Part shown: positions 1-36,450 of the stretch, in pieces
Layout: each line of letters starts with the position of its first letter
Position numbering within the stretch: the stretch's first letter is position 1
DNA from: Lachnospiraceae bacterium
Lineage (GTDB): Bacteria > Bacillota > Clostridia > Lachnospirales > Lachnospiraceae
Reading direction: 5' to 3'
Length of the DNA stretch: 36,450 bases
Assembly (NCBI GenBank): GCA_030540075.1
Contig: JAUNWX010000021.1
Span: 1 to 36,450 of the forward strand
Position numbers and translations under genes: made by a program
Notes under the pieces: generated by a model
What the model was told of the DNA's origin: nothing
Database searches by the model: none
Seen by the model: the letters and a program-made list of their open reading frames with translations, nothing else

Positions 1-460
1 CTTCTGCCCGCGCCTTCGGATAACTCATGCCGGAGGCCACACCGTCGCGGACGACTGCATTGAACTTTGCATGGGCGGTAGAGCCGGTCGAGAGCTCGAG
101 AGCGGCCATCTGCTGCAGCTTCGCGAGGTCCGCGGATTCGGAACCGAACACGAGCTGGTCCACGAAGCCGAGGGAACGCAGGACTGCGACGCCACCGGCT
201 GCGAAATCCTCTGCGCTGGAGGTCGAAAACATAACCGGGATCTGGACGACGAGGTCGACGCCGTGCGTGAGGGCATCCCGGGCGCGCTCATACTTATCGA
301 AGATCGCCGGCTCGCCGCGCTGCACGAAATCGCCGGACATCGCCGCGACGATGTAATCCGCCTGGTACTCGGCGCGGATCTGCTCGATCATGTACTGATG
401 CCCCGCATGGAAGGGATTGTATTCGGTGATGATACCGACGACTTTTTTTCCGTTGATCAT
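1..460 (-). CDS. tmcAL: tRNA(Met) cytidine acetate ligase TmcAL, N-terminal part
   Basis: The first 153 residues of a protein whose 3' end lies off the left edge. The N-terminus carries an HxGH nucleotidyl-transfer motif (EYNPFHAGHQ, His18 and His21) followed by SGDFVQRGEPA at about residues 42-52, as expected for the YlbM/TmcAL family. Known members acetylate C34 of elongator tRNA-Met using acetate and ATP, in the cytoplasm. The ATG at 460 is preceded by a GAGGAC ribosome site. It is the last gene of the minus-strand series here and is separated from the PFL gene by a terminator, so it probably has its own promoter in 461-600; I could not pick one convincingly. The family call is firm; activity is inferred from homology. 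Confidence 0.9.
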   Translation of the reverse strand, partial: MINGKKVVGIITEYNPFHAGHQYMIEQIRAEYQADYIVAAMSGDFVQRGEPAIFDKYERARDALTHGVDLVVQIPVMFSTSSAEDFAAGGVAVLRSLGFVDQLVFGSESADLAKLQQMAALELSTGSTAHAKFNAVVRDGVASGMSYPKARAE

Positions 461-599
461 TGTGTCCTCACAGCCAGGATCCAGACCACGCCTGCCGGCT
501 TTTCGATCCGGAAGCGGCCTGGAGATCCTGGTCATTTATTTCATATGATGTAGCTACGTGTTGAATCATCTGCATGATTCGGATGTAAGACAAATATAT

Positions 600-641
600 C
601 AAAAAAAGCGCGTGACGGAAATCTCACTTTCCATCATGCGC
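600..641 (-). terminator. Rho-independent terminator after the PFL gene
   Basis: On the minus strand a GCGC...GCGC stem of about 14 bp (one A·C mismatch, one G·U pair) with a 6-nt loop is followed by seven T. It lies about 75 nt after the PFL stop codon and would isolate that operon from tmcAL. Confidence 0.8.
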
Positions 642-667
642 CCGAAATCATGTCATTCGTTGTTGCC

Positions 668-712
668 GTTCAGACAGGAAGACCAGGAGGGGCGGTCCCC
701 GACTGAACAGTT
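668..712 (-). repeat. Hairpin with GTTCAG/CTGAAC ends after the PFL gene
   Basis: An inverted repeat GTTCAG...CTGAAC encloses a smaller GGGG/CCCC hairpin and starts 5 bp after the PFL stop. Its outer ends and flanks (CCGTTCAG on the left, CTGAACAGTT on the right) match the borders of the half-copy palindrome at 30456-30549, which is also just after a stop codon. There is no T-run directly behind it. Confidence 0.5.
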
Positions 713-716
713 ACCA

Positions 717-2099
717 TTAGTTCTTGAAGCTGTGGATCGGTGCCGGGATGCGTCCCTTACGGTTCACGAAACCAGAGCAGTCGAAGGTATTGACCGCCAT
801 GACCGGAGCGTGGCCGAGGAGGCCGCCGAAATCGACGTGATCGCCGACCTTCTTGCCGATCGCCGGGATGACACGAACTGCGGTGGTCTTCTGGTTAACC
901 ATACCGAGGGCTGCCTCATCCGCGATGATACCGGAGATCGTAGTCGCCGGGGTGTCGCCCGGGATGGCGATCATATCGAGACCGACGGAGCAGACGCAGG
1001 TCATCGCCTCGAGCTTCTCGATGTTGAGGGCACCTGCCTCAACGGCATTGATCATGCCCTGATCCTCGGAAACCGGGATGAATGCACCGCTGAGTCCGCC
1101 GACGGAGCTGGACGCCATGATGCCGCCCTTCTTCACCTGGTCGTTCAGCATCGCGAGCGCCGCGGTCGTTCCCGGTGCACCGGTACGCTCGAGACCCATC
1201 GCCTCGAGGATGTCGGAGACGGAATCACCGATGGCCGGCGTCGGTGCGAGGGAGAGGTCAATGATGCCGAACGGTACATTCAGCATGCGGCTCGCCTCCT
1301 TGGCCACCAGCTGGCCTACGCGGGTGATCTTAAACGCGGTCTTCTTGATGAGCTCGGACAGCTCCTCGAAATCGAGGCCTTCCGCGTGCTGCAGTGCATC
1401 ACGTACGACGCCCGGTCCGGAAACGCCGACATTCAGGATGCAGTCGGCCTCGGAAACGCCATGGAAGGCGCCGGCCATAAACGGGTTGTCGTCCGGTGCG
1501 TTACAGAAGACAACGAGCTTCGAGCAGGCGCTGGAATCGGTGTCGGCGGTACGCTCAGCCGCCTCACGGATCATCTCACCCATGAGACGAACGGCGTCCA
1601 TGTTGATACCGGTCTTCGTGGAACCGAGGTTGACGCTGGAGCAGACGATGTCGGTCTCGGCGAGGGCCTGCGGGATCGCACGCATCAGCATCTCATCCGC
1701 CGGGGTCATGCCCTTCTGACAGATGGCGGAGAAACCGCCGAGGAAGTTGACGCCGACCGCCTTCGCTGCCTTGTCGAGAGTATGTGCGACCTTCACGAAA
1801 TCCGCAGAGGACTTACATGCACTGCCGGCCGCGATGGCGATCGGGGTGACGGAGATACGCTTGTTCACGATCGGCACACTGTACTCGCGGCTGATCTCCT
1901 CTCCGGTTTTCACGAGGTCACGCGCATAGCGGGTGATCTTCTTATAGATATTGTCACAGAAGGTGTCGACATCACCGGCCGCACAGTCGAGAAGACTGAT
2001 TCCCATGGTGATCGTACGGACATCGAGGTTATTATGTTCGATCATGTTGTTGGTCTCCGCGACCTCCAGGACATTGACCGCATCAAAAGAGCTTGCCAT
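717..2099 (-). CDS. PFL family protein (UPF0210/DUF711)
   Basis: A 460-residue protein, the usual length for the UPF0210 (PFL) family, which is rich in Gly/Ser/Ala stretches and has no settled reaction. Recognisable stretches are the N-terminal [20 protein letters not shown], the central [12 protein letters not shown] and the C-terminal [15 protein letters not shown]. The ATG at 2099 has a GGAGAA ribosome site. It starts 14 bp after the ACT-domain gene, an arrangement conserved in many Firmicutes, so the two probably work together. Older annotations call the pair a regulatory ACT protein plus a pyruvate-formate-lyase-like protein, but the catalytic residues of PFL are not apparent. Cytoplasmic; no signal peptide. 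Confidence 0.88.
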
Positions 2100-2113
2100 T
2101 CTGATTCTCCTTT

Positions 2114-2389
2114 TTATATTCTATGCATCATCGTGAAGATCTCTTCGAGCTGCATCTTGATATCGACGCCGATCTGATCCTTACCATACTGTGCGATCTC
2201 GGCAGCGACGGTGTCGAAGCTCTCCGTGGTGTTCGATACATCCACGATCATCATCATGTTAAAGAATCCGCCGGTGATGGTCTGTGAGATATCGAGGATG
2301 TTGATGTTCTTCTCGGAAAGAAAGGTACAAACCTTTGCAATGATGCCGACGGTGTCCTTACCAACTACGGTAATAATCGCTTTTTTCAT
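2114..2389 (-). CDS. ACT domain protein (UPF0237)
   Basis: A single ACT domain of 91 residues ([20 protein letters not shown] at the start, [14 protein letters not shown] in the middle), the standard size of UPF0237. ACT domains bind amino acids or similar small ligands, so this is likely a ligand-sensing partner of the PFL protein encoded 14 bp downstream. A longer open frame extends upstream to 2608, but the ATG at 2389 has a perfect TAGGAGG ribosome site 6 nt away and begins exactly at the domain, so it is chosen. The ligand is unknown. Confidence 0.9.
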
Positions 2390-2615
2390 ATAGCCTCCTA
2401 CTGTCTGCCACCGGAATGCCTGCGCATCCACGGATCTGAACTGTACTGCATTGACCTGTTCTGTACACGGAAAAAACGCCGCGCAAAGGACCGGAGCATC
2501 TCTGCTCCATGCTTTCTTAATATCTAAGCATTTAAAATAGTAAAACGCAACCGCTTTTCCGCTTCGTTTACGAAAAAAAGCAGGCGCAAAATACGCGTCC
2601 CATGGCAATAAATAC
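2390..2615 (-). other. Leader and putative promoter region of the ACT/PFL operon
   Basis: No gene is visible. On the minus strand a weak promoter-like pair (TTGCGT, 17 bp, TTAGAT) lies around 2521-2549. It would be followed by a leader of about 120 nt holding a 6-bp hairpin GGAGCA/TGCTCC (2493-2508) and a run of six T at about 2471-2476. This could be a leader structure, but the promoter match is poor and I do not assign a mechanism. Confidence 0.3.
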
Positions 2616-2640
2616 TAAAAAGGACAGGGCTGCCCTGTCC
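2616..2640 (-). terminator. Rho-independent terminator after the dehydratase-like gene
   Basis: A perfect GGACAGGG/CCCTGTCC stem with a short loop is followed on the minus strand by TTTTT. It lies about 60 nt after the stop at 2702 and ends the permease-dehydratase unit. Confidence 0.88.
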
Positions 2641-2701
2641 TCGATCGTCCGCACTTATAGCGGTCATTCTATGATTTTATATCCAGTACCGTAAAACGTT
2701 T

Positions 2702-3850
2702 TTACCAGTCCTTGACGGAACCATCGAAATAGCGGAAGGCCGTGTTGCTGCCCCTCTCCTTCGCCGGGTACAATGTCTCCGCCTCATCGGACAGCTCGAC
2801 GCCTATGCCCGGTGCCTCCGGAATCATCATAAAACCGTCTTCGAACTTCAGTGGCTCCTTCACCATCGCATCCTCTGCACCATTGATACAGAATCCCGGA
2901 AGTTCCTGAATACCAAGATTCGGGATGGCTGCACAGAGTTGTAAGCAGGCCGCTGTCGAAACAGGCCCCAGTGGATTGTGCGGGATAATCTGCACATCGC
3001 TTGCCTCTGCAATCGCTGCGATTTTCTTCGACGCAGTGATACCGCCAACCGCGCATACATCCGGACGTACATACGCTGCTGCGTCACGGCGAATCAGCAT
3101 CTCGAATTCCTTTATATTGATAAAACGCTCACCTGTTGCGATCGGAACCGGCATTCGCGAAGCCACCATCGCCATGGTATCAACATTGTCCGGCGTCACC
3201 GGATCCTCGAAGACCATCGGGCGGTACTTCGCAACTTCGTTTCCAAACGTAATGGCTTCTGCCGCTGTCATACCACGATGGTTCTCAAGAATCAGATCGA
3301 ATCGTGGCCCTACTGCCTCACGAACACGACGCACCTTTTTAAGCTCATCCTCGATACGACCAGAGTAGAATTCATCGTAACCGTTCGACTGACTCTTCTG
3401 CTGCCCATTTATGAAAATTTTTGCTGCATTAAAGCCCATGTCCTGAAGCTCGCGATACTGTTTTACCGTCTCCTCGAGATCCGGCGTATGCTTCATCACA
3501 GAAGCGTAACAACGCACTTTGTTTCGTGTTTTACCACCCAGCAGCTGATATACCGGAACGCCTAGCGCCTTTCCCTTGATATCCCAGCAGGCGATGTCGA
3601 TGGCGGAAATAGCGCTCATGATAACGGAACCGCGGAAGTAAACCGCCCGATAAAGGTTCTGATTAATGTCTTCTGCATTGAACGGATCCTGACCAATCAG
3701 ATACGGTATGAATTTCCGAATAGCATCCGCCGTAGAACTCAGAAACCCCCAGTTGCCGGCCTCACCAAGACCCGTAATTCCAGCATCTGTATCAATTTCT
3801 ACGAATAAGTAGTGCTTAACAAAACGCAATCTTACATCTGTAATCTTCAC
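2702..3850 (-). CDS. Enolase-superfamily sugar-acid dehydratase-like enzyme
   Basis: A 382-residue mandelate racemase/muconate lactonizing enzyme type protein: capping domain at about 1-115, then the beta/alpha barrel. By spacing against E. coli D-galactonate dehydratase, metal ligands fall at Glu189 (in LENH), Glu215 (FEDP) and Glu241 (TGER), with catalytic His191 and His291 (PHNPLGPVSTA). The first ligand is Glu where the galactonate enzyme has Asp. Such enzymes remove water from acid sugars to give 2-keto-3-deoxy acids in the cytoplasm; the substrate cannot be read from sequence. The start is the GTG at 3850, 8 nt after AGGGAGG; the ATG at 3868 would overlap the permease stop and lacks its own site. 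The gene follows the SLC13 permease directly, implying a shared substrate. Confidence 0.85.
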   Translation of the reverse strand: MKITDVRLRFVKHYLFVEIDTDAGITGLGEAGNWGFLSSTADAIRKFIPYLIGQDPFNAEDINQNLYRAVYFRGSVIMSAISAIDIACWDIKGKALGVPVYQLLGGKTRNKVRCYASVMKHTPDLEETVKQYRELQDMGFNAAKIFINGQQKSQSNGYDEFYSGRIEDELKKVRRVREAVGPRFDLILENHRGMTAAEAITFGNEVAKYRPMVFEDPVTPDNVDTMAMVASRMPVPIATGERFINIKEFEMLIRRDAAAYVRPDVCAVGGITASKKIAAIAEASDVQIIPHNPLGPVSTAACLQLCAAIPNLGIQELPGFCINGAEDAMVKEPLKFEDGFMMIPEAPGIGVELSDEAETLYPAKERGSNTAFRYFDGSVKDW

Positions 3851-3867
3851 TGGTTTTCCTCCCTGCA

Positions 3868-5142
3868 TCAATAGAACGGGAACATCATCGGCAGCATCAC
3901 GATGGTGACGATCGTCAGGATGATCAGCAGCGGAGTTCCACACTTAAAATAATCCTTCAGCTTGTATCCGCCTGGTCCCATGATCATAATCTGACACGGA
4001 GCCGCCATCGGAGTCATGATAGAAATACAGCTTGCTGTCAGGACACCGACGACTGCTGCTCTCGGATCTACGCCGAGTTTTACGCAGGCCGTCGAAACGA
4101 GCGGGATAAAGATCGTAACGGTTGCAAGGTTTGACATAACCTGTGTAAGGATGAGCGGGATGATAAAGAACACTGCCATGATAATATACGGGTTTGTCGT
4201 ATTACCGACGAGCTTCAGCATCCAGTCTGCAACGACATCTCCGGCACCTGTTTTTGCGATGGCATCCGACAGAGCAAGTACTCCTGCAAAAAGATAAACG
4301 GTTGGCTGATGAATAGAGGCGAGTGCTTCCTTCTCATTCATGATACCGGTGAGCACGAGTACGATCGCGCCAATGGAGGCGGATATGAACATCTTTACGC
4401 CGATGGTCTTCTCCAGCAGCATGCAGGCAATGGTTGCAAGAATGATGAAGATGGCAAGCTTTTCCTTCTGCGAAGTCAGCTTCGTGGCTGTATCCTTTGC
4501 CTTCAGATTGTCTTCAAACTCCGTATTATCATGATCCGGCATAAGACGATAGCCGATAAAAATCATATACAGTACAGAAATGATAATCAGCGGAACACGC
4601 GCCATCGTGAAATCCCAGATGGTCAGTGGCGTCGTCGCGCCAGCCTTCATCATAACATCGCTCCATGCCATATTTGCAGAGCCCTGTCCGAGGAAGGTAG
4701 AGGCTGTGGCGATATTCGCAACTGCCATCGCCGGATACAGGAGCTTCGAACGGCTGACACCGATTTCATTCGCGATGCCGACCAGCAGAGGAATCATGAT
4801 TGCTGCAGTTGCAGTCGCACTGGTCAGGGTAGCAAGGAACCCCGCGACGAGGGTGGCAATCAAAATCAGCATCTTCGGATTATCCTTATACTTCTTAACC
4901 AGATTCTGGGCCCGGTCAAGCAGGCTTGTTTTGGTGATGGCCGCACCGATCACAAACATCGCAACGAACATAACGACGTTTGTGTTCGTGAAACCGGCGA
5001 AAGCCTCGGCCGGCTTCATCACGCCGGTCATGATAAGAGAAATCATAATGCCTGCGGAGATGATGGAAAATGAGATTTTACCCGACAGGAATGCGATGAT
5101 GGTACATGCAAGAATAATCAGTGTTATTTCTAACGGTGTCAT
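3868..5142 (-). CDS. SLC13-family (DASS/ArsB-NhaD type) permease
   Basis: A 424-residue integral membrane protein with roughly eleven hydrophobic segments in two similar halves. It resembles SLC13-type anion permeases that carry di- and tricarboxylates or sulfate with a cation. Signature-like stretches are VGAAITKTSL-like and TLTSATATAAIMIP in the first half and TQVMSNLATVTIFIP in the second. Two starts are possible; the ATG at 5142 is preferred because AAGGAG lies 9 nt upstream, while the ATG at 5160 overlaps that site. It is followed after 17 bp by the dehydratase-like gene and preceded by the LysR gene on the same strand, so it is the likely importer of the acid that the enzyme dehydrates. 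Confidence 0.85.
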   Translation of the reverse strand: MTPLEITLIILACTIIAFLSGKISFSIISAGIMISLIMTGVMKPAEAFAGFTNTNVVMFVAMFVIGAAITKTSLLDRAQNLVKKYKDNPKMLILIATLVAGFLATLTSATATAAIMIPLLVGIANEIGVSRSKLLYPAMAVANIATASTFLGQGSANMAWSDVMMKAGATTPLTIWDFTMARVPLIIISVLYMIFIGYRLMPDHDNTEFEDNLKAKDTATKLTSQKEKLAIFIILATIACMLLEKTIGVKMFISASIGAIVLVLTGIMNEKEALASIHQPTVYLFAGVLALSDAIAKTGAGDVVADWMLKLVGNTTNPYIIMAVFFIIPLILTQVMSNLATVTIFIPLVSTACVKLGVDPRAAVVGVLTASCISIMTPMAAPCQIMIMGPGGYKLKDYFKCGTPLLIILTIVTIVMLPMMFPFY

Positions 5143-5186
5143 AAGAATACGCTCCTTCATAAAAAAATACTTTTGTAACTGTCTCT

Positions 5187-5214
5187 ATGATAGCGATTGC
5201 AAAAAGAGTTGCAA
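5187..5214 (-). promoter_or_regulatory. Promoter of the permease-dehydratase operon with overlapping palindrome
   Basis: TTGCAA, a 16-bp spacer and TATCAT form a good vegetative promoter 45 nt upstream of the permease start. A second TTGCAA sits inside the spacer, giving two palindromic TTGCAA sites six bases apart over the -35 region. This is a plausible operator for the adjacent LysR regulator, whose sites are usually T-N11-A type palindromes. The link is inferred. Confidence 0.6.
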
Positions 5215-5263
5215 AACTCCTTGTTTTCACATTTTGTCAACTAAAATTCCATATCCATAGTTT

Positions 5264-5288
5264 TAAAAATGCATCCATCATGGATGCA
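5264..5288 (-). terminator. Rho-independent terminator after the LysR gene
   Basis: The stem TGCATCCA/TGGATGCA is followed on the minus strand by TTTTT, about 12 nt after the LysR stop. It separates the regulator from the permease promoter. Confidence 0.85.
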
Positions 5289-5299
5289 CTTTTAGCCTG

Positions 5300-6208
5300 T
5301 CACTTTATGTATTTTCTGCAGATATCTGCCATACTCTCAATTTCACTTTTCAACATCGAATCTGCCGGATAGCTCAGTGTCAGTGGCAATGTTGCCGGCG
5401 CTTCACCGAAAGAAAACAGGTGAATTTTCTTTCGGAACGAGTTATTCAGCACCATCGTATCCACCGTCACCATACTCGCATCGGTGTTTTCGATACAGGT
5501 CAGACCCGATCGTGTCGACATCACCTGATATGCGTAGGATGGGTGTATCCCATTTGCCTCGAGAATCTTATCAGTTCGTTCCTGATACACGGAGCCGTTG
5601 CGAAGACCAACCATCGGTACGTCTGCAAGCAGCGCTGTGTCGATCCACGGATATGAAAACCCCTCTTTTTCTACAGCCACCCGCTGAAACACTTCCGGAT
5701 GCGCCGTCGCAATAACAAACTGTCCTTCCTTAATCACTTGCGATTCAATACCATCTTCATGCAGATCTCCCATCGAAAGCACCATATCGATCTGCTTCTG
5801 ACGAAGTTTCTGGTAAAACATATTCAGTGTACTTTCATTTACATACAGTCGCACTCCCGGAAGCTGCTTCTCAAACGCCGGCATGATATCACGAAATAAA
5901 GCTTCTATAAAGCTCGCCTGAATCCCAATCTGAAGTATGCCCCTGGTCAGATTCGCATAAGCCAGCATCTCATCATCGAGTTTCCGTTCAATCAGCTGAA
6001 TTTCCTTCAGACGGGTGATATAGTGCTCTCCTGCCGTCGTCGGTACAAATTCCTTTCCCACGCGGTGAAACAGCGGGAGTCCCAGTTCCCTCTCCTTACT
6101 GATAATATACTTTGACAGAGCCGATGGCGTTATGAAGAGATTCTCTGCTGCCTTCGTGATTCCGCGGCAGCGCGCAACCTCCAGGATGTATTCGATGCTT
6201 TTATCCAT
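5300..6208 (-). CDS. LysR-family transcriptional regulator
   Basis: A 302-residue protein with an N-terminal winged helix-turn-helix (residues about 1-60; GITKAAENLFITPSALSKYI) and a LysR substrate-binding domain of the type-2 periplasmic fold from about 88 to the end. LTTRs usually activate an adjacent operon when a metabolite binds. Here the target is likely the permease-dehydratase operon just downstream, transcribed in the same direction rather than divergently. The ATG at 6208 with GGGGGATCAGGA upstream is preferred over an in-frame ATG 33 nt earlier, because it begins at the HTH. The inducer is unknown. Confidence 0.9.
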   Translation of the reverse strand: MDKSIEYILEVARCRGITKAAENLFITPSALSKYIISKERELGLPLFHRVGKEFVPTTAGEHYITRLKEIQLIERKLDDEMLAYANLTRGILQIGIQASFIEALFRDIMPAFEKQLPGVRLYVNESTLNMFYQKLRQKQIDMVLSMGDLHEDGIESQVIKEGQFVIATAHPEVFQRVAVEKEGFSYPWIDTALLADVPMVGLRNGSVYQERTDKILEANGIHPSYAYQVMSTRSGLTCIENTDASMVTVDTMVLNNSFRKKIHLFSFGEAPATLPLTLSYPADSMLKSEIESMADICRKYIK

Positions 6209-6247
6209 TCCTGATCCCCCTATGTTCACGGGCTGCCCCATGAAGAA

Positions 6248-6310
6248 TTTCTTACGAAAGTCTTAAGTCGACCGTAAGGGGTCAGACCCCATTACGAAAT
6301 TCTTAAGATG
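6248..6310. repeat. REP-like repeat: palindrome plus direct repeat, copy 1
   Basis: Bases 6278-6310 are identical to 7836-7868 (33 bp) and contain the palindrome GGGGTCAGACCCC. A degenerate second copy of the tail (TTACGAAA-TCTTAAG-GACCG) lies just left of the palindrome at about 6252-6274, so the unit is itself nearly duplicated. It is in the 3' flank of the MBL gene and upstream of the LysR gene. No adjacent transposase is visible. Confidence 0.75.
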
Positions 6311-6390
6311 ACCGATCGCACTACGCGTAGCTCAGACCTCGTTCGGGCTCCCGGTCTTCTTCAGACACCGGGTATGGCCCTGGCCAATGT

Positions 6391-7188
6391 CTACAGTTCG
6401 ATGATGTCCGAGATGTGGTCGCGGTGCGCGACGCTGATGTCGAAGTCGCCGGCGTGGTAGGCAGAGTCCGAAGTGTCGATCTCCTGCTGTACGGTTTTCA
6501 GTGCGAGCTCCGGGAGGTTATTTTCCTTACTGAGATGGCCGAGGAAGACGTGCTTCACATGCGGGTTCAGGATGCGGTCGATAAGGTGGCCGGAGCTTTC
6601 GTTACTGAGGTGACCGTGATCACTCAGGATCCGGCGCTTCAGCGACATCGGGTAGGGGCCCGTGCTCAGCATACGGACGTCGTGGTTCGCCTCGATCACC
6701 ATAGCATCGAGATCTTCCAGATGGGACACGATGTAATCGTCGTAGTGGCCCATGTCGGTGGCGACAGCGACACGCTTATCCCCCGCCTCGATGCGATAGC
6801 CGACCGGTTCGGCGGCATCATGGTCAATGGAAAATGGCGTCACACAGAGGTCACCGATGGTGGTCACGGAATCCGGAAGGATCGGCTGCAGCAGATCCGT
6901 CGCGAAATCACCGAGGGTCGGATTCAGCTTCACCTCGCGGAGCGTGCCCAGCGTGCCGTAGATCGGAATCTGGTATTTACGGGAGATCGTGCCGACGGCA
7001 CGGATATGGTCGATATGCTCGTGGGTCAGGAAAATCGCCTGCACATCCGAGAGGTCCAGGTCCAGCGCATGCAGGCCCTGGTTGACGGCCTTCATCGTGA
7101 CGCCGACATCGACGAGGACATGCGTGTGGTCCGTGCCGATGTAGCTGCTGTTCCCGCTGGAACCACTGGCGATACTCGTAAATCTCAT
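6391..7188 (-). CDS. WalJ/YycJ-like MBL-fold metallohydrolase
   Basis: A 265-residue metallo-beta-lactamase-fold protein with the two-metal motif THEHIDH at residues 55-61 and the opening TSIASGSSGNSSYIG, both typical of the YycJ/WalJ family (usually about 260-265 aa). WalJ is a double-strand exonuclease-like cytoplasmic protein linked in Bacillus to coordination of cell division with replication; that role is known of relatives, not shown here. It is not next to walKR genes here. Its ATG overlaps the coaE stop by 4 bp (ATGA), so the two are translationally coupled. Confidence 0.88.
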   Translation of the reverse strand: MRFTSIASGSSGNSSYIGTDHTHVLVDVGVTMKAVNQGLHALDLDLSDVQAIFLTHEHIDHIRAVGTISRKYQIPIYGTLGTLREVKLNPTLGDFATDLLQPILPDSVTTIGDLCVTPFSIDHDAAEPVGYRIEAGDKRVAVATDMGHYDDYIVSHLEDLDAMVIEANHDVRMLSTGPYPMSLKRRILSDHGHLSNESSGHLIDRILNPHVKHVFLGHLSKENNLPELALKTVQQEIDTSDSAYHAGDFDISVAHRDHISDIIEL

Positions 7189-7763
7189 AAAACTGCTCTT
7201 ATCCTTCCTTCTGTTTCTTCTCTACTACCTGAGTTATCGATGACGAAATCGGCCATGGCGGCGTAGTCGTCATCCGGGATCTGGGCGTGGATCATCGCGC
7301 GGGCCTTTTCCTCGGAGTAGCCGCGGGTTTCCATGAGGCGGGCGATGCGCACGGCTTCTTCCGTATAGACGAACCATACCTCGTCGCAGAGCTCCACGAA
7401 GTGAGCGGTCGGAAGGGCCGTTTCGACGACGATGTCTTCCCCGCTCTTCCGCGCCGCACGCACCTGTTCATCGACGTATTTCCAGACCGCAGGGTGGACG
7501 ATATGGTCGACCGCGGCCCGTGTCTTCGCGTTTCCGGCACCGTAGATCTTCGCAGCAAATGCCGGCAGATCGACACTGCCATCGGCCCGCTCGATGTCCG
7601 CACCGAGCAGCGCCTTCAGCGCCTCAAACACCGGATGCCCATGCACATAAAACGACTTCGCGATGTCGTCCGTCCGGTACGCTGTAAACTGATATTCCTG
7701 CGTGAGGACGTCCAGCACGCTGGATTTCCCCGCACCGACGCCACCGATCACTCCGATGATCAT
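7185..7763 (-). CDS. coaE: Dephospho-CoA kinase
   Basis: A 192-residue P-loop kinase that phosphorylates the 3'-hydroxyl of dephospho-CoA, the last step of coenzyme A synthesis. Visible are the Walker A GGVGAGKS at residues 7-14, HIVHPAVW in the middle (the CoaE HP motif) and ETALPTAHFVELCDEVWFV before the lid region. Length is normal. The ATG at 7763 has a GGGAAA ribosome site. The Walker A region reads GVGAGKS rather than the usual GIxSGKS, a mild variation. The gene is coupled to the MBL gene by a 4-bp overlap. Confidence 0.92.
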   Translation of the reverse strand: MIIGVIGGVGAGKSSVLDVLTQEYQFTAYRTDDIAKSFYVHGHPVFEALKALLGADIERADGSVDLPAFAAKIYGAGNAKTRAAVDHIVHPAVWKYVDEQVRAARKSGEDIVVETALPTAHFVELCDEVWFVYTEEAVRIARLMETRGYSEEKARAMIHAQIPDDDYAAMADFVIDNSGSREETEGRIRAVL

Positions 7764-7780
7764 TGATTTCCCTTTCAGTT

Positions 7781-7868
7781 TATGGGGTCTGACCCCATAA
7801 ACTTTAACTTTAGATTTTATTTATAAAAATTTAATGGGGTCAGACCCCATTACGAAATTCTTAAGATG
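7781..7868. repeat. REP-like repeat, copy 2, with an extra palindrome
   Basis: Two palindromes, TATGGGGTCTGACCCCATA (7781-7799) and AATGGGGTCAGACCCCATT (7833-7851), flank an AT-rich 33-bp stretch. Together they form an inverted pair. The second palindrome with its tail up to 7868 is the 33-bp exact repeat of 6278-6310. The region is the spacer between the unknown gene at 7881 and coaE. Confidence 0.75.
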
Positions 7869-7880
7869 GTCGATGTCGGT

Positions 7881-8297
7881 TTATTCCTTTCCCGCCATCG
7901 ACTTCCAGTCCGTCCACGAAAGAGCGGCCTCCGCCCAGTCCCGTGCCTGCTTCTCCTCGTTCAGCCAGGCGAGGCCCTCCATGACGCCGTCCTCCGAGAA
8001 GACGAACTCACGGAAGGTCTTGTGCTCCTCCGGCGTGAAGTCGAAGCTGTACGGCTCCGGCCACACCCAGACGCCGAGCGTGTAGCGATCCTTCGTCGGG
8101 TTCATGATCGTCTCCCCGGTCTTCTTATTGACCGGATACTCCGCCTCCCCCGCCTCGATCTTCTGAAGCAGTTCCGTATCCGGCTCTGTATACGTCACCT
8201 TACTCATCCGGAAACGCATCCCCTCTGAGGAACCCGCAAAAGGCTCCATCTTCAGAAAACCGATATGCATAATATCAGTAGATTGAATTTCTTTCAT
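7881..8297 (-). CDS. Conserved-looking protein of unknown function
   Basis: A 138-residue cytoplasmic protein I do not recognise. It has no signal peptide or membrane segment. It is rich in aromatic and acidic residues (VWVWPEPYSFDFTPEEHKTF, then two Trp near the C-terminus). The ATG at 8297 has GAGGTG 5 nt upstream and lies 8 bp after polA, so it is likely co-transcribed with polA. Codon use matches its neighbours. Function cannot be stated. Confidence 0.65.
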   Translation of the reverse strand: MKEIQSTDIMHIGFLKMEPFAGSSEGMRFRMSKVTYTEPDTELLQKIEAGEAEYPVNKKTGETIMNPTKDRYTLGVWVWPEPYSFDFTPEEHKTFREFVFSEDGVMEGLAWLNEEKQARDWAEAALSWTDWKSMAGKE

Positions 8298-8305
8298 ATT
8301 TCACC

Positions 8306-11026
8306 TCAGTGTGCGGCATCCCAGTTTTCGCCCACATTCGCGTCGGCGACGAGCTCGACGGCGAGGTCGACGGCGTGCTGCATCTTATCGATGAGGAGGG
8401 CCTTTACGGCCTCCTGCTCGGCGACCGGTGCTTCGATCAGAAGCTCATCGTGCACCTGGAGCACGATGCGGGAATCATAACCACCCGCACAGAGCGCACG
8501 GTTCACCTCGTTCATCGCCTTCTTCATGATGTCGGCGGCACTGCCCTGAATCGGGGAGTTCATCGCGACACGCTCACTGAAGCTGCGGCGCATGAAATTC
8601 GAGGCATTGATGTCCGGCACCGGCCGGCGACGCCCGAAGATCGTCTTCACATAGCCGTGCTCGTGCGCAAACGCCACCTCCCCATCGAGGTACTTCTTGA
8701 CATCCGGATACGCCGCGAAATAGCGCTCGATGTACTCCTTCGCCTCGCTCCGGCTGATGCTGAGACCCTCGCTGAGTCCGAAGGCCGAGATACCGTAGAC
8801 GATACCGAAGTTGACCGCCTTCGCGTTCCGGCGCAGCTCCGGCGTCACCTCCTCGAGCGGCACATGGAAGACCTGCGACGCCGTCACGGCATGAATATCG
8901 CTCGCATCCTTGTACGCCGCGATCAGCTTCGCATCGCCCGAGAGCGACGCAAGGATACGGAGCTCGACCTGCGAGTAATCGGCGTCGATGAAGACGCAGC
9001 CCGGCTTCGGCACGAAAACGGTACGGAAACGGCGACCCAGCTCCGTCCGCACCGGGATGTTCTGCAGGTTCGGATTCGTCGACGAGATGCGCCCCGTCGC
9101 GGTCACCATCTGATTGAACTCGCCATGGATGCGCCCATCCGCCTGAATAAAGTTCAGGAGCCCCTCCGCATAGGTCGAATTCAGCTTCGTCAGCGTACGG
9201 TAATTCAGGATATCCGCCACGATCTCGTGGTCCTCGGCGAGCTTCTCAAGCACATCCGCCGCGGTCGAGTAACCGGACTTCGTCTTCTTGCCGCCCTTCA
9301 TGCCGAGCTTTCCGAACAGGATCTCCCCGAGCTGCTTCGGCGAGTTGATGTTGAATTCCTCGCCCGCCTCCGCGTAGATCCGCGCCTGCAGCGCCTCGAT
9401 CCCGGCCCGAAGCTCCACGCCATAGTCGACGAGCGCCTGCTTATCGACGAGGATACCGGCCCGCTGCATGTCGTACAGTGTATACACGAGCGGCATCTCG
9501 ATCTCCTCATAGAGCGTCCGCTCCTCGAGCTCCTCCAGCTTCGCGAAAATCTTCTTCGCACTGCGGAGCGCCACGATCGCGCTGTACGCCGCCATGGTGC
9601 ACGCCACCGGATCCGCACAGCTGCCGTCGGCATCCGTGTTGAAGCCCGCCACCTGCGCACCGTCGCCTGCATTGGCCTCGTCGCCCGTAAACGGATTCAG
9701 ACAATGCGGACGGTCCTTCAGATCGTCACGGAGCTCTTTTTCCGATGGCAGCGTGAGGCCCATGAAATCGCGGGCGAGGTCCTCGTAGCAGTAGCTGTCC
9801 TTCAGCGGATTGATGACGTAGGCCGCGAGCGCGAGGTCGTAGACATGGCTCTCCGGCGCGAAGGCACAGTGATAGAGCGCCTGCTTCAGGTTCATGGTGT
9901 ACAGCTGCACACCGTCCTTCTCCGCAAGCGCACGAAGCTCCTCCTGCCAGTCGAAGCCGTAAAAATGGTAGCTGCGGTCACCGTCGAGCGCGAAGTAGAG
10001 CTCTTCCCCGGCGATGGCGAAGCCGGCCCGGCCCTCACTCGCCGCGTCCCGGAAGGCAATGCGCGCCATGTACGGGTCGTCAACCTCCTTGAGGCCCGAC
10101 AGATCCAGCTTCTGCTCCGCCGCGAGGTCGAGGCTCGACACATCGAAGCGCTTTAGGAGCGACTTCAGCTCCAGCCGCTTCACAAACTCGAAGGAGTCTG
10201 CATTGAACATGTTCTCGACGCGGGCGTCATCGTAATCGAAGTCGATCGGGGCGTCAATGCAGATGGTCGCGAGGGTCTTCGACAGCGCGGCACTCGCCCA
10301 CTCATCGATCAGCATCTGCGCGGCCTTCGGCTTCCGCGGCACCTTGAACTCCGGGTCCCCGGCAAGTGCTGCCTCGTGTGCGGCCTCGATGGTATGGTAC
10401 TTCGTGATGATCCACTCCGCGGACTTCGGACCGAGGCCCGGCACGCCCGGGATGTTATCGGAGGTGTCGCCCATCAGTGCCTTCAGGTCGATGAACTCGA
10501 GCGGCGTCACGCCCCACTCCTTCACCACATCGTCCGGATAGTAATTGTAGACCGTCGTCACGCCCTTCGCCGTCTTCGGCAGACAGATCTTGATCTTCTC
10601 ATCCGCGAGCTGCAGGAGGTCGCGGTCACCGGAGACGATCGTCACCTCCACGCCCTCCTTCTGGCAGCGCTTCGCGATGGTACCGAGGAGGTCATCCGCC
10701 TCGTAGCCACCCTTCATGAGGAGCGGAATGTGCATCGAACGCAGCACCTCCTGCATCAGCGGAATCTGCTCGTGCAGCTCCGGCGGCATCGGCTTCCGCG
10801 TCCCCTTGTAGGCATCAAACATCTTGTGGCGGAAGGTCGGCTCATGCACATCGAAGGCCACCGCCAGATGATCCGCCTGCTCCTGATCCAGCACCTTCAG
10901 AAGGATATTCAGGAAACCATAGACCGCATTCGTATGCAGCCCCTGCGAATTCGTCAGCTCCGGGATCCCGTAAAACGCCCGGGACATGATGCTGTGTCCA
11001 TCGATCAGTAAAATCTTATCCGTCAA
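8306..11026 (-). CDS. polA: DNA polymerase I
   Basis: A 906-residue family A polymerase for Okazaki fragment processing and repair. Order: 5'-nuclease domain at about 1-290 (LLIDGHSIMSRAFY, and the helix-hairpin-helix GVPGLGPKSAEW), a 3'-5' exonuclease-like domain at about 310-500, and the polymerase domain to the end with motif A DYSQVELR, motif B RRNAKAVNFGIVYG and motif C QVHDEL. The exonuclease-like domain lacks the acidic DxE of its first motif, so proofreading is probably lost, as in many Firmicutes. The start is a TTG at 11026 behind a strong GAGGAGG; no ATG fits better. Confidence 0.97.
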   Translation of the reverse strand: MTDKILLIDGHSIMSRAFYGIPELTNSQGLHTNAVYGFLNILLKVLDQEQADHLAVAFDVHEPTFRHKMFDAYKGTRKPMPPELHEQIPLMQEVLRSMHIPLLMKGGYEADDLLGTIAKRCQKEGVEVTIVSGDRDLLQLADEKIKICLPKTAKGVTTVYNYYPDDVVKEWGVTPLEFIDLKALMGDTSDNIPGVPGLGPKSAEWIITKYHTIEAAHEAALAGDPEFKVPRKPKAAQMLIDEWASAALSKTLATICIDAPIDFDYDDARVENMFNADSFEFVKRLELKSLLKRFDVSSLDLAAEQKLDLSGLKEVDDPYMARIAFRDAASEGRAGFAIAGEELYFALDGDRSYHFYGFDWQEELRALAEKDGVQLYTMNLKQALYHCAFAPESHVYDLALAAYVINPLKDSYCYEDLARDFMGLTLPSEKELRDDLKDRPHCLNPFTGDEANAGDGAQVAGFNTDADGSCADPVACTMAAYSAIVALRSAKKIFAKLEELEERTLYEEIEMPLVYTLYDMQRAGILVDKQALVDYGVELRAGIEALQARIYAEAGEEFNINSPKQLGEILFGKLGMKGGKKTKSGYSTAADVLEKLAEDHEIVADILNYRTLTKLNSTYAEGLLNFIQADGRIHGEFNQMVTATGRISSTNPNLQNIPVRTELGRRFRTVFVPKPGCVFIDADYSQVELRILASLSGDAKLIAAYKDASDIHAVTASQVFHVPLEEVTPELRRNAKAVNFGIVYGISAFGLSEGLSISRSEAKEYIERYFAAYPDVKKYLDGEVAFAHEHGYVKTIFGRRRPVPDINASNFMRRSFSERVAMNSPIQGSAADIMKKAMNEVNRALCAGGYDSRIVLQVHDELLIEAPVAEQEAVKALLIDKMQHAVDLAVELVADANVGENWDAAH

Positions 11027-11108
11027 CTCTCTTCCTCCTCAAACGATCGAAACCATATACCATTCACATCCGATACGATCAGAACCGGACGCTGTCATAA
11101 GCGGCTGT

Positions 11109-11133
11109 CGATATCCGACAGCCACGAAAATAC
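11109..11133. other. Hairpin between the zinc-finger gene and polA
   Basis: GGCTGTCG/CGACAGCC forms an 8-bp stem with a short loop in the 110-bp spacer before polA. There is no T-run on either strand, so it is not a standard terminator. It may be a processing or leader structure. Confidence 0.4.
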
Positions 11134-11136
11134 CTG

Positions 11137-11475
11137 CTACAGAAACCAGATCCGAAGCTGCAGAAGCAGCGTCACCAGCACCGCCCAGAACACCACCGAA
11201 TCCGCCGCCATCCGGATGATCCGGATCGCGTGGATACGGAACAGATAAAAGCGCGTATCCAACAGCTGTCGCCGGAAGGACCCGTCGATGTTCAGATTCG
11301 AATCATCCACCGCATCCAGCTTCTGCACACCACTGTAGACCATATGCGTGATCCGCAGCTCCTCCATGCACTCATCGCACTCCGAAATATGCTCCATAAA
11401 CTCCTGCAGCTTCTCATCCGACAGCTTGTTATTCAGATAATCGTAAATGCACTTCCGTGCTTCCAGACAGGTCAT
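11137..11475 (-). CDS. Zinc-finger (anti-sigma-like) small membrane protein
   Basis: A 112-residue protein with an N-terminal HxxxCxxC site (EFMEHISECDECMEEL) like the zinc-binding domain of anti-sigma factors (zf-HC2), and one C-terminal membrane helix (VVFWAVLVTLLLQL). This suggests a cytoplasmic zinc domain tethered to the membrane. No sigma-factor gene is adjacent, so an anti-sigma role is only a possibility. The ATG at 11475 begins at the domain but its ribosome site (GAGG, 14 nt away) is poor. The frame continues upstream into the antisense of the tRNA-Leu gene, which I take as spurious. Confidence 0.6.
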   Translation of the reverse strand: MTCLEARKCIYDYLNNKLSDEKLQEFMEHISECDECMEELRITHMVYSGVQKLDAVDDSNLNIDGSFRRQLLDTRFYLFRIHAIRIIRMAADSVVFWAVLVTLLLQLRIWFL

Positions 11476-11482
11476 AATCGAC

Positions 11483-11511
11483 TTGAAAACCTCGCAATTA
11501 TATGCTAAATT
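11483..11511 (+). promoter_or_regulatory. Promoter of tRNA-Leu
   Basis: TTGAAA, a 17-bp spacer and TAAATT on the plus strand end 31 nt before the mature tRNA 5' end. The -35 is good and the -10 moderate. It lies between the divergent zinc-finger start and the tRNA. Confidence 0.5.
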
Positions 11512-11542
11512 CTGTGTGTTGTCCTCGCGTAACACAGGACTC

Positions 11543-11625
11543 GCCGCCATGGCGGAATGGCAGACGCGTCAGACTCAAAATCTGATAATGGTAACATTGT
11601 GTGGGTTCAAGTCCCACTGGCGGCA
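11543..11625 (+). tRNA. tRNA-Leu (anticodon CAA)
   Basis: An 83-nt class II tRNA. The acceptor stem GCCGCCA/TGGCGGC, anticodon stem TCAGA/TCTGA with loop CTCAAAA (anticodon CAA, reads UUG), a long variable arm, and the T-loop GTTCAAGTC are all present, with discriminator A. The 3' CCA is not encoded. It is the only plus-strand gene in the window, opposite to all the protein genes. Confidence 0.96.
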
Positions 11626-11662
11626 TCGAGCTCGGACCTTTGGTCCGGGCTCGATGTTGTTT
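11625..11662 (+). terminator. Terminator after tRNA-Leu
   Basis: ATCGAGCTCGGACC pairs with GGTCCGGGCTCGAT around a 3-nt loop (14 bp, one G·U pair), followed by GTTGTTT. It starts at the last base of the tRNA. Confidence 0.75.
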
Positions 11663-11746
11663 AAGCCATCCCATTAAAAGTATCCTTAGTTTAGAATATC
11701 CACATCGATTAATCAAGAAGAGCATTTGAGCCATATGTTTGCAAAT

Positions 11747-11964
11747 CCCGGAGGACAGCCACCGGAAGCCATACGGAGAGGACGTGAAAAAGCAAAATTG
11801 TCCCCCTTAGAACCAGTTGGAGAATTTTTCCTTAGCACTCTCTGCAACACTGAGTTTTCCTCAAGAAAACTCAGTCGTTTGCAGAGAGCCTACTGGTTCT
11901 TAGGGGGACAATTTTAGATTCTTCCGTCCTCGCAGTACTGTGCTTCCGGTGGCTGCCCTCCGGG
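11747..11964 (-). repeat. Large palindromic element, copy A (3' of upp)
   Basis: A 218-bp imperfect palindrome folding into one long hairpin. From the ends inward: outer stem CCCGGAGG.../...CCTCCGGG extended by about 17 bp; internal loop CATACGGAG opposite CGCAGTACTGT; short stem AGGACG/CGTCCT; a second loop; a 24-bp stem AAAATTGTCCCC.../...GGGGACAATTTT; a one-sided bulge of about 20 nt ending TTTTTCCTTAGCA; stem CTCTCTGCAA; and a 10-bp tip CTGAGTTTTC with 5-nt loop CTCAA. It begins 20 bp after the upp stop. The tRNA-to-upp interval holds this element and otherwise nothing I can identify. Compared with copies B and C the stems differ but stay paired. Strand is assigned by its position after minus-strand genes. 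Confidence 0.85.
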
Positions 11965-11984
11965 CACTGCGGCCAGGCTGCTAT

Positions 11985-12629
11985 TTACTTCGTACCGAAG
12001 ATACGGTCGCCGGCATCGCCCAGACCCGGGCAGATGTATGCGTTCTCGTTCAGGCAGCGGTCGAGGTTTCCGACGTAGATCTGTACATCCGGGTGTGCCT
12101 CGGCGAGACGCTTCACGCCCTCCGGTGCCGCGATGATGCAGATGAACTTGATCTTCTTGCCGCCGTGCTTCTTGATCTGGTCGATGGCGTCGACAGCGGA
12201 GCCACCGGTCGCCAGCATTGGATCACAGACGACGATCTGACGCTCCTCGATCGGGTTCGGCAGCTTGCAGAAGTACTCGACCGGCTGATGCGTGGTCTCG
12301 TCACGATACATGCCGATGTGACCGATCTTTGCGCTCGGAACGAGTGCGGTCAGGCCGGATACCATGCCGAGGCCGGCACGAAGGATCGGCACGATGGCGA
12401 GCTTACGGCCAGCCAGCATCTCGACCTCAGCGGTCTCGATCGGGGTTTCGAGCTCGACGGTCTTCGTCGGCAGATCGGACAGCGCCTCGAAGCCCATCAG
12501 CATCGCGATCTCCTCGACGAGCTGACGGAACTCGTTGGTTCCGGTGTGCTTATCACGCAGAAGGGAAATCTTGTGCGTAAGCAGCGGGTGGTGCATGATG
12601 TGTACATTTGCTCCGAAATTATTTTCCAT
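11985..12629 (-). CDS. upp: Uracil phosphoribosyltransferase
   Basis: A 214-residue enzyme making UMP from uracil and PRPP (pyrimidine salvage, cytoplasm). The PRPP site [16 protein letters not shown] and the C-terminal uracil-binding [13 protein letters not shown] are intact, and the length is standard. The ATG at 12629 follows AAGGAG by 6 nt; an in-frame ATG 30 nt upstream lacks a site. It follows the hexapeptide-repeat gene by 48 bp and ends 20 bp before palindromic copy A. Confidence 0.96.
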
Positions 12630-12677
12630 GATAAACTCCTTTGATATGTGTTCCGGCATCCGCCGGTAGATAACGAA

Positions 12678-13355
12678 TCAGTGCTTCGCGACGATCTCCA
12701 CCTCGCCCTTCGACTTGTAGATGCTGTCTGCATCCACGCAGCCGCGCACCGAGCTCAGCGGGTAGACGTTCGTGTTGCGGCCGATGACGGTGCCCGGGTT
12801 CAGGATGGAGCCGCAGCCCACCTCGACATGGTCGCTCAGCATCGCGCCGAACTTCTTGAGCCCGGTCTCGATGTCGCCGTCCTCGGTGTGTACCACGACG
12901 AGCTTCTTGTCCGACTTCACGTTCGAGGTCAGGGACGCCGCGCCCATGTGGGACTTGTAGCCGAGGATTGAATCCCCGACATAATTATAGTGCGGAACCT
13001 GCACGTTGTCGAAGATCACGACATTTTTCAGCTCGCAGCTGTTGCCGATCACGCAGTGCTTTCCGACCATGATGTTCCCGCGCAGGAATGCACACTGCCG
13101 CACCTCGGTCTCCGGCCCGATGATGATATACTCCGCGAGGTACGCGGACTCAAATACCGTCGCACTCTTATGTACCCAGACGTGCGGCTTCACCTCGTCA
13201 TACTCGTCCTTCGGAAGCGTCGGACCGTACGCCGCGATAAAATCGTGGATCTTCGAAAGCGCCTCCCACGGATACGTGAGGCCCTCGAAAATCGCCCCTG
13301 CCTCCGTATACTGGAGGTCATACATCGCCGCAATCGTTACATCTTCTTTTTTCAT
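12678..13355 (-). CDS. Left-handed beta-helix (hexapeptide repeat) protein, GlmU C-domain-like
   Basis: A 225-residue protein. After an N-terminal helical region (about 1-55) come hexapeptide-type repeats (VWVHKSATVFESAYLAEYII onward) and a segment YVGDSILGYKSHMGAASLTS resembling the acetyltransferase half of GlmU. There is no nucleotidyltransferase domain, so it is likely a stand-alone acyl- or nucleotide-sugar-related transferase. Substrate is unknown. It begins 18 bp after topB and has a weak AGAAGAAAA ribosome site, so it is probably translated from the topB message. Confidence 0.75.
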   Translation of the reverse strand: MKKEDVTIAAMYDLQYTEAGAIFEGLTYPWEALSKIHDFIAAYGPTLPKDEYDEVKPHVWVHKSATVFESAYLAEYIIIGPETEVRQCAFLRGNIMVGKHCVIGNSCELKNVVIFDNVQVPHYNYVGDSILGYKSHMGAASLTSNVKSDKKLVVVHTEDGDIETGLKKFGAMLSDHVEVGCGSILNPGTVIGRNTNVYPLSSVRGCVDADSIYKSKGEVEIVAKH

Positions 13356-13373
13356 ATTTTCTTCTTTCTTTTA

Positions 13374-15458
13374 TTATAATGCCCGGATCTTCTCCGTCCG
13401 GCTGCGGACGAAGTCCTCGAGCTTCTCCATGTACTCGGCCTCGGTGATCGTGCCGTCCGCCACCTCCGACAGCCCCATCTCCCAGGAGGCGGTCAGCTTC
13501 GGATTCAGCAGATGCGGCACCGAAATCTTCACATAATACGCGATGTACTCACCGAGCTTCGTCGGCGACAGCACCTGCGTCTTCTTCTGCAGCGCGATAT
13601 ATTTGTTGTCCACGAGCTTCGTGAGGATGCCCGCACGCGTCGCACTGGTGCCGATGCCCGCGCCCTTGATCTGCGCCCGCAGCTCTTCATCCTCGATGAG
13701 GTTGCCGGCGTTCTCCATCGCGAGGATCATCGATCCGGAGGTGTAGCGCTTCGGCGGCGCGGTTTCGCCCTCCTTCACGCGGAGCGTCTCGAGCTGCAGC
13801 TTCTGCCCCTTCCGGAGCTTCAGCAGCGCCTCGCTCAGGCTTCGGTTGTCGCCCTCATCTTCGCTCTCACCCCCGTTTTCCGGGCCAATGCTTCCATCCG
13901 AAGACATCATCGTGGCGCCGTCCGGTCCCGCTGCCGAAGCAGCCTCGGTGGAAGCCATCGACGTGGTGGTGCCTGCATTGGCCGAATCCGCTGCCGGGGA
14001 CGCGCCACCGAGGGCGGCACTCCGGCGTACGTCGGCGACCTTCAGATAGCCCTCTTCCTTCAAGGCACGGGAGCCCACGCTGAAGGTCTCGCCCTGGCAG
14101 TCGATCGTCAGCGCGATGCGCTCGTAGATCGCCGGCGGAAAGAAAATCGAGAGGAAGCGACGGCAGACGAGCTCGTACACCTTCTTCGAGAGCGGCTTCA
14201 GCGACTGGTACTCGCGCTGGCCCTGACCGGTCGGGATGATCGCGTAGTGGTCGGCGATCTTCTTGTCGTCGACGTAACGGGTCTTCGCGATGGTTTTAAA
14301 GCTGCCGGACGACAGGATCTCCTGCGCCTGCGGGGCCACCGGTGCGTAATTCGCGATGCCGCGGATGTTCTTCTCGATCTCCTTCGAAACGGCGGTCGAA
14401 AGCACACGCGCATCGGTACGCGGGTAGGTGGTCAGCTTCTTCTCGTAGAGCTCCTGCGCGATGGCGAGGGTCTCATCCGGGCTGATCTTGAACATCTTCG
14501 CGCAGTCGTTCTGCAGCTCCGCGAGATTATAGAGCAGCGGCGGATTCTTCGTTTCCTTCTTCTTCGTGACGCCAGTCACGGTCGCCTCACACGGAAACGG
14601 CATGAAGCTCTTCATGAATTCAGCGGCGCGCTCCGGCTTCAGGAAGCCCTTGCCGTCGTAGATGTCCGTCGGACTGTAGCGCGGCGACTGCTCCGACGGC
14701 TTCCAGTCCGCGCTCAGCTTCGCGCCCTCCCCGAGGGCGAAATCCCCGAGGATACGGTAGAAGGTCGTCTTCTGGAAGGCTCGGATCTCCTGCTCACGCT
14801 TGACGATCATGCCGAGGACACAGGTCATGACGCGGCCGACGGCCACGGTCATCTTCTCCTCCGGCTTCATGCCGAGCTGCTGCTTGATCCGGTAGCGGTA
14901 CTTGAGCGAGAGCGCACGGCTGAAGTTGATGCCCATGAGGTAGTCCTCCTTCGCGCGGCTGAACGCCGCCGCGGACAGGTGATCATACTCGCTGTCGAGC
15001 TTCGCCTCCCGGATGCCGCGGAGGATCTCCTCGTTCGTCTGGGAATCGATCCAGACACGACGGCGCTCCTTCTCCTTCGGCACCTCCGCCATCATATCGA
15101 CGAGCCGGTAGATGTACTCTCCCTCGCGGGCACTATCGGTGCAGATATAGATGGTTTCGACATCCGGACGGTTGAGCTGCTTCGCGACGACCGCAAACTG
15201 CTTCGCCGTACTCTTACTGACCTCGTATTTCCATTCATCCGCCTTCGGGATGAACGGGAGCGTGTCGAAGCTCCACTTCTGGAACTTCTCATCGTACGCC
15301 GCCGGATAGCTGAGCTGTACGAGGTGACCCACGCACCAGGTCACCACATAATCTTCATTTTCCAGGAAGCCGTCGCCGCGCCGGACGTTCTTCATCCCGA
15401 GCGCCTGCGCGAACTGCTGCGCCACCGACGGCTTCTCTGCGATAAATAATTTCTTCAA
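13374..15458 (-). CDS. topB: DNA topoisomerase III (type IA)
   Basis: A 694-residue type IA topoisomerase that passes single strands and resolves recombination or replication intermediates. The Toprim start KKLFIAEKPSVAQQFA and acidic motif TDSAREGEY are at the N-terminus; the active-site tyrosine lies in TYPRTDARVLST near residue 360; GAGIGTSATRAGI follows later. No C-terminal zinc fingers are present. A low-complexity Ala/Ser/Thr/Gly-rich then acidic stretch of about 56 residues (about 484-539) interrupts the domain before SLSEALLKLRKGQ. The start is a TTG at 15458 close behind GGGAGG; the GTG 12 nt upstream lies inside that site. Confidence 0.94.
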   Translation of the reverse strand: MKKLFIAEKPSVAQQFAQALGMKNVRRGDGFLENEDYVVTWCVGHLVQLSYPAAYDEKFQKWSFDTLPFIPKADEWKYEVSKSTAKQFAVVAKQLNRPDVETIYICTDSAREGEYIYRLVDMMAEVPKEKERRRVWIDSQTNEEILRGIREAKLDSEYDHLSAAAFSRAKEDYLMGINFSRALSLKYRYRIKQQLGMKPEEKMTVAVGRVMTCVLGMIVKREQEIRAFQKTTFYRILGDFALGEGAKLSADWKPSEQSPRYSPTDIYDGKGFLKPERAAEFMKSFMPFPCEATVTGVTKKKETKNPPLLYNLAELQNDCAKMFKISPDETLAIAQELYEKKLTTYPRTDARVLSTAVSKEIEKNIRGIANYAPVAPQAQEILSSGSFKTIAKTRYVDDKKIADHYAIIPTGQGQREYQSLKPLSKKVYELVCRRFLSIFFPPAIYERIALTIDCQGETFSVGSRALKEEGYLKVADVRRSAALGGASPAADSANAGTTTSMASTEAASAAGPDGATMMSSDGSIGPENGGESEDEGDNRSLSEALLKLRKGQKLQLETLRVKEGETAPPKRYTSGSMILAMENAGNLIEDEELRAQIKGAGIGTSATRAGILTKLVDNKYIALQKKTQVLSPTKLGEYIAYYVKISVPHLLNPKLTASWEMGLSEVADGTITEAEYMEKLEDFVRSRTEKIRAL

Positions 15459-15483
15459 TTCGCCTCCCACTGATCCATGTACG

Positions 15484-15510
15484 AGCGCCGGCTTCTGTCA
15501 GAAACCGGCG
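15484..15510 (-). other. Strong hairpin in the topB leader
   Basis: GCGCCGGTTTCTG pairs with CAGAAGCCGGCGC (13 bp, one G·U pair) about 26 nt upstream of the topB start. There is no T-run after it, so it is more likely a leader structure than a terminator for galM. Confidence 0.5.
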
Positions 15511-15631
15511 CGCAGCGTATAGTGCTTCTCTTATCCGTATTCATATATACGCTTGCTTTGCATAGCACAGCTGCAACATTCTGCGCCGCCCGTGGATATC
15601 CTGTGGGTGCTTCGAAAAGAAGTACTTCTGT

Positions 15632-16693
15632 TTACTGAAGCTCCCACTTGTAGATCGTCGTTGTGTCGTATTCCTCGCCGGCTTTCACGATGCTGGTCGG
15701 CCACTCCGGCTTATGCAGGCAGTCCGGATAATGCTGGGTCTCGAAGCAGTACGCGTGGCGTGGGCCGAAGTGCGCCCCGTTCTTCCCCTCGAAATCACCG
15801 CTCATGAAGTTCGCGGTATAGAACTGCATACCCTCGAGATCGGTATAGACGGACATCTTAATCCCCGACTCCTCCGCATACGCAGAGGCGACGAGACGTA
15901 CGTCCCCGTCATAGTCATTGAGCACCCAGTTATGATCGAAGCCGTGCGCAAACTTCAGCTGATCGAAGTCCGCGTTGATGTCGCGCGCGATCACCTTCTC
16001 GGTGGTGAAATCCATCGGGGTGCCGGCCACCGGCTCGATGCGACCGTACGGGATCGAAATCTCGCTGGCTGGTGTATAAGCGTCTGCATTGATCCAGACA
16101 CGCTGATTCATCGCGTCGCCGCTGTCGTAGCCGTTCAGGTTAAAGTACGCGTGGTTCGTCATGTTGAAGACGGTGTCCTGGTCGGCAGTCGCCTGATAGT
16201 GGATTTCGAGCGCGTCGTCCTCCGTCAGAGTATAGGTCACGGCCACCTCAGCAGCGCCCGGGAAGCCCTGATCGCCGTCCGGGGAATGCAGCGAGAAGAT
16301 CACGTAGCTGCCGAGACCGGCGTCTGCATAATCCGCGTCCCAGATGCGGCTTCGCCAGTAATCCGGACCGGAATGCAGGTTGTTTACACCGTGGTCGTTC
16401 GCCGCGAGCGCATAATGCTTTCCACCGAGATCGAAGCCCGCCTGACCGATACGGTTCGCGTTGCGGCCCACCGGCTCGCCCATGTGGCCCGGATTCGCGA
16501 GCAGGAGCTCGGCCTGGTCGACGCCCAGCACCACATCCCGCATGTTTCCGTCCTTATCACGCACCAACATCGTCAGCCAGGTACCACCGAGGTTTGTAAA
16601 GCTCGCCTCCGTACCATGCTGATTCGTAATCGTATATCGCTTCACCTCACGGCCATCCTTCAGTGTTCCAAGCACTGATTCCTTCACTGACAT
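15632..16693 (-). CDS. galM: Aldose 1-epimerase (mutarotase)
   Basis: A 353-residue GalM-type mutarotase interconverting alpha and beta forms of galactose or glucose, feeding galactokinase. Conserved stretches: GRNANRIGQAGF, NNLHSG (substrate His), FNMTNHAYFNLNG (catalytic His) and CFETQHYPDCLH (catalytic Glu). The length is typical. The ATG at 16693 has GGGAGGG upstream; an earlier in-frame ATG at 16747 lacks a good site. It has its own promoter and a leader of about 130 nt. It lies 10 kb from galKET rather than in that cluster. Confidence 0.93.
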   Translation of the reverse strand: MSVKESVLGTLKDGREVKRYTITNQHGTEASFTNLGGTWLTMLVRDKDGNMRDVVLGVDQAELLLANPGHMGEPVGRNANRIGQAGFDLGGKHYALAANDHGVNNLHSGPDYWRSRIWDADYADAGLGSYVIFSLHSPDGDQGFPGAAEVAVTYTLTEDDALEIHYQATADQDTVFNMTNHAYFNLNGYDSGDAMNQRVWINADAYTPASEISIPYGRIEPVAGTPMDFTTEKVIARDINADFDQLKFAHGFDHNWVLNDYDGDVRLVASAYAEESGIKMSVYTDLEGMQFYTANFMSGDFEGKNGAHFGPRHAYCFETQHYPDCLHKPEWPTSIVKAGEEYDTTTIYKWELQ

Positions 16694-16768
16694 CGCATGT
16701 CCCTCCCATCGAAGATGCACTATAGAAAATGCAGGGCAGATATCCATCGCCGATCACGATTACTCTCT

Positions 16769-16792
16769 CCGAACCCTTCTGCAGGGTTCCGG
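16769..16792 (-). other. Hairpin in the galM leader
   Basis: GAACCCT/AGGGTTC, extended by flanking G-C pairs, forms a short stem midway in the untranslated leader of galM. It may affect the mRNA; no riboswitch class is recognised. Confidence 0.35.
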
Positions 16793-16833
16793 ACGATCAA
16801 ACGTGTCATCAGCACTGCCCATAAACTGCAAGT

Positions 16834-16862
16834 ATTATACTCTATTTTCAGGCTTGTTTCTA
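16834..16862 (-). promoter_or_regulatory. Promoter of galM
   Basis: TAGAAA, a 17-bp spacer and a perfect TATAAT. The start site would be near 16827, directly downstream of the asd terminator. Confidence 0.6.
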
Positions 16863-16865
16863 CCA

Positions 16866-16895
16866 GAGAAAAGGCTCCGCATGACGCGGAGCCTT
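16866..16895 (-). terminator. Rho-independent terminator after asd
   Basis: AAGGCTCCGC pairs with GCGGAGCCTT around a 5-nt loop, followed by TTTTC on the minus strand, about 10 nt after the asd stop. Confidence 0.88.
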
Positions 16896-16905
16896 CAGCT
16901 AAATA

Positions 16906-17988
16906 TTATTTCTTTGTGATGTAGCCCTTCTTTGCGAGGTACTCGGCTGCTTCTACGCCACCGCCGGCAGCACCACGGAGGGTGTTGTGGCTGAGGCCGA
17001 CGAACTTCCAGTCATAGATAGAGTCCTCACGGAGACGGCCGATGGAGATGCCCATGCCGTTCTCGTAGTTCACGTCGAGGGAAACCTGTGGACGGTCGTC
17101 CTCCTCGAGGTACTGGATGAACTGCTTCGGTGCGGACGGAAGCTCAAGCTCCTGCGGCTCACCGCGGTAACTGCGGAGTGCCTCGACGAGCTCTTCCTTC
17201 GTCGGCTTCTTATGGAACTTGACGAAGACCGTCGCGGTGTGACCGTTCAGAATCGGTACACGGATGCACTGTGCAGAGATCTTGAGGCCATCGATGAGAT
17301 CGATGTGATCGCCCTCGAGGCTGCCGAGTACGCGGAGCGGCTCCTTCTCGGACTTCTCTTCCTCACCACCGATGTACGGGATGATGTTGTGCTCCATCTC
17401 CGGCCAGGACTCAAAGTTCTTACCGGCACCGGAAATCGCCTGATAGGTGGAAACGATCACCTCATACGGCTCGAACTGCATCCATGCCGCGAGGGCCGGT
17501 GTGTAGGACTGGATCGAGCAGTTCGGCTTTACGGCGATGAAACCACGGGTGGTGCCGAGACGCTTCTTCTGTGCCTCGATGAGCTGATAGTGATCCGGGT
17601 TGATCTCCGGAACGACCATCGGTACATCTGTCGTCCAGCGGTGTGCGGAGTTGTTGGAAACGACCGGAGTCTCCGTCTTCGCATACGCTTCCTCGATGGC
17701 CTTGATCTCGTCCTTCTTCATATTCACTGCGGAAAAAACGAAGTCGACATCCTTCGCAACCTCTTCTACCTTCGAAACGTCCTGGACGATCATGTCCTTC
17801 ACTTCCTCCGGCATCGGAATATCCAGCTTCCACTTGCCTTCTACGGCCTCTGCATAAGTCTTACCTGCAGATCTCGGGGACGCTGCAAGCGTCGTCAGCT
17901 CGAACCAAGGATGATTTACAAGCAATGTGATAAAACGCTGGCCAACCATTCCAGTCGCACCAAGAACACCAACCTTTAACTTTTCCAT
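16906..17988 (-). CDS. asd: Aspartate-semialdehyde dehydrogenase
   Basis: A 360-residue NADP-dependent enzyme that reduces aspartyl phosphate to aspartate semialdehyde, the branch point to lysine/diaminopimelate, methionine and threonine. The N-terminal Rossmann motif GATGMVGQRF is present; the active-site Cys157 lies in KPNCSIQSYTPA and the acid/base His250 in PILNGHTATVFV. Length and the C-terminal SHNTLRGAAGGGVEAAEYL fit the archaeal/fungal-like ASADH subtype rather than the shorter E. coli-like core of many bacteria. It has its own promoter, a GAGGAG ribosome site and a terminator, so it is monocistronic. Confidence 0.95.
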   Translation of the reverse strand: MEKLKVGVLGATGMVGQRFITLLVNHPWFELTTLAASPRSAGKTYAEAVEGKWKLDIPMPEEVKDMIVQDVSKVEEVAKDVDFVFSAVNMKKDEIKAIEEAYAKTETPVVSNNSAHRWTTDVPMVVPEINPDHYQLIEAQKKRLGTTRGFIAVKPNCSIQSYTPALAAWMQFEPYEVIVSTYQAISGAGKNFESWPEMEHNIIPYIGGEEEKSEKEPLRVLGSLEGDHIDLIDGLKISAQCIRVPILNGHTATVFVKFHKKPTKEELVEALRSYRGEPQELELPSAPKQFIQYLEEDDRPQVSLDVNYENGMGISIGRLREDSIYDWKFVGLSHNTLRGAAGGGVEAAEYLAKKGYITKK

Positions 17989-18043
17989 TTCAGTCTCCTC
18001 AACACTTTTGAATGCGCTTTGATAGATACGTATATGTTTCCGT

Positions 18044-18072
18044 ATTGTATTACTTTTAGCTCACCGTGGCAA
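18044..18072 (-). promoter_or_regulatory. Promoter of asd
   Basis: TTGCCA, a 17-bp spacer and TACAAT (5/6 matches in each box). The predicted start near 18037 leaves a leader of only about 50 nt, too short for a lysine riboswitch. Confidence 0.75.
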
Positions 18073-18143
18073 TATAACAATTTTGAATAGCAATCTTAAC
18101 TCCCGTCTAATGGTGCCATTTTCAATAACGAAAGCATATACTA

Positions 18144-18758
18144 TCAAAGCAATCTTAACAGCTGTATAAGTTCATGTGGTTCTCTGTTTTTAGAAACCGT
18201 TTGTCTGGTATCAAACTGTGAAAATCGATTTTCATTATAAAACTTCAATAATTTTTCATCCTTACTGGCTTCGAGAAATGCCACGGTTCCACCACCCATA
18301 TACTGCATTTCTTCAATAACGGTCCATGCCAATTCAAGAAGTTCTGCACCACTTATTTTATCGTTTCGATCATTTGCAAAATTCTTACTAAGCTGTGCAA
18401 TCAGATAAGCAGACATAGTGTACGTCTGAGAGCTCTCATCCAATTCACTGATCCTTAACAGTTTTCTTTTCACTGTATTACTTACCGTTTCGCCTCTCAC
18501 TGTTAAAGGCTTAAGCGCTATGCTGAAATATCCGATCAGTTCGCCTTCGTCGTTTGAAAACACCAAGTAAGTTACAGACTGATTCTTTTTCGTAAACTCA
18601 ATCGCATTATTCTTTAAAAATCCTTCAACATCCGGGTTTTTAGGACAAAAAAAATCGGAGAGCATTCTGATCAATGCAGGCTCTCCGACGTCTTCATCAC
18701 TACCTAGGGCAAGATACTCACGAATGTTGATGATCGTATAATCATCTCTGACCGCCAC
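18144..18758 (-). CDS. GNAT-family acetyltransferase, probable toxin of a TA pair
   Basis: A 204-residue protein with a GNAT-like fold. YLVFSNDEGELIGYFSIAL matches a central beta strand pair, and GGGTVAFLEASKDEKLLKFYNENRF matches the C-terminal acetyl-CoA/substrate region, which in TA toxins of this class acetylates charged tRNA. It starts at a GTG (18758) with GAGGAAGA upstream and overlaps the preceding small gene by 17 bp, so translation is coupled. The locus is visibly more AT-rich than its neighbours, suggesting acquisition. An ordinary acetyltransferase is the alternative; the tight small-partner arrangement favours a toxin. Confidence 0.78.
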   Translation of the reverse strand: MAVRDDYTIINIREYLALGSDEDVGEPALIRMLSDFFCPKNPDVEGFLKNNAIEFTKKNQSVTYLVFSNDEGELIGYFSIALKPLTVRGETVSNTVKRKLLRISELDESSQTYTMSAYLIAQLSKNFANDRNDKISGAELLELAWTVIEEMQYMGGGTVAFLEASKDEKLLKFYNENRFSQFDTRQTVSKNREPHELIQLLRLL

Positions 18759-18936
18759 TCGTTCTCTTCCTCGCTTCCATGAATTTTCTGAGGTCCGCTT
18801 CACCTTTAATCTGTTTTACAGAAAGCTGATGACGTACTGGGCGATTATTAGCAGACTTCTCGATTGCTTCAACAAAGCTCTCTACCTGCTTTTCCCCAGA
18901 TATAACAAAACTCTTCGTAATACTTGAAGTTGCCAT
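18742..18936 (-). CDS. Small antitoxin-like partner of the GNAT protein
   Basis: A 64-residue protein beginning MATSSITKSFVISGEKQVES with a very strong AAGGAGGTGG ribosome site. The N-terminal half looks like a short beta strand plus helix and the C-terminal half is basic (LRKFMEARKRTSGGQR). It overlaps the GNAT gene by 17 bp. Similar small genes commonly precede GNAT toxins in clostridia, as far as I recall; DNA binding and neutralisation are inferred from this layout. Confidence 0.75.
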   Translation of the reverse strand: MATSSITKSFVISGEKQVESFVEAIEKSANNRPVRHQLSVKQIKGEADLRKFMEARKRTSGGQR

Positions 18937-18996
18937 ACAACCACCTCCTTATCATATGTATCGATAGCACAAACTGTAAACTATCTTGTGTATATA

Positions 18997-19025
18997 ATAC
19001 TAATACAAAAACATTTGTTTTGCAA
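18997..19025 (-). promoter_or_regulatory. Promoter of the antitoxin-GNAT operon
   Basis: TTGCAA, a 17-bp spacer and TAGTAT, about 60 nt upstream of the antitoxin start. The spacer holds the inverted repeat AAACA-AAT-GTTTT, a plausible autoregulatory operator. Confidence 0.55.
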
Positions 19026-19051
19026 TACTAATAGTGATTAAATTTCAACAA

Positions 19052-19128
19052 GCTCCCGACTGCCGCGAAGGGTGGGGCCAATACCTATCGTCATCGTCAC
19101 TTGGATAGGGTGGGCGGCAGGAGGGAGC
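19052..19128. other. Structured spacer between parC and the TA operon
   Basis: GCTCCC/GGGAGC and CTGCCGC/GCGGCAG form a 13-bp stem separated by a symmetric GA/GA internal loop, with an inner CCTATC/GATAGG hairpin. There is no T-run on either side. The rest of the 19040-19230 spacer contains a short plus-strand frame (KGHYLIDEHLEDIQELY...) that may be a gene remnant. Confidence 0.5.
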
Positions 19129-19230
19129 GAATATTTCAAGTGCCAAAGGGACATTACCTTATTGACGAACATCTCGAAGATATACAGGAACTCTATACCA
19201 GATGCATCATATGGGGCAGAATCCCCGTAA

Positions 19231-21468
19231 TCAGTGTTTCGTGCCTTTTCCGGCGCGGCCGGCGAGCTTCAGGCGGCTCAGGCTGAGCGGCTTCTTCCGA
19301 TAGCTGATCTCCACCGGCTCGGTGCCGAGGAGGTAGAAGTGTTCGAGGGTGTCGCACTTGCCGAGTTTGATGCCGATGACGCCCTTGCTGTTCTTCTTCT
19401 GGAGCGGGATATCGCTCAGCGAGCAGCGGAGGAAGTAGCCGTCATGCGTCTCGAAGACGATGTCGGTTTCGTAGGCCATCTCGCGGATCTCGATCAGCTG
19501 ATCGCCCTCGCCCAGCTTCGTCGCAGCGACGAGCTTGTTCGCGGTCTCGAACTCCGAGGTCTCGACGAGCTTCACCATCGCGTATCTCGTCGCGAAGATC
19601 AGAGTCTTCCCGGCCAGGGCGGACTTCACATTGGCATAGATAATCTCTTCCTGGTTCGCGTTGTACTTACTGATGTTGTCGATCGGCACGCCCTTATCCT
19701 TGAACTTTCCGAGCGGCACATCCTGGCACTTGATCTGGTGCATGTTGCCCTTGTCGGTGAACAGCAGCACGCGATCCGTGTTCTTACACTTCAGCACGAA
19801 GCGGTTGTCCGACTCGACGGCTTCCTGATTTCGCTGGTAGGTTGCCTCATCCATGAGCTTGCAGTAGCCGAACTTGTCCTGGATGTAGTAGCAGCTGATC
19901 TCCTGCACCTCGTTCTCGTTGAAGACGGCTTCCTTGCCATCCTCGAGCAGGGTGCGTCGCGGCACGGCATACGCGGCCTTGATCATCATGAGGTCCTCGG
20001 ACAGCACCTCGTTCATACGCTCGCGACTGCCCAGGATCCCGCGGTACTCCTTGATATTTCGCAGGGTCTCCGCGTGCTGCTTCTTCAGCTCGATCAGCTC
20101 GAGACCGATGAGCTTGCTGAGACGCATATCGAGGATCGCCTGTGCCTGCCGCTCCGTGAAGTGGAAGGTCTCGATCGTCGACATGAACTCACGGTCCCGC
20201 TCACGGAACTTGATGCCCGTGATCTCACCGTTCATGAGTGCCTGCTTCGCGTCGGTCGGACTCTTCGAGTTCCGGAGAAGGGCAATGATGGCGTCGATCA
20301 GGTCGACGGCCTTGATTAAACCATCCTGGATCTCTTTACGTGCGAGCTCCTTCTCGAGCAGGTTCTGGTACTTATTCGTGAGGATCTCGTACTGGAACTT
20401 AAGATAGGCCTTCAGGATGCCCCGGAGCGTCATGGTCTCCGGCCGTCCCTCGTGGATGGCCAGCATGTTCACGCCGAAGGTATCCTCGAGTCTCGTTTTC
20501 TTATACAGTATATTCTCGATGCGCTCGATGTCAGCATTGGCCTTCAGCTCGAGCACGATGCGGATACCGTTTTTGTCGGACTGGTTCGAGATGTCGATGA
20601 TCTCCGGAAGGATCTTGTCCTCGACGAGCTGCGCGACATCCTGCATGAACTTCATGATGCCCTGGCCGATCATCGTGTACGGAATCTCAGTCACGACGAG
20701 CTTATCGCGGTCGGAACGGCCCTCCTTCTTTTCGAACTGCAGCTTTCCGCGGAGCTTGAGGCGGCCCGTGCCGCTGCGGTAAATGTCAACGAGCTCGGAC
20801 TTGTTCGCGATGATGCCGCCGGTCGGGAAATCCGGTCCCTTCAGGTACTGCATCATGTCTGCGGTCTCCATCGCCGGGTTGCGGAGGTACGCGAGGATGA
20901 GGTCAATGATCTCGCCGAGATTGTGGCTCGGGGTGGAGGTCGTCATGCCGACCGCGATACCCTCGGAGCCGTTCAGCAGGAAGTACGGAATACGTGCCGG
21001 CAGCACCACCGGTTCCTGCAGGGTCTCGTCGTAGTTCGGCTGGAACGGCACCATCGTGTCGATGTCCGCCAGCATGCAGTCATCCGTGAACTTCTCGAGC
21101 TTCGCCTCGGTGTATCGCGGTGCGGCTGCGGAGTCGCCCTCGATGGAACCGAAGTTACCCTGGCCATGCACCACCGGCTGCATGCGCTTGAAATCCTGCG
21201 CCATGACGACCAGGGTGTCGTAAATCGAGGAGTCACCGTGCGGATGGTACTTACCCATCGTATCACCACAGATACGCGCCGACTTGTAAGTCGGGCGATC
21301 GTGGTTTGCGTGCAGCTCGTTCATGTCATAGAGCACGCGCCGCTGTACCGGCTTCAGTCCGTCACGGATGTCCGGTACCGCACGCGAGGTGATGACACTC
21401 ATCGAGTAATCGAGGTAGGATTTCTGCATCTCCTCGGAAAATTCAGTTGTTAAAATCTGTTCAGCCAT
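19231..21468 (-). CDS. parC: Topoisomerase IV subunit A (GyrA paralogue)
   Basis: A 745-residue type IIA cleavage subunit. The active tyrosine is Tyr119 in SAAAPRYTEAKL; the quinolone region HPHGDSSIYDT has Ser80 and Asp84, the sensitive residues at GyrA-83/87 positions. A coiled-coil gate and a beta-pinwheel C-domain follow. The canonical GyrA box (QRRGGKG-type) is absent; the corresponding stretch reads QKKNSKGVIG. Together with the short length this favours decatenating topoisomerase IV over gyrase. The ATG has GAAGGA upstream. It follows parE with a 240-bp structured spacer. A second gyrase subunit set elsewhere in the genome is expected but not visible. Confidence 0.88.
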   Translation of the reverse strand: MAEQILTTEFSEEMQKSYLDYSMSVITSRAVPDIRDGLKPVQRRVLYDMNELHANHDRPTYKSARICGDTMGKYHPHGDSSIYDTLVVMAQDFKRMQPVVHGQGNFGSIEGDSAAAPRYTEAKLEKFTDDCMLADIDTMVPFQPNYDETLQEPVVLPARIPYFLLNGSEGIAVGMTTSTPSHNLGEIIDLILAYLRNPAMETADMMQYLKGPDFPTGGIIANKSELVDIYRSGTGRLKLRGKLQFEKKEGRSDRDKLVVTEIPYTMIGQGIMKFMQDVAQLVEDKILPEIIDISNQSDKNGIRIVLELKANADIERIENILYKKTRLEDTFGVNMLAIHEGRPETMTLRGILKAYLKFQYEILTNKYQNLLEKELARKEIQDGLIKAVDLIDAIIALLRNSKSPTDAKQALMNGEITGIKFRERDREFMSTIETFHFTERQAQAILDMRLSKLIGLELIELKKQHAETLRNIKEYRGILGSRERMNEVLSEDLMMIKAAYAVPRRTLLEDGKEAVFNENEVQEISCYYIQDKFGYCKLMDEATYQRNQEAVESDNRFVLKCKNTDRVLLFTDKGNMHQIKCQDVPLGKFKDKGVPIDNISKYNANQEEIIYANVKSALAGKTLIFATRYAMVKLVETSEFETANKLVAATKLGEGDQLIEIREMAYETDIVFETHDGYFLRCSLSDIPLQKKNSKGVIGIKLGKCDTLEHFYLLGTEPVEISYRKKPLSLSRLKLAGRAGKGTKH

Positions 21469-21479
21469 ATATATCCTTC

Positions 21480-21705
21480 ATTTATGTTATAAGGAGACAA
21501 TGCCATTTGATGCGCCTGCGGCGCGGGCATTGTCGTTTGATTTTGCCGCAATAGCGGCAAAACGGCCTCGCCGCCCGGGGGCATCACAAGGAGTGTAGGA
21601 GTTTGTATCAGACAAACTCCGAAACGATATCCCACAGAGCTGTGCTCTGTGCCCGAAGGGCTAAACTCGGGCATCCAAAGCCCGAGTTTAGGGCGGTCCC
21701 CTGTG
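21480..21705 (-). other. Multi-hairpin spacer between parE and parC
   Basis: In minus-strand order: an exact 12-bp hairpin CTAAACTCGGGC/GCCCGAGTTTAG, a 7-bp CACAGAG/CTCTGTG hairpin, a 9-bp GGAGTTTGT/ACAAACTCC hairpin, a 9-10-bp TTTTGCCGC/GCGGCAAAA hairpin, and GACAATGCC/GGCATTGTC. ATCACA near the start can pair with TGTGAT after the third hairpin, enclosing the first three. The whole begins directly after the parE stop and ends about 20 nt before the parC start. None of the stems has a terminator T-run. Confidence 0.7.
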
Positions 21706-21708
21706 TGA

Positions 21709-23634
21709 TCAGGAATCAATAACCGCTTCATTCGCGTGGTCGTGGATGAAGTCGCGGCGCGGTCCTACGTCGGAGCCCATCAGCATTGACGTCACCTCGG
21801 AGGCCATGCGGCCGTCCTCAATCTCCACGCGCTTCAGCACGCGGTTTTCCGGGTTCAGGGTCGTCTCCCAGAGCTGCTCCGGGTTCATCTCACCGAGACC
21901 CTTGAAGCGCTTCAGGTCATAGGAGCCGGCCTTGTGCTTCTTCTGATACTTCGTGAGCGCCGCCTCGTCGTAGAGGTACTCGGACGCTTCCTTCTTGCTG
22001 TGCGGGATCGCCTGGTAGAGCGGCGGCATCGACACGTAGACATGTCCCTCGCGGATGAGGTCCGGCATGAAGCGGTACAGGAAGGTCAGCAGCAGGGTGT
22101 CGATGTGCGAACCGTCGACGTCGGCATCCGTCATCAGGATGATCTTGTTGTAGCGCAGCTTCGAGATGTCAAAGTCATTGCCGTAGCCCTCGGAGAAGCC
22201 GCAGCCAAAGGTGTTGATCATGGTCTTGATCTCCGCGTTCGCGAGGACCTTATCCATCGACGCCTTCTCAACGTTCAGGATCTTACCACGAAGCGGCAGG
22301 ATCGCCTGGGTCTGACGGTCACGGCAGGTCTTCGCAGAGCCGCCCGCCGAATCACCCTCGACGATGAAGATCTCACACTTTTCCGGGTCCTTCGAGATGC
22401 AGTTCGCGAGCTTACCGTTCGAGTCGAAGCTATACTTCGACTTGCTCAGCATGTTCGTCTTCGCCTTCTCCTCGGCGCGACGGATCTTTGCGGACTTCTC
22501 GGCACAGCCGATGATGGCCTTCACCACCTCGACATTACGATCGAAGTAATGCTGCAGCTCCGCATCGACGATGCTCTGCACATACTTCGCGGCATCCGCA
22601 CTCGCGAGCTTCGTCTTCGTCTGCCCCTCGAAGATCGGGTCCGGGAACTTGATGGCGATGACCGCGGTCATACCGTTACGGGTATCCGCACCGGTGAAGT
22701 TCGCATCCTTCTCCTTCAGGATCCCGAGCTGGCGCGCGTAGCTGTTGATGAGCTGTGTAAACTTCGTCTTGAAGCCCACGATGTGCGTACCACCCTCCTG
22801 GGTGAAGATGTTATTACAGAAACCGAGGATGTTCTCCTCGAAATTATCACAGAACTGAATACAGCACTCGAGGGTCGTGCCCTCGCACTCTCCGCGGAAG
22901 TAGATCTCCGGGGTCACCGGCTCGCTGTCCTTATTGAGCTCCTTTACGAAGGCGATGATACCTTCCGGCTCATGGTACTCGATCGTCTCCGGCACCTCGC
23001 CACGCTGATCCGCATAGTGGATCGTCAGCTCCGGGTTGAGGTAGGCGGTCTCGTGAAGGCGGGACTTCAGCCACTCCTCCTTGAAACGCGTCTTCTCGAA
23101 GATCTCCGGATCCGGGATGAAGCTGATCTCCGTACCGGTCTCCTTCGTCTTTCCGACCACCGGAAGCAGGCCGTTCACGAGCTCCGTCGTCGGCTTTCCG
23201 CGCTCGTAGGAGTCCTCGTAGATCTTTCCGCCCTGATAGACCCGCACGCGCATCATCTGTGAGAGAGCATTGACCACGGACGAGCCGACGCCGTGGAGAC
23301 CACCGGAGGTCTTGTATGCCTTATCGTCGAACTTTCCACCCGCGTGCAGCGTCGTCAGGACGATACGCTCCGCGGACACGCCCTTCTGGTGCATCCCGAC
23401 CGGAATACCACGACCGTCGTCCCGCACCGTACATGCGCCATCCGCCGTCAGTGTCACCCATATATTTCTGCAGTATCCTGCCAGATGCTCATCGACCGAG
23501 TTATCCACGATCTCGTAGATCAGGTGATTGAGACCACGCGTGCCCACCGAACCGATGTACATACCCGGTCGCACACGGACCGGCTCCAGCCCTTCGAGGA
23601 CAGTAATACTCGACGCATCATACTTCTCTGCCAT
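21709..23634 (-). CDS. parE: Topoisomerase IV subunit B (GyrB paralogue)
   Basis: A 641-residue type IIA ATPase subunit partnering with the parC product. GHKL ATP site: EIVDNSVDEHLAGYC, DDGRGIPVGMH and GGLHGVGSSVVNALS. Toprim: EGDSAGGSAK, LPLRGKILNVEKAS and DADVDGSHI; the C-terminus has FKGLGEMNPEQLWETTLNP. Length (about 640) suits ParE or Firmicutes GyrB; pairing with a gyrase-box-less A subunit points to topoisomerase IV. The ATG at 23634 follows AGGAG by 5 nt, and an upstream in-frame alternative start at 23640 overlaps that site. It has its own strong promoter. Confidence 0.9.
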   Translation of the reverse strand: MAEKYDASSITVLEGLEPVRVRPGMYIGSVGTRGLNHLIYEIVDNSVDEHLAGYCRNIWVTLTADGACTVRDDGRGIPVGMHQKGVSAERIVLTTLHAGGKFDDKAYKTSGGLHGVGSSVVNALSQMMRVRVYQGGKIYEDSYERGKPTTELVNGLLPVVGKTKETGTEISFIPDPEIFEKTRFKEEWLKSRLHETAYLNPELTIHYADQRGEVPETIEYHEPEGIIAFVKELNKDSEPVTPEIYFRGECEGTTLECCIQFCDNFEENILGFCNNIFTQEGGTHIVGFKTKFTQLINSYARQLGILKEKDANFTGADTRNGMTAVIAIKFPDPIFEGQTKTKLASADAAKYVQSIVDAELQHYFDRNVEVVKAIIGCAEKSAKIRRAEEKAKTNMLSKSKYSFDSNGKLANCISKDPEKCEIFIVEGDSAGGSAKTCRDRQTQAILPLRGKILNVEKASMDKVLANAEIKTMINTFGCGFSEGYGNDFDISKLRYNKIILMTDADVDGSHIDTLLLTFLYRFMPDLIREGHVYVSMPPLYQAIPHSKKEASEYLYDEAALTKYQKKHKAGSYDLKRFKGLGEMNPEQLWETTLNPENRVLKRVEIEDGRMASEVTSMLMGSDVGPRRDFIHDHANEAVIDS

Positions 23635-23705
23635 ACACACTCCTGTTTCAACTTCTATGTTAACTCCACGGACTCAGCTATATCCGCGAAGGCCTAATCT
23701 ATAAA

Positions 23706-23735
23706 ATAATACCATAGATCATACGTTTTATGCAA
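23706..23735 (-). promoter_or_regulatory. Promoter of parE-parC
   Basis: TTGCAT, an 18-bp spacer and TATTAT, about 70 nt upstream of the parE start and just after the terminators of hflC. Confidence 0.7.
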
Positions 23736-23752
23736 GAACCCCGGAGGGCTAC

Positions 23753-23819
23753 AAAAAGAGACGCCCGACAGGCGTCCCGTAAAAATCAGCCGGGAGGTGA
23801 AAGAATTCACCCCGGCTGC
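23753..23819 (-). terminator. Two tandem terminators after hflC
   Basis: On the minus strand a CAGCCGGG...CCCGGCTG stem followed by ATTTTTA (23781-23818) is succeeded by GACGCC/GGCGTC followed by TCTTTTT (23753-23776). The double terminator gives strong insulation of the parE promoter. Confidence 0.9.
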
Positions 23820-23844
23820 ACTCTTCTAAAATATGAAACCTCAC

Positions 23845-24777
23845 TCAGTGGATATCTCCATACAGGATGCGGGCGAGCTCCGAGTCCTTGTCGAGGATGA
23901 TGGTCTTGTCTCCGCTTCCGCTCAGGGATTTCTTCATGGCTTCGACGGAGCGGATATAGTTATAGAAGGAGGCTTTCTCCTCGGTATTATAGGCGTCCGC
24001 GAGGATCTCCATATACTTCGCCTCGCCTTCACCGGAGAGCTCCGCGGCCTGCTTCTCTGCTTCCGCCTTCCGGATGGAAACCTCCTTATCGGTCTCGTTT
24101 CGGATCTTCTGGGCCTTCGCGGCGCCCTCCGCGGTATACGAAGCTGCGATGTTTTCACGCTCCGAAATCATGCGCTGATAGACCGCATCCTTATTATCAT
24201 CCGGCAGATCGAGGGCCTTGATCTCCGCCTTCGTGATCACGATGCCGTATCCGCCGATATCCGAATTCGCCTCGCTGGTGATCATATCCGTCAGTTTATC
24301 GCCACGCGCAGCGATGATATCATCCTGGCTCATCGAGGAAATGATATTCTTCGTGGCATTGTATACCGCCACGCCGACACGGTCCTCTGCCCCACTCGTC
24401 GACCCGTTCAGGGTCTGCATGAACTTCGTCGGATCCGTAATCTTCCAGACGATGTAGTTATCCGCAATCATCGATTTCTTATCCTTCGTGATGACATCGG
24501 ACGGCTTCACATCATAGAGCTGCATCGCCTTCGTCACGAAACGGATGTTGTCGGCCACCGGCATCTTCGTATATAAGCCGGCGGCATCCTTGACATCCAC
24601 GATCTTTCCGAAACGCGTTACGACCGCGTACTGATTTTCCGACACCGAATAAAACACGCCCCTCGAAAGCAGCGGCAGGACGACCAGGAAAACCGCGCAG
24701 GACACGATCACGGTGACGACATTTTTCACCGCCTTCTTCACGCGCTCGAGCGCTTCCTTCTTCTCATTATTTTCCAT
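23845..24777 (-). CDS. hflC: Membrane protease modulator HflC (SPFH family)
   Basis: A 310-residue protein with a short cytoplasmic N-tail, one membrane helix at about residues 22-40 (VVTVIVSCAVFLVVLPLL), then the SPFH/prohibitin domain (VFYSVSENQYAVVTRFGKIV onward) and a charged Ala/Glu coiled-coil (EGAAKAQKIRNETDKEVSIR). In relatives HflC pairs with HflK around FtsH and modulates membrane proteolysis. The ATG at 24777 has GGAGGTGA upstream and overlaps the end of hflK by 11 bp, so the pair is coupled. Confidence 0.92.
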   Translation of the reverse strand: MENNEKKEALERVKKAVKNVVTVIVSCAVFLVVLPLLSRGVFYSVSENQYAVVTRFGKIVDVKDAAGLYTKMPVADNIRFVTKAMQLYDVKPSDVITKDKKSMIADNYIVWKITDPTKFMQTLNGSTSGAEDRVGVAVYNATKNIISSMSQDDIIAARGDKLTDMITSEANSDIGGYGIVITKAEIKALDLPDDNKDAVYQRMISERENIAASYTAEGAAKAQKIRNETDKEVSIRKAEAEKQAAELSGEGEAKYMEILADAYNTEEKASFYNYIRSVEAMKKSLSGSGDKTIILDKDSELARILYGDIH

Positions 24778-25735
24778 TCTCGTCACCTCCATCCGCAGCC
24801 TCGACCGAGATATCCGCGAAGCTCTCCAGCGGCATCATCGTCTGCGTACTGCCATCACTGATGATCACCTTGAGCTCCGGCAGCACATCCTCCATCGCCT
24901 CATAGAAAATCCGCTTCTTCGTAATCAGCGGATTCAGCTTGTACTGATCGTACATCGCGTTAAAACGGGCGACCTGTCCGCTTGCTTCCGCAATTCTCGC
25001 TTCCTTCTCCGCTTCTGCCTTCTGGACAATGCTGTCGGCCGTTGCGTCTGCGGCCGGAATCTGCTCTGACTTATACTGCCTCGCTTTATTGATCGTGGTA
25101 TCCGCTTCCTGCTTCGCCGTCTCGACCGACTTGAAGGCCGCAACGACATCCGAAGTCGGCGGCTCCACATCCTGAATCGACAGATTCACGATCTGAATCC
25201 CGATATCTGCCTCCTCCAGCGACCTCGTCAGCTGATCCCGCACCTCCGCCTGGATCTTCGACTTCTCCGTCGTCATGACATCGTCCACCGTAAAATCCGA
25301 CACCGTCGAACGAATCGCCGCGGCCGCCATGTTCGAGATGAAGCGGACCGGCTCGCTCGAATTATAGAGATACTTGACCGGATCCGACACCTTATACTCG
25401 AGATAAAAATCCGTATTGACGAGATTAAAATCCGAGGTGATGGTCAGCGAATCACTGTTTGTTTCATAGTCTGGATTCTCACCATTCCGCTCGTTCGTGA
25501 TCGTGTAACCGATCGGCATACCATAGGTCGTCGTATCCACCTTCTGCACCTGGTCGATAAACGGAACCTTAAAGTACATACCCGCGGTCTTGATATCATT
25601 GACCTTCCCAAAACGCGTCACCACCGCCTGCTCCTGCTCCGACACCCGGTAAAACGACTGCAGCGCACAGCAAGCCACACCCACACATAAAAACATCGGA
25701 ATCGCTCTCAGGATTCCCTTTTTCCCATCTTTCAT
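24767..25735 (-). CDS. hflK: Membrane protease modulator HflK (SPFH family)
   Basis: A 322-residue SPFH protein with a single N-terminal membrane helix (AIPMFLCVGVACCALQSFY), a band-7 domain starting YRVSEQEQAVVTRFG, and a coiled-coil tail (TAKQEADTTINKARQYKSEQ). It is the expected partner of the HflC encoded downstream. It is shorter than proteobacterial HflK, which carries a Gly-rich N-extension. The ATG at 25735 has a GGGGAG ribosome site. The upstream leader contains a perfect 12-bp inverted repeat overlapping the start site. Confidence 0.9.
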   Translation of the reverse strand: MKDGKKGILRAIPMFLCVGVACCALQSFYRVSEQEQAVVTRFGKVNDIKTAGMYFKVPFIDQVQKVDTTTYGMPIGYTITNERNGENPDYETNSDSLTITSDFNLVNTDFYLEYKVSDPVKYLYNSSEPVRFISNMAAAAIRSTVSDFTVDDVMTTEKSKIQAEVRDQLTRSLEEADIGIQIVNLSIQDVEPPTSDVVAAFKSVETAKQEADTTINKARQYKSEQIPAADATADSIVQKAEAEKEARIAEASGQVARFNAMYDQYKLNPLITKKRIFYEAMEDVLPELKVIISDGSTQTMMPLESFADISVEAADGGDENGK

Positions 25736-25769
25736 ACGCTCCCCTTCTGTAATGATTTCAGAATAAAAC

Positions 25770-25825
25770 AGAGACGATAATTCCCGCTATCTTACAGACA
25801 ACCGAGCATTATCGTCTCTATTATA
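25770..25825 (-). promoter_or_regulatory. Promoter of hflKC with a perfect inverted repeat
   Basis: A consensus TATAAT (25820-25825) is abutted by AGAGACGATAAT, 26 nt, then ATTATCGTCTCT (25808-25819 and 25770-25781). No good -35 is seen at 17 bp, so an activator may be needed. The repeat may be an operator or, if transcribed, a leader hairpin followed by GTTTTATT. Confidence 0.6.
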
Positions 25826-25909
25826 CTGAATTTGAGTAAAAAAGCCGATTCAATTTTAATTATTGCAACGCTTCCGGCAGAAAAGCCATAACAGTGTGGC
25901 TGTGTTGGG

Positions 25910-26128
25910 GACCCGGAGGGGCAGCAACGGAGGTCATACGTAGAGACCGTGTGAAATCAAGCCGGGTCCCCTTAGCGGCACTTGGTACTATTTTCCTTAG
26001 CACCCTCTGCAACGTCGAGTTTTCATAAAGAAAACTCGACGATTGCAGAGGGCCTAGTGCCGCTTAGGGTCCCCGGCTTAGATTGAACCGGTCTCGGAGT
26101 ACTGTACCTCCGTTGCTGCCCCTCCGGG
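25910..26128 (-). repeat. Large palindromic element, copy B (3' of galT)
   Basis: A 219-bp palindrome of the same architecture as copy A: outer stem of 24 bp (ACCCGGAGGGGCAGC... with its complement), loop CATACGTAGA opposite TCGGAGTACTGT, stem GACCG/CGGTC, loop TGTGAAATC opposite AGATTGAA, stem AAGCCGGG...CCCCGGCTT, 20-nt one-sided bulge, stem CCCTCTGCAA/TTGCAGAGGG, and a tip GAGTTTTC-ATAAA-GAAAACTC. It begins 19 bp after the galT stop and shares runs of 61 and 42 identical bases with copy C. The remainder of the galT-hflK spacer holds a small AGCCA/TGGCT hairpin (25884-25901) and the hflK promoter. Confidence 0.88.
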
Positions 26129-26147
26129 TTTCAACCTGACTGTTGAT

Positions 26148-27740
26148 TTAAATCGACTTTACGAAGCGATCGAACGCGGCCTGGCCTTCGGCGGTGCGCT
26201 TGTAGACGCCGGCGTCCTCGAGCACCTGCATGAAGACGATACCGATCTCATCGCGGAGAATCCCCTCGAGGTTCTCCTCCGTGAGCTGCACGCCCTGCGC
26301 CGCATACTTCGCGCGGAACTCGTCAACCCAGTCCGCATGCTTCGCGAGCGCCTCATCCGCACGAAGATCCTTTCCAGCGAGAATCGCCTCGCGGAGGTCT
26401 GCCATCTCGCCCTTCAGACGGCTTGGCAGCACCGCGAGACCCATGACCTCGATGAGGCCGATGTTCTCCTTCTTGATATGATGCAGCTTTGCATGCGGAT
26501 GGAAGACACCAAGCGGATGCTCCTCCGTCGTGATGTTGTTCCGGAGCACGAGATCAAGCTGGAACTGCTCGCCCACCTTGCGTGCGATCGGCGTGATCGT
26601 CGAGTGCGGCGTGCCCTCGGTCTCTGCGAAGATAAACGCGCTCTCATCCGTGTAGCCTCTCCACTTCGTGAGGATACGATCCGCAAGCTCCGCGAGCCGT
26701 GCCGTATCCGGACCGCTCAGACGGATGACGCTCATCGGCCACTTCACGATGCCCGCCTCGACATCCTCGAAGCCCGGAACCGTAAACGTCCGCTCCACCG
26801 GTGCCTTCGCCATCGCGAAGGTATAGTGACCACCCTGGAAGTGCTCATGTGCAAGGATCGAGCCACCCACGATCGGAAGGTCAGCATTGGACCCGACAAA
26901 ATAGTGCGGGAACTGCGCGACGAAATCAAACAGCTTCCGGAACGCCGCCTTATCGATCTTCATCGGCGTGTGCGCCGCATTCAGCACGATGCAGTGCTCG
27001 TTGTAGTACACGTACGGCGAATACTGGAAGCCCCACTCCGCGCCCTGGATCTCGATCGGAATGATACGATGATTCTCACGCGCCGGATAGTCCACACGAC
27101 CACTGTAGCCCTCGCACTCATGACAGAGCTGGCACTTCGGATAGCCCGTCTGCTTCGCCTTGCCCGCCGCCGCGATCGCCTTCGGATCCTTCTCCGGCTT
27201 CGACAGATTGATCGTGATGTCAAGGTCGCCGTACTCCGTGTGCGTCTGCCACTTCACATCCTTCTTCACACGATAGCGACGGATGTAGTCCGTATCCCGC
27301 GAGAACGTGTAGTACCAGTCGGTCGCCTCCTTCGGACTCTCCTCATAGAGACTCGCAAACCGTGCCTGCACCTCGGAAGGACGCGGCGTCAATGCACCCA
27401 TCAGACTCGTATCGAACAGATCACGATAAACCACCGAATCACCACCCGTGAGACCGTGCTCCACCGCATAATCATCCAGCGCAGCCAGCACATTCTCCAG
27501 GTACGTACCATCCGACACCATGCCCAGCGCATTCACCTTCTGATCCTCGCTCGCCTCCGTCTCATCGAAGGCAATGCTCCCGGCCTCCGCGATCACATCC
27601 TCCCGCGTCGCCGTCACCTCCGTGATGCCCAGCTCCAGCGTCACCGTATTCAACGCCCAGATGATATCCGCCTCCTCGATCAGCCCCGTCTTCAGCGCAT
27701 ACGCCACCAGATCCTTTACAGCCACCTGTACATCCATCAT
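26148..27740 (-). CDS. galT: UDP-glucose--hexose-1-phosphate uridylyltransferase, class II
   Basis: A 530-residue class II GalT (Firmicutes type), exchanging UMP between UDP-glucose and galactose-1-phosphate in the Leloir pathway. Active-site signatures ILAHEHFQGG and GVFHPHAKLHHIKKENIG are present. A CxxC pair lies in PKCQLCHECEGYSGR. The length is slightly above the usual 490-510. Two adjacent ATGs follow GGGAGA; the first is used. It is separated from galE by 287 bp containing palindromic copy C and followed by copy B, so it lies between two near-identical direct repeats. It has no obvious promoter of its own. Confidence 0.95.
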   Translation of the reverse strand: MMDVQVAVKDLVAYALKTGLIEEADIIWALNTVTLELGITEVTATREDVIAEAGSIAFDETEASEDQKVNALGMVSDGTYLENVLAALDDYAVEHGLTGGDSVVYRDLFDTSLMGALTPRPSEVQARFASLYEESPKEATDWYYTFSRDTDYIRRYRVKKDVKWQTHTEYGDLDITINLSKPEKDPKAIAAAGKAKQTGYPKCQLCHECEGYSGRVDYPARENHRIIPIEIQGAEWGFQYSPYVYYNEHCIVLNAAHTPMKIDKAAFRKLFDFVAQFPHYFVGSNADLPIVGGSILAHEHFQGGHYTFAMAKAPVERTFTVPGFEDVEAGIVKWPMSVIRLSGPDTARLAELADRILTKWRGYTDESAFIFAETEGTPHSTITPIARKVGEQFQLDLVLRNNITTEEHPLGVFHPHAKLHHIKKENIGLIEVMGLAVLPSRLKGEMADLREAILAGKDLRADEALAKHADWVDEFRAKYAAQGVQLTEENLEGILRDEIGIVFMQVLEDAGVYKRTAEGQAAFDRFVKSI

Positions 27741-27797
27741 TCCATCTCCCTCATGTAAAACATTTCATAACGTAAATAGAAACAGTTCAATCAAGGT

Positions 27798-28014
27798 CCC
27801 GGAGGACCGACAACAGAAACCATACGGAGAGGCCGTGTAAAATCAAGCCGGGTCCCCTTAGCGGCACTTGGTACTATTTTCCTTAGCACCCTCTGCAACG
27901 CTGAGTTTTCATAAAGAAAACTCAGTGATTGCAGAGGGCCTAGTGCCGCTTAGGGTCCCCGGCTTAGAGTTTACCGGCCTCGGAGTACTGTGTTTCTGTT
28001 GACGGCCCTCCGGG
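27798..28014 (-). repeat. Large palindromic element, copy C (3' of galE)
   Basis: A 217-bp palindrome with the same layout as copies A and B. The outer stem CCCGGAGGACCGACAACAGAAAC pattern (23 bases per arm, last six AGAAAC pairing with GTTTCT) differs from both others yet pairs with its own right arm. The short stem is AGGCCG/CGGCCT, and the inner stem and tip nearly match copy B. It begins 13 bp after the galE stop, within the galKET transcription unit. Confidence 0.88.
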
Positions 28015-28027
28015 CCATTGCATTAAA

Positions 28028-29044
28028 TCAGGAATTATATCCGTTCGGATTCTTCTGCTGCCAGTTCCAGGAATCGCGGCACATATCCTCAAGATCATAC
28101 TCCGCAGTCCAGCCGAGCTCCTTCTCTGCCTTCGCAGGGCTCGAGTAGCAGGTCGCGATGTCGCCCGGACGACGCTCCCGAATCACATACGGAAGCTCCT
28201 TGCCGCAGGCCTTCTCGAACGCATGAATGACATCCAGTACCGAGTAGCCGTGGCCGGTGCCGAGATTGCAGATGAACACACCATCCTTCTTCGCGAAACG
28301 CTCGATGGCCTTCACATGACCACGTGCGAGGTCCACGACATGGATGTAATCACGCACGCCCGTGCCATCCGGTGTATCATAATCGTTACCGAAAACATTG
28401 ATCTCCGGCAGCTTGCCGATCGCTACCTGTGCCACGTATGGAAGCAGGTTGTTCGGGATACCCTTCGGATCCTCGCCGATGAGACCGGACTTGTGCGCAC
28501 CGATCGGATTGAAGTAACGAAGCAGGATGACATTCCACTCCGGATCCGCGGTATGAATATCCGTCAGAATCTGCTCCTGCATCCACTTGGTCCAGCCATA
28601 CGGATTCGTGCAGGTACCCTTCGGGCAGTTCTCCGTGATCGGAATCTCCGCCGGATCGCCGTACACGGTCGCCGAGCTCGAGAAAATGATGTTCTTGCAG
28701 CCATGCGCACGCATCTCGTCCGTGAGGTTCAGCGTGGAACCGATGTTCGTGCGATAGTATTCAATTGGCTTATGCACAGACTCACCGACCGCCTTCAGAC
28801 CTGCGAAGTGAATGACCGCATCGATCTTATTCTCATCGAACACACGCTTCACCGCTGCACGATCCATCATATCATCCGGATAGAACTTCACCTTCTTCCC
28901 GGTGATCTCCTCGATCCGGTCTACCGCCTTCTGATTCGAGTTATACAGGTTATCGATGATGACCACATCATAGCCCGCGTTCAGAAGCTCCACACATGTA
29001 TGGCTTCCGATATATCCAGCACCACCTGTTACAAGAATAGTCAT
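28028..29044 (-). CDS. galE: UDP-glucose 4-epimerase
   Basis: A 338-residue extended short-chain dehydrogenase converting UDP-galactose to UDP-glucose. NAD-binding GGAGYIGSHTCVELL is at the N-terminus, the catalytic Ser in FSSSATVYGDP and the YxxxK as YGWTK. NPIGAHKSGLIGEDPKGIPN and the C-terminal DIATCYSSPAKAEKELGW are typical. Full length. The ATG at 29044 has a GAGGAAA site and lies 20 bp after galK, so the two are co-transcribed. Confidence 0.96.
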   Translation of the reverse strand: MTILVTGGAGYIGSHTCVELLNAGYDVVIIDNLYNSNQKAVDRIEEITGKKVKFYPDDMMDRAAVKRVFDENKIDAVIHFAGLKAVGESVHKPIEYYRTNIGSTLNLTDEMRAHGCKNIIFSSSATVYGDPAEIPITENCPKGTCTNPYGWTKWMQEQILTDIHTADPEWNVILLRYFNPIGAHKSGLIGEDPKGIPNNLLPYVAQVAIGKLPEINVFGNDYDTPDGTGVRDYIHVVDLARGHVKAIERFAKKDGVFICNLGTGHGYSVLDVIHAFEKACGKELPYVIRERRPGDIATCYSSPAKAEKELGWTAEYDLEDMCRDSWNWQQKNPNGYNS

Positions 29045-29064
29045 AATATTTCCTCCTCTTTTAA

Positions 29065-30243
29065 TTAAATAATGGAAGGGCCATCGCCGATGCTGACCAC
29101 ATAGAAGGTGCAGTCATAGCCGATGCGCTTCTTATATGCCTCGCCGACCTGCTTCTCGAAGGTCTCGATGGCGTCGTCCTTTACGATCGAGACGGTGCAG
29201 CCGCCGAAGCCGCCACCGGTCATACGGGAGCCGATGACACCCGGCACTTTCCAAGCTTCCTCGACGAGTACGTCGAGCTCCTCGCAGCTGACCTCGAAGT
29301 CATCACGGAGAGAGACATGGGATGCATTCATGAGCTTTCCGAACGCCTCGATGTTTCCGGCCTTGAGATCTGCTACGGCCTCGATGGCCCGGTTGTTTTC
29401 ATAAACCGCATGCATCGCACGCTTCTGGACGATCGGATCCGTGAGGGCGGCCTTATGTGCCTCGAAGTCAGCATTGGACAGATCACCGAGGGTCTGGATG
29501 CCGCACTCCTTCGCGAGGATCTCGCGTGCCTCCTCGCACTCACGACGGCGATCGTTGTAGGCGGAGCCGACCAGCTTATGCTTCTTATTGGTATTGGTCA
29601 CGACGAGCTTCATGCCATCGAGCACGACCGGTGCGTACTCATAGTTCAGCGTCGCGCAGTCGAGGAAGATGGCGTTGTCCTTCTTACCCATCGCACTCGC
29701 GAACTGATCCATGATACCGCAGTTCATGCCGGCGTAGTTGTTTTCGGCGTCCTGGCCGATCAGGGCGAGATCTACGTTTGTGACATCTGTGAAGCCGAAA
29801 AGATCACGGATGATAAAGCCGGTCAGCACCTCGAGGGAGGCACTGGAGCTGAGGCCAGAGCCGTTCGGGATGTTACCGTTGACCACGATGTCGAGTCCGC
29901 TCTCGAGCTTGAAGCCACGCTTCTCAAACGCCCACATCACACCCATCGGGTAGGTGATCCAGCGCTCTTCCTTCAGCGGGGTGAACGCATCGAGCGATGT
30001 CTCAATCACACCGTTGCTGCTCAGGTTCACGCTGTAGAAACGAAGCGTGCGGTCCTCACGACGACGTGCAGCTGCATAGGTACCGATGGTCAGTGCGCAC
30101 GGGAAAACGTGACCACCATTGTAGTCCGTATGCTCACCGATCAGATTGACACGGCCCGGTGCGAAGTAACACTTCACGCCATTCGTATCACCAAATTTCT
30201 CCTCAAATGCCTTCAGCGCATTCTCCTTGTACGAAAGATCCAT
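29065..30243 (-). CDS. galK: Galactokinase
   Basis: A 392-residue GHMP kinase phosphorylating galactose to galactose-1-phosphate. Signatures: GRVNLIGEHTDYNGGHVFPC at about residue 30 (galactose site), PNGSGLSSSASLEV (ATP loop) and GGGFGGCTVSIV near the C-terminus. The ATG at 30243 follows AAGGAGG by 5 nt; a longer frame upstream is in the leader. It is the first gene of galK-galE-galT, with a strong promoter about 140 nt upstream that overlaps an inverted repeat. Confidence 0.96.
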   Translation of the reverse strand: MDLSYKENALKAFEEKFGDTNGVKCYFAPGRVNLIGEHTDYNGGHVFPCALTIGTYAAARRREDRTLRFYSVNLSSNGVIETSLDAFTPLKEERWITYPMGVMWAFEKRGFKLESGLDIVVNGNIPNGSGLSSSASLEVLTGFIIRDLFGFTDVTNVDLALIGQDAENNYAGMNCGIMDQFASAMGKKDNAIFLDCATLNYEYAPVVLDGMKLVVTNTNKKHKLVGSAYNDRRRECEEAREILAKECGIQTLGDLSNADFEAHKAALTDPIVQKRAMHAVYENNRAIEAVADLKAGNIEAFGKLMNASHVSLRDDFEVSCEELDVLVEEAWKVPGVIGSRMTGGGFGGCTVSIVKDDAIETFEKQVGEAYKKRIGYDCTFYVVSIGDGPSII

Positions 30244-30381
30244 CTTTTCCTCCTTGCCGCCGCGGTCGTCCATGGTACCGGCTCCCGAAAGCACCGAAAT
30301 CCCACGAAACATGGGCTTTCAGCACAAGAAAAGCTCCGATATCCGCGCACGCGTGGTAAAATTTTAACACATACAGCTATC

Positions 30382-30410
30382 ATTATAGAAAAGAGGTTTT
30401 TCACAGTCAA
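30382..30410 (-). promoter_or_regulatory. Promoter of galKET within an 11-bp inverted repeat
   Basis: TTGACT, a 17-bp spacer and TATAAT. The arms AGAGGTTTTTC and GAAAAACCTCT flank and overlap the -35 box, from about 30391 to 30423. They could be an operator; the same sequence read from upstream is also a hairpin followed by TTTTC, which could end thrE transcription. Confidence 0.8.
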
Positions 30411-30455
30411 CGCGAAAAACCTCTCATTCATCTGAGAATTTCTTACATTTGTAAC

Positions 30456-30549
30456 CGTTCAGGCATGGGACCCGGAAGGCCGGCAACGGAGGCCATACGC
30501 AGAGACCCTGTGAAATCAAGCCGGGTTCCCTCGCCGGTCTGAACAGTTG
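30456..30549 (-). repeat. Half copy D of the large palindromic element (3' of thrE)
   Basis: From 30471 to about 30530 the sequence matches the left arm of copy B: CCCGGAAGGCCGGCAACGG, CATACGCAGAGACC and TGTGAAATCAAGCCGGG. It then breaks off before the inner stem; the tip and right arm are missing. It is bordered by GTTCAG and CTGAAC, the same borders as the hairpin at 668-712. The right border lies a few bases after the thrE stop. The remainder of 30244-30553 is the galK leader and promoter. Confidence 0.75.
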
Positions 30550-30553
30550 ACGT

Positions 30554-31882
30554 TTACGTGCAGTAACGAAATGACTTATCGCTGAGAATCCTTGCGAAGA
30601 TGAGGCCGAGGGGCAGCGCCATGATGATGAGGATGGCGGAGGCAAGCCAGGAGGCGGATTCGCTGAGGGACATGATGCCGAGGTTATAAATGCCCTTATA
30701 AAAGTAGAGTCCCGGTACCATGATGACGATGGCCGGCACGGTGAGTGCGATACGCGGATAGCCGACACGGGTCTTCAGGAAAGAGGCGAGAAGCCCAGAC
30801 AGCGCCGCACCACAGAATGCAGCGGCCGCAGGCGGAATCGCAGCGAAATCCACGAGCTCGAGCCGAAAAGTATTTGCAACCGCACCGATACAGGCGGCTG
30901 TCACCGCAAGTGGCAGCGGGCTGTTAAACATGATAGAGAATCCGAAGACGCCACAGAAGCTCGCGAGAAGGCGACAGACGATCAGCTCGCCTGCATTGAG
31001 CCCGAGCGGCTCGAAGTCCAGCGGGCAGAGATGAAACAGGAGGGCCATGATCCAGGCCGACAGCGTAGCGACGAGGATGATGATGAGCGCGTAGCTCAGG
31101 CGCTCGAGGCCGCTCCGGAGATCGAGCTTCGCGAGGTCGATGCCACTGGTGATGAATGGAAAGCCCGGGATGATGAAGAGCATCGCACAGATATAGCCGG
31201 CTTCATGGATCGGTGCCAGTCCGAACAGCAGCTGCGCGAGCCGCAGAAGGATCGTGTAGGTCAGGCAGGCCGCGGCGACCGAGACCGAGACATTCATAAA
31301 GAGCGTATAATGGTGTTTGATCAGCTTGCAGCGGACCGCATTGCCGATGCCCGCGCCACAGAAGGCGAGCAGCATTTCCGGCAGACCGCCGCCCAGCAGG
31401 AAGGTGAATCCACCGCACGCGAGCGCCGCCGCGAGGCCGAGCTTCGCTGGACTATACAGCCCATGAATATGCTCGATGTCGTCAAGCGCTGCGTGAAGCT
31501 CTGAGCCAGTCATGAAGATGCCCTTCGTCGGGAAGTCCGCGACGAACTGTTCGAGACGGTTCAGCTTCGAGGTATTGACGCCGGTGTTCGTGAGGCAGAG
31601 CGACTGCGACACGCACTCCTCGCCATCGAAGCAGTTATACGTGAGCGACATGAGGCCAATGTCTACAGTGCAGGTCACCCCGAGCTCTCGTGACAGCGTG
31701 TTCATCGAGCTCCGCACCCGCCACGCTCCGGTGCCGCAGGACAGAAGCTCGAGGCCACAGCGGCCGATGATGGCCGACTTTTCGATCAGGCTTGCCTCCG
31801 TGATGGGGATATCCGCGTCATCCGCGGTGTACTCCATCCAGTGCACCTCCATGTGATTTCGTAAAGCAGCTTCCAGCTCCAT
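30554..31882 (-). CDS. Threonine/serine exporter ThrE family protein
   Basis: A 442-residue membrane protein. The N-terminal soluble part (about 1-150, including SYNCF-like LTYNCFDGEE and SLCLTNTGVNTSKLNRLEQF) corresponds to the ThrE hydrolase-like domain, followed by about ten hydrophobic helices, including GGGLPEMLLAFCGAGIGNAV and the second ThrE_2-like half (IALTVPAIVIMVPGLYFYKG). Homologues export threonine and serine using the proton gradient. Both halves are fused in one chain, as in Corynebacterium ThrE, whereas many Firmicutes split them. The ATG at 31882 has GAGGTG 8 nt upstream. No terminator is evident before it, so it may be co-transcribed with the gene at 32040. Confidence 0.88.
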   Translation of the reverse strand: MELEAALRNHMEVHWMEYTADDADIPITEASLIEKSAIIGRCGLELLSCGTGAWRVRSSMNTLSRELGVTCTVDIGLMSLTYNCFDGEECVSQSLCLTNTGVNTSKLNRLEQFVADFPTKGIFMTGSELHAALDDIEHIHGLYSPAKLGLAAALACGGFTFLLGGGLPEMLLAFCGAGIGNAVRCKLIKHHYTLFMNVSVSVAAACLTYTILLRLAQLLFGLAPIHEAGYICAMLFIIPGFPFITSGIDLAKLDLRSGLERLSYALIIILVATLSAWIMALLFHLCPLDFEPLGLNAGELIVCRLLASFCGVFGFSIMFNSPLPLAVTAACIGAVANTFRLELVDFAAIPPAAAAFCGAALSGLLASFLKTRVGYPRIALTVPAIVIMVPGLYFYKGIYNLGIMSLSESASWLASAILIIMALPLGLIFARILSDKSFRYCT

Positions 31883-32039
31883 GACAGAAGCACCTCTTTT
31901 CCCTCTATCCCTCTGCTGCCATACAGCAGCCGATCTTCTCTTCTTCGATGGCCGACGGGGCCAGCGCAGATGATCCATGCTTCGCGGATGCGGCCACGGA
32001 TGATTTCAGTGGCGCAGCACGAAAAAAGCAGATTTTTCC

Positions 32040-32792
32040 TTAACTGTGCAGGATTTTCGTGACCGTCGCGAGATTCCGGTCGAAATTCTTTTTCAGCAGA
32101 TGCTTATGAAGGAACACGCCGAGCTCATCATAGCCGCGCTCTCCTTCCTTCACGACATCCTGACCATAGTAGACGGTTGCCGTCGGCAGCTCCCTCTGAA
32201 GCTTCAGTACGATGTCGAGCACCGCCGCATAAGCCTGCGCTTCCGTTTCCTGCTGCTTCACCGTATCCGGCAGATCATAGATGAGCAGCACGCCATAGTG
32301 GTCGAAGGACTTCATCTCGACGACATCCATGGTGTTTTCGTCATAGGCGTGGTTCAGCCGGCAACCATGCGCGAGGTACATCTTACAGTCCTCCATGTGA
32401 CGGAACTCACGATGGAAACGTTCGTAATCTGCCTCCGGCACTTCGACGTCGAGATCTTTACGGAGGTTTCCGTCATCATCCGTCAGGATGATCGGATTCT
32501 CCTTGCCATCCTCGTTAAAGCGGAACGGTGCCAGATAGGAATTCCGCAGCAGATCAAACATACTGTTCTGCGTCAGCGCCATCAGCAGTGCCGACAGATC
32601 CCGGTTCGTGTAGGCATCAAACAGCGCCTTTGCAAACTCCTGCGGCTTCAGATAGCCACCCACCATCGTCTGATCCGGATCGATGGCACCGTAAAAGGTC
32701 TCAGACAGCCGCGCACAGGCATCCTCATCCTCCAGAATCTTCTTAAACAAAAGCTCTGACTTATCTTCTCTCGGAAAAATCGTAGACATCAT
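32040..32792 (-). CDS. Protein of unknown function with duplicated start region
   Basis: A 250-residue soluble acidic protein I cannot place. It has a predicted mixed alpha/beta content, no membrane segment and a basic C-terminus (HKHLLKKNFDRNLATVTKIL). The stretch VEMKSFDHYGVLLIYDLPDT in the second half loosely recalls nuclease-like folds of transposon-derived proteins, but I do not rely on it. The ATG at 32792 (or the next at 32789) follows GAGAGG. Its first 55 bp, including the ribosome site, are tandemly repeated just upstream. It lies upstream of thrE without a clear terminator. Confidence 0.7.
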   Translation of the reverse strand: MMSTIFPREDKSELLFKKILEDEDACARLSETFYGAIDPDQTMVGGYLKPQEFAKALFDAYTNRDLSALLMALTQNSMFDLLRNSYLAPFRFNEDGKENPIILTDDDGNLRKDLDVEVPEADYERFHREFRHMEDCKMYLAHGCRLNHAYDENTMDVVEMKSFDHYGVLLIYDLPDTVKQQETEAQAYAAVLDIVLKLQRELPTATVYYGQDVVKEGERGYDELGVFLHKHLLKKNFDRNLATVTKILHS

Positions 32793-32857
32793 AAACACCT
32801 CTCAAAAGCTCTGACTTATCTTCTTTTGGAAAGATCATAGACAGCATAAACGCCTCT
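32748..32857 (-). repeat. 55-bp tandem duplication over a gene start
   Basis: Bases 32748-32802 and 32803-32857 are about 89% identical. The second unit carries its own GAGAGG site and ATG and encodes MLSMIFPKEDKSELL, nearly the real N-terminus. Because 55 is not a multiple of three, that frame then runs out of phase and stops at 32761 (28 codons), overlapping the true start. Confidence 0.85.
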
Positions 32858-32899
32858 CATCTCGATGCTTATTGTAGTCGCTTCATATTATATGTAAAC

Positions 32900-32927
32900 T
32901 GTATATTTGATATATTCAGCATATCAA
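32900..32927 (-). promoter_or_regulatory. Promoter of the unknown gene at 32040-32792
   Basis: TTGATA, a 16-bp spacer and TATACA. The -35 end and spacer form a perfect inverted repeat TTGATAT/ATATCAA (32907-32927), a possible operator. A second TATAAT at 32887-32892 is also available. Confidence 0.5.
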
Positions 32928-32987
32928 TATGACATGTTTTTTGCTTAGGAATGTTCAACTGCAGGCACGGTAAGCGCTTTAAATCTT

Positions 32988-33121
32988 CATCATGCCTACG
33001 GAAATGACTCAAATTCCAGTTGAACCGTAGGCATGATGTCCCCGATTTATGGACATCATGCCTATAAAATCGATTGAAAAAGCAGGCATGATGTGCATTT
33101 TCCGGTCACATCATGCCTACG
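32988..33121. repeat. Array of five alternating CATCATGCC motifs
   Basis: CATCATGCCTACG or a close variant occurs at 32988, 33054 and 33109 on the plus strand and at 33026 and 33081 in reverse. Neighbouring copies can pair in more than one way: 33031-33042 with 33052-33063 (12 bp) and 33085-33095 with 33107-33117 (11 bp) are exact. It lies between the AEC terminator and the promoter at 32900. Otherwise the 424-bp spacer 32793-33216 holds only the duplication, that promoter and the terminator. Confidence 0.75.
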
Positions 33122-33126
33122 ATGCA

Positions 33127-33189
33127 GAAAAGCCCCGGCGGGCCGGTCCCGGAAGTACTATTCTTCCGAGATCAGCCCACCGGGGCTTT
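33127..33189 (-). terminator. Terminator after the AEC transporter gene
   Basis: A long stem AAAGCCCCGG...CCGGGGCTTTT with GGGC/GCCC and an inner CGGAAG/CTTCCG hairpin, ending in TTTTC on the minus strand, about 30 nt after the stop. Confidence 0.85.
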
Positions 33190-33216
33190 GTCGTAGATGA
33201 TGATATTTGATTATGA

Positions 33217-34164
33217 TCAGAACACACCGAAGGAATTCAGGGCGATGATCCAGAGAAAGATCGTGAACATGGAGCTCACGGTGCTGATCGCCAGCATTTC
33301 CCCGGCGAGCTCGCCGTCGCCGCCCATGCTCTGGCTCATCGGGAAGATCGCGTTCGCAAGCGGCGTCGCATACAGCGAGAAGAGGATGAAGAGCTCGATG
33401 TCACGGAAGCCGAGCATATAGGAGATCGTCGTGACAATCGCCGGCAGAACGATGAGCTTCAGCGCGGTGCAGATCGAGATAATCTTTATATTCTTCCGGA
33501 TGTTCGGAAGTGCCAGCGTCGCACCGCAGATGAAGATTGCGAGCGGCGAGGTCATATCGGAAATCGACTTGATCGGCTTCAGGATGCAGGCCGGAAGCGG
33601 GATATGCAGTGCCCGGAACACGAGGCCGGCGATGGCACCGATGATCAGCGGATTCGTGAGGATGTTCCGAAGCATCTTCGCGCCACTCGTCTTCTCTCCC
33701 TCCGTCCGCCGGAAGTACTCGAGGATGAATACCGCCGCGACGTTGTAGATCGGCACGCAGCACGCGATCACGATGGACGCCAGCGAGCCCGCCTCGTCGC
33801 CGTACATGCTGACGGCGAGGGGCAATGCAAACATCAGGGTGTTGGACCGCCAGGTCGCCTGCGCCACGACACCTCGCTGCGGGTTTTCCTTCACGAACAG
33901 CGGCGTCAGCAGCACACTGAGCAGGATCGCGACCAGCAGAATCGCCACCGCCGTCAGCGCCAGCTTCGTATTCGTCTGGAAATCCGCCTTCGAATTATAG
34001 AGACTGTTGAACATCATGAGCGGGAAGAAGGCCTTGAAGACGATCTGGTTCAGACGCTTGTAGAACGCCTCATCGCCGAAGCCCAGGTGACGGATCAGAT
34101 ATCCGTACGACATATAACAAATAAACGGTACGACGGCGTTCGCCGCCACGAAAAAGCTTCCCAT
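33217..34164 (-). CDS. AEC-family transporter
   Basis: A 315-residue membrane protein with about ten hydrophobic segments in two five-helix halves, typical of the auxin efflux carrier (AEC) family, whose bacterial members move malonate, malate or other small carboxylates. WRSNTLMFALPLAVSMYG and the C-terminal FSLYATPLANAIFPMSQ correspond to the conserved substrate-region stretches. Substrate cannot be predicted. The ATG at 34164 has GGGGGAAA upstream and lies 16 bp after the sce7726 gene, so they form an operon, though a functional link is not obvious. Confidence 0.88.
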   Translation of the reverse strand: MGSFFVAANAVVPFICYMSYGYLIRHLGFGDEAFYKRLNQIVFKAFFPLMMFNSLYNSKADFQTNTKLALTAVAILLVAILLSVLLTPLFVKENPQRGVVAQATWRSNTLMFALPLAVSMYGDEAGSLASIVIACCVPIYNVAAVFILEYFRRTEGEKTSGAKMLRNILTNPLIIGAIAGLVFRALHIPLPACILKPIKSISDMTSPLAIFICGATLALPNIRKNIKIISICTALKLIVLPAIVTTISYMLGFRDIELFILFSLYATPLANAIFPMSQSMGGDGELAGEMLAISTVSSMFTIFLWIIALNSFGVF

Positions 34165-34180
34165 GGATTTCCCCCTAAAA

Positions 34181-34966
34181 TTATTTTTTGTTCTTCCGCC
34201 CCTTCACGACATGCTTCACGTGAAGATTCGGCTTACGTCGACGGGCCGTCCGTATCGCACCGGCGCGCTTCGGCTTTTCGGTGCCGGAGGCCTCCGGTGA
34301 CGGTGACGAAGCTGCGTCGGAGGCATTGGCCGGATGAAGCTTCGCGTGCAGCTGACGACGTCGGCGGCGTGGCTTCTTCCCCTCGCGCTCGACGCGGAAC
34401 TGGTTGATCTCGTCGAAGATGCGGGTGTAGTCGCGCTCGAACAGCTCCTCCGACATCTCGAGGCGGAGCATCTCATACGGCACGCCCGCGATGATCTTCG
34501 CGATGACGTCCTTCTTCGAGATGCGCTCGTACTTATGCTTCAGGTGCCGAGCCACGATGTGCTGCAGCTCCGGACGCCAGAGAAGGCTCAGCTTCCGCGC
34601 CGGATCGATCCCCGGATTCGGCTTCGGGCGGCGCAGGACGTAGAAATCCGCGCGCCCCTCGACCTCCTCGACGGTGATGATCCCCCAGCTCGCCGGCACA
34701 TGCTCCTCGACGTGCATCGCGTGCCGCGTGCCGACGACGATGATGTTCATGTCGAAGTAACGGTCGTAGTCCTCGACCTGCCCCGCGAGCCGCGTGTAGG
34801 TATCAGCATCCGACTTGATCTCGATCCCCACGAAGCTGTCCGGCATCACCATGATGACATCCGCACGGCTCCCGCCCATATTCTTTTCCTCGATGATCCG
34901 GATGCGCCCCCAGCTCTCCTCCAGGAAAGCAAACAGCGGCTCACGGATGTCCTTATCTTTCAACAT
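34181..34966 (-). CDS. sce7726-family PD-(D/E)XK nuclease-like protein
   Basis: A 261-residue protein. The N-terminal domain (LKDKDIREPLFAFLEE, then SRADVIMVMPDSFVGIEIKS) carries Asp36 and Glu49-Ile-Lys51 in PD-(D/E)XK spacing, with Glu26 upstream. DYDRYFDMNIIVVGTRHAM completes the sce7726-type core. From about residue 195 the tail is strongly basic (GKKPRRRRRQ, then RKPNLHVKHVVKGRKNKK), suited to nucleic-acid binding. These proteins are often near mobile or defence genes, but none are adjacent here. The substrate is unknown. The ATG at 34966 has only a weak ribosome site. Confidence 0.82.
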   Translation of the reverse strand: MLKDKDIREPLFAFLEESWGRIRIIEEKNMGGSRADVIMVMPDSFVGIEIKSDADTYTRLAGQVEDYDRYFDMNIIVVGTRHAMHVEEHVPASWGIITVEEVEGRADFYVLRRPKPNPGIDPARKLSLLWRPELQHIVARHLKHKYERISKKDVIAKIIAGVPYEMLRLEMSEELFERDYTRIFDEINQFRVEREGKKPRRRRRQLHAKLHPANASDAASSPSPEASGTEKPKRAGAIRTARRRKPNLHVKHVVKGRKNKK

Positions 34967-35012
34967 ATCTTAATAAGAATATCGTTTCTGTACGATGATG
35001 TATTGTTCGAAA

Positions 35013-35048
35013 TAAAAAACAAGCGGAGGACCGATGAAAGCCCTCCGC
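35013..35048 (-). terminator. Terminator after the gene at the right edge
   Basis: GCGGAGGG pairs with TCCTCCGC around a loop of about 10 nt, followed by TTGTTTTTT on the minus strand, about 40 nt after the stop at 35087. Confidence 0.85.
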
Positions 35049-35086
35049 GTTGGTTCTAGATTTCGTATTTTTGAAAACTCTATGAC

Positions 35087-36450
35087 TTATTCGTCATCGT
35101 CGCCACTGCTGATGGAGAGGCGGCCGTTGCTTGCGATCACCTTGCCGTTTGCATCGGTTTCGTTGATGTTGTAGTCACCAGCGGCCTTGACCTGTGCACC
35201 CGGGTTTGCGAAGCTGGATGCGTCCGCTGCGGCTGCGGTGGTCTGTGCAGCAGTTTCGGTACCGGCAGTACCAGCGGCTGCCTGGGTAGCGGTGGTGCCG
35301 TTGGCTGCGGCTGCAGCAGCTGCGCTGCTTACCGTCGTCTCCTCGGTGTCGCCAGCCGGGCCGGCTGCCTTTGACTTACGCTTCGCGTTCTTGCCGACGA
35401 TGGTGGCAGGCTGTGCACCCGGATGATCAACACCGGCTGCATATACGCCTGCGGTCGGATCCGTGACAGGGTCGAGCTCGACCTCATACCACTCGCCGTT
35501 GTACTTCTCCTCGAGCACGCCCTCGCTGTTGTAACGGGTCGGGTTCGTGGTCTCGTACTTCGTGGTCTCCGGAACCGTCTCCTGCGGAGCGAGCACGCCG
35601 CCCTCTACGACAGCAGAACCAGGACCGCCCTCAGCGATATCGCCTTCCTCCATGACGCCACCCTGCTGAAGAACCGGGGTACCGTCTGCGTTTGTCTCCT
35701 CAACAGCTGCGAGAAGATCCTCGGCGCTCAGCTCGTCGTCTGCCGCCATGGTCTCAAACTTATCGAAGCTCTCCGGGAGGGCAATGTTTCCACAGATGCT
35801 CATACCGGCGAAGGTGTCGGCTTCTTCCTTGGTCGCGAACTTTACAGTGACGTGATCTGCGGAAGTGAAGTTGTCGTTGATGAGTACGATGTGCTGCTCG
35901 GACTCGGCACCGTCAAACTTTACGGTGTGGCGACCGAACGGCTGGCCATCGACGCTGACATAGACATCATTGTCACCGGTCAGATAATCGTAGTCGAGAC
36001 CGAGGAGGCCCTGAAGCTTGTTGCCCTCGGCATCGGTCACATAATCTGCGAGGATTTCGTAGGTGGTGTCGTTCAGCTTCGCGAAGTTGGAAGCCGGGAT
36101 GTACGCAAAGCTCTCCAGCTCTGCGATCTTCTCGTCGAGCGGCTGGATGGTCTGGGTCTCGCCCTTCTGATCACCAGCGGCAGCGGATGCCTGGATTGCG
36201 GACAGGATGACATCGGACGTGATGTCGTTGCCCTCGTCGTTCTGGTTGATCTGATCCTTTGCGACGGTCGCCTTCACATCCTTACCGGCATCCTCGAAGC
36301 CCTTCGCGATGTCGATGGTCTCGCCGAGGTAGTGGGAGGTGATGTTCTTGATGGCGTCTGCATTGGCCGCCGCAGGACCGTCCGGATTTGTCACACTGGA
36401 CGGCTCGATGAGGGAGATGATCTCGATGCCCGGGAACTTCTTATTCAGGG
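35087..36450 (-). CDS. Large acidic Ala/Thr-rich protein, C-terminal part
   Basis: The frame is open to the right edge, so the start is off the window; an internal GTG at 36394 is not a start because the frame continues upstream (KKFPGIEIISLIEPSS). The first roughly 250 visible residues look globular and acidic, including a beta-rich stretch DYDYLTGDNDVYVSVDGQPF. Then comes a Gly/Glu-rich linker and a tail very rich in Ala, Thr and Ser (TTVSSAAAAAAANGTTATQA), ending SISSGDDDE. There is no LPxTG anchor or terminal membrane helix. It may be an exported or surface-associated protein, judging from composition only. I do not recognise the family. Confidence 0.7.
   Translation of the reverse strand, partial: LNKKFPGIEIISLIEPSSVTNPDGPAAANADAIKNITSHYLGETIDIAKGFEDAGKDVKATVAKDQINQNDEGNDITSDVILSAIQASAAAGDQKGETQTIQPLDEKIAELESFAYIPASNFAKLNDTTYEILADYVTDAEGNKLQGLLGLDYDYLTGDNDVYVSVDGQPFGRHTVKFDGAESEQHIVLINDNFTSADHVTVKFATKEEADTFAGMSICGNIALPESFDKFETMAADDELSAEDLLAAVEETNADGTPVLQQGGVMEEGDIAEGGPGSAVVEGGVLAPQETVPETTKYETTNPTRYNSEGVLEEKYNGEWYEVELDPVTDPTAGVYAAGVDHPGAQPATIVGKNAKRKSKAAGPAGDTEETTVSSAAAAAAANGTTATQAAAGTAGTETAAQTTAAAADASSFANPGAQVKAAGDYNINETDANGKVIASNGRLSISSGDDDE

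Follow-up and report, generated by a model that had tools for sequence, protein, structure and literature searches.

The window, by which we mean the whole analyzed stretch of 36,450 nucleotides from a Lachnospiraceae bacterium, carries three full copies of one long hairpin architecture (copies A, B, and C), each lying 13 to 20 bp past the stop of an open reading frame (ORF) on the minus strand. By eye, the three ORFs look like upp, galT, and galE. All three hairpins are present as set out in a preliminary description of this DNA, and copy B folds far below shuffled sequences, with -165.7 kcal/mol on the plus strand (shuffled mean, -79.2; z = -18.6) and -166.1 kcal/mol on the minus strand (z = -17.7 against shuffles). 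The window also holds a fourth, half-deleted copy, D. No duplication was seen flanking the probable extent of copy B or, as a target-site duplication, at copy D, and a scan of copy A at up to 2 mismatches did not find the terminal repeat.

Table 1. Hairpin copies and their parts in the window (R1, covariance model of the inner 148 positions)
Feature	Position	Strand	Remarks
Copy A, second subfamily	11747..11964	+	20 bp past stop of - strand ORF 11985-12659
Copy A, R1 core	11781-11928		151.9 bits
Copy B, probable original extent	25888..26147	.	extent and decayed repeats (ATAACAGTGTGG ... CCTGACTGTTGAT) identified by eye
Copy B, giant hairpin	25910..26128	+	orientation named by TTTTCCTTAGC bulge in left arm; 19 bp past stop of - strand ORF 26148-27740
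Copy B, left outer arm	25911..25934	+	24/24 complementary to 26106-26129
Copy B, conserved unpaired CATACG	25935..25940	+	
Copy B, R1 core	25946-26092		169.3 bits
Copy B, two conserved T.T mismatch positions	25973..25983	+	25973 and 25983; first in CTTAG motif
Copy B, conserved one-sided bulge TTTTCCTTAGCA	25991..26002	+	
Copy B, conserved AGTACTGT	26098..26105	+	faces CATACG
Copy B, right outer arm	26106..26129	+	pairs with 25911-25934
Copy C, left terminal-repeat remnant GAAACAGTTCAA	27779..27790	+	2 mismatches
Copy C, giant hairpin	27798..28014	+	between - strand ORFs 26148-27740 and 28028-29044; 13 bp past stop of 28028-29044
Copy C, R1 core	27832-27978		170.8 bits
Copy D, 101-bp deletion derivative	30451..30551	+	repeats GTAACCGTTCAG ... 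CTGAACAGTTGAC; left hairpin half only

Other repeats lie elsewhere in the window. A pair of ATGGGGTC(T/A)GACCCCAT palindromes (7782-7850) resembles the REP motifs known from RAYT transposases; among 85 host loci checked, some of them overlapping, 5 contain the inner motif. Inverted AGGCATGATGT/ACATCATGCCT repeats (32990-33126), which resemble CATGCCTAC repeats within two longer host elements described below (L264 and L265), are followed by a GC-rich hairpin (33129-33189). Two tandem 55-bp copies, 89% alike, lie at 32748-32857, at the 5' end of minus-strand ORF 32040-32798, and duplicate its start region.

Copy number, spread, and covariation

The preliminary description treated the family as three copies; the host genome contains at least 50, with copy D as a fourth in the window. 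When the host genome was searched by DNA, 40 of 108 candidates were scored, and every one of these 40 places had an E value below 1e-34. R1 matches 50 separate loci in the host; the match covers the complete model at 49 of them, and a contig end cuts the remaining one. Among 60 relatives, a DNA search located the family in 7 of 16 congeners (Oribacterium) and in 0 of 44 more distant relatives; the assignment of the host to this genus rests on kinship. The covariance-model search that had been proposed as a check, run with stricter filters, matched 2 of 299 Lachnospiraceae genomes, namely the host and one with a marginal 46-nt match; the only congener drawn apart from the host gave no match. 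A scan of named genomes for the core pattern found it in five stretches, belonging to Oribacterium sp. WCC10, KHPX15, and NK2B42 and to MAG RUI013; viral contigs gave 0 matches. The element is short, multi-copy, and non-coding, with an ORF of at least 90 codons spanning it in 2 of 129 copies according to a simple ORF caller.

Several variants were observed. Ten loci (L144 to L146 and L158 to L164) carry a long hairpin variant with an ~80-nt structured insert in the apical stem, and some orthologous sites hold the short form in one species and the long form in another. A copy in genome G016 (L047) has an apical-stem insert with changed but still paired stems. At L143 and L179, a complete element is nested in an older one at CTTAG motifs, with GTAG on both sides (by eye).

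The preliminary description held that the stems vary and covary and that the loops are fixed, and both observations stand. In an alignment of 45 copies (30 host and 15 congener; the rearranged L047 was left out), 97.8% of cells in the inner ~150 nt pair and 29 of 40 pairs show double-sided changes. None of 500 shuffles reaches any of five covariation measures, and sliding the partner by one base lowers pairing to 43 to 58%. The outer arms, which lie beyond the model, also covary, though not at every position. This was scored in 43 host copies with both anchors, out of 49 complete ones (the 6 without anchors were left out, and the 49 exclude L106, which is cut by a contig end). One outer-arm pair is AT in 20 copies, CG in 10, TA in 5, and GC in 3, so that 38 of 43 are paired against a shuffled mean of 14.4; another is barely over the shuffle (27 of 43 versus 24.8), with 12 A.C. 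Copies from congeners share the architecture and differ in arm sequence. Two T.T mismatches 10 positions apart are nearly invariant: in the host they are retained in 48/49 and 46/48 observations, and in congeners in 63/70 and 55/64. The pairing of the hairpin arms is thus maintained.

Terminal repeats and target-site duplications

The best-preserved host copies carry an inverted repeat, GTAACAGTTCAG, outside the hairpin, placing the true ends ~20 to 30 bp further out than first described. At up to 3 mismatches, GTAACAGTTCAG is found on both sides of 14 of 129 copies (49 host and 80 congener), compared with 0 to 1 of 129 for five shuffled repeats, and copies that retain both ends measure 253 to 283 bp. 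In the seven host copies with both repeats, the adjacent 8-mers match at 8, 8, 8, 7, 6, 6, and 1 of 8 positions; 76% of random 8-mer pairs match at 1 to 3 positions, and none of 2000 draws exceeds 5. Further, host copy L010 has GTTTACTT on both sides (by eye), and an indel in its repeat places it outside the count. The earlier argument that varying termini speak against a simple MITE is not supported, since the termini lie outside the ends on which it was based and, in the host copies that are best preserved, show a conserved inverted repeat with 8-bp duplications.

The seven congener copies with both repeats show no duplication (1 to 5 of 8 matching). At site L133 of genome G013, the orthologous position is occupied in G004 by another palindrome, of ~100 bp and with decayed repeats, and in G016 by a long-variant hairpin; the interior has therefore been exchanged or the site re-used. 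Such events could explain the missing congener duplications, which is short of proof. At six cross-species locus pairs (L003/L141, L003/L163, L097/L182, L103/L129, L120/L175, and L126/L161), both flanks match and the element is reversed, therefore reflecting re-insertion or inversion. Attempts to find empty sites at two positions yielded no clean one, all being filled, rearranged, not alignable, or one-sided. Shortened copies also carry duplications: L276 (102 bp, right half only) has an exact 8-bp duplication (8/8), and L275 (101 bp, outer arms only) has one of 7/8. Because these derivatives are core-less, the core is probably dispensable for movement, unless the deletions came after insertion.

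The end sequence is not confined to the hairpin. At up to 1 mismatch, the host has 32 occurrences of GTAACAGTTCAGCC, and G004, G011, G013, and G016 have 104, 60, 58, and 11; its backwards control occurs 0 to 2 times per genome. The exact 14-bp end is present in 79 of 387 Lachnospiraceae genomes and 70 of 334 genera sampled, with up to 154 occurrences per genome and 1 match for its backwards control across the 387 genomes, which points to a transposition system. Paired repeats enclose elements ranging from 47 bp to about 1.2 kb, the majority of which lack a long ORF. The pairs examined in other genera mostly surround other elements with matching duplications: 20 loci yielded 17 close pairs, of which 13 have duplications of at least 7/8 and four match at 2 to 5 positions, and in a second set of 30 loci, 11 hold a pair with a duplication of at least 7/8, both sets having been selected because repeats were listed at them. 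In genome G400, giant hairpins of 288 to 324 bp, with a core unrelated by eye, are bounded by the same end; in each of four such copies, the ~60-bp outer arms have their own sequence and still pair, repeating around this end what is seen in the Oribacterium hairpins. Rfam had 0 matches at six loci with other elements bounded by the repeat. Searches of open-licence full text gave no paper with the 14-bp end sequence and none on palindromic transposable elements of Oribacterium or palindromic intergenic repeats in Lachnospiraceae.

Seven host loci (L189, L204, L253, L260, L264, L265, and L269) hold elements of ~770 to 1230 bp bounded by the same repeat, some with short internal repeats (GCCATTA or CATGCCTAC) and one, L260, with an exact 8-bp duplication; by eye, none of the seven has a transposase-like ORF. 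In congeners, L190, L217, L218, and L219 contain repeat-bounded tandem units of ~80 bp (TCATCCTGAATGGCAGGTTA-type) that differ in number, and L220 is a tandem element built on another unit. AbiEii toxin-antitoxin-like gene pairs, in which Pfam AbiEii adjoins DUF6088 or DUF6577, lie between the same terminal repeats at L273 (repeats at 348 and 2621, a wider pair enclosing the genes, with no duplication seen) or beside one at L274 (repeat at 1648). In other genera, a repeat-bounded type of ~135 to 165 bp with several hairpins and changing stems (L290, L317, L318, L319, L320, L321, L309, L322, and L323) occurs, by eye, in more than one genus (genomes G019, G270, and G323).

Three transposase families were considered as mobilizers. 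GTAA ends suggested IS66, whose transposases occur in 4 of 5 genomes; no GTAACAGTTCAG pair surrounds them in the 10 loci examined, some of which are cut by contig ends. ISL3 gave five matches in 2 of 8 genomes, and a repeat scan at up to 1 mismatch found nothing at these loci; IS1595 was present in 0 of 8 genomes. ORFs beside or inside lone repeats include none that is transposase-like by eye. Among IS66, ISL3, IS1595, and the ORFs at lone repeats, no transposase with the repeat of the element was found. The preliminary description named two findings that would refute its reading: a lack of significant covariation among genomic copies, or target-site duplications around copies that lie beside a matching transposase. 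Covariation far above chance in shuffles was found; the duplications are present at host copies, and no matching transposase was found beside them.

Mismatches, changes between orthologs, and gene context

In a functional RNA, G.U mismatches are much more readily accepted than A.C ones. In the arms of the 129 copies, we counted 84 G.U and 83 A.C mismatches, omitting positions mismatched in at least 20% of copies, as also in the counts by part and by gene sense below, and, for this pooled figure, mismatches without two matched neighbors on each side. As a control, 15 distinct tRNAs from fetched loci gave 32 G.U versus 4 A.C. The totals for the hairpin copies split into 21 versus 46 in the host and 63 versus 37 in congeners. 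Outer arms have 49 G.U versus 66 A.C (host, 10 versus 39, p = 4e-5; congeners, 39 versus 27), and in the core taken by itself G.U is modestly in excess (35 versus 17 A.C; p = 0.018). When copies in the two codirectional classes only are read in the sense of the upstream gene, the counts are 47 and 48. Host and congeners are skewed in opposite directions, and this skew does not track gene orientation.

Changes between species were followed in 14 orthologous copy pairs, which contain 112 complementary doubles (67 transversions and 45 transitions), 43 other doubles, and 151 singles; many of these double changes are whole-module replacements. The five closest, single-lineage-like pairs (L142/L177, L143/L179, L149/L170, L155/L173, and L165/L180) contain 7 complementary doubles (4 transitions and 3 transversions), 3 other doubles, and 23 singles, where by our estimate independent changes are expected to yield less than 1 double. 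Because transitions and transversions number 4 and 3 here, the transversion excess stems from replaced modules, and the 23 singles mean that arm mismatches do persist. The mapped arm pairs of L149 and L170 are identical except at one T-A/A-T pair.

Copies lie close to gene 3' ends, at a median distance of -3 bp in the host (n = 51) and +6 bp in congeners (n = 98) with a simple ORF caller; median distances to 5' ends are 69 bp (n = 42) and 95.5 bp (n = 62). Divergent sites account for 8 of 46 in the host, where some calls rest on short ORFs, and for 3 of 80 in congeners. At codirectional sites, the hairpin occurs in both orientations (45 versus 36), and orthologous sites are occupied in several species. 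Around copies B and C there is one promoter-like site and one terminator-like site, the latter at the right edge of B, in each case no more than in shuffles. Rfam has no match in the window except a tRNA; at two long-variant loci, a relaxed threshold gave one match (E = 0.31), located outside the element.

The structured RNA put forward as possible by the preliminary description is therefore not borne out overall, given the lack of a G.U excess, the two orientations, and the lack of an Rfam match; the counts in the core (35 versus 17) leave room for an RNA role there. The covariation is genuine but carries no RNA signature over the whole hairpin, the core being less clear.

A proposed DNA-level explanation and its relation to known systems

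We consider copies A to D to be probably a non-autonomous DNA transposon that is moved in trans and whose arms are held complementary at the DNA level (probability about 0.6). Identification as a putative MITE is well supported by the terminal repeats, the duplications at host copies, the copy number, and the derivatives. The element would consist of the terminal inverted repeat GTAACAGTTCAG(CC), variable outer arms, and a core of ~150 nt with fixed internal loops, and would be moved by a presumed transposase making 8-bp duplications, the repeat and duplications being those observed in host copies. Copies lie mostly at gene 3' ends, where a long hairpin may be tolerated. Intrastrand template switching, in a hairpin that is extruded or forms on the lagging strand, would transfer a change from one arm to the other, and other copies would overwrite elements in whole or in part. 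We infer this arm-to-arm templated correction and conversion between copies from the symmetric mismatch types, the matched double changes including transversions, and the replacements at the same site. The fixed loops would have to be held by some sequence-specific function, perhaps, as speculation, protein contact with the extruded hairpin; arm correction alone gives no account of them. Against the DNA-level explanation, both repeats survive in only 14 of 129 copies, duplications are missing from the seven congener copies among these and from copy D, no transposase with this repeat was found in the families and ORFs covered, and mismatches persist between the closest orthologs; symmetric correction also predicts neither the A.C excess in host outer arms nor the G.U excess in the core. 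We regard as rather doubtful the broader proposal of a Lachnospiraceae-wide class of DNA elements with only the 14-bp end in common, which would use a folded DNA hairpin for movement or rebuilding, one arm templating the other in each round. If true, ends and loops in such a templated-arm class would stay fixed and arm bases would drift in matched pairs, giving covariation without RNA function.

Two alternatives involve a folded single strand. A transcript that acts as RNA, with mobility secondary and covariation reflecting RNA-level selection, would fit the strong covariation, the fixed loops, the stable predicted fold, and the G.U excess in the core. We judge it unlikely, as G.U equals A.C overall and in the upstream-gene sense, unlike in tRNAs, both orientations to genes occur, Rfam has no match to the element, terminal repeats and duplications are present, and promoter-like sites around B and C do not exceed shuffles. 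Equally improbable, in our view, is that folded single-stranded DNA is itself the mobile substrate, attC-like or HUH-like, with a recombinase recognizing the hairpin and its unpaired bases. The pooled mismatch types, which are symmetric between strands, are consistent with this, as are the conserved unpaired bases, the T.T mismatches 10 positions apart, and the structured interiors in other genera within the same bounding repeat. Against it, 8-bp duplications next to terminal repeats are typically a mark of double-strand DDE transposition, and core-less derivatives bear them too.

Two further readings tie the hairpin to transcript ends. Selection might retain it as a bidirectional terminator or mRNA end, as suggested by its proximity to gene 3' ends in host and congeners, the scarcity of divergent sites in congeners, and the occupation of orthologous sites in several species. 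Avoidance of promoters and genes explains this position equally, the sole terminator-like site around B and C is not above shuffles, and the fixed loops are left without explanation, making such retention a weak contender. That the outer stems are host terminators, each different because a smaller element inserted in its loop, is very improbable: a few outer stems seem unrelated to the rest (L088, L099, and L100, by eye), but most outer arms in host and congeners share a consensus (by eye), and the surviving terminal repeats lie outside them.

Covariation is usually read as a sign of functional RNA. Here, a mobile DNA element strongly passes the covariation test and, taken as a whole hairpin, fails those of wobble and orientation. 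This makes it a concrete possible class of false positives in RNA discovery, and it offers a natural setting in which to measure how the arms of palindromes copy one another.

Integron attC sites keep structure over sequence and conserve unpaired bases. The Oribacterium element is like them in both respects but occurs as dispersed copies with terminal repeats and duplications. QMITE2 of Coxiella has terminal repeats, 7- to 9-bp direct repeats, and a stable predicted hairpin, as described in PMC10969869, where its core is 113 to 145 bp and its repeats are 23 to 29 bp; that paper does not mention covariation. YPAL/RU-2 of Yersinia, a 168-bp palindromic mobile element, is likewise described as short, non-coding, stem-loop forming, mobile, and not A+T-rich, with target duplications (PMC2229807). 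In that description, YPAL has no terminal repeats, its inverted repeats being internal, and duplications of 3 to 26 bp (PMC2229807), whereas the Oribacterium element, with its terminal repeat of 12 to 14 bp and 8-bp duplications, falls outside the YPAL type. ERIC/IRU, NEMIS/Correia, and RUP resemble the Oribacterium element in being MITE-like, with terminal repeats and transcripts said to form long stem-loops; in the same account their termini are 5'TA3' (PMC2229807), whereas the Oribacterium element has GTAACAG ends and 8-bp duplications.
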